A stretch of DNA of 59,709 nt from Haloferula sp. Lineage in GTDB: Bacteria; Verrucomicrobiota; Verrucomicrobiia; Verrucomicrobiales; Akkermansiaceae. The notes below the pieces were generated by a model that made no database searches, had not been told where the DNA came from, and saw only the letters and a list, made by a program, of their open reading frames with translations. The stretch spans positions 1 to 59,709 of the forward strand of contig SLAV01000178.1 of NCBI GenBank assembly GCA_007126655.1, written 5' to 3'. The position numbers and the translations under genes are program-made. Positions 1-59,709 of the stretch are shown in pieces. The number at the start of each line of letters is the position of its first letter. Within the stretch, counting starts at the first letter, position 1.

Positions 1-2261
1 AAAATGTTGTTGTAAAACTTCGTGTTGTGCGGCTTTCGGTTTTCCGCAACAAACTGCGCACCGGTAATGCCGGGGCCGGCATAATAGACATTGTTGTGGA
101 TCCGGATGTCCTCACATTCCGTGTCGTTGTCGAATCCGAAGAATATGAAACCTTCCTGGTCGTTCTGTGAGATGTTGTATCTCACATCCACCCCCTTGTT
201 CCATCGCTTCATGATCCCGATGAACCACAGGTTGTCATGGCTGTAGTTGTACTGGAACGTCGTGTCCCGCGAATTCCAGTCCGCGTCGAATCCGCCGCGA
301 TCCCTGCCGCCTTCTCCGGTGTTTCCATACGCCTCGTTGTGCTGAGCGACCAATCCAACCGTATGGAAATTGAACAGACTGTGTCCAGTGTTGTGGCGGC
401 TGCTGTTTGCGAGCACATTGTATTCAACCAGTGGATCCAGGCTCTGACGAATGATCATGTTGTTGCGGGACGTGTTGCTGATGAAGTTGTGGGCAATGTA
501 AACCCCGGTCCATAGATGATCGATCTGGTCGATATTCACGCGGTTGAAGCTGGAATTCGTCGCAATGCCGACGCCCCCGGTCCTTTCGACCGTGTTCCCG
601 ACAATCCGCAGATCATGAATCATCGTGGGTATGGTTCCGAAAGTGTGCACATGGATGCCACCGTGCCCCTTGGCGTCATCAGGATCCGAATCCAGCGTGA
701 TGCCGTTCACATCATGCACGTAACAATGCTTGATGTGGATGTGGTTCATGACCGTATTCGGCCGGTCATCATCGGTTTCGACATAAATCCCCATGATCAC
801 CCCCTGGTGATTGTCCGTGCCGTCCGTGTTGGTCACCTCGATGTTGTGTATTTCCCAGTATTCCACATTCTTCAGGTGGATCGCGGCTTTGTTCACACCC
901 ATGGCGTTGATGATCGGCATGGCCCCCTCACCATGGCTGGCGATGCGGATCGGCTGGTCTGCCGTGCCGCTCCCCTGCGGTGCAAACATACCGCTGAATA
1001 TCCGCCCGCGCTTGAACAGGATTACATCACCCGGTTCGAAAGCATGGTTTTTGTAGGTATCAAATTCCGATTGGTCGTCAATGGTGATGACCGAACCGAT
1101 CTCAGCGTCGTCCAGATCGATACTGAGCCGGAAAAACCGGCGGTCGATGCCGGTGTTGTTGACGGTGGCCTTGACCCGTTCCACCGCATGTGTGATCGAT
1201 TCGACTTCGGTTTGACCGGGTGTGTAGGGATCCCAATTCCGCAAGTCGTTGCTGGATTCAATATTCTGCTCGATATGTGGCGCGTCATTTCTCCGGCGAT
1301 AGGATATTTCAATATCTCCCGTGGATTCCGCAATCCCGGCGGACAGGCCTTCGCCGGGAGAATCCGGGATCGTCGGGTCCAGGCCGAAGGCGAATTCGAC
1401 AAGGTTTGCGAAGCCGTCGCCATCCTTGTCGTCGGCAGGGCCGGTATCGTTTCCACTGAGTCCGTGATTCAGCTTGAAATGCTGATAGCCAAACACACCG
1501 GTTGGCAAACCCTCCCCGATGGGCGCGCCGGCCGTCGTGGGATGTTCTTTCATGAGCGTGAGACCCAGCTCATGGACCATGATGTTTTTCAATACGGCGA
1601 GTCCGTCCGCCGTCAGCGCGGTTTCATCCGAGGGCAGGGCAAAATAAATCCGATCTCCCGCATGGGTCGTCTGGGTCACGGGAAACCCGTTTGGTGTGGT
1701 GGTGGCCAAAGCCGACCCCGCCGCATACCTGACGCCGACAATTCCCGAGGAATGATCGGCCAGCAGGGTTCCGCCGCCGATCGGGGAATCGATCACCACA
1801 TTGAACGCATCGACATAAAGATCGGCCGGATTCGAGGTAATGCCGGTAAAGACAGGGTCCCCGGGTTCGACAAGGTTCGTTTCAAACCCATCCGCGGAGG
1901 CAGTGGCGATCGTTCCGGAATCGATCCATCCCCAACGGCTGCCCCTCACCATGAAGGCATTGGCAACAAACACCTTGCATGGGAGGTTGTTCCAGGAATC
2001 GATTTCCGCTGCTGAACCGGCATAATTCGCACTGTTCGTCGATCGGGTGATGATCACCACATCGTTCGGATCAACCGCAGGCGCCCCGTCCGTGAATTGA
2101 CCGGGAACGATGTATTCGGCGATGTGATCTGCCAGCCATTGGTATAATTCATCCGCGACCGGATCATTTCCAACAAAGTAAACCGTGGTGTCCGCACTTG
2201 CACACGGCGTGGCAAGCGCGAAGATGGATGAGGCAAGGCAACTGCCGATAATTCGTTTCAT
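1..2261 (-). CDS. secreted right-handed beta-helix protein, 3' end cut by window edge
   Basis: The minus-strand frame is open from an ATG at 2261 to the window edge (about 753 codons, no stop). Residues 1-23 form a signal peptide ending in a CASA-like cleavage site. A middle segment (near residues 275-300) has the acidic DKDGDGFANLVEFAFGLDP motif, typical of Ca-binding dockerin-like repeats in secreted PVC proteins. The C-terminal half is rich in short N-, H- and I-containing turns (for example IHNIEVTNTDG, VEYNVLANSS, VDVRYNISQND), the pattern of parallel beta-helix (PbH1) repeats found in polysaccharide lyases and adhesins. An extracellular or surface role in glycan binding or cleavage is inferred; substrate and catalytic residues cannot be read. 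The lack of a C-terminus prevents a check for a PEP-CTERM sorting signal. Confidence 0.8.
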   Translation of the reverse strand, partial: MKRIIGSCLASSIFALATPCASADTTVYFVGNDPVADELYQWLADHIAEYIVPGQFTDGAPAVDPNDVVIITRSTNSANYAGSAAEIDSWNNLPCKVFVANAFMVRGSRWGWIDSGTIATASADGFETNLVEPGDPVFTGITSNPADLYVDAFNVVIDSPIGGGTLLADHSSGIVGVRYAAGSALATTTPNGFPVTQTTHAGDRIYFALPSDETALTADGLAVLKNIMVHELGLTLMKEHPTTAGAPIGEGLPTGVFGYQHFKLNHGLSGNDTGPADDKDGDGFANLVEFAFGLDPTIPDSPGEGLSAGIAESTGDIEISYRRRNDAPHIEQNIESSNDLRNWDPYTPGQTEVESITHAVERVKATVNNTGIDRRFFRLSIDLDDAEIGSVITIDDQSEFDTYKNHAFEPGDVILFKRGRIFSGMFAPQGSGTADQPIRIASHGEGAMPIINAMGVNKAAIHLKNVEYWEIHNIEVTNTDGTDNHQGVIMGIYVETDDDRPNTVMNHIHIKHCYVHDVNGITLDSDPDDAKGHGGIHVHTFGTIPTMIHDLRIVGNTVERTGGVGIATNSSFNRVNIDQIDHLWTGVYIAHNFISNTSRNNMIIRQSLDPLVEYNVLANSSRHNTGHSLFNFHTVGLVAQHNEAYGNTGEGGRDRGGFDADWNSRDTTFQYNYSHDNLWFIGIMKRWNKGVDVRYNISQNDQEGFIFFGFDNDTECEDIRIHNNVYYAGPGITGAQFVAENRKPHNTKFYNNI

Positions 2262-2338
2262 GACGCGGAAATATGCGTTACCGCCATTGTTGTCGAATAC
2301 AAAAACCACGACAAGTCCTGCAACGGGGTGCTTGTCCG

Positions 2339-2440
2339 TCATCGCCACTTGCGAGCGGGGCGGCGCATGGCACCAATGCCCACCATGCCGGCCAGCAAGA
2401 CGGAAGTTGATGGCTAGGGGATGACGGTGACGTTGACCAT
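2339..2440 (-). pseudogene. remnant of a PEP-CTERM protein C-terminus
   Basis: On the minus strand the frame ending at the stop 2339-2341 reads PSTSVLLAGMVGIGAMRR and then PARKWR. This is the layout of a PEP-CTERM sorting signal: P-E-P-(S/T), a hydrophobic helix, then a basic tail. The codon expected to encode the Glu of PEP is TAG (2414-2416) and is preceded by VTVIP, so one nonsense change would explain the break. Nothing recognisable remains further upstream, so this is probably the tail of a lost secreted protein next to the beta-helix gene. The match is short and could be chance, but all parts of the signal are in order. Confidence 0.45.
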
Positions 2441-2441
2441 C

Positions 2442-2778
2442 GTTCCTCGTGTCATGCGAATGCCAGCACCATCCCATCTCGTGGGTCTCCGCCAAATTCG
2501 GCGGAGGTTGCTGTAAAATTTTTTTCCAGTGGTTACCGGATTCGATGGGATTCGATGGGGATGAGGGGAACAGTCACATCACATCTCAATACTCAAACGT
2601 ATCTGACGCATTCATGTCATGTGATGATTCATTGCCATCATATCCGTCAATAAAAATGCGGGAAACCGAGGATGTGCCATGGCACGGCCCCGGCAGGCAA
2701 AACGAGCGGAAACCAGAATAAGGTCTTGTCACCATTTCTCGCAACGCCATTTCCGTGATTGCCACAACACGCGAGGGC
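2442..2778. other. intergenic, no gene seen
   Basis: This is a comparatively AT-richer stretch between the beta-helix region and the nucleotidyltransferase. It holds a small hairpin (CTCCGCC, 6-nt loop, GGCGGAG near 2493-2512) followed about 10 nt later by a run of T. That could be a weak terminator for something reading rightwards, but no plus-strand gene precedes it. The upstream region of the nucleotidyltransferase presumably holds its promoter; no convincing -35/-10 pair was identified. Confidence 0.3.
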
Positions 2779-3618
2779 ATGCAGTTTCCCCGCGTGAAAG
2801 CCGTCATCACCGCCGCCGGGAAGAACCAGCGCTCCCTCCCGCTCCAGACGTTCGTCGATCGCGACGGCGTCACCAAGTCCGCCCTCGCGATCCTCGCCGG
2901 AGAAATCCTCGCCGCCGGGATCTCCGAGATCGCCGTTATCGTCCACCCTGGCGACGAGGCCGCCTACGCCGCCGCCGTCGGCCCGCTCGCCCGGCAAATG
3001 CGGTTCCTGCCGCAGCCCGAGCCGCTCGGCTACGGCCATGCCGTGCATTGCGCGGCGGAGTTCACCGGCGACGCGCCGTTTCTCCTCATGGTCGGCGACC
3101 ACCTCTACACCAGCCGCACCGATGTCTCGTGCGCCGCGCAGTTGCTCGCCGTGGCCGCCTCCGCGAAATGCCCCGTCTCCGCCGTACAGGCGACGCACGA
3201 GAGCAAGCTGCCATACTACGGCTGCATCGGCGGTCGCCGCGTGCAAGGGGCCGAGCGCCTCTATGAAGTCGAGACCGTCATTGAAAAACCCACGCCCACC
3301 GAGGCCGAGCAGAAACTCGTCGTCCCCGGCCTCCGGGCGGGTAACTACCTTTGCTTCTTCGGCATGCACGTGCTCACCCCCTCGGTGATGCGCACGCTCG
3401 CCGGGATTCTCGAAAACGGCTCCGCCGACCTCTCCGCCGCCCTTGCGGAAAACGCGCGCCGCGAGCGCTACCTCGCCTGCGAGATCCAGGGCCGCCGCCA
3501 CGACCTCGACCTCCACTACGGCCTGCTCACCACCCAGCTCGCGCTTGCACTCGCCGGGAAAGACCGCGAGGAAGTGCTCACCCTGCTCGTCGAGCAGCTC
3601 GCCCAATCCCAAGCCTGA
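2779..3618 (+). CDS. GalU-like sugar-phosphate nucleotidyltransferase
   Basis: 279 aa from ATG 2779; a GTG at 2755 in the same frame would add 8 residues. The N-terminus VKAVITAAG matches the Rossmann start of the NTP_transferase (GalU/RfbA) family. LGYGHAV matches the family's Q-x-x-x-LG-x-GHA motif near residue 88, and VIEKPTP provides the EKP motif. The usual G-x-G-T-R phosphate-binding loop is replaced by [10 protein letters not shown], so this is a divergent subfamily and nucleotide and sugar specificity cannot be assigned. It lies 14 bp upstream of the kinase/pyrophosphorylase fusion on the same strand, so the two are probably co-transcribed and both act in making NDP-sugars in the cytoplasm. 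Confidence 0.8.
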
Positions 3619-3632
3619 GACCCGCGCCCCCG

Positions 3633-6950
<3,318 letters not shown>

Positions 6951-7105
6951 GGCGGCGGCAGCTCCAGTCATCATCGAGTGCATTCTCCGGCGCCCCTTGT
7001 CGGAGGATCAGTCCCGGAGGAACCGGATTTAACGACGAGGCTGTCTGCACTGATTTACGAATCAAGCTTGCCGCACCGGTTTTGATCGACGATACTCAGT
7101 TCGGC

Positions 7106-7273
7106 ATGATGATGAATTCAACCCGTTTTTTGGTGTGTCTGGCACTGCTTTTCGGCACTGTTCCAATGACTTCCTGCGTTCCCTTGGTCGCGGGGGCTGC
7201 CGCGGGCTACGTGGCAAGTGAAGAGGGTTATCGGGTCAGAAGTCCGATCACCAAGGAAAAGGATAAGGATTGA
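7106..7273 (+). CDS. small lipoprotein
   Basis: 55 aa with three consecutive ATG codons at 7106, 7109 and 7112; any could be the start. The hydrophobic leader FLVCLALLFGTVPMTSC fits a lipoprotein signal with Cys at the lipobox. It is followed by a Gly/Ala-rich segment (PLVAGAAAGYVA) and a charged tail. Such short lipoproteins are common in Verrucomicrobiota and lack a known function; attachment to a membrane is inferred. It stands alone between the sugar-activation pair and a convergent minus-strand block. Confidence 0.6.
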   Translation: MMMNSTRFLVCLALLFGTVPMTSCVPLVAGAAAGYVASEEGYRVRSPITKEKDKD

Positions 7274-7487
7274 ACGGCTGCGCCTCGCGGCAGCCTGGCA
7301 GAATGTGGCCGCCGCACACGCGTCGGACCACCGCAATGGCGTCTCTGAGCGCTGTGGGCGGACCTATGGAGTCCGGCCATGTATACGGGGGAATGCGGAT
7401 TCGGGTGATTGATGTTCTCGATCTTCTGGCGGCAGGTTTGGTCTTCCGTTATGCGGCGGGTGTCGCCGTGCTTGATCACGCGCGGTC

Positions 7488-8375
7488 TCAGCGGAATTCC
7501 ACTTCGTTTCCCGCACGCACCAGCAGGTTGAGTTCCTCGACGTCGATGCGGCGCAGGTGGATGCCGCGCGGGCGCTCCTCGTCTTCCTCGTCGTAAGTGC
7601 GGATGGTGATGCCGTTGGCGAGGTGGATGCTTTTTTCCGCTTCGGTGTATCTGTCGGAAAGCGCCTGCACGCGCCGGCCGCCGATGGTGGCGGATTTCGA
7701 TTCGATGCGGGTGGTGCCGCGCGCCGGCGCGCCGGTGTGGTTGAACTCGACGATTGGATACTCGCGGATGAACTCACCTTCCCGCCACAGTGCCAGCGAC
7801 TGCCGCGAGGGCGTGATGACGATCCGGAAATCCAGCGGCATGAGGACGAAGCGGTCGCCCGGGCGCAGGATGCCGAATCCCGTGAGGCCGTTGATGTGGC
7901 GCAGGTTCTCGATCGTCGTGCGGTTGCGGGCCACAATCGAGAGCAGCGCGTCGCCGCTGACGACGGTGTAGTCGATCTTGCCGTCCATCGACGCGGTGGT
8001 GAGCAGGCCGTCGAGATTCATCTCGCCGAGGATCCGGCGCGCCTGCGGCGCGGCACTGGACGTGGGATAGACGTGGATGATCGTGCCGAGCTTTTCACGC
8101 GCCTCGTCGATCCTGCCGAGCACGATCGCCTCGTGCGCGCGCTGGAACACCCGCTCGCCGGGGTCGAAGTCCTGCGTGTCGGTGGATTCCAACTGCCGCA
8201 TGAAGTCCTCGTCCTCCGTGCCGGTGGCGAGCACCGGCCGGGTGTCGGGCACGATTTTCTCAAAAACCCCGCCGAGCGGTTCCACGGCGACGTGATAGGC
8301 CAGCATGGTTGTGAACCCGAGGACGGCCAGTACCAACACGCCTGCGATGAGCTTGATGAAGGTGAGGATTTTCAT
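7488..8375 (-). CDS. LysM protein with degenerate L,D-transpeptidase-like domain
   Basis: 295 aa. An N-terminal membrane anchor (residues about 7-28) is followed by a short repeat-like helical region, then a LysM motif near 135-180 (YTVVSGDALLSIVARN) that binds peptidoglycan. The rest resembles a YkuD/L,D-transpeptidase fold: a strand with SRQSLALWREGEFIREYPI, and at the end RPRGIHLRRIDVEELNLLV, which lines up with the family's S-H-G-C-I-R-L motif. The catalytic Cys is Ile here and the Ser-His pair is Pro-Arg, so cross-linking activity is unlikely. A structural or regulatory role at the periplasmic cell wall is inferred. It lies 19 bp downstream of a hypothetical gene on the same strand. Confidence 0.75.
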   Translation of the reverse strand: MKILTFIKLIAGVLVLAVLGFTTMLAYHVAVEPLGGVFEKIVPDTRPVLATGTEDEDFMRQLESTDTQDFDPGERVFQRAHEAIVLGRIDEAREKLGTIIHVYPTSSAAPQARRILGEMNLDGLLTTASMDGKIDYTVVSGDALLSIVARNRTTIENLRHINGLTGFGILRPGDRFVLMPLDFRIVITPSRQSLALWREGEFIREYPIVEFNHTGAPARGTTRIESKSATIGGRRVQALSDRYTEAEKSIHLANGITIRTYDEEDEERPRGIHLRRIDVEELNLLVRAGNEVEFR

Positions 8376-8394
8376 GGCCGTCGCCGCGCGCCGC

Positions 8395-8931
8395 TTACAA
8401 CAGGCCGCGCCGTTTGAAGTCGAAGGTGTTGATCCCCTGGGAGCGCATGATCATCTCGAAGGAGAATTTCAGGATGGAAATCTCCCACGCGTCGTCCACG
8501 CCCTCGATCACCGCGAGCGCGGGGTTGCCGGAAACTCGCAGGTCGTCGAGCACCCGCCGACGCACGCTCTCGATCGGCTCGTGCACGATTTCCTCGCGAA
8601 CCTGGCCGCGGCGGAAGCGGAAGCCGTATTGGAGAAACGCAAGGTCGCGACCCTCGTCGCGGAATTTCTCCACCATCCGGTCGAATTTGCCGCGCGTCTC
8701 GTCGTCGAACCCGTCGAGCTCGACATCGCGGTAGGACTCCGGGCGCATGATCCGCGGGCGCTGCGCGTCCATTTCACCGCTGCGGATGCGTACCTGGCTG
8801 ACGTCGTCCATCAGCTCGCTGAGCAATTGGAACTCGAAGCGCGTCTCGCCGAAGGTGTCGATGCGGCGGTCCGGCTCGTGCAGGACTTTCGTCGTCGCCA
8901 GGGCGTATTGGATGTCGTCTTGGGAGTGCAT
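8395..8931 (-). CDS. conserved-looking cytoplasmic protein of unknown function
   Basis: 178 aa from ATG 8931. The protein is soluble, highly charged and mostly helical, with no signal peptide, membrane segment or motif that I recognise. It opens with MHSQDDIQYALATTKVL and is rich in Arg, Asp and Glu. It sits between acpP and the LysM protein on the same strand with short gaps (97 and 19 bp), so it may share a transcript with them. The codon pattern and length argue for a real gene; function is unknown. Confidence 0.7.
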   Translation of the reverse strand: MHSQDDIQYALATTKVLHEPDRRIDTFGETRFEFQLLSELMDDVSQVRIRSGEMDAQRPRIMRPESYRDVELDGFDDETRGKFDRMVEKFRDEGRDLAFLQYGFRFRRGQVREEIVHEPIESVRRRVLDDLRVSGNPALAVIEGVDDAWEISILKFSFEMIMRSQGINTFDFKRRGLL

Positions 8932-9028
8932 GCCGTCGGATGATCGCGCGGAACCACGCGAATTGCAAAGAAAAGGGCGGCGCGCCCTGATTGACGCCCG
9001 CCCGCTTTCATCGAGAAACTCCGCGCGT

Positions 9029-9271
9029 TCAGCCCTGTTGATTCGTGATGTATTCGATCACGTCGCCGACGGAGGTGAGTTTTTCTGCCTCTTCATCGGG
9101 GACCTCGATCTCGAATTCCTCCTCAAAGGCCATCACGAGTTCGACGGTGTCGAGGGAATCGGCTCCGAGGTCTTCGACGAATTTCGCCTCGGGGTTCACT
9201 TGGTCGGCGTTGACGCCGAGCTGATCGACAATGATGTCTTTGACGCGGTCTTCGATGCTTTTATCGGACAT
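9029..9271 (-). CDS. acpP: acyl carrier protein
   Basis: 80 aa, the normal length for AcpP. It has the phosphopantetheine site [18 protein letters not shown] with the modified Ser at residue 39. The acidic helix II and the pattern [15 protein letters not shown] at the N-terminus are standard. It carries growing acyl chains for type II fatty acid synthesis in the cytoplasm and supplies acyl groups to acyltransferases such as the pair at the right end of this window. No fab gene lies next to it here, unlike the fabD-fabG-acpP-fabF order of many bacteria. Confidence 0.97.
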
Positions 9272-9363
9272 GGGGTGTGGTTGGTTGCGGAGTTGCGGTG
9301 GAGATGGTTATGGCGGTGGGAACGGGCTTGGCAATCCCGAAAAATCGGAAAAATGCGAATTCC

Positions 9364-10266
9364 TCATGCCTTGCCGCCGGGTGGCTCCCCGGGTTGCGCG
9401 GCTTCCTTCCGGCGGTCGCCATCCGGGTCTTCGGGTGTTTCGCCGCTCCCGTTCCCGGTTTCGGCGTCGTTTCCGGCTTCCTCCTCGCCGCTGCTGTATT
9501 CGATGATCTCGCCGGTGAAGTGGGCGCGGAGTTTTTCCATCATGCGCTCGGCCGGCTGGTCGTCTTCGTGGCGGAATCCGCCGTATGTCAGCCCGTCGAG
9601 CCGCATCCGGCCGGTGCCCGAAGGCGATTGGTATTCGGCGAACGCGATGCCCTTGGTGTCCCATTTCCGGAGGTCGAGCAGTGTCAGGTCCTCATGGGCG
9701 ACGCGCCGGCCGGTGGCATCAGTGACACCCTCGTCATCGACAACGATGCGGCGGCGCAGCGTGCGCACCAGGAAAAACAGGGTCACCAGCGTGAGGACCA
9801 GGCAGATCCAGAAGACCACCCATTGCTCGTTGATCTTGCGCGGGGTGAAGTATTCGTCCGGCACCTTGTCGCTGATGCCGAGTTCACCTGTGTATTCGAT
9901 CCAGATGGCGCGCGGGTTGAGCGGGCGGACTTTCTCGTAGTCATGCAGGATATCCGGCCACGGCACCGGCTGTTCGAGGGAACGGGGCAGGATGCCCTCA
10001 TCGTCGGGAAAACTGATTTCCCGGGTCTCGGCGTGCCGCCGCCATTCCTCGGGGGTGAGGTCGCCCGCCGAGTCGAACTCGTTGAATTCGGTCACCGCCT
10101 GGTGGAACGCGCGCTCGGTGAAAAACGCTTCGTTTTTGGCGCGGTATCCGATTTCCGCATCGTAGAGAAACCATACGGTAAAGACGCCGAACATCGCCAG
10201 CATGGCCAGCGCGCGAATGAGAAACCAGCGGGTCGGCCTGCAGATGATGGATTCCGGGGTGTTCAT
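9364..10266 (-). CDS. two-helix membrane protein of unknown function
   Basis: 300 aa from ATG 10266. There is one transmembrane helix near residues 13-32 (FLIRALAMLAMFGVFTVWFLY) and a second near 150-172 (VVFWICLVLTLVTLFFLV). Between them lies a roughly 115-residue probably extracytoplasmic region. After the second helix a strand-rich domain (RRRIVVDDEGVTDATGRRV ... LTLLDLRKWDTKGIAFAEY) resembles a PH-like fold. The last 45 residues are a low-complexity acidic, Gly/Pro-rich tail (EEEAGNDAETGNGSGE). It is transcribed towards acpP, 92 bp away. Function unknown. Confidence 0.7.
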   Translation of the reverse strand: MNTPESIICRPTRWFLIRALAMLAMFGVFTVWFLYDAEIGYRAKNEAFFTERAFHQAVTEFNEFDSAGDLTPEEWRRHAETREISFPDDEGILPRSLEQPVPWPDILHDYEKVRPLNPRAIWIEYTGELGISDKVPDEYFTPRKINEQWVVFWICLVLTLVTLFFLVRTLRRRIVVDDEGVTDATGRRVAHEDLTLLDLRKWDTKGIAFAEYQSPSGTGRMRLDGLTYGGFRHEDDQPAERMMEKLRAHFTGEIIEYSSGEEEAGNDAETGNGSGETPEDPDGDRRKEAAQPGEPPGGKA

Positions 10267-10392
10267 GGGTTCGGACGGATGCAATCCGAGATGCAGCGCA
10301 ATGGCAAGCCCCGAGGGTGTCAATGCCTATCGCGCCGGAAACGCCCGCCGGGCCAGTGGTGACCCGCAGGCCGGCCGGCCCGCCACCGATCC

Positions 10393-11478
10393 TCACAGCT
10401 CGACGAGCTCGACCCGCCGATTCTGCGAGCGGCCTTCCTCGTTGCGATTGGTGGCGACGGGGGCCATCATGCCGGCTCCGGCGGATTGCAGGCGATCGCC
10501 GTCGATGTCGTGGTCGTTTTCGAGCCGGTTGGCGATGGCTTGCGCGCGTTCCATCGAGAGGTTGAGGTTGTATTCGAAGTCGCCGACGTTGTCGGTGTGT
10601 CCCACGATCAGCAGCTCAAGGGACTCGTTTTCCGCCAGCACTTCGGCGATGGTGTCAAGGGCATCGGCCGATTCGGCGATGATTTCGGCGCTGTCGAATT
10701 CAAACAGGATGTCGCGCACGGCGATCCGCCCCTCGGAGATGATGCCCTCGGTGATATCATCGGCGCTCAGATCCTCGCGCTCGTGGGTGGCGACGATTTC
10801 GTCGCGGTCGGTGGGTTGGGTTTCCGCGGGTTCGGGGTCGGCCATGGTGAGGGACATGTCCTCCTCGGGTTCTTCCATCACATTCACGCGGATCGCGGGG
10901 GCTTCTTCGCGGCGGTTGATGTACATCAGGACGGTGGCGTGGACCGGCTCGTCCGCGTGGCTGGCGGCGATGAATCGCATGTCGCCGCGGTTGTCTCCAC
11001 GCGGCCAGCCGAGGGTGTGAACCGACACGCCACGCGGCCGGCTGCGGTCGAACGAATCATGCCGGTGGAACCGGCGGCCCAGGTCGTCGTTGCGGACGCT
11101 GCCGGCGAATTCGATTTCAAAGCCGGCTTCCTCCAGCCCCTGCGTGTAGGCCCGCTTGACCTGGAGGGTGGAGACATCGGGCCGGTCGAGCAGATAGGTC
11201 AGTTCCGTGTGTGCGCCCTCGAAGGTGCGCTCGTCGGTGAATTCCCCGTCCTCGACGGGCCCGAATGTCAGCGTCACCTCGTTGAATTCGTCGTAGTCGT
11301 AGGTGATGATTTCGCTGCCGTCGATGCGGGGTACGAGGCGGTGATCGCCGGCTTCTTCGGATTCGGCCAGCGTGGTGACCGGAGCCACGGCAAGGCACAG
11401 GGCGGCGGACAGGCAGGTGATGGCTTGACGGGTGGATTTGAGTGGTTGGCCGGCTGGTCGAGTGTTATCGTGTAACAT
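10393..11478 (-). CDS. OmpA-family peptidoglycan-binding outer membrane protein
   Basis: 361 aa from ATG 11478 (MLHDNTRPAG). It has a signal peptide with a hydrophobic core (CLSAALCLAVAPVTTLA) cleaved near residue 38. Residues about 40-225 have no known domain. Residues about 245-361 are an OmpA C-terminal domain: ILFEFDSAEI, LELLIVGHTDNVG, LSMERAQAIANRL and NRRVELVEL, including the Asp and Arg that bind diaminopimelate in the family. It likely links the outer membrane to the cell wall. The gene is 126 bp upstream of the membrane-protein gene on the same strand. Confidence 0.88.
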   Translation of the reverse strand: MLHDNTRPAGQPLKSTRQAITCLSAALCLAVAPVTTLAESEEAGDHRLVPRIDGSEIITYDYDEFNEVTLTFGPVEDGEFTDERTFEGAHTELTYLLDRPDVSTLQVKRAYTQGLEEAGFEIEFAGSVRNDDLGRRFHRHDSFDRSRPRGVSVHTLGWPRGDNRGDMRFIAASHADEPVHATVLMYINRREEAPAIRVNVMEEPEEDMSLTMADPEPAETQPTDRDEIVATHEREDLSADDITEGIISEGRIAVRDILFEFDSAEIIAESADALDTIAEVLAENESLELLIVGHTDNVGDFEYNLNLSMERAQAIANRLENDHDIDGDRLQSAGAGMMAPVATNRNEEGRSQNRRVELVEL

Positions 11479-11540
11479 ATCACGGACTCGTAAACCCATT
11501 GTGGCGGCAGCGCAAAATGATTTTTGGCCGCGCGTTTTCC

Positions 11541-14273
11541 TCACGCCGGGGCGTGCCAGACGAGTCTCAGCGAATCGAGCCGGAGGGTTGCGGACCCGAT
11601 GGCGGTGCGCAGGCGCTCCCTGAGGTCCTCGTGATGGCGGATTTCCTCCGGGGTGACGTGCGGGTTCACGGCGGCGAGTTCGCGCAGGCGGTCGATTTCC
11701 GCGGTGGTCGCGGCGGTCATGCGGGCGGTGGCGGCGGCGATGAGATCGCCGAGCCGCGCGTCGGCCTGTCGGCGGGCGGCGGCGAGCATGGCGGGCAGCA
11801 CCTTGGTGCGCACGGCCGGTTGGCGCAGCGCGGCGGGTGCGGCGGGTTTGAACGTGGCGGTGCGGAATGCGGCGGCGTCCTCCGGCGTGTTGCCGTGGTG
11901 ATCCACGAGGATGGTGAGCGGCGTCGGTGGCAGGTAGCGCTCGTGGTGCAGCCCGGCGGGGGCCGCCGAGCCGGCGACGAACCGGCACTCCAGCAGCAGC
12001 CGTTTTTCGCCGCGCGACGGCCAGGCGGCGAAATGCGCGTTGCCCTGGCCGGAGCCGAGCAGGATGTCGAGCGCGGCGCGGACCATCGGGTGGTCGGGCG
12101 TCATGAAACCCTCGTTCTCCCGCTCCAGCGCGCGCCGGCGGTCGAAGGTGACGGTCACGCCGTCCTCCGGCAGCTCGGGAAATCCCTCGGCCCGCAGCGA
12201 CTCGGCGCGCAGGAACCAGCGCGCGTCCCCGAGATCCTCGACGTGCAGGCCGACATGCTCGAAGAGCCGGATCACGAACGCGCGGAACGCGCCGTCGCCG
12301 TCCCACTCGCGCACCGCCCGGACCATTTCCTCCCCGCGCGCTGCGTGGTGCGATTGCCGCGCCCGCAGGCGTTCCTCGCCTCGGGAGAGGCGGGCGGCGA
12401 TCTCCCCGCGCAGCCGGCGGGTGGCGGGCAGGAGTTTGCGCAGGGCGGCTTCATCGGGCGGGTGGCAGGCGGCGGCGAGGGCGGGGCCGAGTTTTTCCTG
12501 GATTTCGCCGCAGCCGGGGACGGTGCGCGCGAAACCGTCGAGCCCCTCGTGGATCCAGCGGGCCTGGATTTCCGAAGGACTGCCCGAGCAGACCGGAATG
12601 TGGACGAGCACGTCGTTGCGGCGGCCGATGCGGTCGAGGCGGCCGATCCGCTGTTCGAGCAGATCGAGGTCCGGCGGCAGGTCGGCGAGCACGAGGTGGC
12701 GGGCGAACTGGAAATTCCGCCCCTCGCTGCCGGTCTCCGAGCAGAGGAGGATGCGCGCGCCCTCGCGTTCGGCGAAATAGGCCGCGTTGCGGTCGCGCTG
12801 CAGCAGCGTCAGCCCTTCGTGGAACAACGCGCAGACAATGCCGCCGCGCGCGGCGAGGTGCTCCGCGAGCCATTCCGCGCGTTCCCGTTCGTGGCAGATG
12901 ACGAGGATTTTCTCCTCCGGGCCTCCGTCGTCGTGGAGGGCGGCGATCCAGGCCGCCTTGTGCCGCCATTCGTCTTCTTCGTCGGCGGCGCGGGTGAGGG
13001 TGGCGAGGTTGGCGACGCGCTTGGGAAATCCACCGAGGCGGGTGCGGGTGTTGCGGAACATCACGCGACCGAGGCCGAAGCCGTCGAGCAGGCGGGCGGC
13101 CAGAGTGGCGCGGTTTTCCGTTCCGGGATCGCGCTCCCACGCCGCGGCTGCGGATTCAAGCGCCGTATGCCGCTCCAGCCACGGCGCGAGCATGTCCGCC
13201 GTGGCGGAACCGGCATCGAGCGCGTCCAGCAGATCCGCCATCACCTCGTGGTCCTCCGCCGCGGCCGCGAATTCCTCGAACGACGGGTAGCGGTCCGGAT
13301 CCAGCAACGCGAGACGCCGGAAGTGGGCGCGCAACCCTCCGTGCATGGGCGTGGCGGTGAGCAACAGCAGGCCCGGGGCCACCGAGGCGAGCGCCTCCGC
13401 CAGCTCCCAGTCCGGAGCCGGCGGGTCGGCCGTGCCATCGAGGTGGTGCGCCTCGTCGATCACGACGACGTCCCACCCCGCCTCCAACGCCTGGCTCGCG
13501 TGCTCCGGATCGCCCGCCAGCCAGTCGGTCGCGGCGAGTATCCATTGGTTTTCCAAAAACGGATTCGCCTCCGGGTTGTTGGCCGTGATCGCGGCGCAGC
13601 GGTCCGCGTCGAAAAGCGCGAAGGCCAGGTTGAAGCGCCGCAGCAGCTCGACGAACCACTGGTGGCACAACGGCCCGGGCACCAGCACGAGCACGCGCGC
13701 CGCGCGCCCGGAGAGCATCAGGCGGTGGAGTATCAGGCACGCCTCGATCGTCTTGCCGAGCCCCACCTCGTCGGCCAGCAGCACGCGCGGATGCGGGCGC
13801 GAGCACACCTCGGAGGCGATGAAGAGCTGGTGCGGCAGCAGGTCCATGCGCGCGCCGGCGAACCCGCGCGCGTCCGCCGCGGCGATCCGCGCGCGCCACT
13901 CCAGCGCCTCGCCGCGGATCGCGTGGGCGCGCGCGTCGTCCAGGCTCAGCGCGAGCAGCCGGTCCTCCGGCTTGCTGAAGTTCATCGTCCCGCACAGCCT
14001 GCCCTCCGGCAGCTCGCCGCGGTTGGTCTGATAGACAATCAGCCCGTCCTCCTCGCGAGCGCCCGTCACCTCGCGGTCGCCGCCGTCCCCGGTGCGGACG
14101 GCGTCCCCCTTGCGGAAGCGCACGCGCCGCAGCGGTGCGGTGCGGGCGGCGTAGCGGCGGGTTTCCCCGGAGGCCGGGAAATGGATGTCCACCAGGTCGC
14201 CATCGACGTCCGCGATGACGCCCAGGCCGAGTTCCGGCTCGTTGTCGCTCACCCAGCGCTGGCCGGGCCGCAT
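11541..14273 (-). CDS. rapA: RapA/HepA RNA polymerase-recycling SWI2/SNF2 ATPase
   Basis: 910 aa from ATG 14273 (MRPGQRWVSDNEPELGLGV), chosen because it matches the start of E. coli RapA (GQRWISDTESELGLG). In order: N-terminal Tudor-like domain, Walker A LADEVGLGKTIEA near residue 168, DEAHH near 272, LLTATPMHGG near 300, helicase C domain with CSETGSEGRNFQFA and EQRIGRLDRIGRR near 540, and a C-terminal RapA domain ending RLDSLRLV. RapA binds core RNA polymerase and uses ATP to release stalled complexes. An in-frame ATG at 14414 would add 47 residues unlike RapA. Homology runs end to end. Confidence 0.95.
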   Translation of the reverse strand: MRPGQRWVSDNEPELGLGVIADVDGDLVDIHFPASGETRRYAARTAPLRRVRFRKGDAVRTGDGGDREVTGAREEDGLIVYQTNRGELPEGRLCGTMNFSKPEDRLLALSLDDARAHAIRGEALEWRARIAAADARGFAGARMDLLPHQLFIASEVCSRPHPRVLLADEVGLGKTIEACLILHRLMLSGRAARVLVLVPGPLCHQWFVELLRRFNLAFALFDADRCAAITANNPEANPFLENQWILAATDWLAGDPEHASQALEAGWDVVVIDEAHHLDGTADPPAPDWELAEALASVAPGLLLLTATPMHGGLRAHFRRLALLDPDRYPSFEEFAAAAEDHEVMADLLDALDAGSATADMLAPWLERHTALESAAAAWERDPGTENRATLAARLLDGFGLGRVMFRNTRTRLGGFPKRVANLATLTRAADEEDEWRHKAAWIAALHDDGGPEEKILVICHERERAEWLAEHLAARGGIVCALFHEGLTLLQRDRNAAYFAEREGARILLCSETGSEGRNFQFARHLVLADLPPDLDLLEQRIGRLDRIGRRNDVLVHIPVCSGSPSEIQARWIHEGLDGFARTVPGCGEIQEKLGPALAAACHPPDEAALRKLLPATRRLRGEIAARLSRGEERLRARQSHHAARGEEMVRAVREWDGDGAFRAFVIRLFEHVGLHVEDLGDARWFLRAESLRAEGFPELPEDGVTVTFDRRRALERENEGFMTPDHPMVRAALDILLGSGQGNAHFAAWPSRGEKRLLLECRFVAGSAAPAGLHHERYLPPTPLTILVDHHGNTPEDAAAFRTATFKPAAPAALRQPAVRTKVLPAMLAAARRQADARLGDLIAAATARMTAATTAEIDRLRELAAVNPHVTPEEIRHHEDLRERLRTAIGSATLRLDSLRLVWHAPA

Positions 14274-14473
14274 GGTCTCACGGGGTGCTTGCACGTCGCG
14301 GCAGGCTACCCGGCATCCCGCCGACATCAAGAACCGCGAGGTGGAATGTGCCCGCAGCCGATTCGAGGGCCGCTCCCGCCTGGAGCCGGCTTTCGCACTT
14401 TTTCCCGATTTCATGATTTGCGGTGGCGCGCATTGATGCGGCGGAATCCCTGTGATAGAACACCTCCAAGATC

Positions 14474-15682
14474 ATGAGACTCGCCATCCTTTCCTGTGCC
14501 CCGAAGTGCTACTCCACGCGCCGCCTCGTCGAGGCCGGGCGCAAGCGCGGCCACCGCATCGCCGTGCTCAACACCCTGCGCCTCACCATCGGCCTCGACC
14601 AAGGCGACCCGGAACTCTACTACAACGGGAAACCGCTGAAAAACTACGACGCCGTGCTCCCGCGCGTCGGCACCTCGATCACCCGCTATGGCAGCGCCGT
14701 GGTCCGCCAATTCGAGCAGATCGACGTCTTCACTCCGAACACCTCGGCCGGCATCGGCAACTCGCGCGACAAGCTGCGCAGCCTGCAAATCCTCGCCCGC
14801 CACGACGTCGGCATCCCGCAAACCGAATACGTTTACGACAAACGCGATGTCGAGGGCGCGCTCGAACGCATCGGCGGCGCACCCGTCATCATCAAGCTGC
14901 TCGAGGGCACCCAGGGCGTCGGCGTGATCCTGGCCGACAAGCTGGAGATCGCCAAGGCCATCATCGAGACGCTCCACAGCACCAAACAACAGGTGCTGCT
15001 CCAGAAATTCGTCGCCGAAAGCAAGGGCAAGGACGTGCGCGCGTTCGTCATCGGCGACCGCGTCGTCGCCGCGATCCGGCGCACCGCGCAAGGGCAGGAA
15101 TTCCGCTCGAACGTCCACCGCGGGGGCCGCGCGGAGGCGATCACGCTCGATCCGACCTACGAGGAGGCCGCCGTGCGCGCCGCGCAAATCATGGGACTGC
15201 GCGTGTGCGGCGTGGACATGCTGGAGGGTGCCACCGGTCCCCAGGTGATGGAGGTGAACTCGTCCCCCGGCCTCGAGGGTATCGAGGGTGCCAGCGGTCT
15301 CGACATCGCCGGGGCGGTCATGGATTACATCGAGGATCAGGTGAAATTCCCCGAAATCGACATCCGCCAGCGCCTCACCGTGAGCCGCGGCTATTCGGTG
15401 GCCGACGTGAACATCCCGAGGGGCAGCGATTTCGTCGGCAAGACGATCAAGGAAACCGGCATGCGCGATCTCGACGTCGTCGTCCTCACCCTGCGGCGCA
15501 AGGGCATGGTCATCTCGAACCCGCGCGGTACCCGCGAGCTGGAGGCCGACGACACCCTGCTCTGCTACGGCAAATCCGAGCACATGAAAAACCTGATCCC
15601 GCCGAAAAAACGCCGCCGCCGCCGCAAGCTCGCCAAACTCCCCCGGCCTCCGGCCGCCGAACCCGACCGCAACGATTCATGA
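14474..15682 (+). CDS. rimK: RimK-family ATP-grasp alpha-L-glutamate ligase with RCK_C tail
   Basis: 402 aa. Residues 1-300 follow RimK: MRLAILSCAPKCYSTRRL, LPRVGTSITRYG, GAPVIIKLLEGTQGVGV (ATP-grasp loop), LLQKFVAESKGKDVRAFVIG and MEVNSSPGLEGIE. RimK adds Glu residues to the C-terminus of ribosomal protein S6 and related targets. About 75 extra residues (VADVNIPRGSDFVGKTIKET ... LLCYGKSEHMKNLI) form a TrkA-C/RCK_C ligand-binding domain, which E. coli RimK (about 300 aa) lacks; nucleotide or ion control of the ligase is inferred. The stop overlaps the next ATG (ATGA), so translation is probably coupled. Confidence 0.92.
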   Translation: MRLAILSCAPKCYSTRRLVEAGRKRGHRIAVLNTLRLTIGLDQGDPELYYNGKPLKNYDAVLPRVGTSITRYGSAVVRQFEQIDVFTPNTSAGIGNSRDKLRSLQILARHDVGIPQTEYVYDKRDVEGALERIGGAPVIIKLLEGTQGVGVILADKLEIAKAIIETLHSTKQQVLLQKFVAESKGKDVRAFVIGDRVVAAIRRTAQGQEFRSNVHRGGRAEAITLDPTYEEAAVRAAQIMGLRVCGVDMLEGATGPQVMEVNSSPGLEGIEGASGLDIAGAVMDYIEDQVKFPEIDIRQRLTVSRGYSVADVNIPRGSDFVGKTIKETGMRDLDVVVLTLRRKGMVISNPRGTRELEADDTLLCYGKSEHMKNLIPPKKRRRRRKLAKLPRPPAAEPDRNDS

Positions 15683-16746
15683 GCGCGTCCATCGATACAT
15701 GGGGCGGCGCCCGCATCGCCCCCGGCCGCCGCAAGCGCCTGCGCCTCGAACTCGGCAAAACGTTCAGCGGAGCCAACCTCAGCCTGCCGCTGATGGTCTG
15801 GCGCGGACCGGAACCCGGCCCGGTCGTCGGCATCACCGCCGCCGTCCATGGCGACGAGATCAACGGCACCGGCAGCATCCGCCGGCTGATCCAGGAGCAG
15901 CGCGCCGACCTGGAGCGCGGCGCGCTCATCCTCGTGCCCGTCATCAACACCATGGGGTTCGAGCGCCACTCGCGCTACATGCCCGACCGTCGCGACCTGA
16001 ACCGGTGCTTTCCCGGCAACATCCAGGGCAGCCTCAGCTCGCGGCTCGCGCGCCTGGTTTTCGACGAGGTCGTCGCCCGCTGCGATTTCCTCATCGACCT
16101 GCACACCGCCGCCGTGCGCCGCACCAATTTCCCGAACGTGCGGGCCGATTGCGCGGACGAGGGATGCGCGCGGCTCGCCCGCGCGTTCGGCTGCGAGGTG
16201 ATCGTCGATGGCGCGGGTCCCGAGGGTTCGCTGCGCCGCGAGGCGTGCGCCGCCGGCTGCCCGACCATCGTGCTCGAGGCCGGCGAGGTGTGGAAGGTCG
16301 AACCCTCCGTGCAGGATCTCACCCTGCGCGGCATCACCAACGTGCTCGCCGATCTCGGCATGGTCGCGGGCGAACCCGAGCCGCCACCCCATCAGATCGT
16401 CGTCCGCGAGACCCGCTGGATCCGCGCCGAGCAGGGCGGCTTCCTCCAGTTCCACGTCGCCCCCGGGGATGTCGTCTCCACCGGCCAGGCCATCGCCACC
16501 AACACCAGCCTGCTGGGCAGCGAGCAGGAGACCATCCGCAGCCCGCTCCAGGGCATCGTCATGGGGATGACGACCATGCCCGCCGTCGGCCAGGGCGACC
16601 CCGTCGCACACATCGGAGCGCCCAAGTCCGACCGCCTCCACCTCCGTCTCGAAAAAAGCGTCGACGGCCTCGAATCCGAAAGCCTCGAAACCCAGCTCCG
16701 CGAGCACCTCGCCACCAACATCGTCGTCACCGAGCTTGAGGACTAA
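15679..16746 (+). CDS. succinylglutamate desuccinylase/aspartoacylase-family Zn hydrolase
   Basis: 355 aa, ATG overlapping the rimK stop. It has the AspA/AstE zinc carboxypeptidase signature: AAVHGDEINGTG (the HGxE motif near residue 54), RDLNRCFPG and FLIDLHTAA (second zinc His). The C-terminal part (QGGFLQFHVAPGDVVSTGQ ... PLQGIVMGMTTMP) forms a biotinyl-like barrel found in this family. It hydrolyses an acyl- or glutamyl-amide bond. Next to RimK and a RimB-like protease it probably trims or releases glutamyl tails rather than serving arginine catabolism, but that is inference from neighbours. Confidence 0.88.
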   Translation: MSASIDTWGGARIAPGRRKRLRLELGKTFSGANLSLPLMVWRGPEPGPVVGITAAVHGDEINGTGSIRRLIQEQRADLERGALILVPVINTMGFERHSRYMPDRRDLNRCFPGNIQGSLSSRLARLVFDEVVARCDFLIDLHTAAVRRTNFPNVRADCADEGCARLARAFGCEVIVDGAGPEGSLRREACAAGCPTIVLEAGEVWKVEPSVQDLTLRGITNVLADLGMVAGEPEPPPHQIVVRETRWIRAEQGGFLQFHVAPGDVVSTGQAIATNTSLLGSEQETIRSPLQGIVMGMTTMPAVGQGDPVAHIGAPKSDRLHLRLEKSVDGLESESLETQLREHLATNIVVTELED

Positions 16747-16925
16747 CCTGCGTTTCCAAGCGCCGGCCATGACGCCGCAGTCGCACGGGCACGCCTGTGC
16801 TTCCATGGTTCCGGAAATCCGATTCCGAAATATTGTGGGTTCCAGCGTGGGAAAAAGTGGAAATCAGCCCAAAACCCTATCTAACAGAAAAAGCCGGGCT
16901 AAAATCGCGTCATAAACCAAACTTC

Positions 16926-17360
16926 ATGGACACGGGAAAAATCATAGGCTGGCGGGAATGGGTGGAATTTCCCGACTGGGGGATCCGCATGCGCGCCAAG
17001 GCGGATACCGGAGCGCGCAGCAGCGCGATCGACTGCGCGGAAATCACCGCCCTGCCCGGCGACCGTGTGCGCTTCACCGTACGGCTCGACCGGAAGCAGA
17101 AAAAACTCGTCACCTTGGAGGACGTCGTGCGCGTGCGCAAGCACGTGCGCAGCAGCACCGGCCATGGGCACGACCGGATTTTCGTGGAAACCACGCTGCG
17201 CCTCGTCGGGGTGGAAAAACGCATCCTCGTGAGCCTTGTCTGCCGCAGGACGATGATCCACCGCTTCCTGCTCGGGCGGGAGGCGCTCAACGGCGACTTC
17301 CTCGTCAACAGCGCCGTGGACCATTGGGCAACGCCGAGAAAACCGCTGCGGCGCACATGA
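16926..17360 (+). CDS. RimB-like retropepsin-fold protease
   Basis: 144 aa from ATG 16926 (MDTGKIIGWREWVEFPDWG). It has the hallmarks of the COG4067 family, often labelled ATP-dependent zinc protease: WVEFPDWGIRMRAKADTGA with the D-T-G-A aspartyl-protease triad near residue 30, VEKRILVSLVCRRTMIHRFLLGR and LVNSA. In Pseudomonas the homologue RimB is encoded with RimK and trims poly-glutamate tails added by RimK. It lies 179 bp after the AspA-like gene on the same strand; a shared role with rimK is likely. Confidence 0.88.
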   Translation: MDTGKIIGWREWVEFPDWGIRMRAKADTGARSSAIDCAEITALPGDRVRFTVRLDRKQKKLVTLEDVVRVRKHVRSSTGHGHDRIFVETTLRLVGVEKRILVSLVCRRTMIHRFLLGREALNGDFLVNSAVDHWATPRKPLRRT

Positions 17361-17447
17361 GATCCATCAGATAAATCCTCGCGAAATCATTCGCGTTTCC
17401 GACAAGCCGGGCTAACATCCTAACCGGAACACCAAACCAACCTGGCC

Positions 17448-17726
17448 ATGAAATCCAAACGCAACCTCACCAGATTCACCTATGAGAACTCCGCCTTCGA
17501 GGGATGGCGGCTTTGCATCAGCCGGGCGGGGACCACCTTCACGCGCTACTTTCCCGACCGCAAGCTCGGTGGTGCGCGCAAGGCGCTCAAGGCTGCGGAA
17601 GCCACGCTCGAGGAAGTGAAGGGCATCCTCGACGGGGCCCGTCGGGTGAACGGCAAACTCACTGCCACGACCATCCGCAAGGTCGAAAAAATCCTCAAAA
17701 ACGCGGTCAAGCCCGTGGAGAAATAA
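17448..17726 (+). CDS. small AP2-like DNA-binding protein
   Basis: 92 aa. The core FEGWRLCISRAGTTFTRYFP followed by DRKLGGARKALKAA follows the W-x-V-x-I-x-R-G-x-x-F-x-R-Y-F and GG-x-x-x-AL-x-A pattern of AP2-like domains in bacteria. These have a three-stranded sheet packed on a helix and bind DNA; many are single-domain proteins or arms of integrases. The C-terminal third is a basic helix. It stands alone, 87 bp downstream of the RimB-like gene and 49 bp before the photolyase. Role unknown; a DNA-binding function is inferred from the fold only. Confidence 0.65.
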   Translation: MKSKRNLTRFTYENSAFEGWRLCISRAGTTFTRYFPDRKLGGARKALKAAEATLEEVKGILDGARRVNGKLTATTIRKVEKILKNAVKPVEK

Positions 17727-17775
17727 TTTCCTGATCCGGCGTTGCGCGTCAGGCGCGGCCCGCTTGATTTAGGTC

Positions 17776-19197
17776 ATGCCTCGCAAAGATCCCACCGTCA
17801 TCCACTGGTATCGTCGCGATCTGCGCATTCACGATAATCCGGGACTGGATGCCGCTGCGGACCGGAATCTGCCGGTGATTCCGGTTTACATTCGCAGCGT
17901 GTGGAAAAAGCATCACGCATGGACCGGGCCGAATCGCCAGCAGTTTCTCTGCGACTGTCTCGAATCACTTGCCGGCAACCTGGAGACGCTCGATGGGCGC
18001 CTGATCATCCGCAAGGGGGACGCCCCGGCGCAGTTGGCTAAATTGATCCGGGAGACCGGTGCCGTGGCCCTTCATTACAACCGGGATCCGGATCCGTTCG
18101 GCCGCGAGACCGAAAAACACGTCGAGGAAATGTGCCGGAAGCACGATGTCGAATGTGTCGCGCACGACGACGTTGCCTTGCACCAGCCCGACGAGGTGCT
18201 CACGCAGGGTGGCGATCCATACCGCGTTTACACACCGTACAGCCGCAACTGGCTGTCACTGGAAAAGACCGCCCCGCGCGGCAAACCCGGGCCGCTCCGC
18301 ACCCCGTCCGGCATCGATTCGCTGCCGCTTCCCACACCCGGCGATTGGGGGTTCGTGCCGTCGGACGCCGGCATCGTCGATGCCGGCGAGCGTTCCGCGC
18401 GGCGACGCCTCCGCAAGGCGATGGACGGCATTGTCCAGGCATACGACAAAAAACGCGACCACCCGGCCGCCGCAGGCACCAGCCGGCTCTCTCAGGACCT
18501 GCGCTTCGGCCTGCTTTCCATCCGCACCGTCCACGCCGCGGCGATGAAGGCGCGCGCGTCCGCCGATGCCGCCGGGCGCGCGGGCATCAACACGTTCGTC
18601 AAGGAGCTGGCATGGCGCGAGTTCTACTTCGCCATCCTGCACCACTTCCCCAACGTGCTCGACGAGGAATTCAACCCCGACTGGCGCGGCCTGCCTTGGG
18701 ACGAACCGGGCGAGAATTTCGAGCGCTGGAAGGATGGCCGCACTGGCTTCCCCATCGTGGACGCCGGGATGCGCGAGCTGCGCGAAACAGGGTTCATGCA
18801 CAACCGCCTGCGCATGATCACCGCAATGTTCCTCACCAAGGACCTGCACCACGACTGGAAGCTCGGCGAATCGTGGTTCATGCGACATCTCGTCGATGGC
18901 GAGATCGCATCCAACAATGGCGGCTGGCAGTGGTCCGCCGGAACCGGTGCCGACGCCGCCCCATACTTCCGCATCCAGAACCCATGGACCCAAAGCGCCC
19001 GCCACGACCCCGACGGCCGCTACATCCGCCGCTGGGTTCCCGAATTGGCCGGTGTGAATGACGCCCGGCTCCTCCACGAGCCGCCCAAAGACGGTCGCCC
19101 GGCCGCCCCGGACTACCCACTTCCCTGCCTCGATCACAAGACCGAACGCCAGCGCACGCTTGACATCTTCAAGAAACATCGCGCTGCCCGCGACTGA
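17776..19197 (+). CDS. phrB: deoxyribodipyrimidine photolyase (cryptochrome/photolyase family)
   Basis: 473 aa, normal length. The N-terminal alpha/beta antenna domain begins VIHWYRRDLRIHDNPGLDAA. The FAD domain holds GTSRLSQDLRFGLLSIRTV, NTFVKELAWREFYFAIL, GFPIVDAGMRELRETGFMHN and NNGGWQWSAGTGADAAPYFR, with the Trp positions used for electron transfer in place. It repairs UV-made cyclobutane pyrimidine dimers with blue light, implying exposure to sunlight. No recombination or SOS gene lies next to it; it appears monocistronic. Confidence 0.95.
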   Translation: MPRKDPTVIHWYRRDLRIHDNPGLDAAADRNLPVIPVYIRSVWKKHHAWTGPNRQQFLCDCLESLAGNLETLDGRLIIRKGDAPAQLAKLIRETGAVALHYNRDPDPFGRETEKHVEEMCRKHDVECVAHDDVALHQPDEVLTQGGDPYRVYTPYSRNWLSLEKTAPRGKPGPLRTPSGIDSLPLPTPGDWGFVPSDAGIVDAGERSARRRLRKAMDGIVQAYDKKRDHPAAAGTSRLSQDLRFGLLSIRTVHAAAMKARASADAAGRAGINTFVKELAWREFYFAILHHFPNVLDEEFNPDWRGLPWDEPGENFERWKDGRTGFPIVDAGMRELRETGFMHNRLRMITAMFLTKDLHHDWKLGESWFMRHLVDGEIASNNGGWQWSAGTGADAAPYFRIQNPWTQSARHDPDGRYIRRWVPELAGVNDARLLHEPPKDGRPAAPDYPLPCLDHKTERQRTLDIFKKHRAARD

Positions 19198-19412
19198 ATT
19201 GCCTGTATTGATCGACCGGGTGCCTTTTCTCGGCAGAACTCACCGACATCCCGTTTGTCACGGGCTGCACCGGCAGCTTCGGGCAATTCTCCTTGAGATA
19301 GACCGCCAAACCGGGATCCAACACGTGCGGCCTCTACCCCCAGGGGAATGCACGCGGTTGTTCCCTAACGACCGTGGCATTACGGCAGGTCGGGTCGATC
19401 ATGCCCCCGAGC

Positions 19413-19667
19413 TCAGGCGTCGAAGGTCACGTCCGTTTTGGGGACGCTGCAGCAGATGAGCTCGTTGCCCTCGTCGGGTTCGCCGTTGTGTCCGTCGGGA
19501 TATTCGATTTCGCCGCTGACGAGTGGCTGCTGGCAGGCGGTGCAGTTGCCCATCCGGCAGCCGAAATCGAGTGACAACCCGGCGCCTTCGGCGGCTTCGA
19601 GGATGTTGTCGTCGCTTCCGTCGAATTCGACCGTGGTGTTGCTTTTTTGGAAATGAATTTTCGGCAT
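19413..19667 (-). CDS. plant-type 2Fe-2S ferredoxin
   Basis: 84 aa from ATG 19667 (MPKIHFQKSN); an upstream in-frame extension to 19739 looks unlike a ferredoxin. Four Cys for the [2Fe-2S] cluster are visible: C37-x4-C42-x2-C45 (GCRMGNCTACQ) and Cys72/73 (LICCSVP). It is a soluble one-electron carrier. It is encoded alone and diverges from the ATP-grasp gene (125 bp apart), so its redox partner is not shown by context. Confidence 0.92.
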   Translation of the reverse strand: MPKIHFQKSNTTVEFDGSDDNILEAAEGAGLSLDFGCRMGNCTACQQPLVSGEIEYPDGHNGEPDEGNELICCSVPKTDVTFDA

Positions 19668-19791
19668 GGGAATATTATGAAAAGCGGGATGGCGGCCTGT
19701 CAACCTGGGGCCTTGCTTTTTGAGGTAGGGCAGCGTCACGGGGGCGGACTGTGGCTTTGCACTCTGTGCGGGGTGCGATTAACGTCGCGCG

Positions 19792-20646
19792 ATGCGCGTT
19801 ATTTTGTTCACGGACATCCCGGTGTGGGTGAGGCCGTTGGCGGGGAAACTGGAGGCCCGCGGGGCGGAGGTGGTGACGGCGGCGGCGGTTGAGGACGTGC
19901 CGGACGACGGGCTGATCGTGAACCGGATCTCGACCCTGCTGTTCCGCAAGCAACCGGAGATGGGTGCGGATTTTCTCGCGGCGCTGGAAGGCTGGGAGCG
20001 GGAGGGGCGCGCGATGGTGAATGGCCCGCGGGTGCTGGCGCTCGGCGTCTCGAAGCTCGCCCAGGCGGGGTTTTTCGAGGATGCCGCGCTCGCCACGCCA
20101 CGGACGATGCGGGCGGAGCCGGGCAAGCGGGCACTTCCGGGCCGCCGGGTGCTGGTGAAACCCGGTGCGGGAGGATTCGGCAAGGACATCTTCGAGCTGG
20201 ACGGGGATCGCGCGGTGCCGCCGTTGCGCGGCGGCGATGCGGTGGAATGGGTGGAGCAGGAGCACGTCGCGCCGGTGGACGGGGCGGTCCACCGGGTGGA
20301 GTTCGTCGGTGACACGATTTTGTATGACGCCTGTTCGGGGATCCGGACGCAGGATTACAATTACTGCCTCGCCAATACGGAGGCCGAGGTCGAGCTGCGG
20401 CCGGAGGCGGAGAGGTTGCCGCTCGCGGCCAGTCAGGCGCGGATGGTGGCGCGGAAAGCGGGGATGGAGCTGGGGGCGGTCGAGTATCTGGTCGGGGAGG
20501 GGCGGGTGCCGCATTTCATCGATCTGAACCCGGTCTCGAGCCTGCATCCGGGCGCGGTCACGATGTTGGGGGCGGATCCGCTCGACCTCACCGCGGAATT
20601 CCTGCTGCGGCGGGCGGGTGCGTCCACCGGGGAAGTTCCTCAGTAG
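19792..20646 (+). CDS. RimK-like ATP-grasp protein
   Basis: 284 aa. It has an ATP-grasp layout: an N-terminal Rossmann part (MRVILFTDIPVWVRPLAGKL), the flexible ATP loop region RVLVKPGAGGFGKDIFEL near residue 120, VEQEHVAPVDGAVHRVEFVG, and a metal-binding FIDLNPVSSLHPGA near the end (the N-x-N/D motif). Such ligases join a carboxylate to an amine or thiol with ATP. Substrate unknown. The last 59 bp overlap the 3' end of the convergent aconitase X gene, so both coding ends share DNA on opposite strands. Confidence 0.75.
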   Translation: MRVILFTDIPVWVRPLAGKLEARGAEVVTAAAVEDVPDDGLIVNRISTLLFRKQPEMGADFLAALEGWEREGRAMVNGPRVLALGVSKLAQAGFFEDAALATPRTMRAEPGKRALPGRRVLVKPGAGGFGKDIFELDGDRAVPPLRGGDAVEWVEQEHVAPVDGAVHRVEFVGDTILYDACSGIRTQDYNYCLANTEAEVELRPEAERLPLAASQARMVARKAGMELGAVEYLVGEGRVPHFIDLNPVSSLHPGAVTMLGADPLDLTAEFLLRRAGASTGEVPQ

Positions 20647-22297
20647 CCTGGCCGGTGGCGGCGGCCTCGGCGCAATCGGCAAGCGTGCCGAAGCGCATCC
20701 GCCGCCCGGTGAGGCCGGGGCCGTAGTGTGCGTATTTTCCCGAATTGGTCATGATGACCTGCGCGGCGGGCGGAAACACCGGCTCGCTGATCGAGCACCA
20801 GCAGAGGTCGCGCAGGATCGTGACTCCGGCGTCGCGCAAGGTCCGGTCCGTGCCGTCTTTGCGCAGTTGCGCGGCGACATGCGCGCCGATGGTGACGATG
20901 ACGTCCACGCCCGCGGCCACGTTGCGGCCGGCGAGATGGGTGGCGAAGTCGCGGCATTCGCGCGCGGAGGCATGCGGGCTGCCGATGGCCACCAGATCGA
21001 CCTTGGCGGGGGCGGCGTTGAATTGCGCCCAGAGCGCGCGCAGGTCCGACAGGGTGATGGCGGCGTGGTCCGCCCCGTCGGCGGGCGGCAGGCCGGCCTC
21101 CGGGGTGATGCCGGCGAGGTGCAGCATCGGCGCGCCGGAGGTGGAGCCGAACGCGGCGCACAGCGCCTTGAGGTCGTCGGGGTCCGGGTTGAGTGGTTCG
21201 AGGCCGGTGAGGAGCGGGATGCGGTCGGGCGCGCGGTCGCCGGCGAGCCAGCCGAGCATCGGCCAGAAGGCATCGTCGGGCTCGTGCGGTGGCTCGACGG
21301 CGATGACGCGGGCGGCGCGGCGCGGGGCGTCGAGATACACGCCCGAGAGCGGTGCGCGACCGGTCATGGCGACGAAGAGGTCGAGAAAATCGGGGTGCTT
21401 GACGGTGCGGGCGCCGACGGCGGAGTTGGCGTAGATGACGGCGTTGGATTCCGACCAGCCGATCCGTTCGTCCCGCACGGGGGCGTCGTCGAGCGTGTAG
21501 GGCGCGCAGGTGAACGTGGGGCGCGCGCCCATGGCGACGTAGGCATCGGCGAGTGCCGCGGCCGGGCCGCCGAAGTCGGGCGGCGTGCCCTGGACCTGCC
21601 AGCGCCCGTGTTCGACGGAGATCGCGTTCATGGTCGTCGGCACGCGGACGCGCGCGCCCATGTCTTTCATCGCTTGGGCGAAGCGCAGGTTGGCGGGGCT
21701 GGCGTAGATGCAGCCGTCGATGTGCCCGCGGGTGATGTCGCACAATTCCGCGGCCCCCTGCTGGGCGGCCATGATGCAGGTGATTTCCATGGCCAGCGCG
21801 TTGGCGGCGCCCTCTTCGCCCGCGAGCATGGCGCGGTCGGCATCGGTCAGGTCGAGCGCGGTGGCATCGACCTTGCGCAGTGGCAGGCGCAGTTCGCCGG
21901 CTTCGAGGTGGGTCGCGGTGATCGCGGCGTGCCCGGCCCGTGCGACTTGGGCGAACGTTTCCCGGTCGAGCCGCAGGACGGGCAGCGGCCGTTCGAAGAG
22001 CCGCCCGGCGATCAGGGTGCCAAGCGTGAGCACATCCTCGCTTTCGCAGAAAATCAATGCGGCGGGCGCCGTGTCGTTGAGCACGAGTTCGAGCAAGACG
22101 CCGCTGCCGGTGCATGACCCGCGCGAGGAGGGCATCATGACGACGCGCCCGGCGAGGCTGGTGCCATGCCGCGGGTGGTGGGTGTCGATGACGACGCCGG
22201 TTGTGGCATCCACGCCGCCCCAGAAACTGAGGCCCGGGTCGCACAGGACCACGTCGCCCGTGCCGGTGCCGGGGGAAATCAGGAGTGCTTCGGTCAC
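20588..22297 (-). CDS. aconitase X, single-chain (AcnX swivel + catalytic domains)
   Basis: About 569 aa from GTG 22297; TTG 22306 is also possible, and no ATG is suitably placed. Residues about 1-130 match the DUF126/AcnX swivel domain (MMPSSRGSCTGSGVLLELVL, FCESEDVLTLG). The rest matches the DUF521/AcnX catalytic domain (MEITCIMAAQQGAAELCDIT, HIDGCIYASPANLRFA, YANSAVGARTVKHPDFLDL). Characterised single-chain bacterial AcnX proteins dehydrate cis-3-hydroxy-L-proline; two-chain archaeal relatives act on phosphomevalonate. The first activity is more likely here, but no proline-catabolism gene flanks it. Its 3' end overlaps the opposite-strand ATP-grasp gene by 59 bp. Confidence 0.88.
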   Translation of the reverse strand: MTEALLISPGTGTGDVVLCDPGLSFWGGVDATTGVVIDTHHPRHGTSLAGRVVMMPSSRGSCTGSGVLLELVLNDTAPAALIFCESEDVLTLGTLIAGRLFERPLPVLRLDRETFAQVARAGHAAITATHLEAGELRLPLRKVDATALDLTDADRAMLAGEEGAANALAMEITCIMAAQQGAAELCDITRGHIDGCIYASPANLRFAQAMKDMGARVRVPTTMNAISVEHGRWQVQGTPPDFGGPAAALADAYVAMGARPTFTCAPYTLDDAPVRDERIGWSESNAVIYANSAVGARTVKHPDFLDLFVAMTGRAPLSGVYLDAPRRAARVIAVEPPHEPDDAFWPMLGWLAGDRAPDRIPLLTGLEPLNPDPDDLKALCAAFGSTSGAPMLHLAGITPEAGLPPADGADHAAITLSDLRALWAQFNAAPAKVDLVAIGSPHASARECRDFATHLAGRNVAAGVDVIVTIGAHVAAQLRKDGTDRTLRDAGVTILRDLCWCSISEPVFPPAAQVIMTNSGKYAHYGPGLTGRRMRFGTLADCAEAAATGQATEELPRWTHPPAAAGIPR

Positions 22298-22352
22298 GTG
22301 CGGCAATCGATGGTTCGAGGGTGGGGACGGGTCAATCCGGATCGGCGGGCCG

Positions 22353-23960
22353 TCATTCTCCCATCAACCCGAGCATGGCCCCGCCCATGGCCTCGCCGGT
22401 GAAGAGGAAGCTGCCGGCGTGTTGGCGGAAGTCCCAATCGCGGCCGCCGGGCGATTCGTCCTCGGGAAAGAAGAACGGCTCCGTGTCCACCGAAGCGACG
22501 TGGGAAAGCTCGTCGGCTATGGCCATCTGCGCGGTGTGAACGGCGCGCTGGTCGTCGCTCATGGCATCGCCGTGCTGGCCGATGGCGGTGACGACGAACG
22601 GCAGCTCCAGCGCGTCGAACTCGTTGCGGATGTCCCGGATGAAGGCCTTGAGGTTTTCGCCGTAGGCTTCGGCGAACGCGGGCGATCCCGCATCCGCGAT
22701 GCCCTGGAACCAGAAAAACCCGGCCAGCTCGGGTTGGCGGCCGGCGAAGTCCGGCGCGTAGCGGTCGATCTCCGCGAAAAGCGTGTGCACCGAATTGATG
22801 AGTTCGAGGTATTCCTGGCCGTTGAGCAGGTAGCTTTCGAGGTCCACCCACTCGTCCACAAGTTTGACTCCGGTGCCGGTGTGCTGGGCGTTGCCGGGGT
22901 TTTTCGCGACGAACGCGATGCCGTCGAGATTTTCCTTCACGCGCTCCCAGTATGAGCCGGTGATGGAATCCCCGATCATGAGCACGCGCGGCATCGGGCG
23001 CGACGGGTTTTCGCGATCGTCCAGCGCGGCCTGGATCACTTCGGTCACCTTCGGGGCGAGGTTGCCGACGTCGTGCACGTCGAGTCTTTCCGGCTTGCCG
23101 AGTCGCCTGGCCTCGGCATTGAGGTCATTGATGATCACGCCGTTTTCCTCCATGATTTTCGCGGCCACGGCGTTGTATTCGTTCACCTTTTCGCCGCCGA
23201 AGAAGCCCGGCTTGGAGCCCTCGAGGATCGGCGTGGTGTGGGCCCAGATGAGGGTGGCTCCGGTCTTTTTGAGGCGGGCGACGATGGTGCGGAGGTTTTC
23301 CTCGTATTCCTCGATGGACGTGCGGATCTCGCCGCCGTCCTCGGGCATCCGGCGTTGGCCGAGGTTCCCCGGCTCGTGCGACTGGAGGTCCCAGACGCCG
23401 TGGTTGAAGTGGATGACGTCCCAGCCGCCGTCGAAGTCGAGCCCGCCGCCGCCGGATGGCGGCAGGTAATCGTGGCCCAGCGACCGCGAGCCGCGGCGGA
23501 ACCAGATCGGGTGCTTGGTGGCGAAGCGGGCGAGCAGCACCGGATCGTCGCCGGCTTCGCCGAGCACGTGCCCGGCCATCAGCTCGACGCCCACGCCGAA
23601 ACCGCGCGGGTCATCGGGATCGGTCGGCACGGTGAGCGGGCGTGCGGGGTCGCGGGTGTTGTTGTGGAGCGGGTGGGCGTCGTAGAGCGCCACATCGTCG
23701 CGCACGGCCCAGCCGTCGTCCGGGCTGCCGAGCGGGGCGAAGCGCGGGTGTTCGGCGACCATCCGGTGCAGCGTGCCGGGCGTGGCGGCGGCCTCTTCGG
23801 CTGAAACCGGCTGCGAGCCGTGGCCGCGCGGCACCCCGTCGATCGAACCGGTGCGGAGCACGTTCTCGTCTCCGGCGAGAATGAAGACGCGCAGCGGATC
23901 GGCATGGACGGTGGAGGCCAGCGCAAAGGCGACGGCGGCGATGAGGCGGTGGATTTTCAT
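22353..23960 (-). CDS. secreted SASA-type esterase with an embedded, permuted SGNH hydrolase
   Basis: 535 aa with a signal peptide (residues 1-20). Residues about 22-165 and 345-535 together make a SASA/DUF303 (sialate O-acetylesterase-like) domain: VFILAGDENV at the start, AGFFWFQGIADAG near 395, and RQHAGSFLFTGEAMGGAM at the end. The catalytic Ser of the usual GQSNM is Glu. Between them sits a full set of SGNH-hydrolase blocks in swapped order: WDVIHFNHGVWDL (block III) near 180, ATLIWAHTTP, YNAVAAKIMEENGVIINDL and DVHDVGNLAP come first, and PRVLMIGDSITGSYW (block I) near 310 follows. It probably removes acetyl groups from exported glycans; which site is active is unclear. Confidence 0.72.
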   Translation of the reverse strand: MKIHRLIAAVAFALASTVHADPLRVFILAGDENVLRTGSIDGVPRGHGSQPVSAEEAAATPGTLHRMVAEHPRFAPLGSPDDGWAVRDDVALYDAHPLHNNTRDPARPLTVPTDPDDPRGFGVGVELMAGHVLGEAGDDPVLLARFATKHPIWFRRGSRSLGHDYLPPSGGGGLDFDGGWDVIHFNHGVWDLQSHEPGNLGQRRMPEDGGEIRTSIEEYEENLRTIVARLKKTGATLIWAHTTPILEGSKPGFFGGEKVNEYNAVAAKIMEENGVIINDLNAEARRLGKPERLDVHDVGNLAPKVTEVIQAALDDRENPSRPMPRVLMIGDSITGSYWERVKENLDGIAFVAKNPGNAQHTGTGVKLVDEWVDLESYLLNGQEYLELINSVHTLFAEIDRYAPDFAGRQPELAGFFWFQGIADAGSPAFAEAYGENLKAFIRDIRNEFDALELPFVVTAIGQHGDAMSDDQRAVHTAQMAIADELSHVASVDTEPFFFPEDESPGGRDWDFRQHAGSFLFTGEAMGGAMLGLMGE

Positions 23961-24082
23961 GGCGGATATTTAAGTCCAGACCACCGCATCCGCAACCGGC
24001 ATGCAAGCGCGAAGCGGCGGGCACGGGCCATTGGAATGATCCGGATGACTCCACATCAAGCAAAGGAGTCGATGTGAACTCA

Positions 24083-24200
24083 GCGTCCTTGGCCGGCGAC
24101 GAGCCCCCGCAGGTGGTGGTCGTCCGTGCCACAGCATCCGCCGAGGATTTTCACACCGTGGTCGCGGTTGAGGCGGAGCATTCCGGCGATCCAGCAGTTC
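24083..24200 (-). pseudogene. 3' remnant of a homocysteine S-methyltransferase-family gene
   Basis: On the minus strand the frame ending at 24080-24082 reads WIAGMLRLNRDHGVKILG, then GCCGTDDHHLRGLVAG. This is the C-terminal end of homocysteine S-methyltransferases, whose GGCCGT supplies two zinc-binding Cys. Just upstream another frame gives VEYSLMELLD, which also fits that family, so a frameshift separates them and the other 250 or so residues are gone. The 426-bp gap between the SASA esterase and the ADP-ribosylglycohydrolase gene holds nothing else recognisable. Confidence 0.6.
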
Positions 24201-24386
24201 CATGAGCGAGTATTCCACGGGGGACAGGATAGGGCATTCCGGTCGCGCCGCACGAAAAAGGTGGATCTGAACGCGGTCGGGCGACAAGCCGCCCGGGATG
24301 GAGCGGGCCGTTTGCCGGGGTTGCCCGGCGGCAATCCCGGGATACGGTCTGCCGCGAATCTTCGACCGCCGTTCCCGAATCACTCC

Positions 24387-25343
24387 ATGACACCGGACCC
24401 TTTTCACCACGCCTACCTCGGCTCGCTCGTTGCGGATGCGGTTGCGATGCCGGTCCACTGGTATTATGATCGCGACGCGCTGCGGCGGGAATATGGCGAG
24501 ATCACCGGATATCTCGCACCGAAAAACCCGCACACCGGATCCATTCTCTGGCGCTCGGAATACACCGCTCCCAACGAGAAGGGGGAAATCCTGCATGACC
24601 AGGCGGTCTATTGGGGCCAACGTGGCGTCCATTACCACCAGTTTCTCAAGGCCGGGGAAAACACCCTGAACTTCCGGCTCGCCACCGAACTCGTCCGCCT
24701 GTGCGAGGAAAGGGGCGGCTACGACGCCGATGCCTGGCTCGCCCGCTACATCGGCTTCATGCTCACGCCGGGCAACCACCGCGACACCTACCTGGAGGAA
24801 TACCACCGCGGGTTTTTCACCCGTTACGCGACGGGCAGGCCGCCGCGGAAATGCGCGATCAAGGACGAGCACATCGGCGGGCTCGCGCAAGTGCCGGCGC
24901 TTTGCCATGTGCTGCGGGATGCCGGCCTGGCCGAACTGCGCGCCGCGGTGAGGGAGCACGTCGGCCTCACGCATGCCCACCCCAACGTGCTGCGTGCCGC
25001 GGACACGCTGGCCCGCCTCCTATCCCACATCCGCGAGGGCATCGCTCCGCGCGACGCCATCCGCCGCGAGGCCGGCGACTGGATTTCGGGAAACAAGGCG
25101 GAGCGGTGGGTCTCGCAGGCCGATACCCACGTCATCGGCCGGCGCTTCAGCCCGGCCTGTTACATCGCCGATGCCATGCCGGCCTCGCTCTACCTGGTGT
25201 GGAAGTATCACGACGACTTCGACGCGGGCGTGCTCGCCAACGCGATGGCCGGCGGCGACAACTGCCACCGCGGAGCGGTCGTCGGTTCGTTGCTGGGCGC
25301 GGCCAACGGCGTGCCCGCCAGGTGGCTCGAGGGCAAGGGGTGA
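24387..25343 (+). CDS. ADP-ribosylglycohydrolase-family protein
   Basis: 318 aa from ATG 24387 (MTPDPFHHAYLGSLVADAVA). The start, the all-helical pattern and AMAGGDNCHRGAVVGSLLGA near residue 287 mark the DraG/ADP-ribosylglycohydrolase fold. The usual metal-binding GGDTDT is GGDNCHRG, and the N-terminal TDDT motif is not apparent, so classical ADP-ribosyl-arginine cleavage is doubtful. A second protein of the same subtype (GGDNAARG) is encoded at 52730. It follows a gene remnant, and another remnant follows it, so its surroundings are eroded. Substrate unknown. Confidence 0.8.
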   Translation: MTPDPFHHAYLGSLVADAVAMPVHWYYDRDALRREYGEITGYLAPKNPHTGSILWRSEYTAPNEKGEILHDQAVYWGQRGVHYHQFLKAGENTLNFRLATELVRLCEERGGYDADAWLARYIGFMLTPGNHRDTYLEEYHRGFFTRYATGRPPRKCAIKDEHIGGLAQVPALCHVLRDAGLAELRAAVREHVGLTHAHPNVLRAADTLARLLSHIREGIAPRDAIRREAGDWISGNKAERWVSQADTHVIGRRFSPACYIADAMPASLYLVWKYHDDFDAGVLANAMAGGDNCHRGAVVGSLLGAANGVPARWLEGKG

Positions 25344-25507
25344 TCACATCCGTTTCCCCGCCGCCAGCTTGCCGCGCCATGCCATCGGGAATTCGCATGC
25401 CGCAATTCCCCGTTGCCGGGCGTCCGCGCGCTGCCAGATTGGCATCATGTGCACCACCTGCCGCATCGAGCCGGCGCGCGGGGACCAGCCCGCCCGCGCC
25501 GACCTGT

Positions 25508-25720
25508 TGTTCAATGGTCATCATCGCGGCCTCGCCCGAGGTCGCGCCGGTTCACGACCGGATGCCCGCGCTACTGTGCGCGGAGGACATCCGGGAATGG
25601 ATGGCGGGAACCATCCGCCTGGATCCGCCGCCCTTTGCCGGCCCGTTAGAGGTGACGCCGTGCGCGAGCCCGCTGGCGTCGAAAGCGAAAACCGGGCCGC
25701 TGCAAGGCGAGTTGTTCTGA
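25508..25720 (+). pseudogene. C-terminal remnant of an SRAP (YedK/HMCES) gene
   Basis: The frame ending at 25720 reads VIIAASPEVAPVHDRMPALL, then EDIREWMAG and, at the end, TPCASPLASKAKTGPLQGELF less its first residue. This matches the last 70 or so residues of SOS response-associated peptidases, which have P-I-H-D-R-M-P and often finish in QGELF. The catalytic Cys2 and the N-terminal 150 residues are absent; a nearby ATG-TGC (25447) in another frame may be a trace of the start. SRAP proteins trap abasic sites. This copy cannot work. The rest of the 591-bp gap (25344-25934) holds nothing recognised. Confidence 0.6.
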
Positions 25721-25934
25721 GGGCGAAGCATTGCGGGGTGCCGGGACTACCGCGGGTGCAACCCACCATTCCCATGATTTCCCGGGCGCGGCGTTTTTGT
25801 CGGCGGGTTCCAGGTTCGGATTGGCCGGCTTTGCGGTCGGACGAAGCGAGGCGGCGCGATTTTCATTTTGCGCGGGGCAGGTTCGCGGTCAGCATGGGGG
25901 CGCCGCAACGAGAAATGCCAACGCCCGCCATCCC

Positions 25935-26804
25935 GTGAAAACCGCATACCGAAAAACCACCGCCCCGCCAGGCCCCGGCGAACTGGAGGCCCTGGTGAGC
26001 CTGCTCGACGACGAGACCCCCGAGGTGCGCGCGCAGGTGGCCGGGCGGATCGCGGACGTGCCCGGCGGCGATCTGAGCGAATGGCTGGCCTCGCGCGCCG
26101 GGCGGCTGGCGGCGGAGGACGAGGTGCTGCTCTCCACGATGCTGGGACCGGCGCGACGCGACGCGCTGTGGCGTGAATGGGTGATGCCGTGCGGCGGCCG
26201 CGCGGCGCTGGCCGAGGACTGGGAGCGGATGGAATCGCTGCTGCGCGCGCTCTCGGATTTCCTGCACGACGGCGTCACCCTGCGGCAGCCGCTGTCCGAC
26301 GCGCTCGACCTGCTGGCCGAGGAGGCCTCGCAGGCGGGCTGCCTGGCGGAGGACGATCTGGCCCGCTTCCTATTCACCGAAGGCCGTTTCAAGGGCAACC
26401 GCAAGGGGTATCACGATCCGCGCAACGCCGATCTGGCGTGGGTGCTCGGCGAGGGCCGCCGGTCGAACCCGATCGGGCTTTCGCTGGTGCTGCTGCTGGT
26501 CGCGCGACGGCTGGATTTCGACGTCGAGGGCGTCAATTTTCCGGGGCATTTCCTGTGCCGCATCCACCGCGACGGCGAGCCGTGGATCATCGACTGCTTC
26601 GACAAGGGGAAAACGCACCGCCAGAGCGACCTGCTGGCGGGGCATTCCGAACTGACCCGCCAGCAGAAGCGCCTGATCGAGGCCACGGCCGATCCCGGGG
26701 CGATCCTCCACCGGCTGCTCAACAACCTGATCGTCGCGCTGCACCGGGTCGAGCGGCCGGAGGATTCCGCGCTGATCCGCGAACTCCGCACCACGCTGCT
26801 CTGA
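25935..26804 (+). CDS. SirB1-family transglutaminase-like protein
   Basis: 289 aa from GTG 25935; the frame is open upstream, but the sequence before this looks non-coding. The core FKGNRKGYHDPRNADLAWVL, RSNPIGLSLVLLLVARRLDF and VEGVNFPGHFLCRI matches the SirB1 N-terminal domain (DUF1329-unrelated, transglutaminase-like fold). This family lacks the catalytic Cys and is thought to bind rather than cleave. About 85 N-terminal residues look like a short HEAT-like region (LVSLLDDETPEVRAQVAGRI). It lies 33 bp before the metallophosphoesterase and probably shares its transcript. Confidence 0.8.
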   Translation: MKTAYRKTTAPPGPGELEALVSLLDDETPEVRAQVAGRIADVPGGDLSEWLASRAGRLAAEDEVLLSTMLGPARRDALWREWVMPCGGRAALAEDWERMESLLRALSDFLHDGVTLRQPLSDALDLLAEEASQAGCLAEDDLARFLFTEGRFKGNRKGYHDPRNADLAWVLGEGRRSNPIGLSLVLLLVARRLDFDVEGVNFPGHFLCRIHRDGEPWIIDCFDKGKTHRQSDLLAGHSELTRQQKRLIEATADPGAILHRLLNNLIVALHRVERPEDSALIRELRTTLL

Positions 26805-26837
26805 AAAACAAGCCCCGCCCGCACCCCCGCCGCCTCC

Positions 26838-27665
26838 ATGGACCGCCCCGCCAACGCCGGCCACGTCCGCATCTTCTCGGACCTGCACCTCGGCCACAAG
26901 CTGAGCCGTGTGGCCGACACGCGGGCGCTGCGCCCGCTGCTGGACGGGGTGGGCACCGCCGTCTTCAACGGCGACACCTGGCAGGAACTCGCCCGCGAAT
27001 TCCGCCCGCTCGGCGAGCGACAGCTTACGGAGTTGCGCGCGATCTGCGCGGAGGCCGGCGCGGCACCGGTGTTCCTGCCGGGAAACCACGACCCGGGCTG
27101 GCCGGGCGACGGCTGGCTCGCGTTCGGCGGACGCCGGGTGGTGGTGACGCACGGCGACGCGCTGCTGCCGGCCGGCTCGCCCTGGAAACGCGAGATCCTG
27201 TCCAACGAGGCCCGCGTCGCGGAACTGTGGCGCGAACACCCGGAGGCCGCGCGCGACCCCGCCGCGCGCATCCGCCTGGCCCGGGCGATCGCCAATGAAC
27301 TGCGCAGCGTCGAGCCGCCCGGCGGGCGCTCGTTTCTCCGCCGCGTGTGGGACGCGGTGGTGCCGCCGCGCCGGGCGCTGCACATCCTGGAGGCGTGGCT
27401 TGTCCAGGGCCGCGAGGGCGGGCGGTTCTGCGACCGCTTTTTTCCGGAGGCCCGGTTTCTCGTGATCGGCCATTTCCACCGCGCCGGGTGCTGGACGGCG
27501 GGCGACCGCGTCGTGATCAACACCGGATCGTTCATGAGTCCGGGCCGGGCGTGCGTGGTCGATTGGTTTCCCGGCGAACGCCGCCTGGTGTGGGCGGACG
27601 TGGATGAGCGCGATCCCGCCGCCTGGCGGCGCGGGCGGATCCACGCCGTCTGGCGGCTGGCGTGA
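26838..27665 (+). CDS. calcineurin-like metallophosphoesterase
   Basis: 275 aa. The five metal-binding blocks are in order: FSDLHLGHK near residue 14 (D-x-H), FNGDTWQ near 44 (G-D), FLPGNHDPGW near 77 (GNHD), VTHGDALL near 98 and VIGHFHRAGCW near 212 (GH-x-H). The length and the two late helices resemble the UDP-2,3-diacylglucosamine hydrolase (LpxH) group, but the distinguishing residues cannot be checked, so only a phosphoesterase is claimed. It is convergent with the SLC13 gene, 22 bp apart. Confidence 0.85.
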   Translation: MDRPANAGHVRIFSDLHLGHKLSRVADTRALRPLLDGVGTAVFNGDTWQELAREFRPLGERQLTELRAICAEAGAAPVFLPGNHDPGWPGDGWLAFGGRRVVVTHGDALLPAGSPWKREILSNEARVAELWREHPEAARDPAARIRLARAIANELRSVEPPGGRSFLRRVWDAVVPPRRALHILEAWLVQGREGGRFCDRFFPEARFLVIGHFHRAGCWTAGDRVVINTGSFMSPGRACVVDWFPGERRLVWADVDERDPAAWRRGRIHAVWRLA

Positions 27666-27687
27666 CCCGGCGCGGAGGGGCTCTTGT

Positions 27688-29562
27688 TCACAGCGGCCAG
27701 AACACCAGCAGCGCCGGCACGCCGAGCGCCACGACGAGGATTTCGAGCGGCAGTCCGAGCCGCCAGTAATCGCCGAACCGGAACCCGCCGGGGCCGAGGA
27801 TGAGCGTGTTGTTCTGGTGGCCCACCGGCGTGAGAAACGCGCAGGACGCGCCGATGGCCACCGCCATCAGGAACGAATCCGGGTTCGCGCCGAAGAGCGC
27901 CGCCGTGCTGATGGCGATGGGGCACATCACCGCGGCGGTGGCCGCGTTGTTCATGAAGTCCGAGAGCGTCATCGTGATCACCAGGATCAGCGCGAGGGCG
28001 ATGACCGGGCTCCCCGTGGCAAGGCCGCCGATGGTGGTGCGCGCGATCAACCCGGCCGCGCCGGTCGTCTCCATCGCGCCGGCCACCGGGATCAGCGCGC
28101 CGAGCAGGACGATCACCGGCCAGTCGATGGAATCGAAGACGTTGCGCAGCGGCATCACCCGCAGCGCCATCACCGCGAGCACGCCGGCGGCGAAGGAGAT
28201 CGCGGCCGGCAGCAGTCCGGCCGCCGCGCCCGCGATGGCGGCCGCCATGATCACGGTGGCGGCGATGGCGGCGCGCTTGTCGGGAATGCGGATCGCCCGC
28301 CCGGCGAGCGGGATGCAGTTGTTCTCCGAAGCGAAGGTCAGGATCACGTCCGAGGGGCCCTGCATGAGCAGCACGTCACCCGCCTGGAATTTCACCGACC
28401 GCAGCCGCCGCACCGAGCGCTTGCCCCGGCGCGACATGGCCAGCAGGTTCACGCCGTAGCGGGTGCGCAGCAGGATGTCGGTGGCCGAGCGGCCGACCAG
28501 GGGGCTGCCCGGCCGCACGGTGAGTTCGATGAGCGAGACCTCGTCGTGTTCCTGGTTTTTCGGAGACTCCTGCTCGTTTTTTGCATTCCGGACTTTTGTC
28601 TTCCGCTTCTTCGCTTTGCCGTCCTTTGTTTTTTTCTCCGATCCCGATTCCTTCTCGTCCTCCTTTTGCGAGCTTTCGGCTTCCTCGAGTTCGAGGTCGA
28701 GCGAGGAGAGCGCGTTGGCCATGGTGTCCGGTTCGCATTCGATCATCAGGATGTCGCCCTCGCGCATGACGTGGCCGGGACTCGGGATGGTGACGCGGAT
28801 GTTCTCCCGCGCCATGCCGATGACCTGGGCGTCGGCCTCGCGCAGCAGCGGGCCGATTTCGCGCAGGGTCTTCCCCGCGATCTTGCTGTCCTTGCCGACG
28901 CGCGCCTCGGTGATGTATGCGCCGGTGTCGAAGCCCTCCACACCGGCGCGCTGGCGGGCCGGCACCAGGCGCCAGCCGACGAGCGCCACGAAGAGCACCC
29001 CGCACCCCGCGACCACGAGGCCAACCGGCGAGTAATCGAACATCCCGAAGCCCGTGTCCTTCACGCCGGCACGGAATCCGGAGACGATCAGGTTCGGCGG
29101 CGTGCCGATCATCGTCGTCATCCCGCCGAGGATCGATCCGAAGGAAAGCGGCATCAGCACGCGGCCGGGTGGCAGCCCCTGTTTCTGTGCGATCTGGATG
29201 GCCACCGGCATCAGCAGCGCGAGCGCGCCCACGTTGTTCATGAAGGCGGAAAGCAGCGCCGCCACGCCGCTGAGCACCGCGATGGTCAGCGTCGGCCCGC
29301 GGCCCGTCGGAATCAGCCTGCGGGCGAGCACGTCCACCGCTCCGGTCACCTGGAGGGCGCGGCTGAGCACCAGCACGCAGGCCACCGTGATCACCGCCGG
29401 GTGGCCGAAGCCGGCGAAGGCCTCGTCGCGCGGCACCAGGCCGAACAGGACGCACGCGAGCAGCGCGCCCATGGCCACCATGTCGTGCCGCCATTTCCCC
29501 CAGATGAACATCACCATCATGACGGTGAGCAACACAACGATCGTGACCTGGGAGGGAGACAT
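27688..29562 (-). CDS. SLC13/DASS-type permease with two RCK_C domains
   Basis: 624 aa from ATG 29562 (MSPSQVTIVVLL). Twelve or so membrane segments are split around a large cytoplasmic part. SAFMNNVGAL and later SDFMNNAATA are the paired S-N-N substrate loops of the DASS fold, and IGTPPNLIVSG is also typical. Two TrkA-C/RCK_C domains lie in the middle (AYITEARVGKDSKIAGKTL; VSLIELTVRPGSPLVGRSA), separated by a 45-residue highly charged Lys/Glu linker. Such proteins move dicarboxylates or sulfate with sodium; substrate is not shown. The RCK_C pair suggests control by a bound ligand. It ends 22 bp from a convergent gene. Confidence 0.9.
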   Translation of the reverse strand: MSPSQVTIVVLLTVMMVMFIWGKWRHDMVAMGALLACVLFGLVPRDEAFAGFGHPAVITVACVLVLSRALQVTGAVDVLARRLIPTGRGPTLTIAVLSGVAALLSAFMNNVGALALLMPVAIQIAQKQGLPPGRVLMPLSFGSILGGMTTMIGTPPNLIVSGFRAGVKDTGFGMFDYSPVGLVVAGCGVLFVALVGWRLVPARQRAGVEGFDTGAYITEARVGKDSKIAGKTLREIGPLLREADAQVIGMARENIRVTIPSPGHVMREGDILMIECEPDTMANALSSLDLELEEAESSQKEDEKESGSEKKTKDGKAKKRKTKVRNAKNEQESPKNQEHDEVSLIELTVRPGSPLVGRSATDILLRTRYGVNLLAMSRRGKRSVRRLRSVKFQAGDVLLMQGPSDVILTFASENNCIPLAGRAIRIPDKRAAIAATVIMAAAIAGAAAGLLPAAISFAAGVLAVMALRVMPLRNVFDSIDWPVIVLLGALIPVAGAMETTGAAGLIARTTIGGLATGSPVIALALILVITMTLSDFMNNAATAAVMCPIAISTAALFGANPDSFLMAVAIGASCAFLTPVGHQNNTLILGPGGFRFGDYWRLGLPLEILVVALGVPALLVFWPL

Positions 29563-29659
29563 GCGCGGATGGTTGCGTCGCCTCCGCCCGCCCGGCAATC
29601 CGAAACAGCCCCGCGGCAGGTGCCTCCGGCTCCTTCGCGCAAGCGGGGGATAGGGGACC

Positions 29660-29702
29660 ACACGCGCCCCCGCGTGTTCCTTCGCGCGCCCTCGCGCGAA
29701 GG
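29660..29702. other. two tandem GC-rich hairpins downstream of rnpB
   Basis: Two perfect hairpins lie side by side: ACACGCG/CGCGTGT around CCCC (29660-29677) and CCTTCGCGCG/CGCGCGAAGG around CCCT (29679-29702). They are about 95 nt past the mature 3' end of rnpB and 98 nt before the SLC13 start, both on the minus strand. They may fold in the rnpB tail or in the permease leader; no U-run follows, so they are not standard rho-independent terminators. Confidence 0.4.
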
Positions 29703-29797
29703 CTGGCATTGCGGGCGGGTGGCGTCCGTTTCCATGTGGTGCGTCACCCGGTTCCGGCGCAGACCACCTGCGGAGGTCCGAACGGAAAATGGGAGGT

Positions 29798-30192
29798 GCC
29801 GCCTCCCTGTAAGCCGGATTCTGTCCCCGCCCTTGCGGGCGGGTGACGGTCATTTCTCTTCCCGCTCGCGCGGGACTCCGCTGACGCGGAGTGCGACTAA
29901 TACCCGGGAGTTGGCGGGCGGGCAGCCCTTTCCCTGTTCTGTCTTGCACCGCGCGGGGTTTGCCTTGCCGCCCGGGTTGCCCCGGAGCGCGGTGGGCTCT
30001 TACCCCACCGTTTCACCCTTACCCGGCGCTTTACCAGTAAAGTGCCGGGCGGTTTGCTTTCTGCTGCACTTTCCGTCCGGTTGCCTCGCGGCTTCCGTCC
30101 CCCGCTTTCGCGAGGCGCGCTGCCCTGTGGTGTCCGGACTTTCCTCGACCCCGCCCGCGATGGGGCGGAACCGCGACCGTCCGGGAGGCGGC
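29798..30192 (-). ncRNA. rnpB: RNase P RNA (bacterial class A)
   Basis: About 395 nt. On the minus strand it shows the conserved GAGGAAAGTCCGGAC near the 5' end (P3/P4 region), AAGGGTGAAACGGTGGGGTAA and GAGCCCACCGCG in the middle, and GACAGAATCCGGCTTACAGG near the 3' end. Terminal helix P1 is formed by GCCGCCTCCC (30192-30183) pairing with GGGAGGCGGC (29807-29798), which sets the ends. It is the catalytic subunit of RNase P, which removes tRNA 5' leaders. It is flanked by an FNT remnant upstream and the SLC13 gene downstream. Confidence 0.93.
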
Positions 30193-30343
30193 AAAACGGA
30201 ATCTGCCAGCAACCGACCCCCGGCGACAAACCCAAAATGGGAAAGAACTTCGAGAGAGGCCTGCCACTGCAAACGGGTCATGGTGTCGATCCAAGCATTG
30301 CGGTATGCATCTCCGTAGCCGTGTTCCCGGTCCGCCCAAGCGG

Positions 30344-30910
30344 ATCAGCCGGAATCCTCGTCTTCATCCGCCTCGTGATCCGGATGTCGGCGGTAGATCA
30401 TGTGATAAACGACGCCCACCAGGCCTCCAGCGGAGGCAATGCGATCTTGGACGCGCCGATCTCGTATGCCACCGCACCGACCGCGCCGTCCATTTCACGG
30501 TGCAGGCCGGACAGCAGGAAGAGCACAACGAGCCCGACGGCACCCACCGTATTTGCGACGAGGACGATCACCCAGTTCCGGCACAACTGCCGGAATGTGA
30601 TCTTGTGGGCGGCCACGGCCATTGCGAACAGATTGTTGCTGGTGAAAAGTTCCGCCCCGGCGAGGATCGCGATGAGATAGCCAACGGCGAAAAAAAGCCC
30701 GCCCACGAGCCGGGCCACGGTGGGGTTCAGGCTGGCGTCGGCCTGGATGAATGTGAAAAACAATGCCCCCAGCCCGATGAAGCCACCGGCCAGTGTGCCG
30801 AGCATGAAGGTCTCGGTAAAGCGGGCGTTCGCCTTGCGCACGCCCACGGCCTCCACCTTCGCCGCAATCTGGCTCGGCGAGTATGCGTCGGATGTATAAA
30901 CATGGGGCAT
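30344..30910 (-). pseudogene. formate/nitrite (FNT) channel gene with internal deletion
   Basis: From ATG 30910 the frame encodes a good FNT N-terminal half: LAGGFIGLGALFFTFIQA, ARLVGGLFFAVGYLIAILAG and AELFTSNNLFAMAVAAHKIT, then a third membrane segment. It stops at 30398 after 170 aa, where about 270 is normal. In the next frame the DNA continues AGGLVGVVYHMIYRRHPDHE to a stop at 30344, which is the FNT C-terminal end. The segment for helices 4-5 is missing and the ends are out of frame, so an internal deletion has broken the gene. A functional formate or nitrite channel cannot be made. Confidence 0.75.
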
Positions 30911-31218
30911 GGTTGAAGTCCATGTTGGCCCTGCCGCCGGTAAACGGCAATCGGATATGATCCGGACAGGCATGCGAATCAACCCGACCCGTGGCAGCCT
31001 TGCGATGATCCGCAATGCACACCGGCGACCATGGAGATATCTCAAACTCAGCTACTTGGCGCGGGTCGGATTTCATGCCAATCTCAATCCGTTTCAGACA
31101 GTTGACGCGCCGCTCGCGAGAATGGATCATCTGGACCATCGCCTTGGTTGGAGTTTCACGCGCGACGCTTTTCTTGAAAATCCAAACCGGATGGCATCGT
31201 TTTTCCAGTTAAGCGACC
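30911..31218. other. intergenic, no gene seen
   Basis: 308 bp between the divergent FNT remnant and the MBL hydrolase. No coding frame, repeat, hairpin or RNA motif stands out. It should hold the promoter of the MBL gene and the former promoter of the FNT gene. Confidence 0.4.
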
Positions 31219-32127
31219 ATGGAGCACCCACCCGCGATCAAGGCACGATATTCCGGCCTGCTGCCGCAGAAAGGCTGGCCGAAGCGGAACTACCGGTTCT
31301 GGCGACACCGCGTGATCCCCGGCCTGCTGAGCCGGCGCGCGGGTGTGGTGAGCGACCCGGTGCACCACCCGCCCGGCGAGGGCCGGGTGCGGGTGACGTG
31401 GATCGGCCACGCGGGATTTTACGTTCAATTCGCGGGGCACTCGGTGGTCCTGGACCCGAACTGGGCGAGGTTCCACGGGCCGATGAAGCGGATGCGCGAG
31501 CCGGGGCTGCCGCTGCGCGAAATCCCCGAGCTGGACCTGGTGCTGGTGACGCACGCGCACTTCGACCACCTGCACAAGCCGAGCCTGCGCGTGCTCCAGG
31601 CGCGCAACGGCATCGTGGTGCCGAAAGGCAGCGCCCGGCTGGTGCGGCGGCTCGGGTTTCCCGAGGTGCACGAGATGCGGACGTGGGACGCGCTCGCGTT
31701 CGACGCGCTGGAGGTGGTGCACACGCCGTCCCACCACTGGGGCGCGCGCTATCTGCACGACACGCACCGCGACTACGGCGGCTATGTGATCCGCGCGGCG
31801 GACAAGAGCATTTTCCACTGCGGCGACAGCGCGTATTTCAACGGATTCCGGGAAATCGGGCGGCGCGAGGAGATCGATGTGGCGCTGATGCCCATCGGCG
31901 CATACGAGTCGCCGAGCGGGCGCGACGTGCACATGAACCCGGAGGAGGCGGTGCGCGCGTTCTCCGATCTCGGGGCCAGGGTGATGATCCCGATGCACTA
32001 CGGCACGTTCCCGCTGGGCAACGAGCCGCACGACGAACCGGTCGAGCGCCTGCTGATGGAGGCCGACCGGCTGGGGCTCAGCGAGCACATCCTGATCCCC
32101 GAGGAGGGCATCGGTATCGAGTGGTGA
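31219..32127 (+). CDS. MBL-fold metal hydrolase (UlaG/NAPE-PLD-like)
   Basis: 302 aa. Zinc-binding HAHFDH near residue 114, TPSHHW near 173, HCGDSAY near 196 and PMHYGTF near 255 give the complete metallo-beta-lactamase set. The length and the GWPKRNYRFWRHRVIPGLLS start resemble the YtnP/NAPE-phospholipase D-like group, which acts on lipids or lactones. Signal peptide absent, so a cytoplasmic or membrane-edge enzyme is likely. It is convergent with the aldo/keto reductase gene, 16 bp apart. Substrate unknown. Confidence 0.87.
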   Translation: MEHPPAIKARYSGLLPQKGWPKRNYRFWRHRVIPGLLSRRAGVVSDPVHHPPGEGRVRVTWIGHAGFYVQFAGHSVVLDPNWARFHGPMKRMREPGLPLREIPELDLVLVTHAHFDHLHKPSLRVLQARNGIVVPKGSARLVRRLGFPEVHEMRTWDALAFDALEVVHTPSHHWGARYLHDTHRDYGGYVIRAADKSIFHCGDSAYFNGFREIGRREEIDVALMPIGAYESPSGRDVHMNPEEAVRAFSDLGARVMIPMHYGTFPLGNEPHDEPVERLLMEADRLGLSEHILIPEEGIGIEW

Positions 32128-32143
32128 GGGCGGCGCGCGCCGC

Positions 32144-33112
32144 TCATTGCGAATCCAGCCGGTCCACGCCGGCGTCGTAGTCCCACTGGTGGTCGAGCAC
32201 CGGGGCGAGGATTTTGCGGGTTTCCTCGAGCAGGGCTTCGTCGTACGGCTCGCCATACCAGGCGAGGTTGCGCTCGAGCGAGGCGGTGCGCGCGGTGCTG
32301 AACATGGTGGTGTGGAACGGCGTGCCCTGGCAGGCGAACTGGAAGGCGAGCTTGGCGATCGGCGTGCCCTGGCTCTCGCAGAACGCGGCGGCCCTGGCGA
32401 AGAGCGCGCGCTGGTCGGCATCGGCCGGGTGCCAGTCGGCGATTTTCCCGCCGGTGAGCAGCCCGCTTGCGAAAGGCGAGGCGTTGATGGTGCCGATGTT
32501 TTTCTCCCGGCACGGCTCGATCAACTCGGTCCCGCGGGTGTCGTTGATGCAGTAGTGATTGTGGGTGAGGATGGCGTCCACCGGGGCCTCCGCGATCACC
32601 CGCCGCCACAGGTCGAGCGGATAGATGCCGGCGCTGACGGCGCCGATGCGGCCCTCCTCCTTGAGCTTCGCCAGCGCGGGGAATCCCTCCCCGAAGGCCC
32701 AATCGGTTTTGGAGCGGCGCTGGTATTCGAAGTCGTGGAGGTGGACGATGTCGATGTAATCGACGCCGAGGCGGGCCATGCTTTCGTCGAGGCCCTTGCG
32801 GATGCGGGCTTCGGAGTAGTCGAGTTCGTCGGCTCCGTATGCGCCGGGGGCGGTGTATTTCCCGGCTTTGGTCGAGAGGATGTAGCGGTCGCGCGCGATG
32901 CCCTTGAGCGCCTTGCCGAGCACGGTCTCGGCCACGGTGCCGCCGTATGCGGGCGCGACGTCGAAGTAATTGATGCCCGCGTCGAGCGCGGCGTGCACGG
33001 CGCGGATGCCGTCGCTTTCGTCGATCTCGCGGAACACGCCGCCGAGCGCGGACGCGCCGAAGCTGAGGCGCGGGACCCGGAGGCCGGTTTTGCCGAAGGG
33101 GATGGTTTCCAT
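32144..33112 (-). CDS. aldo/keto reductase (L-fucose/L-galactose dehydrogenase-like)
   Basis: 322 aa from ATG 33112 (METIPFGKTGLRVPRLSFG). The AKR tetrad is visible: Asp in YFDVAPAYG, the Tyr of the same motif, Lys in LSTKAGKYT and His in IVHLHDFEY. The set of motifs (FGASALGGVFREID, YNHYCIND-like HNHYCINDT, MFSTARTASLERNL) resembles D-threo-aldose 1-dehydrogenase/L-galactose dehydrogenase, which oxidises sugars to lactones with NAD(P). It starts 26 bp after the Zn-alcohol dehydrogenase stop. Together with that gene and the SSS symporter it suggests uptake and oxidation of a sugar such as L-fucose. Confidence 0.87.
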   Translation of the reverse strand: METIPFGKTGLRVPRLSFGASALGGVFREIDESDGIRAVHAALDAGINYFDVAPAYGGTVAETVLGKALKGIARDRYILSTKAGKYTAPGAYGADELDYSEARIRKGLDESMARLGVDYIDIVHLHDFEYQRRSKTDWAFGEGFPALAKLKEEGRIGAVSAGIYPLDLWRRVIAEAPVDAILTHNHYCINDTRGTELIEPCREKNIGTINASPFASGLLTGGKIADWHPADADQRALFARAAAFCESQGTPIAKLAFQFACQGTPFHTTMFSTARTASLERNLAWYGEPYDEALLEETRKILAPVLDHQWDYDAGVDRLDSQ

Positions 33113-33138
33113 GGGTTTGTCGGGGGTTGGCGGGCCGG

Positions 33139-34200
33139 TCAGTTCCGGCGGATCTGCATTTTGAGGATGTTTTCGCCGGAGCCGGCCTCGACGATGGCTT
33201 CCGGGAGGTTTTCGAAATCGTGGATTCTGGTGATGAGCGGGCGGGGATCGATGCGGCCGGACGTGACCATTTCGATGACGCGCCCGAAGACATTCGCAAA
33301 CCGCCACGAGCCGACGTATTGCAGCTCCTTGGTGAGCAGGGCGTTGACCGGCACGGCGGTGCCGTCCGGCAGCGTGCCGACCTGCACCACGGTCGCCCCC
33401 GGCGCGGCGAGCCGGATGGCCTGGCCGAGCGCGGCCCCCACGCCGGCGGCCTCGAAGACAACCTCGAACCCGCCCGGAGAGAGCGCCGCGGCCTCTTCGG
33501 CGAGGGTGTCGCTTGCGGGATCGAGGGTGGCGGTGGCTCCGGATTTCCCGGCGAATTCGCGGGCGAACGGCTTGACGTCGGAGACGACCACCTTGCTCGC
33601 GCCGAAGGCCGCGGCGACGAGCAGGATCATCTGGCCGATGGTGCCGCCGCCGGTGATGAGCACGGATTTCCCGCCCACGCCGCCACTCCGCATCACCGCG
33701 TGCATGGCCACGCTCATCGGCTCAAGCAGCGCGCCCCAGGCGTATTCGAAGCCGTCGGGCAGCGGCCAGCAGTTGCGCGCCGGGGCGGTCGCGTATTCGG
33801 CGTAGCAGCCGGCGCTCGGCGGCGTGACGCTGGCCGAGCCGAAATACACCATGTGCGGGCACAGGTTGTAGCGGCCCTCGCGGCAGAGCTTGCACGCGCC
33901 GCAGGCGCGCGAGGGATCGACCGCCACGCGGGTGCCGATGGCCGGGCCGGTGACGCCCTCGCCGTGGGCCACGACCTCGCCGGCGAATTCGTGGCCCAGG
34001 ATGAAAGGCTCGGTGGGCACGAAATTTCCGCATTTGCCGTGGGCGTAGTAATGCAGGTCGCTGCCGCAGATGCCGGCCGCGCGGATGGCGACGAGCACCT
34101 CGCCGGGCTTCGGCTCGGGGCGGGCGACTTGTTCCCTGCGGATGTCCTCCGCGCCGTGGAGCACGAAGGCGGTCATGGTGGTGGAGGCGGATGCGGGCAT
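33139..34200 (-). CDS. zinc-dependent alcohol dehydrogenase (L-idonate/sorbitol dehydrogenase-like)
   Basis: 353 aa from ATG 34200; ATG 34176 (MTAFVLHGAEDIRREQ) is an equally fair start. Catalytic zinc site: AAGICGSDLHYYAHGKCGNF (Cys) and ILGHEFAGEVV (His-Glu). Structural zinc site: ACGACKLCREGRYNLCP (four Cys). The NAD site is LITGGGTIGQMILLVAAAFGA. The HYY-x-H/E-GKxGNF run is typical of L-idonate 5-dehydrogenase, so a polyol or sugar acid is the likely substrate. It is paired with the aldo/keto reductase and may act in the same pathway. Confidence 0.88.
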   Translation of the reverse strand: MPASASTTMTAFVLHGAEDIRREQVARPEPKPGEVLVAIRAAGICGSDLHYYAHGKCGNFVPTEPFILGHEFAGEVVAHGEGVTGPAIGTRVAVDPSRACGACKLCREGRYNLCPHMVYFGSASVTPPSAGCYAEYATAPARNCWPLPDGFEYAWGALLEPMSVAMHAVMRSGGVGGKSVLITGGGTIGQMILLVAAAFGASKVVVSDVKPFAREFAGKSGATATLDPASDTLAEEAAALSPGGFEVVFEAAGVGAALGQAIRLAAPGATVVQVGTLPDGTAVPVNALLTKELQYVGSWRFANVFGRVIEMVTSGRIDPRPLITRIHDFENLPEAIVEAGSGENILKMQIRRN

Positions 34201-34274
34201 GAGATTTCGCAACGAGGGTATGGCCGGGTGCGGCGGAGATCAACGATAGCTTCGCCACCGCACGGGAGCGGTTT

Positions 34275-34607
34275 TCACAGCCAATTGCGGATGCTGATTG
34301 TGAACAGGCACACGATGATGCCGAGCAAGGTGAAGCCGTGGTATTTTCCGGTTGGAGTCTTGGACCGGAGCGAAAAGACGCAGGCCAGCAGCATCATGGG
34401 GATACCCGGCAGGATCAATGGCTCCAGTTGCGACATCGTGGCCGCGAATCCGATCCAGCCGATCGTCATCCATCCGTATGGAACGTCCGGGATTTCCCCG
34501 TCACCAACGTCCGTGTGGAGCGGCTCACCGGTGAGACAAAGCTTTTTTCCTGCGGTCGTCGTCTTGAGCCCGTCCGTTTGGTTGTTTGCCGGGCCGTCGT
34601 CGGGCAT
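34275..34607 (-). CDS. small membrane protein of unknown function
   Basis: 110 aa. A hydrophilic start of about 45 residues is followed by three probable membrane segments (MTIGWIGFAATMSQLEPLIL, PMMLLACVFSLR, GFTLLGIIVCLFTISI). The layout is similar to DUF4190-type small proteins, but no firm family match is claimed. It lies between the symporter (32 bp upstream) and the dehydrogenase on the same strand. Function unknown. Confidence 0.55.
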   Translation of the reverse strand: MPDDGPANNQTDGLKTTTAGKKLCLTGEPLHTDVGDGEIPDVPYGWMTIGWIGFAATMSQLEPLILPGIPMMLLACVFSLRSKTPTGKYHGFTLLGIIVCLFTISIRNWL

Positions 34608-34639
34608 GGTGGTGTGCGGTTGCTGAACCGAACGTCATC

Positions 34640-36274
34640 TCACATCACCGTGTAAAGGTAGATCATGAGCGCGAGCAGAATGAGCGCCATGACCCGCGGA
34701 TCGGTGATGCCCGAGATCCGGCCCTCCCTGAGGAACGCCAGCGGATGCTCCCAGACGAGGTTTTTCAGGCTGGCCGGGGCGGGCGCGGGCGTCGCCAGGC
34801 TGACGGCGACGTAGATGACGAAGCACATCACGAAGAACAGCCCGCCGACGAGCATGAAGGGAATGCCGAGCTTGTCGGCGATGAGCTGCTCGCTGGTGAT
34901 GATCGGGATGTCGACGAGCAGATAGATCACGCCGACACCCATGTTGGCGAGCAGGGTGGTGATGGCGGCCTGTTTGGTGCCGCGTTTCCAGAAGACGCCG
35001 CCGAGGAAAATCATGGTGATGGCGGGGGCGAACATCATCGGAATCTTGTTGATGGCCTCGAAGATGCTGCCGAACCTGCCTCCCTGGGTGGACCATGCCA
35101 TCGCCAGCAGGATCACGACGACCGAGCAGATGCGGCCGAAGCGGACGAGGGTTTGCTCCGGCATGTCGGGCCGCAGGCGTTTGAGGACGTCGGACGAGGC
35201 GAGGGTGGCGACGCTGTTGAGCGCGGCGGCCACGGTGCTCATGAGGGCGGCGAGCAGGCCGGCGACGAAGATGCCGAGGAAGCCGGGCTGCAGGAGGTTG
35301 TTCATCAGCACCATCAGCGTGCTGTCGTTGTCCTCTCCGATCTGGTCGCGGTAGAGGGCGTAGGCCATCATGCCGGGGAGCACCATCACGAAGACGGGGA
35401 GGATTTTCAAAAATCCGCCGAAAATGGCACCGGCGCGGCCGTCCTTCTCGGATTTCGCGGCGAGGACGTTCTGGACGATCGTCTGGTCGGTGCACCAATA
35501 CCAGATGCCGAGGATCGGGTAGCCGACGAGCACGGCAAGCCAGGAGAAATCATTGAGCCGGCCTTCGGAATCGCGGACGCCCTGCAGCACGGTGGGCGAG
35601 ATGTCGGGCGAGACGGCCTCCTTGAGTTCCGCATAAGTGGTGATGCCCTTTTCCGTGCCGAGTGCCTGCCAGGCGAGGTAGGTGAGCATGCAGGCGCCGG
35701 TGAGCAGGATCACGACCTGCACGAGGTTCGTGATCATCACCGCCTTGAGGCCGCCAAGGACCGTGTAGATCGCGGTGACGCCGGCGATGATGATGATGGC
35801 CGTGGTGGTATCGAGGCCGAAAAAGATGTTCATCAGGCTCGCGCCGGCGTAGAGGCTGATGCCGATGTGGACGAGCAGGGCGGAGAGGATGAAGACGATG
35901 CCGAGGATGGTGCGGGTGGCCGGGCTGTAGCGCTTTTCGACGTATTCGGGCAGGGTGCGGAGCTTGCTGCGGAAATAGAACGGCGCGAAGACCAGGCCGA
36001 GGATGATCAGGCAGAACGCCGCGCCCCACTCGAAGTTGCCCACCGGCATGCCGACGCGGTAGCCGTCCGCCGCCAGGCCCACCAGGTGGATCGACGAGAT
36101 GTTCGCGCAAAACAGCGAGATGCCGATGACCGGCCAGCTCAGCGACCGCCCGGCGAGGAACAACTGGCTGGTGGTGGTGTTTTTCCGGAAGCCGACGAAA
36201 ATGCCGAGCGCGGTGATGCCTAACAGATAACCGACGATGATGACGGTGTCGAGGGTGGAGACGGTCGTGTCCAT
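34640..36274 (-). CDS. sodium/solute symporter (SSS family, SglT-like)
   Basis: 544 aa with about 14 membrane helices. Family marks: FLAGRSLSWPVIGISLFCAN followed by ISSIHLVGLA (helix 1-2 unwound region), YRVGMPVGNFEWGAAF, VYTVLGGLKAV-like IYTVLGGLKAVMITNLVQV, LVGYPILGIWYWCTDQTIVQ and SSDVLKRLRP. The WYWCTDQTIVQ run is typical of the SGLT sugar-transporter branch, so sodium-driven sugar uptake across the inner membrane is likely. Its downstream neighbours (Zn-alcohol dehydrogenase, aldo/keto reductase) would then oxidise the sugar. The specific sugar is not shown. Confidence 0.93.
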   Translation of the reverse strand: MDTTVSTLDTVIIVGYLLGITALGIFVGFRKNTTTSQLFLAGRSLSWPVIGISLFCANISSIHLVGLAADGYRVGMPVGNFEWGAAFCLIILGLVFAPFYFRSKLRTLPEYVEKRYSPATRTILGIVFILSALLVHIGISLYAGASLMNIFFGLDTTTAIIIIAGVTAIYTVLGGLKAVMITNLVQVVILLTGACMLTYLAWQALGTEKGITTYAELKEAVSPDISPTVLQGVRDSEGRLNDFSWLAVLVGYPILGIWYWCTDQTIVQNVLAAKSEKDGRAGAIFGGFLKILPVFVMVLPGMMAYALYRDQIGEDNDSTLMVLMNNLLQPGFLGIFVAGLLAALMSTVAAALNSVATLASSDVLKRLRPDMPEQTLVRFGRICSVVVILLAMAWSTQGGRFGSIFEAINKIPMMFAPAITMIFLGGVFWKRGTKQAAITTLLANMGVGVIYLLVDIPIITSEQLIADKLGIPFMLVGGLFFVMCFVIYVAVSLATPAPAPASLKNLVWEHPLAFLREGRISGITDPRVMALILLALMIYLYTVM

Positions 36275-36388
36275 CGGGATGAGGGTTTGTGGGTTCGCGG
36301 CGGCCCTTCGCCGCAGCGGCGTGGACCGGGCGGGAGCATGAAGAGGTGGAGCGCGCCGCGCAATGTTGGATTTTGCCGGATGCGCCGT

Positions 36389-36817
36389 TCAGCCAAATAT
36401 CTCATCGAGCACGGGCAGGTCGGCGGATGCCCAGCCGAGCCGGCCCGCGTCATGGCGACCGACCCAGCGGACGGCGGTGTGCTCGTGCAGTGTGAGATCC
36501 GGGAGTTCTTCCGCCTGCCATCGCGCGCGCAGCGGCCACAGGTGGATGGTGCCGAACGGGTAACGGTGCTCGCGGGCGGTCATCGGCTTGAGCGGACCCA
36601 CCTCGAGGGCGAGTTCCTCGCGGAGCTCGCGGCGCAGGGCGGTCTCGGGGGATTCGCCGGGGTCGATCTTGCCGCCGGGAAACTCCCACAGGCCGCCGAG
36701 TGTCTTGTGCGGCGGGCGTCTCGCGGCGAGCACCCGGCCCAAGCGGTCGGTAAGAACCAGGCAGGCGACGTCGGTCGCGGGGCGCTCGGTGCCGGCGGGC
36801 AGATCAGGAGACATCAT
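36389..36817 (-). CDS. MutT-like Nudix hydrolase
   Basis: 142 aa from ATG 36817 (MMSPDLPAG). The Nudix box GGKIDPGESPETALRRELRE continues into ELALEVG near residues 55-80, with all metal-binding Glu present. WEFPGGK and the C-terminal AVRWVGRHDA-L pattern follow the MutT/MTH1 group, which clears oxidised nucleoside triphosphates such as 8-oxo-dGTP. The start overlaps the end of menH by 14 bp, so translation is likely coupled. Confidence 0.88.
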   Translation of the reverse strand: MMSPDLPAGTERPATDVACLVLTDRLGRVLAARRPPHKTLGGLWEFPGGKIDPGESPETALRRELREELALEVGPLKPMTAREHRYPFGTIHLWPLRARWQAEELPDLTLHEHTAVRWVGRHDAGRLGWASADLPVLDEIFG

Positions 36818-37607
36818 TTCCGGTGCGGGTGAAGCCGTCGAGGGCGTCCTGGAATGCGGCTGGGTTCTGCCATGGCACACGGTGGCCCGCGCCGTCGATC
36901 ACGAGATGGCGCGCATCGGGCATGATCGCGGCCGCTCGCCCGGCGAGGGCGGTGAATTTCGGATCCTCCGCGCCGGTGATCCAGAGCACAGGGATGCGGA
37001 TCCCGGCGAGGCGGTCCCACAGCGGTTCCTGCGCGCCGAGCGACCAATCGAGAAAGGAGCGCGCGATTTCACGCCGGCGCTGCCGGAGGCGGGCGGCGCG
37101 GCGGTGCGGGTCGCCGCCGTCGCCGACCGCGCCGCCGGCCAGCACCGGCTGGGAGTTCCAATCGTCGAGAAACGCGGCCCAGTCGCCCGCCAGCGCGCGT
37201 GCCGCCAGGTCGGCGTCCGCCGCGAGCCGCGCGGCGCGTTCGTCCGCGTCCTCGAGGCCGGGGTGCGCGGAGACAATTACGGCACCCTGCCACGGCGAGG
37301 CATCGGCAAGCAGCGCGTGCAGCGCGAGCCGCCCGCCCATCGAGTAGCCGCACAACACCCGCCCGCTGCCGCGGGTCACCTCGCCCGCCGCCTCCGCCGA
37401 GAGCGCCTTGCCGAACTCCGGCAGCGGCATCGGGCGGCAGTCGAGAAACCTCCACAGGTCCACCGCCCGGGTGCCGGTGCCGCGCGCCGCGAGGGCCGCG
37501 CCGGTGTCGCGCCAATCCGCCGCCAGTCCGACGGCGCCGTGGAGCAGCCAGCACTCGACCGAGCCGGCCTCGCGTCTTTCGTCAGCGGTCTTTGAATAGC
37601 GGATCAT
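36804..37607 (-). CDS. menH: MenH-like alpha/beta hydrolase (SHCHC synthase)
   Basis: 267 aa from ATG 37607. An alpha/beta hydrolase with ECWLLHGAVGLAADW, nucleophile elbow LCGYSMGGRLALHALL near residue 92, VSAHPGLEDADERAARLAAD, FLDDWNSQPVLAGG, ITGAEDPKFTAL (Asp) and DGAGHRVPWQNPAAFQ (His). The HPGLEDADERAAR and DDW-x-QPV runs are the strongest links to MenH, which removes pyruvate in menaquinone synthesis. No other men gene lies here, so the assignment rests on motifs alone. ATG overlaps the stop of the upstream GYF_2 gene. Confidence 0.8.
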   Translation of the reverse strand: MIRYSKTADERREAGSVECWLLHGAVGLAADWRDTGAALAARGTGTRAVDLWRFLDCRPMPLPEFGKALSAEAAGEVTRGSGRVLCGYSMGGRLALHALLADASPWQGAVIVSAHPGLEDADERAARLAADADLAARALAGDWAAFLDDWNSQPVLAGGAVGDGGDPHRRAARLRQRRREIARSFLDWSLGAQEPLWDRLAGIRIPVLWITGAEDPKFTALAGRAAAIMPDARHLVIDGAGHRVPWQNPAAFQDALDGFTRTGNDVS

Positions 37608-38419
37608 TCCCCGTCCGGCCGCGTGAGGCCGTCGTCCATTTGTTCCATTTCCTCCATCATCCGCTCCAGGATTTCCTCGAACCCGCCGAACATCCCTCCG
37701 GCGGCGCCAAGCAGGACGGCGAACGACAGCACCATCAGGGCGAGGCCCAGCACCATCGGCCCCCAGTAGAGGATGGCCAGGAAAATGCCGATGCCGTCGA
37801 GCTTGCGGTGGTATTCGTATCCCGCCGGGCAGCACAGGGTGCGGTAGCCGACCCAGAGGTTGAGCAGCGGCACGAAAGCCCCGAGGATCCACCACCGGCT
37901 CATGCCCAGATTGGTGAACCGCAGCAACCAGACGTAGATGACAAACCCGAAGAGCACCAATGCCGCGATCCCGGAAAGCAGCGGCAGCACCGCCGCATCA
38001 TCCGGGTTTTCCAGGTCGAGGAGAATCTCCGTCAACAAAACGATGGCGGCGGCGAAAATGAAAGGCAGCACCCAGGTCGCGAAAATGTAAACCCGGCGGG
38101 TCGCGCCGGGCCATTTCGCCGTGCGGAGTTCGCGCTCGAGCTCGGTCTCGCTCAGTTTCGATTCCTGGCGCGGCGGCTGATACGGCGATTTCCCGGTGGG
38201 CGCGGTGTTTTCTGCGGATCCGTCGGCCGGTTTCCGGTCAAAGAGCCCCTCGACTTCACCGGCGGGCACCCACTGGTCCATGCCCTGGGTCCAACAATGG
38301 TCGTAGCGCGGGTTCAATTGGCGCGCGGCCGCCATTTTTTCGAGTTGTTCGCGACTCACCGGCCCGGCGCGCTGGCCGTTCCGCGAGTAGAACCACACGC
38401 CGGATGTGTCTTCACTCAC
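37604..38419 (-). CDS. GYF_2 (DUF4339) domain membrane protein
   Basis: 271 aa. Residues 6-58 are a GYF_2 domain: VWFYSRNGQRAGPVSREQLE and then MDQWVPAGEVEGLF, a small fold that binds proline-rich segments and is very common in planctomycetes and verrucomicrobia. A Pro/Ser linker follows, then four membrane helices between about 105 and 245 with RWWILGAFVPLLNLWVGYR, similar to DUF805/DUF4328 proteins. The last 25 residues are Met/Glu-rich. The stop overlaps the menH start (ATGA). Function unknown. Confidence 0.8.
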   Translation of the reverse strand: MSEDTSGVWFYSRNGQRAGPVSREQLEKMAAARQLNPRYDHCWTQGMDQWVPAGEVEGLFDRKPADGSAENTAPTGKSPYQPPRQESKLSETELERELRTAKWPGATRRVYIFATWVLPFIFAAAIVLLTEILLDLENPDDAAVLPLLSGIAALVLFGFVIYVWLLRFTNLGMSRWWILGAFVPLLNLWVGYRTLCCPAGYEYHRKLDGIGIFLAILYWGPMVLGLALMVLSFAVLLGAAGGMFGGFEEILERMMEEMEQMDDGLTRPDGE

Positions 38420-38488
38420 GGACCCCGGTTATCAGGCGGGGGCGGTGATGTCAAACCGCCGCCGGGGTATCGCACGGAGCCGCTGCCC

Positions 38489-39127
38489 TCAGAAGTCGAA
38501 CCGGTAACCGACGCCCACGCTGTTGATGCCCCCGCGGTCGAAGACATGCCCGCCCGACTGGTGCAGCAGGAACAACATCGCCTGGTGCTCGGGATGCTCC
38601 GGCAGGCCAAAGGTCAGGGAGATCGGCCAGTTGAACTTGAGGCGCGACCGGCTGTCGTCCGGATGCCGTTGGATGTCCATCAGCGGCACCTTGTGCGAAT
38701 AGGACAGGCCGATGCCCATCGAAAACGTGGTATGGAGGTGCTCGCTCCACGGGAAATCCACCCAGCGGACGTTGAACGAGACGTTGAGATCCGGGAACGG
38801 CGCGCGCGAATTCTCGTCGAAGATTTCCAGGGTGAACGGCAGTTCCAGCTGCGGTCGGAACGTGTGATCGCCGATGTTCCACTCCAGCTCGCCGAGACGG
38901 CGCGACGCGGTGAAAACATAGACCTCACCCCCGGCCGGGCCGCTGTTGACGTTGTATCTGGCGTTCAGAAAGTCGTCGATGTTGTTCGAGGTGATGAAGG
39001 CCACGCCGATCTCAAACGCCCAATCGCGTCTGTCGCCGCCGGATTCATGGGGGATGAACGTGATCGAGGCCCGCGCGGGGAGCGCCGCAAACATGGCGAG
39101 GGCGGCGAGGGTGGCGGATCGTTTCAT
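38489..39127 (-). CDS. outer membrane beta-barrel protein
   Basis: 212 aa from ATG 39127 (MKRSATLAALAMFAALPARA), with a signal peptide cleaved after ARA. The mature part alternates polar and hydrophobic residues in about ten short strands (for example FEIGVAFITSNNI, FSMGIGLSYSHKVP) and ends in VGVGYRFDF. A terminal Phe after an amphipathic strand is the normal outer-membrane insertion signal. Function unknown. It diverges from the sigma-factor gene across 212 bp. Confidence 0.7.
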   Translation of the reverse strand: MKRSATLAALAMFAALPARASITFIPHESGGDRRDWAFEIGVAFITSNNIDDFLNARYNVNSGPAGGEVYVFTASRRLGELEWNIGDHTFRPQLELPFTLEIFDENSRAPFPDLNVSFNVRWVDFPWSEHLHTTFSMGIGLSYSHKVPLMDIQRHPDDSRSRLKFNWPISLTFGLPEHPEHQAMLFLLHQSGGHVFDRGGINSVGVGYRFDF

Positions 39128-39339
39128 GACGTGGGCGGACCGGTGCTTTACGGCGCACCGCCGCCGGATAGCGGGAGCGGCCCGGACGGTCAACAAGACA
39201 ATCGCAAGTCGCGTTCAAGATGCCCGCCGGTTTCACACCGTCATCCCCGCCATCGAAACGGCCCCGGCGGGAAATTCGCCGCTGCTGAGCCCACTCTCGG
39301 GCCGGGTTTGGTCTCGGTCGTTTACACCGGAGGATCCGC

Positions 39340-39993
39340 GTGTTAATGAAATATTGTGAAATACGACCAACTCCTGCGGCCTCGAACATCCGAATCCACC
39401 CGCCGCCTGTGAAACCCGTTCCCATTGAAAACCTGATGCAGCATGCCGACGCGCTCTACCGGTTCGCCCTCTCGCGGGTCGGGGACCACCATGCCGCGGA
39501 GGATCTGGTACAGGATTGTCTCACGGCGGCGTGGCGGCGGATCGACTCGTTCGACGGCCGGTCGTCCCTCGGCACCTGGCTCACCGGCATCATGAAATTC
39601 AAGGTCATCGATCACTTTCGCAAATCCAAACGCACGCCCACCGATCAGGCCGCTCATGCCGACGACGAGGACGAACCCGGCCGGGATCCCGTGGACCGGC
39701 TGTTCAACTCCCAGGGGGCCTGGAAGGTCGATCCGAACCACGGACTGGAAATGCTCGCAACCTCGCCGGATGACTCGGCCTCCCGCAACGAGCTCATGGA
39801 GTGGGTGCGTTTCTGCATGGATGAACTACCGGACCGCCTCCGCACCCTGTTCACGCTGCGGGAGGTTGACGGCCTCGATGTTCCATCGGCCGCCTCCGCC
39901 GCCGGGGTCACCAAAGGCAGTGCCGCCGTGCTGCTCACCCGTTCCCGCCAGCGCCTTCGCCTTTGTCTCCAGGAACACGGAATCCGGTCATGA
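39340..39993 (+). CDS. ECF-type RNA polymerase sigma factor
   Basis: 217 aa from GTG 39340, which has a good ribosome site (GGAGG at 39330-39334 region) 6-7 nt upstream; ATG 39346 is the alternative. Region 2: ALYRFALSRVGDHHAAEDLV followed by QDCLTAAWRRI. Region 4: LPDRLRTLFTLREVDGLDVP and then AASAAGVTKGSAAVLLTRSR. A 45-residue insert lies between them, longer than usual. It directs RNA polymerase to a small regulon. The next gene, overlapping by ATGA, is a zinc-finger protein likely to be its anti-sigma factor. Confidence 0.9.
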   Translation: MLMKYCEIRPTPAASNIRIHPPPVKPVPIENLMQHADALYRFALSRVGDHHAAEDLVQDCLTAAWRRIDSFDGRSSLGTWLTGIMKFKVIDHFRKSKRTPTDQAAHADDEDEPGRDPVDRLFNSQGAWKVDPNHGLEMLATSPDDSASRNELMEWVRFCMDELPDRLRTLFTLREVDGLDVPSAASAAGVTKGSAAVLLTRSRQRLRLCLQEHGIRS

Positions 39994-40343
39994 ATCACGG
40001 CAAGCCTGTCCCGCCGCCGCCCGTCACCTACCGGATGATGCAGGCGGTGATGTGCCCCATCCTCAAGATGCTCGGCCTCTGCTGCCGCAGCGCCTTCCAC
40101 CTCTGCAACGAGCGAATGGATCGCGAACTCACCAGGGGCGAATCCATCCGGCTCCACATCCACCTCATGATGTGCGGCCTCTGCCGCCGCCTGCCCGGCC
40201 AGTTCGAGGCCATGCGCACCCTTGCCCGCGCCGCCTGCGAACACGAGCATGAACCCGATCCGGCCTACGGTTACGAATCCCTCTCCGAGGAGGCCAGGAC
40301 GCGCATCGCGAAACACTTGGAAAACCAAGCCCCCAAAACCTAA
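39990..40343 (+). CDS. zinc-finger anti-sigma-like protein
   Basis: 117 aa; its ATG overlaps the sigma-factor stop. The core CNERMDRELTRGESIRLHIH and then LMMCGLCRR has the H-x3-C-x2-C pattern of ZAS-type anti-sigma factors, preceded by a conserved Cys. No membrane helix is visible beyond a short hydrophobic stretch, so it would be a soluble, redox- or zinc-responsive regulator. The coupling with the sigma factor gives the main evidence for the role. A palindromic repeat (40416) and arsM follow. Confidence 0.78.
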   Translation: MNHGKPVPPPPVTYRMMQAVMCPILKMLGLCCRSAFHLCNERMDRELTRGESIRLHIHLMMCGLCRRLPGQFEAMRTLARAACEHEHEPDPAYGYESLSEEARTRIAKHLENQAPKT

Positions 40344-40415
40344 GCCGCCAAACCGGAAAATAACCCGGAAAAACAAGGAAGCCCCCCCCTCAAGCACCAG
40401 TCGGCCAACCGCCCG

Positions 40416-40457
40416 CCATTTCAATCCTTGTCCCGGCCGGGACAAGGATTGAAATGG
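40416..40457. repeat. 42-bp perfect palindrome, copy 1
   Basis: The two 21-nt halves are exact reverse complements, centred between 40436 and 40437. The inner half-site CAATCCTTGTCCCGG is shared with the copy at 51148. It lies 73 bp past the anti-sigma gene and 173 bp before arsM. As RNA it would form a long hairpin with a 4-nt loop; no T-run follows on either side. Confidence 0.9.
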
Positions 40458-40629
40458 GAGCACACCGTGCATCCTCCGCCAGCAGCCCGTTCGCCATGGA
40501 TGGCATCCATCCTGGAAATCCGAACCATCCGACCCACCCCAACCCGATTCCGGGACGATTTTTTCCACCGGTTGTTAAGACCGGCGGAAATCCGGCGACT
40601 CATGCGGGAAGACCCGTTCAATTTCATTC

Positions 40630-41802
40630 ATGACACCACCATCCGCCACCCCCGCCGAATCCGCCACCCGCGAGCGCTACGCCGCGGCCGCCGCCGAACC
40701 CGAAGCCGCGCTCTGCTGCCCGGTCGATTACGACCCGCAGTATCTCAAGGCCATCCCCTCCGAGGTCATCGAAAAGGACTACGGCTGCGGCGATCCCTCG
40801 AAATTTCTCCAGCCGGGGGAAACCGTGCTCGACCTCGGTTCCGGCACGGGGAAAATCTGCTTCATCGCCTCCCAGGTCGTCGGCCCCGGCGGCAAAGTCA
40901 TCGGCGTGGACATGACCGACGACATGCTCGGGGTCGCCCGCCGCAACGCGCCCGTCGTCGCGGAAAACATCGGCCACGCCAACGTCGAGTTCCGCAAGGG
41001 CCGCATTCAGGATCTCGCCCTGGACCTGGAAATTCTCGACCGGGAACTCCGCAAAAAACCCATCGCCGACGCCGACTCCTTCCTCGCCGCCGACGCACTC
41101 GCCGCCGAACTCCGCGTCAAGCACCCGCTCGTCGCCACCGACAGCATCGACGTTGTGGTTTCCAACTGCGTGCTCAATCTTGTGGAGACCCACCTCAAGC
41201 GCCAGCTCTTCGAGGAAATCTTCCGCGTGCTGAAAAAAGGCGGCCGCGCCGTGATTTCCGACATCGTTTCCGACGAGGAAATCCCTCCCCACCTTCAGGA
41301 CGATCCCCACCTCTGGAGCGGCTGCATCAGCGGAGCCTACACCGAGGAGGGATTTCTCAAAGCCTTCGAGGAGGCCGGTTTCCACGGCATCGAAATCCTC
41401 AAGCGCGACGACGACCCGTGGCAGACCGTCGAGGGCATCGAGTTCCGCTCCGTCACCATCCAGGCATGGAAGGGCAAACAGGGGCCGTGCTTCGAGCGCA
41501 ACCAGGCCGTCATCTACAAAGGCCCGTTCAAGAGGGTGCTCGACGACGACGGCCACGCCCTCGAACGTGGCAAGCGCCACGCCGTCTGCGACAAGACCTT
41601 CCATCTCTACCGCCGGCCACCCTACCGCGATCACTTCGCCTTCGTCGAACCGCTCGCCGGAATCCCGGCGGAGGACGCAAAGCCCTTCGATTGCTCCCGC
41701 CCCCGCGAGCGCCACCCGAAGGAAACCAAAGGCCACGACTACAACGCCACCACCGAAGCCGCCCGCTGCCGCACCGGCGGCGACGGTTCATCGTGCTGTT
41801 GA
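40630..41802 (+). CDS. arsM: arsenite S-adenosylmethionine methyltransferase
   Basis: 390 aa. SAM motif I VLDLGSGTGKICFIASQVV near residue 66 is preceded by CCPVDYDPQYLKAIPSEVIE (Cys29, Cys30) and DYGCGDPSKF (Cys53); VVSNCVLNL and LWSGCISGAYTEEGF follow. The spaced Cys fit As(III)-binding ArsM. A C-terminal GDGSSCC tail adds a Cys pair, as in many ArsM. The enzyme makes mono-, di- and trimethylarsenicals in the cytoplasm. It opens a run of genes whose content matches arsenosugar clusters. No ArsR-type repressor lies next to it; the ECF pair upstream or the TetR gene downstream may control it. Confidence 0.9.
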   Translation: MTPPSATPAESATRERYAAAAAEPEAALCCPVDYDPQYLKAIPSEVIEKDYGCGDPSKFLQPGETVLDLGSGTGKICFIASQVVGPGGKVIGVDMTDDMLGVARRNAPVVAENIGHANVEFRKGRIQDLALDLEILDRELRKKPIADADSFLAADALAAELRVKHPLVATDSIDVVVSNCVLNLVETHLKRQLFEEIFRVLKKGGRAVISDIVSDEEIPPHLQDDPHLWSGCISGAYTEEGFLKAFEEAGFHGIEILKRDDDPWQTVEGIEFRSVTIQAWKGKQGPCFERNQAVIYKGPFKRVLDDDGHALERGKRHAVCDKTFHLYRRPPYRDHFAFVEPLAGIPAEDAKPFDCSRPRERHPKETKGHDYNATTEAARCRTGGDGSSCC

Positions 41803-41819
41803 GTCCGGCCCGCACAACT

Positions 41820-41894
41820 TGGAAGCCGGTCTGGTGTAGCTCGCGCGAGTCCGGGGGGAACCCGCGCTGAATCGCAGATCCGGACCGGCTTCCA
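41820..41894. other. structured intergenic element with 12-bp inverted repeat
   Basis: TGGAAGCCGGTC (41820-41831) and GACCGGCTTCCA (41883-41894) are perfect reverse complements 51 nt apart. The GC-rich interior has further self-pairing: CTCGCGCGAG and TCCGG/CCGGA. It fills the gap between arsM and the redoxin gene. It could be a terminator for arsM, a leader structure of the redoxin/pst run, or a small mobile repeat. Confidence 0.55.
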
Positions 41895-41935
41895 CACTTT
41901 ATCCCAAAACCAACCAACCAACCACGAACCACCCC

Positions 41936-42538
41936 ATGAAACACATCCCGATCATCGCACTGCTCACGCTCGCCGTGTCCACTCCACCGCTTTTATCCGA
42001 AGAGGAACCGCCCGCCCACCTCGAAGCCGGCGACCCCACTCCCGAGGTCGTCCTGCGCGACGCCGACGGCGGGGAATACAACCTTCGCGAACACATCGCC
42101 GAACAACCCGCCGTCCTCATCTTCTACCGCGGCGGCTGGTGCCCTCTCTGCAACACCCACCTCATGGCGCTCGGCGGGATCAAGGAAAAGCTCGCGGAAA
42201 GCGGCCGGCAAATCCTCGCCATCAGCCCCGACCAGCCCGCGAAGATCAGGGAAACACCCGACCGGGAAAAACTCGGCTACACCCTGCTCTCCGATTCCGA
42301 CATGACCGCCGCCAAGTCCTTCGGGGTCTCCTTCCAGGTTCCCGGCGAGGAAGTCAGCCGCCTCAAAACCGAGTTCGACATCGACATCGAAGCCGCCTCC
42401 GGAAAAACCCACCACAAGCTGCCTCATCCCGCCGTCTTCGTCGTCGGCAAGGACGGTGTGATCCGCTTCGCCCACGTGAACCCGGATTACACAGACCGCC
42501 TCGATCCCGAAGCCATCCTCAAGGCCGCCAACGAATGA
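41936..42538 (+). CDS. secreted AhpC/TSA-family thiol redoxin
   Basis: 200 aa with a signal peptide (about residues 1-21). It has a thioredoxin fold: AVLIFYRGGWCPLCNTHLMA near residue 62 with a C-x-x-C site, ILAISPDQPAKIRE, and VFVVGKDGVIRFAHVNPDY near the end. Length and SPD motif match the AhpC/TSA peroxiredoxin-like group. It likely reduces peroxides or arsenicals in the periplasm; thiol reduction of arsenate or methylated arsenic is a plausible link to arsM. The stop overlaps the first possible pstS start (ATGA at 42535). Confidence 0.85.
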   Translation: MKHIPIIALLTLAVSTPPLLSEEEPPAHLEAGDPTPEVVLRDADGGEYNLREHIAEQPAVLIFYRGGWCPLCNTHLMALGGIKEKLAESGRQILAISPDQPAKIRETPDREKLGYTLLSDSDMTAAKSFGVSFQVPGEEVSRLKTEFDIDIEAASGKTHHKLPHPAVFVVGKDGVIRFAHVNPDYTDRLDPEAILKAANE

Positions 42539-42546
42539 TCCCGACC

Positions 42547-43380
42547 ATGAAATCCATCCCCGCCCTCGCAACCCTGCTCATCGCGGCAATCCCGTCGCTC
42601 TCCGTCGCGGAGACGCTCCGCGTGATCGGCTCCACCACGGTCAACCCGGTCGTCGCCGAAGCCGCCGAAGTCCTCCGCGAGGAAGCCGGGCTGACCATCC
42701 GGGTGGACACCGCCGGTGGCAGTTCTGGTGGCATCCACGCGCTTGGCGCGGGCCGCTCCGACATCGCCATGTCCTCGCGTCCGATCACCGAAGCCGACCG
42801 CGAAAGATACCCATCGGTCCGGTTCGATTCCCACCGGGCCGGTGAGGACGCTTTGGCGCTCATTGTTTCGCACGACGTCTGGCAGGGAGGGGTGAGGGCG
42901 ATCGACCGCGAACAGATGCAAGCCATCTACGAACGCAAAACCACCAACTGGAAATCCCTCGGCGGACCCGACCGCCGCATCGCCTTCTTCAACAAGGAAC
43001 CCGGTCGCGGCAGTTGGGAGGTGTTCGCCGACTGGCTCTACGGCAAAGCCGAAAACTCCCCGCCCGTCGCCCACCCGGAAGTCGGAGCCAACGAGGAAGC
43101 CCGCACCAAGGTCGCCGCCACCCGCGGGGCCGTATCCCAACTCTCCGCCTCGTGGGTCGATGGTGAAACCATTCACGCCCTCGCCATCACCGGCGACGAC
43201 GGCCAACCCGTCGAACCCACCCACGAACACATCACCGATGGCAGCTACCCGTTGAACCGCACCCTGTGGCTCATCACCGACGGACCTCCCCAAGGAGCCG
43301 CCAAGCGACTCATCGACTTCATCCAATCGCCACGCGGCCATGAGATCGTGAAAAAACACGGATACCTGCCACCCATGTAG
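42547..43380 (+). CDS. pstS: phosphate-type ABC transporter substrate-binding protein
   Basis: 277 aa from ATG 42547 (MKSIPALATLLIAAIPSLSV), with a signal peptide. ATG 42535 would add 4 residues. IGSTTVNPVVAEAAEVLRE and GGSSGGIHALGAGRSDIAMS carry the anion-binding loops of PstS; FFNKEPGRGSWEVFADWL and LTLWLITDG-like RTLWLITDGPPQGAAKRLID follow. It binds phosphate, or possibly arsenate, in the periplasm and feeds the PstC/PstA channel encoded next. The location inside an arsenic cluster makes oxyanion selectivity worth testing. Confidence 0.88.
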   Translation: MKSIPALATLLIAAIPSLSVAETLRVIGSTTVNPVVAEAAEVLREEAGLTIRVDTAGGSSGGIHALGAGRSDIAMSSRPITEADRERYPSVRFDSHRAGEDALALIVSHDVWQGGVRAIDREQMQAIYERKTTNWKSLGGPDRRIAFFNKEPGRGSWEVFADWLYGKAENSPPVAHPEVGANEEARTKVAATRGAVSQLSASWVDGETIHALAITGDDGQPVEPTHEHITDGSYPLNRTLWLITDGPPQGAAKRLIDFIQSPRGHEIVKKHGYLPPM

Positions 43381-43452
43381 GCGCTGCCGCGGAACCGCGA
43401 TGAACCACCAACCCAGCACCGCCCCTCATTCCCACCAACGGGCACCCGTGAA

Positions 43453-44382
43453 ATGCACGCTCTTCCCCACGGCCGTCTCACCTGGCAAAAACGCCGACCG
43501 CCCGATGCGGTCGTGTTCACCTGTCTCGCGGCGGCGGCTCTCTTTCTCGCCCTGCTCGGATTCACCCTGATCCTGTGGGTGCGCGAGGCCTGGCCCGCCA
43601 TCCGCGCCCACGGCGGGGAAATGCTCACCAGCGGCGAATGGTTTTACCGGCATCAACACTTCGGCGCACTCGCCATGATCTACGGCAGCGCGGTGGTTTC
43701 CCTGCTCGCCCTCCTCCTCGCCGCCCCCGTCGCCTTCGCCACCGCCATCTTCATTTCCGAATGGCTGCCACACACCTTGCGCCCATGGGCCAAGGCCGCC
43801 GTCGAATTCCTCGCCGCCATCCCCTCCGTCATCTACGGCCTGCTCGGCATCATGTTTCTGCGCACCTGGATGGCGGATTGGCTGGCACCGTTCGATCCGC
43901 TCAGCGGCGACATGCTGCTCACCGCCGCCGTTCTCCTCGCCGTGATGATCCTGCCCACCGTCACCACCTTTGCCGAAGATTCCCTTCGCGCGGTCCCCGC
44001 CGCCCAGCGACTCGCCGCCCGCGGCCTCGCCCTCAACCGCACCCAAACCATCCACCGCATCGTCCTCCCGCAGGCATGGCCCGGCATGATCGGTGCCGCC
44101 CTGCTCGGCCTTGGCCGCGGCCTCGGTGAAACCATCGCCGTCTTCCTGATCATTGGGCGCCTCGACAACCGCCTGCCCGAATCCCTCCTCGACCCCGCCC
44201 CCCTCATCGAACCCGGCCAGACACTTACCAGCAAACTCGGTGGCCCCGAAACCCATATCGCCATGGGCGATCCGCTCCACTGGGGAGCCATCCTCACCCT
44301 CGGCCTCATCCTACTCGTCCTCACCACCCTCTTCGTTTCCCTCGGGAATCTTCTGCTGCGCAAAAATCCAGCCCACCCATGA
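43453..44382 (+). CDS. pstC: phosphate-type ABC transporter permease PstC
   Basis: 309 aa with six membrane segments. The EAA loop region RLAARGLALNRTQTIHRIVL and GLGRGLGETIAVFLIIGRL, and AAIPSVIYGLLGIMFLRTWM, are typical of PstC. It pairs with PstA to form the inner-membrane channel. The stop overlaps the pstA ATG (44379), and pstS is 72 bp upstream, so the genes form one operon. Confidence 0.92.
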   Translation: MHALPHGRLTWQKRRPPDAVVFTCLAAAALFLALLGFTLILWVREAWPAIRAHGGEMLTSGEWFYRHQHFGALAMIYGSAVVSLLALLLAAPVAFATAIFISEWLPHTLRPWAKAAVEFLAAIPSVIYGLLGIMFLRTWMADWLAPFDPLSGDMLLTAAVLLAVMILPTVTTFAEDSLRAVPAAQRLAARGLALNRTQTIHRIVLPQAWPGMIGAALLGLGRGLGETIAVFLIIGRLDNRLPESLLDPAPLIEPGQTLTSKLGGPETHIAMGDPLHWGAILTLGLILLVLTTLFVSLGNLLLRKNPAHP

Positions 44383-45233
44383 AAAAAGCGCTCCAACTCC
44401 TCTCCGCACTTACCACCGGCTCAGCCGCCGCCGGGGTTCTGCTGCTGGCCGGTGCACTTGCCTTTGTGCTCATCACCCGTGGTTCCGCGGCCATTTCCCC
44501 CGCGTTTCTCACCCAGGAAACCCGCGAGGCCGGAGCCTCCGGCGGCATCCTCTGGCAGATCGCCGGCACCCTCATCCTTGTCGCCACCGCAGCACTCGTC
44601 GCACTGCCATTCGCCACCGCACTCGGCATTACCCGCGCCTGGTTGCTGCCGCCGCAAAGCCGGCCAGCCCGCGTCCTCGGCTTCATCCTTCAACTGCTCA
44701 ATGCCGTGCCCTCCATCCTGCTCGGCATCCTCGGCCTCATCCTTTTCACCGGCATGCTGGGCTGGGGGAAATCCTGGCTCGCCGGGGGTGTTCTGTTAGG
44801 CATCATGATCGTGCCCACAGCCGCCGTCATGCTCGCCAACCGCATCGAGAGCCTGCCTCGCGGCCAGCTCGATGCCGCCGCCGGACTCGGGCTGCGGCGC
44901 GGCCACATCATCCGCTCCATCATCCTTCCCCAAAGCGCCGCCGCCCTGCTCAGCGGCATGCTTCTCGGTCTCGCCCGCGCCGCCGGGGAAACCGCCCCCA
45001 TCCTCTTCGTCGCCGCCGTTTTTTCAGGAGCCACCATCCCCACCGGCATCCACGAACAACCCGTGCTCGCCCTGCCATACCACATCTTCGTGCTGGCCCA
45101 GGATTCCTTCCAGGAGGCCAGCCGCACCAACCTCTGGGGCGCCGCCCTCGTGCTCGTCACCCTCGTCTCCCTGCCCGCGCTCGCCGCCATCCCGATGCGC
45201 CACAAACTCCACAACGCCGCCGACCATGCCTGA
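44379..45233 (+). CDS. pstA: phosphate-type ABC transporter permease PstA
   Basis: 284 aa, ATG overlapping pstC. AVPSILLGILGLILFTGMLG, VGTAAVMLAN-like IVPTAAVMLANRIES, AAAGLGLRRGHIIRSIILPQ (EAA loop) and LARAAGETAPILFVAAVFSG mark PstA. Six membrane helices. The stop overlaps pstB by 8 bp. Confidence 0.92.
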   Translation: MKKALQLLSALTTGSAAAGVLLLAGALAFVLITRGSAAISPAFLTQETREAGASGGILWQIAGTLILVATAALVALPFATALGITRAWLLPPQSRPARVLGFILQLLNAVPSILLGILGLILFTGMLGWGKSWLAGGVLLGIMIVPTAAVMLANRIESLPRGQLDAAAGLGLRRGHIIRSIILPQSAAALLSGMLLGLARAAGETAPILFVAAVFSGATIPTGIHEQPVLALPYHIFVLAQDSFQEASRTNLWGAALVLVTLVSLPALAAIPMRHKLHNAADHA

Positions 45234-46077
45234 CCCCATCCTCGACATCCGCGACCTCACCATCACCGCCCGCCGCAGGCTGATTCTCGACCGGGTTTCC
45301 CTGCAAGCCCGCCGCGGCCAGGTGCTCGGCATCATCGGCCCCTCCGGCGTCGGCAAAAGCACCCTGCTGCGTGCCATCAACCGCATGCTCGAACTCCAGC
45401 CCGGCTACCGCGTGAAAGGCGAAATTCGTTTCCACGGCCACGACATCCACGACGCGGATGTGGATCCCGACACCCTGCGCCAACGCATCGGCATGATCTT
45501 CCAACAACCCGTCGTCTTCCCCACCACCATCGCCAAAAACGTCCTCTTCGGAGCCGCCCGACTCCGCCGCCTCGGAAAATCCGAACGCGCCGCACTGCTC
45601 GATTCCTCGCTCCGCGAAGCCGCCCTCTGGCATGAGGTCAAAGACCGCCTCCACGACTCCGCCCTGCGCCTCTCCATCGGCCAGCAACAGCGCCTCTGCC
45701 TCGCCCGCGCCCTCGCCCTCGATCCCGAAGTCATTCTCATGGACGAACCCACCAGCGCCCTCGATCCCAAGGCCACCGAAGCCATCGAAGAACGAATCCT
45801 CGCCATGAAAGCCACCCGCTGCGTCGTCCTCGTCACCCACAATCTCGACCAAGCCCGCCGTGTCACCGACTGGGTCGCCTGCCTCTGCGCCGACAATGGC
45901 CACGGCGAACTCCGTTTTTCCAGTTTCCCAAGGGACGGGCGCGCGTCCGCCATGCTTTCCGAAACATCCTGTTGGGCATCCTCAACGCCCTCGTCACTAC
46001 GCTTGTTTTCGTCGGTCTCTGGTGGACGGCGGCGGCTTGGGCGGATAGCCATTCTTTCGGCCTGCTCCGCTGGATGA
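45226..46077 (+). CDS. pstB: phosphate-type ABC transporter ATPase PstB, aberrant C-terminus
   Basis: 283 aa as it reads. Walker A GPSGVGKSTLLRAINRML near residue 36, Q-loop FQQPVVFPTTIAKNV, signature LSIGQQQRLCLARALALDPE and Walker B VILMDEPTSALDPKATEAIE, then LVTHNLDQARRVTDWVACLC are intact, so ATP hydrolysis is expected. After NGHGEL near 225 the sequence stops resembling PstB and reads through the desaturase gene in another frame for about 55 residues. The normal last 25-30 residues are missing. This looks like a deletion that joined pstB to the next gene. Confidence 0.85.
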   Translation: MPDPILDIRDLTITARRRLILDRVSLQARRGQVLGIIGPSGVGKSTLLRAINRMLELQPGYRVKGEIRFHGHDIHDADVDPDTLRQRIGMIFQQPVVFPTTIAKNVLFGAARLRRLGKSERAALLDSSLREAALWHEVKDRLHDSALRLSIGQQQRLCLARALALDPEVILMDEPTSALDPKATEAIEERILAMKATRCVVLVTHNLDQARRVTDWVACLCADNGHGELRFSSFPRDGRASAMLSETSCWASSTPSSLRLFSSVSGGRRRLGRIAILSACSAG

Positions 46078-46655
46078 CGCTTCCCGCATGGATTGAATGG
46101 CTCCTTGCCATCCTGCTTTTCGACGCTTGGACTTACTACTGGCATCGCATCAACCACCGCGTTCCCTTCCTCTGGCGCTTCCACCGCGTCCACCACTCGG
46201 ACCCGCACATGGACGTCACCACCGCGAACCGCTTCCACACCGGGGAAATCGTCATGTCCTCCATCCTGCGCATCCCGTTGATCATCCTGCTGGGTGCAAG
46301 CATCGAACAACTCGCCCTCTACGAACTGCTCATGTTCGCCGTGGTCCAGTTCCACCACGCCAACATCAGCGTTTCCGAAAGGTGGGATCGCGTGCTGCGC
46401 CTGTTCATCGTCACGCCCTACATGCACAAAGTCCACCACTCGCGCTGGCAGCCGGAAACCGATTCCAACTACTCCTCGCTTCTCTCCATCTGGGACCGTC
46501 TTTTCCGCAGCTTCCGCATCAACGAAAAGCCCGGCTCCCTCCGCCTCGGCCTCGACGAATTCGACAGTCCCGCCGATCAAACCATCCCCGGCATGCTCAA
46601 GACACCCGCCGTGAAAGTGAAACAACCGAAGGAGAAAAAAACTCACCATCCATGA
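45972..46655 (+). CDS. sterol desaturase/fatty acid hydroxylase-family membrane protein, 5' end disrupted
   Basis: 227 aa from TTG 45972; the next in-frame ATG is 46074. The His clusters for the di-iron site are present: YYWHRINHRVPFLWRFHRVH followed by HSDPHMD, VVQFHHANI and MHKVHHSRWQPETDSNYSS. The same frame upstream of 45972 still reads FFQFPKGRARVRHAFRNILL, which fits the family, but it has no ATG and runs into pstB DNA in a different frame. The native N-terminus is therefore probably lost. Members hydroxylate or desaturate lipids in the membrane. Confidence 0.8.
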   Translation: MGILNALVTTLVFVGLWWTAAAWADSHSFGLLRWMTLPAWIEWLLAILLFDAWTYYWHRINHRVPFLWRFHRVHHSDPHMDVTTANRFHTGEIVMSSILRIPLIILLGASIEQLALYELLMFAVVQFHHANISVSERWDRVLRLFIVTPYMHKVHHSRWQPETDSNYSSLLSIWDRLFRSFRINEKPGSLRLGLDEFDSPADQTIPGMLKTPAVKVKQPKEKKTHHP

Positions 46656-46670
46656 ATGCTCCCACAGAAA

Positions 46671-46740
46671 GCACAAATTTCACAAATTGAATGAAACCCA
46701 CATCTCACAATTTGTGCCCTTTGTGCCTCTTGTGGCAAAA
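46671..46740. repeat. short AT-rich repeat block (TTGTGCC-type) before mtnP
   Basis: An island of low GC in a GC-rich neighbourhood. On the plus strand three roughly 9-nt units run in series (TTTGTGCCC, TTTGTGCCT, CTTGTGGCA; 46710-46737). A reverse-oriented pair CACAAATTTCACAAATT (46672-46688) lies just upstream, so GCACAAATT and AATTTGTGC can pair. It may be a dispersed intergenic element or an operator; one copy seen in this window. Confidence 0.55.
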
Positions 46741-46757
46741 TCCTCCAGCCAACACCC

Positions 46758-47654
46758 ATGACATCCCCATCCGAAAAAACCGAACCCGCCATCGCCTTCA
46801 TCGGCGGCAGCGGCCTCTATCAGATCGACCCGCTTGAAGACCCGGTCGCCCACGAAATCACAACCCCCTTCGGCGATCCCTCCGGCCCCGTCGTCGAAGG
46901 CCGGCTTGGCGGTCGCCGCGTCTGCTTTCTCCCGCGCCACGGCCACGGCCACCGCCTGCTCGCCCACGAAATCAACCACCGCGCCAACATCTGGGCGCTG
47001 CGCTCGCTCGGCGTCCGCTGGGCCGTCTCCATCACCGCCGTCGGCAGTCTCCGCGAGCGATACGCCCCGCGCCACGCCGTTGTCCCACACCAACTCGTGG
47101 ACCGCACCGGCCGCGCCCATGAATTCACGTTCTTCGGCCACGGCATCGCCGCCCACATCGGCTTCGCCGACCCCTACTGCCAGCCGCTCCGCGAAATCCT
47201 GCTTGAGAAATCCGCCGCCGCCGGAGCCACCGTCCACGACGGCGGCATCTACACCTGCATGAACGGCCCGGCCTTCTCAACCCGCGCCGAGGCGAAAATG
47301 CACCGCGACCTCGGCTTCGACCTCATCGGCATGACCAACGCCCCCGAGGCCCGCCTCTGCCGCGAGGCCGAGATCGCCATGGCCACGCTCGCCTTCGTCA
47401 CCGACTACGATTGCTGGAACCACCACGAGGCCGCCGTCGATGTCGCCGGCGTCATCGAAAACCTCATGGCCAACGCCGGCCTCGCCAAATCCCTCATCCC
47501 CGCCATCACCTCCGCCATCCCGGACACCCCCGGCTGGCCCGAACACCACGCCCTCGACACCGCCATCCTCACCCCGCGCGAGCACTGGCCCGCCGGGCGC
47601 GTCACCGATTTGGAACCGCTTCTCCGTCGATTGGCATCCGGCTCATCCGCTTGA
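46758..47654 (+). CDS. mtnP: S-methyl-5'-thioadenosine phosphorylase-type nucleoside phosphorylase
   Basis: 298 aa. AFIGGSGLYQI near residue 13, FLPRHGHGHRLLAHEINHRA and then NIWALR, SLRERYAPRHAVVPHQLVDR, YTCMNGPAFSTRAEAKM and GMTNAPEARLCREAEIAMAT are the PNP/MTAP type 2 blocks. It cleaves the N-glycosidic bond of 5'-modified adenosines by phosphorolysis. In an arsenosugar cluster the likely substrate is 5'-deoxy-5'-dimethylarsinoyl-adenosine, with adenine as leaving group; MTA is the standard substrate elsewhere. Confidence 0.9.
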   Translation: MTSPSEKTEPAIAFIGGSGLYQIDPLEDPVAHEITTPFGDPSGPVVEGRLGGRRVCFLPRHGHGHRLLAHEINHRANIWALRSLGVRWAVSITAVGSLRERYAPRHAVVPHQLVDRTGRAHEFTFFGHGIAAHIGFADPYCQPLREILLEKSAAAGATVHDGGIYTCMNGPAFSTRAEAKMHRDLGFDLIGMTNAPEARLCREAEIAMATLAFVTDYDCWNHHEAAVDVAGVIENLMANAGLAKSLIPAITSAIPDTPGWPEHHALDTAILTPREHWPAGRVTDLEPLLRRLASGSSA

Positions 47655-47702
47655 TGCTCCCGCCCTCTCCCGGCAACGGGAAAGCGCGGAACACCGCCAT
47701 TG

Positions 47703-48560
47703 TCATTCCCCGGCCGATGGATGACCGGAGATATCGGCCGCCGCCAGCAAGGCCACTCCAAGGAGCAACGCCGCCAGCCCGAGCAGCAACGCCACCGAAA
47801 CACCCTGCTGCCCGGCCACACAGCAAAACCAGAGCACCGGGAAGGCGACATAGGCGGCGTCATAGGCGGCGATCGTTTCGCTCGCCCGTGCCCCCCGGTG
47901 GTGGGCCAGCTGGGTCATCCCGAAGGCGAGTCCGGCCCCGAGGAAGCTTGTTGCAAACAGGAAGATGCCGAAACCCGTCGAGGGGAGGAAGGCGGGAGCC
48001 TCGCCGTCGAACTGCGCGATCCCTTTCAGCAGCGAGTCAACCGCCAGATAGAACCCGCCCAGGCCGCCAAGCAGCCAGCCGCCGCGCAACCCGGCGCGGA
48101 TCGCCACCCACACAACCCCGAGTCCGACGCCTGCCGCCACGAGAATGCCCGCCGGATTCACCGTGTTCATCGCGGGCGGAGGCACGGCCAGGATGTGCCT
48201 CGCCAGCAGCGCGACACCCGCAATCAGCAGAAACGCTCCCAGGTAATCGCGCCTGCCAGGGCAGTGCCCCAGCTTCCGGCAGGAAAAAACGAGCAGCACC
48301 AGCAGCCCGGTGGCGTAAACCGAGGTGTAGAAAACGGTCGGAGCAAAACGATTCGCCACAACCACCCAGAGCGGCGCGCTCAGGTTCAACACCGTTCCCA
48401 GAATGAAAAGTCGCCGCGCTTCCATGGCCCGCCCCGCCGCCCGGCGGAAAAAGGAAAGGCGCAGGATTCCCTGGGAAAGGTGGATCACCGCCGAACCGAC
48501 CACTCCGATCAAAATGGCGATCCATGCTCCGCTGTCCGCGATCATTCCGGTCGTTATCAT
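47703..48560 (-). CDS. EamA-like drug/metabolite transporter
   Basis: 285 aa from ATG 48560; GTG 48569 would add 3 residues. About ten membrane helices in two similar halves (AWIAILIGVVGSAVIHLSQG ... ILVAAGVGLGVVWVAIRAGL ... VALLLGLAALLLGVALLAAA) fit the EamA/DMT superfamily. It is the only minus-strand gene within the arsenic cluster and is convergent with mtnP (48 bp). It might export an arsenosugar or intermediate, but substrate is not shown. Confidence 0.78.
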   Translation of the reverse strand: MITTGMIADSGAWIAILIGVVGSAVIHLSQGILRLSFFRRAAGRAMEARRLFILGTVLNLSAPLWVVVANRFAPTVFYTSVYATGLLVLLVFSCRKLGHCPGRRDYLGAFLLIAGVALLARHILAVPPPAMNTVNPAGILVAAGVGLGVVWVAIRAGLRGGWLLGGLGGFYLAVDSLLKGIAQFDGEAPAFLPSTGFGIFLFATSFLGAGLAFGMTQLAHHRGARASETIAAYDAAYVAFPVLWFCCVAGQQGVSVALLLGLAALLLGVALLAAADISGHPSAGE

Positions 48561-48694
48561 GCCCGCCACCCTGTGAGCAAGGCCTGCCGCCCGGCAGGGC
48601 GGTTTTCGTCCGGCCGGACCTTGAACGGAAATTCCCGTTAAGATCCCGGCGGTGCGGACGACTCACCTGAGCAACCCAACAACATCCACCGCTT

Positions 48695-49465
48695 ATGAAA
48701 TCCATCCATTTTATCATCTCCGCCGCCGCTGTCCTGCTCGTCGCGGGTGCGACGTCCCAGGCCCGGGATTTCGATCACTCCCACAAGGCCCTCACCGAGG
48801 TTCTCGAAACCCATGTCCATGGAGCCAGGGTCGATTACCCCGCGCTCAAGCAATCCCCGGACAAACTCAACGGATACCTCGACACGCTCGCAGCCGTCAC
48901 CAGATCGGAATACGACGCCTGGAACCGTGAACAGCAGATGGCCTTTCTCATCAACATCTACAACGCCGCCACCCTCAAACTCATCATCGACAATTACCCG
49001 GTCTCCGGCATCCGCCGCATCGGCGGTCTCTTCGGCCTCGGCAGTCCCTGGAAAATGGACATCGTCCGCATGTTCGGGGAGAAAGTCACCCTCGACCACG
49101 TCGAGCACGAGGTTTTGCGTCCCGATTTCAAGGAACCGCGCATCCACTTCGCCGTGAACTGCGCGTCCATCGGCTGCCCGGATCTCCGCAAGGAGGCCTT
49201 CCGCGCCGCCGATCTCGAAAACCAGCTCGAGGAACAGACAAAAGCGTTCCTCAGGGACCGAACCCGCAACCGCCTCGACATCGAAAACAGAACCCTCCAT
49301 CTCTCTCGGATTTTCGACTGGTATGAGGAGGACTTCGTCGAGGCATCCGGCAGCGTCGCGAACTTCGTCGCCCCGTATTTCACCGAACGCGAACGGGCCT
49401 TCATCGAGCAGGGCGACATCCGCATCCGTCACACCAGATACGACTGGGATCTCAACGACCGCTGA
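48695..49465 (+). CDS. secreted DUF547 protein
   Basis: 256 aa with a signal peptide cleaved after SQA. ARVDYPALKQSPDKLNGYL, QMAFLINIYNAATLKLIIDN, IHFAVNCASIGCPDLRKEAF and LSRIFDWYEEDF are the four DUF547 blocks. The family is related to transglutaminase-like folds, with a conserved Cys (NCASIGCP) and His. DUF547 genes recur in arsenosugar clusters, which agrees with its neighbours, but its reaction is unknown. Located in the periplasm. Confidence 0.9.
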   Translation: MKSIHFIISAAAVLLVAGATSQARDFDHSHKALTEVLETHVHGARVDYPALKQSPDKLNGYLDTLAAVTRSEYDAWNREQQMAFLINIYNAATLKLIIDNYPVSGIRRIGGLFGLGSPWKMDIVRMFGEKVTLDHVEHEVLRPDFKEPRIHFAVNCASIGCPDLRKEAFRAADLENQLEEQTKAFLRDRTRNRLDIENRTLHLSRIFDWYEEDFVEASGSVANFVAPYFTERERAFIEQGDIRIRHTRYDWDLNDR

Positions 49466-49576
49466 TGCCACACGACCCCGGCAAACCATCACCAGCACCC
49501 CGCTTGCCGTCACCGACAAATACTCCGGCGAAACGCCGACAACCCCCAAGCAAAACACACACCCGAAACAACCCCC

Positions 49577-50152
49577 ATGAACACCACCAACAAAACCACC
49601 ACACGCAAGCAAGCCCTCGACGGATTCGGCCCGATTCTCATCAAACAGGGCTACGACTGGATCGAAATCGAAAAGGTCGCCGCCGCCACCCATCTCGATC
49701 CCGACGCCCTGAAGGCCGAGTTCCCCAGCAAGGCCCTGCTCTGCGAGGCCTGGATGGAGGAAACCGAGGACTCCTCCCGCCGCCACCACGAGGAGCTGCT
49801 GAATTCCGACCGGTCGGCCCGCGAACTGATCGACCATTACTTCCGCGAATTGGAAAGCTTCATGCAACGCCACGAGTTCGGGGGCTGCCCGTTCAGCAAC
49901 ACCGCCGGCGCGCTCCGCGGCCGCTCCGAACCCCGGATCGAACGCCGCATCGCGGAGCACAAGGAGGAACTGCGGCGGTTCTTCCGCCGCGTCTGCGAAC
50001 GCGAAAGCCTGCAGTCGGGCATGCTCGCCGAGTCCCTCTTCCTGATCTACTCCGGCGCCACCACCGAGTCGTCGAGTCTCCGCAGCCTCGAGCCGGTCAG
50101 CGCAGGCCGCCAGGCCGCGCTCTCCCTCCACGACCTCCACGCCGTCGCCTGA
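49577..50152 (+). CDS. TetR/AcrR-family transcriptional regulator
   Basis: 191 aa. Residues about 8-55 fit a TetR HTH (ALDGFGPILIKQGYDWIEIE, KVAAATHLDPDALKAEFPSK, ALLCEAW), where the last Phe-Pro-Ser-Lys is the usual end. The C-terminal ligand domain includes FGGCPFSNTAGALRGRSEPR with a Cys. The only recognisable DNA-binding regulator inside the cluster; it could control the surrounding operon. It lies 37 bp before the DUF3179 gene. Confidence 0.87.
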   Translation: MNTTNKTTTRKQALDGFGPILIKQGYDWIEIEKVAAATHLDPDALKAEFPSKALLCEAWMEETEDSSRRHHEELLNSDRSARELIDHYFRELESFMQRHEFGGCPFSNTAGALRGRSEPRIERRIAEHKEELRRFFRRVCERESLQSGMLAESLFLIYSGATTESSSLRSLEPVSAGRQAALSLHDLHAVA

Positions 50153-50189
50153 ATCACCCGCAAAAAACGAACAAACCCGCAACACACTC

Positions 50190-51104
50190 ATGAAAATCCA
50201 CCTGCCGGTCCTTACCATCGCCCTCGCGCTCGCCACCGCCGCCTGCGCCGAAGACACCCTCAACGACTTCAAGCTCACCGACCTGCTCATCGAGCGGGAC
50301 GCCATCAAATCCGGCGGCCCGCCGCGCGACGGCATCCCGTCCATCGACGAGCCCAAGTATATCGCCCCCGACGAGGCCGGTTTCATGCGGGACGACGACA
50401 TCGTCCTCAGCTACACCCACGACGGCAAAACCCGCGCCTACCCGCTGCGCATCCTCGTCTGGCACGAGATCGTCAACGAAACCATCAACGGCAAGCCCAT
50501 CCTCGTCACCTACTGCCCGCTCTGCGGCACCGCCATGATCTTCGACCGCGAGGTCGGCGGGAAGGTCCGCTCCTTCGGCGTCTCCGGCCTGCTCTATCAG
50601 AGCGACGTCCTGATGTACGACCGCGAGGACGAATCCCTCTGGTCCCAGCTCGGCATGAAGGCCGTGAGCGGCCCGCTCTCCGGCACCGAACTCGAATGGC
50701 TGCCCAGCGGGCACCTCACCTGGAAGGCGTGGAAATCCAAACACCCCGGTGGCGAGGTTCTTTCCACCGACACCGGACACCGCCGGAACTACCACGGCAG
50801 GGCCTACGCGGAATACTTCGACAGCCCCGGCATCATGTTCCCCGTCCCCCGCCACAACCAGGCGCTCCCCGACAAGGACTGGGTCGTCGGCGTCGTTGCC
50901 GATGACGGCAGCGCCGTCGCCTTCCCCATCGACCATCTCGAAAAAACGACCCAAGCCACCCACGACGGCGTCACCCTCGAATTCGACCCCGCCTCCCGCC
51001 TCGCCACCGCTACCGGCGAAGACGGCGGGGAGCTTCCCACCGTCACCTTGTTCTGGTTCGCCTGGCAGGCCTTCTTCCCCGAAACCACCCTTTGGCAGCC
51101 ATGA
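50190..51104 (+). CDS. secreted DUF3179 protein
   Basis: 304 aa with a signal peptide ending in TAACA. DUF3179 blocks: GIPSIDEPKYIAPDEAGFMR, YPLRILVWHEIVNETINGKP, VTYCPLCGTAMIFDREVGGK and FGVSGLLYQSDVLMYDREDE, SLWSQ. The C-P-L-C-G-T site may bind a metal or heme. Function unknown. The family is frequent in environmental bacteria and in the same arsenic-linked neighbourhoods as DUF547. A palindromic repeat (51148) follows 43 bp downstream. Confidence 0.9.
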   Translation: MKIHLPVLTIALALATAACAEDTLNDFKLTDLLIERDAIKSGGPPRDGIPSIDEPKYIAPDEAGFMRDDDIVLSYTHDGKTRAYPLRILVWHEIVNETINGKPILVTYCPLCGTAMIFDREVGGKVRSFGVSGLLYQSDVLMYDREDESLWSQLGMKAVSGPLSGTELEWLPSGHLTWKAWKSKHPGGEVLSTDTGHRRNYHGRAYAEYFDSPGIMFPVPRHNQALPDKDWVVGVVADDGSAVAFPIDHLEKTTQATHDGVTLEFDPASRLATATGEDGGELPTVTLFWFAWQAFFPETTLWQP

Positions 51105-51147
51105 TCCCCCTCACTGCGACCGCATCTTCCATCCCACTCCGACCTTT

Positions 51148-51177
51148 CAATCCTTGTCCCGGCCGGGACAAGGATTG
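51148..51177. repeat. 30-bp perfect palindrome, copy 2
   Basis: CAATCCTTGTCCCGG followed by its exact reverse complement, identical to the central 30 bp of the palindrome at 40416. Three further bases on the left (TTT) also match copy 1, but the right flank does not. It sits 43 bp after the DUF3179 gene and 62 bp before the glycosyltransferase fusion. Confidence 0.9.
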
Positions 51178-51239
51178 CGTGATGCATGCTGACGCGATTT
51201 TTCCTTCCGCCCCATGCCGCTCATGTTCATGAATCGCCA

Positions 51240-52532
51240 ATGAAGCGCCCGCGAGACGTCCTCATCGTCATGACCCGCCTGCCGCGCGAGGGTCACAACA
51301 AAACGCGCCTCATCCCCGCGCTCGGCCCGGCCGGTGCGACCGCCCTGCACGAGCGCATGGCCCGCCACACCATCGGCCGGGCCGCGGCATTCACCATGCT
51401 CCATCCCGCCGTTTCCCTGCGCGTCCTCGTCGATGGCGGCACGCCGCGGCAGGCCCGCGCCTGGCTGGGCGGCGGCCGCTTCCGCAAACAGGAATCCGGC
51501 GACCTCGGCCGGCGTCTGGAAGCCGCCGTCTCCCGTGCCTTCGCGGATGGCGCGCGCCGCGTCGTCGTCATCGGCACCGATTGCCCCGCGCTCGACGAAT
51601 CCACCCTCGCTGCGGCGTTCGAGGTCCTGGATCGCGCCGACCTCGTCTTCGCCCCCGCACTCGACGGGGGCTACACCCTCGTGGGCTTGTCCGGCCCCTG
51701 CGCCGCCATTTTCCACGACATCGACTGGGGAGGCCCCGACGTCCTTCGCCAGTCGGTCGATGCCGCCGCCCGTTCGCGAAAAAGCGTCCGTCAGTTGGAA
51801 CCGATGGCCGATGTCGATCTCCCAGGTGATCTGCCCGCCGCCGAAGCCGCACTCGCCTCCGGCGAAACCCTCTCCATCATCATCCCCACCCTCAACGAGG
51901 AAAAAGCGCTTCCGCCCCTGCTCGACGCATTGCTCGCCGCGCGCCCGCACGAAATCCTCATCGCCGACGGCGGCAGCACCGACGCCACCCGCCAAACCGC
52001 CGAACGCCCCGGCGTGAAAGTCCTCGCCACCCCGCCGGGCCGGGCCGCGCAAATGAACCACGCGGCCGCGCGCGCCGCCGGCGAATTCCTCCTCTTCCTC
52101 CACGCCGACACCCGCCCCCCGCCGGATTTCCCGGAACTCGTCACCCGCACCCTGCAAACTCCCGGCACCAGCGCCGGTGCCTTCCGCTTCCAGTTCGACG
52201 GCTCGCACCCCGCCACCCCGCTCGTCGAATCCCTCGTCCACCTCCGCTGCCGCCTGCGCCGGCTGCCCTACGGCGACCAGGGGCTCTTCCTCCGCCGCTC
52301 GCTCTTCCACCACCTCGGCGGCTTTCCCGAATGGCCGGTCATGGAGGATTACCAATTCGTCCGAACCTTGAAAAAATCCGGGCGCGTCCGCATCACCGCG
52401 TCAGCCGCCATCACCTCGTCCCGCCGCTGGCAAGACAACGGCCTCGTCCGCACCTTTCTCCGCCACCAGCTCATGATCGCCGCCCACCACCTCGGCGTCC
52501 CGCCCGCCCGCATCGCAACAATGCGCCCGTAG
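51240..52532 (+). CDS. fused arsenosugar-type glycosyltransferases (DUF2064-like + GT2)
   Basis: 430 aa from ATG 51240. Residues 1-200 match the DUF2064/TIGR04282 group: DVLIVMTRLPREGHNKTRLI, GPAGATALHERM, VVIGTDCPALDE and ALDGGYTLVGL. Residues about 210-430 match the TIGR04283 GT2 group: LSIIIPTLNEEKALPPLLDA, EILIADGGSTDATRQTA, FLLFLHADTRPPPDF and YGDQGLFLRRSLFHHLGGFP. Both families are named for arsenosugar biosynthesis and are usually separate genes. The protein probably transfers sugar units to the arsenic-bearing ribose in the cytoplasm. Confidence 0.9.
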   Translation: MKRPRDVLIVMTRLPREGHNKTRLIPALGPAGATALHERMARHTIGRAAAFTMLHPAVSLRVLVDGGTPRQARAWLGGGRFRKQESGDLGRRLEAAVSRAFADGARRVVVIGTDCPALDESTLAAAFEVLDRADLVFAPALDGGYTLVGLSGPCAAIFHDIDWGGPDVLRQSVDAAARSRKSVRQLEPMADVDLPGDLPAAEAALASGETLSIIIPTLNEEKALPPLLDALLAARPHEILIADGGSTDATRQTAERPGVKVLATPPGRAAQMNHAAARAAGEFLLFLHADTRPPPDFPELVTRTLQTPGTSAGAFRFQFDGSHPATPLVESLVHLRCRLRRLPYGDQGLFLRRSLFHHLGGFPEWPVMEDYQFVRTLKKSGRVRITASAAITSSRRWQDNGLVRTFLRHQLMIAAHHLGVPPARIATMRP

Positions 52533-52593
52533 CGTTTCAAAAACACGCATCGCGTGTTAAGACTCCCGCCAATGCCGCCGACTGCCATCTGTC

Positions 52594-52704
52594 ATGATGA
52601 AATTCCAAATCCACACACCCGACACCGCTCCCGAAGCTTCCCGCCCACTCCTCGATCAAGTTCAGCAGGACTACGGCTTCATCCCCTCCGTCTATGGAAA
52701 GTGA
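52594..52704 (+). pseudogene. 5' stub of a carboxymuconolactone decarboxylase-like gene
   Basis: Reading from ATG 52594 or 52597 gives KFQIHTPDTAPEASRPLLDQ, then VQQDYGFIPSVYG and a stop at 52702-52704 (36 aa). This is the start of CMD/AhpD-like proteins of arsenosugar neighbourhoods, where the active C-x-x-C lies much later. The rest is missing: the stub runs straight into the start region of the ADP-ribosylglycohydrolase fusion, so a deletion has probably removed about 130 codons. Confidence 0.65.
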
Positions 52705-52729
52705 ACCCGGAAACAACAACTTCCACCCC

Positions 52730-54400
52730 ATGAAAAGCATCACAGCCCGCCAACTCATCCTGCCGTCCCTGGCCGCCGATGCCCTCGCGCTCGGCACCCA
52801 ATGGATCTACAACCCGTCTGCCATCGACCGCCTCCACCCCGAAGGCGTCCGCGAATACGGCGCGCCAAACGGCAAATACCATCCCGGAAAATCCGCGGGC
52901 GACTTCACCCACTACGGCGATCAGACCCTGATCCTGCTGAAAAGCCTGCTGCTGCGCGGCGGCTTCGACGCGAAAGGCTGGCGGGAGGATTGGCTGCGCT
53001 TCTGGAAAACCGATCCGCCAACCTACCGCGATGGCGCCACCAAGGCCACGCTCGGCTTCCTCGGGCGCGGCGACGGCGCCCCATCGGAAAGCAACGACCT
53101 CTCCGGCGCCTCGCGCATCGCACCGTTGCTTGCCGCCCTCGCGGGCGAGCCGCTGGAAACCCGCATCGCCGCCGCCCGCGCCCAAACCGCGCTCACCCAC
53201 GGCGACCGCGCCACCATCGACACCGCGGAATTCTTCACCCGCGCCGTGGACGCGATCTCGTCCGGCAAATCACTCCCGGACGCGCTCGATGCCGCGGCAG
53301 CCGCGCCATACGAAGATCTCGATGCGCGGGATGTCCTCAACCGGGTGAAATCCTCGCTCCACCTGGATGACCGGGCCGCGGGCAAGACATTCGGCCTCAC
53401 CTGCCACACGCCCGAAGCCTTCCCGCTCAGCCTCTGGTTCCTCCTCCGCTACCCGGACCAACCGCTCGAAGCGATCATCCGCAACACCATGGCCGGCGGC
53501 GACAACGCCGCGCGCGGCATGACCATCGGCCTCCTCATGGGAGCCGCCCACGGCATCGGCTGGCTGCCGCCGGAATGGGGCGAAGGGCTGCGCGCCCGTG
53601 ATGAAATCGACGCGCTTCTCACACTGCTGGAGCCTGCCTCCGGAACCTCGCAAAACACCATCCGCATTCCCCACCCCGACGGACACGACCTCGACGCCGT
53701 CCTCGAATTCCCCGTCGGCCTGCCGCGCGCGTTCGCGTTGTTCGCACATTGTTTCACCTGCGGAAAAAACCTGCCCGGAGCCACCCGGATCTCACGGGCG
53801 CTCGCCCGGCACGGCATCGCCACCCTGCGCTTCGACTTCACGGGCCTCGGCGGCAGCGAGGGCGACTTCGCGGGCACCAGCTTTCGCTCGAACGTCGCCG
53901 ACCTCCGGGTTGCCGCCGATTGGCTGCGCGAAAACCACCGGGCTCCCGCGCTGTTGATCGGCCACAGCCTCGGCGGCGCGGCGGTGCTCGCCGCCGCACC
54001 CTCCGTCCCGGAAAGCAGGGGGGTCGCCACCATCGGCGCGCCCGCCCATCCCGCGCACGTTTTGCACCTGCTGGGCGATGACGTGGAAAACATCCGCGAA
54101 CATGGCGAGGCCGTCGTCACACTCGCCGGGCGCAAGTTCACCATCGGCAGCCGTTTCCTCGACGACATGGAAAACCTGGGCCATGAGGACACCATCGCCC
54201 GCCTCGACCGCGACCTCCTCATCCTCCACAGCCCCACCGACGAGATTGTCGCCATCGAACATGCCGGGAAAATCTACTCCGCCGCACGCCACCCCAAGAG
54301 TTTCCACTCCCTCGCCGGAGCCGACCACCTGCTCTCGGCGCCCGGGCAAGCCGGATACGCCGCCGGTGTCATCGCCGCCTGGAGCGAACGATTCGTGTGA
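52730..54400 (+). CDS. ADP-ribosylglycohydrolase / alpha-beta hydrolase fusion
   Basis: 556 aa from ATG 52730; an ATG at 52694 overlapping the CMD stub is possible. Residues 1-305 are a DraG-like all-helical domain (ILPSLAADALALGTQWIYNP, THYGDQTLILLKSLLL, TMAGGDNAARGMTIGLLMGA). GGDNAARG replaces the metal-binding GGDTDT, as in the paralogue at 24387. Residues about 318-556 are an alpha/beta hydrolase: FAHCFTCGKNLPGATRISRA, GHSLGGAAVLAAAPSVPESR with the Ser near 411, HSPTDEIV (Asp) and ADHLLS (His). That part is the kind normally joined to an OsmC domain. Catalytic triad present; substrate unknown. Confidence 0.8.
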   Translation: MKSITARQLILPSLAADALALGTQWIYNPSAIDRLHPEGVREYGAPNGKYHPGKSAGDFTHYGDQTLILLKSLLLRGGFDAKGWREDWLRFWKTDPPTYRDGATKATLGFLGRGDGAPSESNDLSGASRIAPLLAALAGEPLETRIAAARAQTALTHGDRATIDTAEFFTRAVDAISSGKSLPDALDAAAAAPYEDLDARDVLNRVKSSLHLDDRAAGKTFGLTCHTPEAFPLSLWFLLRYPDQPLEAIIRNTMAGGDNAARGMTIGLLMGAAHGIGWLPPEWGEGLRARDEIDALLTLLEPASGTSQNTIRIPHPDGHDLDAVLEFPVGLPRAFALFAHCFTCGKNLPGATRISRALARHGIATLRFDFTGLGGSEGDFAGTSFRSNVADLRVAADWLRENHRAPALLIGHSLGGAAVLAAAPSVPESRGVATIGAPAHPAHVLHLLGDDVENIREHGEAVVTLAGRKFTIGSRFLDDMENLGHEDTIARLDRDLLILHSPTDEIVAIEHAGKIYSAARHPKSFHSLAGADHLLSAPGQAGYAAGVIAAWSERFV

Positions 54401-54669
54401 GCGCATGCGCCGGAAGCCCGGCGATCAAACGAAACGGTGCGCCCCTCTCAGAAACTCAGCGTTTCCCATTCCGGGCTTTTCAGGAACCTGGTGAGCGGAA
54501 CCCCCATCGGCTTCACCTCGATCCCGAGGGATTCTTGGGCATGATGGTGATTGACGGCGCGGGCCTTTTTTTGCGGGCATGGCATTCCATGCATTCGGCG
54601 CGTTAAGAAAAACCGTTTCCCGGCGACTCATGTTTGTGCCGCGAAAGGCGCCAACTTCCTTCCGAAACC
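54401..54669. other. intergenic; one short minus-strand frame that may be a remnant
   Basis: No firm gene. On the minus strand a frame ending at the TGA 54449-54451 region reads SLGIEVKPMGVPLTRFLKSP, then EWETLSF, which has the look of a real C-terminus, but nothing upstream supports it. It may be debris of a lost gene. The promoter of the TVP38/oxidoreductase fusion should lie in this gap. Confidence 0.25.
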
Positions 54670-56925
54670 ATGAAGCCGTCCTCCGATACAAACGCCAAAT
54701 CACCCGACTCCCCAACCGACTCCGATCACAAATCCGCCGATATCCGAATGAACGAATCCACGCGGGAAAAACCACAAAACACTCCGGCTCCCGGCAGGAA
54801 ATCCACCCCGGTGAAAATCATCGTCTTCCTCCTCGTCGCCGCCGCGGCCGTGATCGGTTACTGGCAGTTTGGCGACGCGATCACGCTCGAAAACCTCGCC
54901 GACCGGGAGACCGCGCTGCGCGAGGCCAAGGCGAACGCCCCGTGGCTCGTCTTCGGCACCGGCTTCCTCATCTATGTGCTCGTCACCGGTCTTTCGCTGC
55001 CCGGCGCCGCCGTGCTCACCATCGCCGCCGGCTGGTTCTTCGGCCTCTGGCAGGGCACGCTGCTCGCCAGCTTCGCCTCCACCACCGGCGCGACCCTCGC
55101 CTTCCTTTTCAGCCGTTTCCTTTTCCGCGACACCATCCAGCGGCGCTTCGGCGACCGCCTGAGGAAATTCAACGCCGCGCTGGAAAAGGAAGGGCCGTTC
55201 TATCTGTTCACCCTCCGCCTCATACCCGCCGTGCCGTTTTTCGTCATCAACATCGTCATGGGCCTCACCCCCATCCGCGCCCGGACCTTCTGGTGGGTCA
55301 GCCAGCTCGGCATGCTCGCCGGAACCATCGTTTTTGTCTATGCCGGAGCCGCCGTGCCCAGCCTCGCCGAACTCGCCGAACGCGGCATCGGCGGCATCCT
55401 GACAGACCAAGCCCCCACCATGCTCCCCGAGGACGAGCACAACCGAAAGCTCGTCTCCCACGTCCATCCCGCCGATTGGAAAAATCCGACGCCTTCCGGC
55501 AAATACAACCTCGTCGTCATCGGAGCGGGCACCGCCGGCCTCGTCACCGCCGCCGCCGCGGCCGGTCTCGGCGCGAAGGTCGCGCTGGTCGAACGCCACT
55601 TCATGGGAGGCGACTGCCTCAATGTCGGCTGCGTCCCCTCGAAGGCGATCATCAGTGCCGCCCGCGCGGCGGCCGCCGTGCGTGACGCCGGTGAATTCGG
55701 CGTCAACGTGCCGCCCGGCACCGGGGTTGACTTCGCGAAAGTCATGGAGCGCATGCGCAAACTCCGCAGCGACATCTCCCCGCACGATTCCGTGAAACGA
55801 TTCTCCGACCTCGGCATCGACGTTTTTCTCGGCCAGGGCGAATTCATCGATTCATCGACGCTCTCCGTCGGCGACGCCAGGCTCGAATTCGCAAGGGCCG
55901 TGATCTGCACCGGCGCCCGCGCCTCGGCCCCGCCCATCGAAGGGCTCGACAGCGTCCCCCATCTCACCAACGAAACCCTGTTCTCGCTCACCGAACTGCC
56001 CAAGCGCATCGGCATCATCGGTGCCGGTCCCATCGGCTGCGAGATGGCCCAATCCTTCGCGCGATTCGGGGCCGAGGTATTCCTCGTTGAGTCCGCCCCC
56101 GGCATCCTGACCAAGGAGGATCCCGACGCCGCCGCCGTGGTGCAAAAACAGCTCGTTCGCGACGGGGTGAACCTCCTTTGCTGCGGCAAAGACCTCAAAC
56201 TCTCGCCCGCCAGCGGCGGCGAGGGCGCGCGCCTGCAAGTTGAATCCGAAGGCAAGGGATACGACGTCACGGTCGATCAAATCCTCGTCGCCGTCGGCCG
56301 CGCCCCCAACATCGAAGGCCTGGGTTTGGAAAAAATCGGGGTCGAACACAACAAGCGCGGCGTCGTCATTGACGACCACTTCCGCACCACGAACAAGAAC
56401 ATCTACGCCGCCGGGGACGTCTGTTCGCCCTATCAGTTCACCCACGCCGCCGACTTCATGGCCCGCGCCGTCATCCGCAACGCCCTGTTCTTCGGCCGCG
56501 CGAAGCACAGCTCGCTGGTCATTCCGTGGGCCACCTACACCTCGCCCGAACTCGCCCACGTCGGCCTCAACCCCGCCGAAGCGGAGAAGCGCGGCATCGG
56601 GATCGACACCTTCACCCAGCCGATGTCCGGCGTGGACCGCGCCACCCTGGAGGGAGAGACCGACGGCTTCGTCCGCGTGCATGTGAAAAAGGGGACCGAC
56701 AAAATCGTCGGCGCCACCATCGTCGCCGCCAACGCCGGCGACATGATCGGCTCCATCTCCATCGCCATGACCCAAGGCATCGGCCTCGGTTCCATCGCCA
56801 ACTCGATCCACCCGTATCCCACGCAGGGCGAGGCCGTCCGCAAGGTCGGCGACCTCTACAACAAAACCCGCCTCACCCCTCGCGTCGCCTCGATCATGAA
56901 AACCCTCGCCGCATGGAGGCGTTAG
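54670..56925 (+). CDS. TVP38/TMEM64 membrane protein fused to mercuric-reductase-like FAD oxidoreductase
   Basis: 751 aa from ATG 54670. Residues about 48-240 hold a SNARE-associated/TVP38 membrane domain (LSLPGAAVLTIAAGWFFGLW, GATLAFLFSRFLFRD, LRLIPAVPFFVINIVMGLTP). Residues about 280-751 are a pyridine-nucleotide disulfide oxidoreductase: VVIGAGTAGLVTAAAAAGLG, redox-active GGDCLNVGCVPSKA near 313, GIIGAGPIGCEMAQSFARFG, IYAAGDVCSPYQFTHAADFM and a dimerisation domain with HPYPTQGEA. MerA's extra C-terminal Cys pair is absent. The same pairing recurs near arsenosugar genes. It likely moves electrons at the inner membrane; the substrate, perhaps an arsenical, is unproven. Confidence 0.92.
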   Translation: MKPSSDTNAKSPDSPTDSDHKSADIRMNESTREKPQNTPAPGRKSTPVKIIVFLLVAAAAVIGYWQFGDAITLENLADRETALREAKANAPWLVFGTGFLIYVLVTGLSLPGAAVLTIAAGWFFGLWQGTLLASFASTTGATLAFLFSRFLFRDTIQRRFGDRLRKFNAALEKEGPFYLFTLRLIPAVPFFVINIVMGLTPIRARTFWWVSQLGMLAGTIVFVYAGAAVPSLAELAERGIGGILTDQAPTMLPEDEHNRKLVSHVHPADWKNPTPSGKYNLVVIGAGTAGLVTAAAAAGLGAKVALVERHFMGGDCLNVGCVPSKAIISAARAAAAVRDAGEFGVNVPPGTGVDFAKVMERMRKLRSDISPHDSVKRFSDLGIDVFLGQGEFIDSSTLSVGDARLEFARAVICTGARASAPPIEGLDSVPHLTNETLFSLTELPKRIGIIGAGPIGCEMAQSFARFGAEVFLVESAPGILTKEDPDAAAVVQKQLVRDGVNLLCCGKDLKLSPASGGEGARLQVESEGKGYDVTVDQILVAVGRAPNIEGLGLEKIGVEHNKRGVVIDDHFRTTNKNIYAAGDVCSPYQFTHAADFMARAVIRNALFFGRAKHSSLVIPWATYTSPELAHVGLNPAEAEKRGIGIDTFTQPMSGVDRATLEGETDGFVRVHVKKGTDKIVGATIVAANAGDMIGSISIAMTQGIGLGSIANSIHPYPTQGEAVRKVGDLYNKTRLTPRVASIMKTLAAWRR

Positions 56926-57044
56926 GCGACCGGAGGGATCGGGCGCGTTGCATTCCGGCATCGCTCCAACAGGCTTGTGCTCCGATGAATGGTTCCCCAC
57001 GTTTTACCCTGTCGCTCAAGCAATGTAATATCCCAATTCCAGTT

Positions 57045-57554
57045 ATGGCAGAAATCGCAACATCACCCCTCGGCAGGCTCCGGCAGCTCGGCGAATTGAT
57101 CGGCGGCATCTCACCGGCCGCCTACCGGCACCGGTGCGGGCTGCTGCCCGGCGGCACCGTCGGATCACACGTCCGCCACTGCATCGAATTCTATCAATGC
57201 CTTTTCCACGGTGTCGAAGCCGGCGAGGTCGATTACGACGCCCGGCAAAGGGATCCCGAAATCGAATCCGCGCGAGAGGCGGCGCTTCGCGAAATCCGCC
57301 GGATCGAATCATGCGACTGGCCGCGCGTCGAATCGCTTTCCCGCGACACGCCGTTGCGCGTGCGCGAGTCGGCCGACGCCTGGCACGCGTCGAGCTTGGG
57401 CCGGGAGCTGGGCTTTGCGGCGAGCCACACCGTCCACCACCTGGCGCTGATCGCCGTGCTGCTGCGCGACCACGACGACGCGGGCGAAATCCCGGAGCAA
57501 ATCGGATTCGCCCCGTCCACGACCCGCCATGTGAACCGGCAATCCGACGATTGA
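57045..57554 (+). CDS. DinB-like metal-binding protein
   Basis: 169 aa from ATG 57045 (MAEIATSPLGRLRQLGELIG); ATG 56983 would add 21 residues. A four-helix protein with the DinB metal ligands GSHVRHCIEFYQCLFHG near residue 45 and AASHTVHHLALIAVLLR near 128. DinB/YfiT proteins bind a divalent metal, and some transfer thiols. It is separated by 4 bp from the NRDE gene, so the two are co-transcribed. Substrate unknown. Confidence 0.78.
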   Translation: MAEIATSPLGRLRQLGELIGGISPAAYRHRCGLLPGGTVGSHVRHCIEFYQCLFHGVEAGEVDYDARQRDPEIESAREAALREIRRIESCDWPRVESLSRDTPLRVRESADAWHASSLGRELGFAASHTVHHLALIAVLLRDHDDAGEIPEQIGFAPSTTRHVNRQSDD

Positions 57555-57558
57555 GACG

Positions 57559-58287
57559 ATGTGCACGATTTCATGGCTCGCCGGTGGCAATGATCTCACT
57601 GTCATGTTCAATCGCGACGAAAGTGTCGCGCGTCCCGCCGCTCCGCCGCCGGTCGTCCATGCGGGCCGGCGGCCCTTTCTCGCGCCACGGGATCCGGCGG
57701 GTGGCGGCACCTGGCTCGCGGTGCGCGCCGATGGAACGGTGCTGGCCCTGCTCAACAACTACCACGACACGGCGGACGTCGATGATCCGCTGAGCCGCGG
57801 CGGCATCATCTGGCAACTGGCCGGAGCCGCCGATCCCGACGCCGCGCGGGAGCGGATCGCCGCCTCACTGAACCGCTACCCGCCGTTCCACCTGCTCACC
57901 ATCCGCTACGCCCGGGTGCGCAGGGACACATGGAACGGAAGGCGGCTCGAATCCTTCCGCGAACCGATGCCCCACGGCATGTTCACGACGTCCTCCGCTG
58001 CCGGCGCGCAGGTTGCGGCCGGTCGCCGCGCCGCGTTCGCGTCTTTGACCAACCGGAGGCGTCCGCTGACCGCGCGGCACCTGCGGATTTTTCACGACGG
58101 CTTCGGAATCGACGATCCGGCGGCGTCGGTCCGGATGGATCGCGGCGACCGCCGCACCGTCAGCCAGTCGCGGATTCGCGTGACATCCACAACCGCCCGG
58201 TTTTCCTACCGGATCTGCCACGGGCGCGAGCGAGCGCCGGACGAGTGGACGCATTCCGGGCTGACCCTCCAGCCACCCGCGCAATGA
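57559..58287 (+). CDS. NRDE (TANGO2-like) protein
   Basis: 242 aa. It begins MCTISW, placing Cys2 as an N-terminal nucleophile after Met removal, and has VMFNRDESVARPAAPPPVVH with the N-R-D-E motif, then LAPRDPAGGGTWLAVRADGT and ALLNNYHD. The family includes eukaryotic TANGO2, linked to heme and lipid handling; bacterial function is not established. The stop overlaps the next ATG (58284), so translation is coupled with the acyltransferase. Confidence 0.87.
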   Translation: MCTISWLAGGNDLTVMFNRDESVARPAAPPPVVHAGRRPFLAPRDPAGGGTWLAVRADGTVLALLNNYHDTADVDDPLSRGGIIWQLAGAADPDAARERIAASLNRYPPFHLLTIRYARVRRDTWNGRRLESFREPMPHGMFTTSSAAGAQVAAGRRAAFASLTNRRRPLTARHLRIFHDGFGIDDPAASVRMDRGDRRTVSQSRIRVTSTTARFSYRICHGRERAPDEWTHSGLTLQPPAQ

Positions 58288-59105
58288 ACAAGCCGCCGCC
58301 CTACATCGATCTCTCGGAAAAGCTCGGGGCCGCATGGCTGCGTCCGCTGCTGCCACTCGTCGGAAAACTCTCCGGTGTGAGCGCGGCCAACCGGCTGCGG
58401 GTCGATCTCGGGCCGCACCATGAAAGCGCCGACGCATTCGCCGAAGCCGCCCTGCGCGCCCTGCGCGTTTCCTGGCGGCTCGATGGCCTCGATCCGGCCG
58501 CCGGGCGTGAAACGGGCCGCGGCACCCTGGTGCTCGCGAATCACCCGACCGGCATCATCGAGGCCTTGATCGTCATGCGCGTGTTGGATCTCATTTCGCC
58601 CGGCAACTGGAAAATCCTCGCCAACAGCTGGGTGGCGGCAAAACCGGAGTTCTCCGCCCATGTGATCCCGCTCGACCCGTTCGCATGGGAAACAAAAGCG
58701 AAACTGAATCTCCGCGGCATGCGCGGCGCGGTCGGCATCCTGAAACACGGCGGTGTGGTCGGCGCGTTCCCGTCCGGCCGCGTCGCCGCCAGAACCGACG
58801 CCGCGGGGCGCGCGATCGACGAACCATGGTCCGGTCACCTCGTGAGGATCGCCCGCGCCAGCGGCGCGCGGATCCTGCTCGTCCACATCCCGCTGTCTCC
58901 GGGACTTCTGTTGCGCGCCACCCCGCTCCGCTTCCCCATGCTGCGCTCGCTGCTCCTGCCCCGCGAAGCCATGCGAAGACGACGGCACGGGACGCTCCGC
59001 GTCACCCTGGCCCCCGCTCCCGACCGGCTCCCGGAAAACCCCGCCCGGGCCGCCGACCTCCTTCACCAGTCATGCCATGAATCACCCGGAACCACCCCCG
59101 ATTGA
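58284..59105 (+). CDS. PlsC-like lysophospholipid/ornithine-lipid acyltransferase
   Basis: 273 aa. The acyltransferase motif NHPTGIIEALI near residue 93 corresponds to N-H-x4-D/E, and GVVGAFPSGRVAARTDAAGR near 158 to the F-P-E-G block with Ser in place of Glu. The protein is soluble or peripheral with an amphipathic start. Its ATG overlaps the NRDE stop, and its end overlaps the next gene by 29 bp. With that gene it resembles the OlsA/OlsB pair, where this enzyme would add the second acyl chain to lyso-ornithine lipid. Confidence 0.75.
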   Translation: MNKPPPYIDLSEKLGAAWLRPLLPLVGKLSGVSAANRLRVDLGPHHESADAFAEAALRALRVSWRLDGLDPAAGRETGRGTLVLANHPTGIIEALIVMRVLDLISPGNWKILANSWVAAKPEFSAHVIPLDPFAWETKAKLNLRGMRGAVGILKHGGVVGAFPSGRVAARTDAAGRAIDEPWSGHLVRIARASGARILLVHIPLSPGLLLRATPLRFPMLRSLLLPREAMRRRRHGTLRVTLAPAPDRLPENPARAADLLHQSCHESPGTTPD

Positions 59106-59709
59106 AAGCGGCCTCGCGCCGGAACTCATCCGCGGCGACGCCGAACGACTCGCGGCGTCCCCCGCCACCAGGATTCTCGACCGCGGGGATTTCGATCTCC
59201 TGCTTTTCGGCCGCGATGAAGCCCCGGCCCTGTTTCACGAACTCACCCGGCAGCGCGAGATCACCTTCCGCCATTCCGACCAGGGCAGCGGCAACCCGCG
59301 CGACGAAACCGCCGAGGACGCGTGGTACCGCCAACTCGTCCTCTGGGATCGCGCCAGGGGCGGGATCGCCGGGGCCTACCGCCTGGGCTTCACCGCCGAC
59401 GTGCTGCCGCGCCACGGCACCGGCGGTATGTATCTCAGCCACATGTTCGACTTCATGCCGGACTTCTTCACCCGCGACGAACGCGCCGTCGAGCTGACCC
59501 GCTCCTTCGTGACGCCCGCCTATCAGAACGACCGCACCGCCCTGCCCCTGCTCTGGCGCGGGCTCGGCATCATCGTCAGCCGCGAAAACATCCGGCGGTT
59601 GTTCGGATCGGTGACGATCTCCTCCGACTTCAGCGACGACTCGCGCCGCATCATGACCTCCTGGCTCAAGCGGCACCGCGCGCACCCCCCCCCCCCCCCC
59701 CCCCCCCCC
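59077..59709 (+). CDS. OlsB-like GNAT N-acyltransferase, cut by window edge
   Basis: At least 202 residues from ATG 59077; the true 3' end lies beyond the window. FHELTRQREITFRHSDQGSG, DAWYRQLVLWDRARGGIAGA and YRLGFTADVL match the hemolysin/OlsB acyltransferase group, which adds a 3-hydroxyacyl chain from ACP to the alpha-amine of ornithine. SFVTPAYQNDRTALPLLWRG and YLSHMFDFMPDF also fit. The final 7-8 codons are read from poly-C and should not be trusted. Confidence 0.75.
   Translation, partial: MNHPEPPPIESGLAPELIRGDAERLAASPATRILDRGDFDLLLFGRDEAPALFHELTRQREITFRHSDQGSGNPRDETAEDAWYRQLVLWDRARGGIAGAYRLGFTADVLPRHGTGGMYLSHMFDFMPDFFTRDERAVELTRSFVTPAYQNDRTALPLLWRGLGIIVSRENIRRLFGSVTISSDFSDDSRRIMTSWLKRHRAHPPPPPPPP
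59685..59709. other. run of 25 C at the window end, probable assembly artefact
   Basis: The last 25 bases are all C and interrupt an otherwise normal coding frame. No homopolymer of comparable length occurs elsewhere in the window. A contig-end sequencing artefact is more likely than biology. Confidence 0.8.

Follow-up and report, generated by a model that had tools for sequence, protein, structure and literature searches.

Esterases related to the SGNH hydrolases have been described in which the catalytic domain is either interrupted by another domain or circularly permuted. In some CE20 esterases, represented by XacXaeA, Fl8CE20_II and PpCE20_II, the SGNH catalytic domain is split by a beta-sandwich, and the accessible part of the source also describes a water-mediated Ser-His-(water-Asp/Asn) triad for these enzymes (PMC12313940). 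AlgX, AlgJ and BcPatB1 are naturally circularly permuted SGNH enzymes with the order H-S-G-N, as given in the accessible portions of two reports (PMC9487903, PMC4148444). For the SASA enzymes, the accessible text of the former states that the Gln beside the Ser forms the oxyanion hole together with the HQGE of block III (PMC9487903). Insertion and permutation can also co-occur, and the part of a survey available to us cites insertional domains of RNA polymerase in this respect (PMC13114784). In the open-licence literature, we found neither the order N-H-S-G nor a SASA host with a permuted SGNH insert described.

The protein analyzed here appears to combine these features. It is encoded in the window, by which we mean the whole stretch of 59,709 nucleotides that was analyzed, by a gene that an earlier reading of the letters alone (the sequence-only reading) had placed at the same coordinates. 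Judged by its alignments, the order of its parts is SASA-N, SGNH-C, SGNH-N, SASA-C, and the protein is probably secreted. The features are as follows.

22353..23960, minus strand: whole gene, an open reading frame of 535 amino acids
23901..23960, minus strand: likely signal peptide, about residues 1-20, judged by eye from the sequence
23445..23891, minus strand: outer SASA N-terminal half, residues 24-172 (SASA HMM positions 1-120)
23022..23426, minus strand: inner SGNH C-terminal half, residues 179-313 (SGNH HMM positions 62-199; Pfam Lipase_GDSL_2 at 181-291)
23004..23021, minus strand: linker, residues 314-319, joining the former C terminus of the inner domain to its former N terminus (stretch left between the two SGNH HMM matches)
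22842..23003, minus strand: inner SGNH N-terminal half, residues 320-373 (SGNH HMM positions 6-59)
22359..22826, minus strand: outer SASA C-terminal half, residues 379-534 (SASA HMM positions 130-291; Pfam SASA at 407-494)

The motif positions, located by script from their first residues (GDEN 30, GSRSL 157, HFNHG 184, DVHD 294, GDSI 330, NPGN 354, FQGI 418), follow this layout. The outer N-terminal half has GDE at residues 30-32, where GQS is expected, and GSRSL in the block II region (157-161). The inner C-terminal half contains block III (HFN, 184-186) and block V (DVH, 294-296), and the inner N-terminal half contains block I (GDSIT, 330-334) and block II (NPGN, 354-357). The outer C-terminal half has WFQGIAD at block III (417-423) and, in the alignment, no conserved His at the block V position of the SASA family. 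The sequence-only reading had proposed that SGNH block I follows blocks III and V, that the latter two lie within residues 180-300, and that the whole set splits a SASA domain; motif positions and split HMM matches agree with all of this, and only its placement of GDSIT near residue 310 has to be corrected, to 330-334.

This arrangement was most clearly seen with profiles of close relatives. An HMM of 37 canonical-order SGNH domains matched the native protein in exchanged order, with positions 62-199 on residues 179-313 (i-E-value 3e-35) and then positions 6-59 on residues 320-373 (i-E-value 5e-16), and when the inner halves were exchanged this became a single match covering positions 7-200 of 201 with 177 bits. 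The SASA halves gave nothing significant with the SGNH HMM, the best score being −1.6 bits. An HMM of 20 uninterrupted SASA proteins aligned its positions 1-120 with residues 24-172 and its positions 130-291 with residues 379-534, and produced one continuous match of 200 bits once the insert was left out. The scores of both HMMs are far above chance level; the permutation cut lacks two SGNH profile positions, and the host split of the window protein lacks nine SASA profile positions.

Pfam shows such proteins as pieces of two ordinary esterases. Pfam SASA matched residues 407-494 with 50.5 bits (cut-off 24.8), and Pfam Lipase_GDSL_2 matched two stretches of the window protein, the stronger at 181-291. 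The scores of the latter model were 29.7 bits for the inner segment with exchanged halves, 26.7 bits for its native order, and 21.9 bits for the inner N-terminal half joined to the outer C-terminal half. Since all three lie under the cut-off of 32.9 bits, Pfam alone does not decide the matter and profiles of close relatives are needed. With NCBIfam there was no match near any cut-off. The solved structure 4h08 (BT3161, for which our literature search found no papers) matched the family profile in swapped stretches, with profile positions 191-223 on chain residues 18-50 and 66-154 on 88-163 (full E-value 5e-11), the single stretches being weak (i-E-values 0.002 and 0.014). The inner domain contains SGNH blocks I, II, III and V with their Ser, Gly, Asn and His, in the order N-H-S-G and not the canonical S-G-N-H; permuted SGNH families are already known, so this order does not bar it from the superfamily. 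The outer domain belongs with SASA (PF03629) by the Pfam match, by our own HMM and by its modeled similarity to 2apj.

In structure prediction, the inner segment alone (residues 174-378) gave a confident model (pLDDT 94.6, pTM 0.91). Of the 43 rows in its input, 36 came from 18 canonical relatives, each entered as two separate halves so that closure was not imposed on the model. In a sequential fold comparison the best match was 3mil (Z 9.1, 135 residues, mostly in the C-terminal half), and 4h08 was matched with Z 8.8 over 117 residues at 2.9 angstrom (model residues 3-142). A match mainly over the C-terminal half is what is expected of a permutant in such a sequential comparison. Unrelated Rossmann-like entries appeared among the lower-ranked matches of the structure search with this model; AlgX and AlgJ are absent from the matches listed, which carries no weight. 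Together, pTM, pLDDT and the partial fold match favor a predicted closure of the two inner halves on each other, and the model speaks against their belonging to different domains, the outcome that would have told against the sequence-only reading.

The full-length model, built from nine rows, is modest in confidence (pLDDT 72.9, pTM 0.68). It nevertheless matched 2apj with Z 20.4 and an rmsd of 3.6 over 230 of 243 residues (model residues 20-534). The best ten entries, with Z between 16.8 and 20.4, were nine esterases of the SASA, CE20, SIAE or NanS type and a cyanophage tailspike, and unrelated Rossmann-type entries in the same list reached Z values of about 9-10. The aligned ranges of these ten entries start at model residues 11-22 and end at 533-535, that is, they span both ends, which requires the outer halves to be packed on each other in the model. 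The superpositions that Foldseek produced with the full-length model were poor for 2apj, 7kmm and 1zmb (rmsd 13-17).

Several comparisons with the known systems can now be made. The SASA carbohydrate esterases (PF03629; 2apj, 1zmb, NanS, SIAE) have the same outer fold in both halves, by profile and by model, but the window protein differs from them in having GDE for GQS, no conserved block V His, and an inserted SGNH domain. As in CE20, to the extent that the source covers it, an SGNH-hydrolase domain is split by an inserted domain and would close in space, and the CE20-type structures 9ega and 9h4u indeed match the outer fold of the full-length model. However, the CE20 enzymes described there have a beta-sandwich as insert and a catalytic host, whereas in the window protein an SGNH domain is inserted into a host that has lost its nucleophile. 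The inner domain resembles AlgX, AlgJ and BcPatB1 in being a circularly permuted SGNH domain, and AlgJ also has a DxH block V. In the accessible descriptions, those proteins are cut between blocks III and V and are not nested in another SGNH-fold domain; the inner domain is cut between blocks II and III and is so nested. Its parent family would be the canonical GDSL_2/SGNH proteins, chiefly of Planctomycetota and Verrucomicrobiota (L054, L059, L004 and others; 4h08), which occur alone or fused to other domains.

To define the family, genomes were surveyed with a profile of 293 positions at E ≤ 1e-40, scoring up to 12 or up to 6 candidates per genome. The family sample contained members in at least 5 of its 195 genomes, the order sample in at least 6 of 386 and the phylum sample in at least 2 of 387, these samples overlapping and each including the genome of the window. 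A scan of genome contigs yielded 59 loci, six of which hold seven permuted proteins (L009, L010, L011, L012, L013 twice, and L014). After removal of repeats (L068, which shares its sequence with L009, and L076 and L078, which equal the two proteins of L013), 16 different members including the window protein were aligned. Up to 12 genomes are represented; L010, L011, L012 and L014 were taken as separate genomes because a sampled comparison of 60-base pieces with the other new loci showed no sharing. The members at L011 and L075 are cut by contig ends, and the order SASA-N, SGNH-C, SGNH-N, SASA-C was found in all 15 rows of sufficient length. When the two inner halves were used as separate queries, 59 other open reading frames matched the C-terminal half and 54 of these, at 53 loci, also matched the N-terminal half, in every case in canonical order (54/54). 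In an unrooted tree of 53 inner and canonical domains, the 15 permuted domains are set apart from all the others by a single branch, whose support is 100/99. Plasmid sequences contained no family match; among 23 stretches from viral contigs there were three partial matches to the family profile (L147, L148, L149).

Two alternative explanations concern the order itself. With the cut lying between blocks II and III in both folds, the parts could pack either in a nested or in a tandem way. In the latter case, the chain would form two hybrid domains (SASA-N with SGNH-C, followed by SGNH-N with SASA-C), each in canonical order and with nothing nested or permuted in space. The equivalent position of the two breaks fits this, as does the match of Pfam Lipase_GDSL_2 to the second hybrid (profile positions 2-159, 21.9 bits); that match is, however, below the cut-off, as is the score of the inner segment with exchanged halves. 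Moreover, the end-to-end alignments of the best ten entries would be impossible for hybrids if the full-length model is correct, the inner segment is predicted to fold alone, the close-relative profiles stop at the hybrid junctions in the window protein, and the invariant Ser332 and His296 would fall in different domains. We therefore regard tandem hybrids as very improbable and nesting with permutation as the better description. The order could in principle also stem from an assembly or local rearrangement error, since the window comes from an assembly of 390 contigs. This has practically no chance of being correct and was ruled out: the order recurs in another copy from the same genome (L002, 50% identity) and in members from up to eleven other genomes. 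The homologue search proposed with the sequence-only reading thus showed that the permuted order recurs in whole-protein homologues and is not a local error.

With respect to catalysis, the sequence-only reading, which saw the nucleophile of the inner fold in permuted order, was borne out by the succession N186, H296, S332, G356. Ser332 and Gly356 are invariant (15/15), and so are Asn186 and His296 (16/16); Asn186 and Gly356 would form the oxyanion hole according to the alignment. At residue 294, four of the 16 members have Asp and the other 12 have Asn, and NVH is also found in five of the six canonical relatives listed. By analogy with CE20, in whose triad Asn occurs, Asn at 294 need not mean inactivity. 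After the block V His, the loop of the window protein falls short of that in canonical relatives by about four residues, which could impair catalysis. From this conservation we infer that the inner domain is active.

The outer site presents the opposite picture. Both the catalytic Ser and the neighboring Gln are replaced, by Asp31-Glu32, as the sequence-only reading had pointed out (GDEN for GQSN, with Glu for Ser), and its suggestion that the outer fold has lost its nucleophile gains support from the presence of GDE in all 16 members. All 20 uninterrupted SASA proteins that were read have GQSN, and GDE was found in none of them. Among 28 SASA-type proteins from the genome of the window and seven related genomes, GDE occurs in the eight that contain an inner domain and GQSN in the 20 that lack one; this count covers only open reading frames at the retrieved loci whose blocks I and III fit the pattern, and leaves out others, including permuted members with GDEC. 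At block III, the (H)QGE of SASA enzymes is replaced by WFQGIAD in the window protein and by similar sequences in its relatives, but the 20 uninterrupted relatives likewise lack that Glu (QGHKD, QGWND), so that block III is not diagnostic here. Outer residues invariant in 16/16 members are Asp31, Glu32, Arg87, Asp94, Asn100-Asn101-Thr102, Arg145, Gly157-Ser158-Arg159 and Asp164. With L075 left out, mean pairwise identity is 0.54 and 0.53 for the outer halves and 0.61 for the inner domain. Since the outer halves trail the inner domain only slightly in conservation, the outer domain looks to be under selection, and the outer halves may do more than serve as a scaffold.

Two further alternatives start from these observations. 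If the inner domain were dead as well, the whole protein would be a non-enzymatic carbohydrate-binding protein. The shortened loop after the block V His, the Asn at position 294 in most members and the prior loss of the outer site are in line with this, but the invariance of the four inner residues and the occurrence of NVH in canonical relatives argue against it, and we consider it unlikely. Alternatively, the outer site could have become a new catalytic or ligand site through Asp31-Glu32, giving two different working sites. The invariant outer residues would suit such a site, as would the fact that GDE accompanies the insert without exception in the 28 readable proteins; that conservation could, however, be structural, and Pfam and NCBIfam point to no other catalytic family for the outer part. 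This too seems distinctly unlikely. A related and more far-reaching reading, which we hold to be rather doubtful, is that a permuting insertion, with structurally equivalent break points in both folds, nested one fold in a distant homologue whose own site, lost at about the time of insertion, was rebuilt around the invariant Asp-Glu pair as a sugar-binding or catalytic site acting jointly with the permuted inner esterase. If true, this would make the protein a two-site carbohydrate enzyme in one nested chain.

The reading that we favor, and consider likely, is that the protein is a probably secreted carbohydrate O-acetylesterase in which a catalytic, permuted inner SGNH domain is nested in an outer SASA pseudoenzyme serving as scaffold or binding surface. 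In this proposal, a complete SGNH hydrolase domain would sit between blocks II and III of a SASA-type host, itself cut between its blocks II and III and with its original ends joined by the short linker, which would yield N-H-S-G. Ser332, His296 (with Asp/Asn294), Asn186 and Gly356 would constitute the one working esterase site, and the outer domain, no longer cutting esters, would persist as a scaffold and probably contribute to the surface that binds the substrate. The inner domain would de-O-acetylate polysaccharides; the substrate would be an acetylated polysaccharide, which in some members might contain fucose or rhamnose.

The genes near the family members were inspected in this respect (forty selected open reading frames at 13 loci besides the window, and two neighbors in the window). 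GH29, GH95 or GH106 genes lie near five of the 14 loci (L010, L013, L014, L141, L144), a sulfatase near two (L142, L143) and an ordinary SASA gene near four (L013, L141, L142, L145). No polysaccharide glycosidase was present among the scanned open reading frames at the window, L009, L011, L012, L140 (the second copy of the same genome) and L146. The number of GH29 genes ranges from 1 to 29 per genome in eight genomes, so that adjacency to GH genes is only suggestive. The two scanned neighbors of the window copy encode an ADP-ribosylglycohydrolase and aconitase X, the latter fused with its swivel domain in one open reading frame directly downstream (20588-22306, minus strand). A DUF6288 gene adjoins two different family members (L140, 1185-4784; L145, 7779-10937).

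How the arrangement arose can only be speculated upon. The cut points are equivalent in both folds, and either the insertion of a fragment of a tandem SGNH duplication or an unequal exchange between neighboring SASA and SGNH genes would give this order. No intermediate forms were seen among the 28 SASA-type proteins read or the 54 canonical-order SGNH open reading frames. Separate neighboring SGNH and SASA genes do exist at L066, but its SGNH protein is on a remote branch of the tree and L066 is therefore no evidence for the origin. The family would bring together domain insertion, circular permutation and loss of the host active site, which are usually described apart, with all three events taking place between two members of one superfamily, apparently from a single origin that has left several descendants alive today. 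A second order, N-H-S-G, would also join the H-S-G-N of the permuted SGNH enzymes that we found described, and the family would offer an example, open to experiment, in which a nested relative has taken the place of an esterase site.

Individual members show further variation. L002, L013 and L014 have a further insert after outer block I that is absent from the window copy, and the uninterrupted SASA protein of L003 carries additional sequence at a comparable position, which matches PA14 weakly and under the cut-off. At L009, whose sequence is the same as that of L068, an in-frame stop codon (5838-5840) lies within the inner domain; intact relatives exist. L013 encodes two permuted nested proteins in tandem (1997-4087 and 4091-6235), followed by an ordinary SASA gene.
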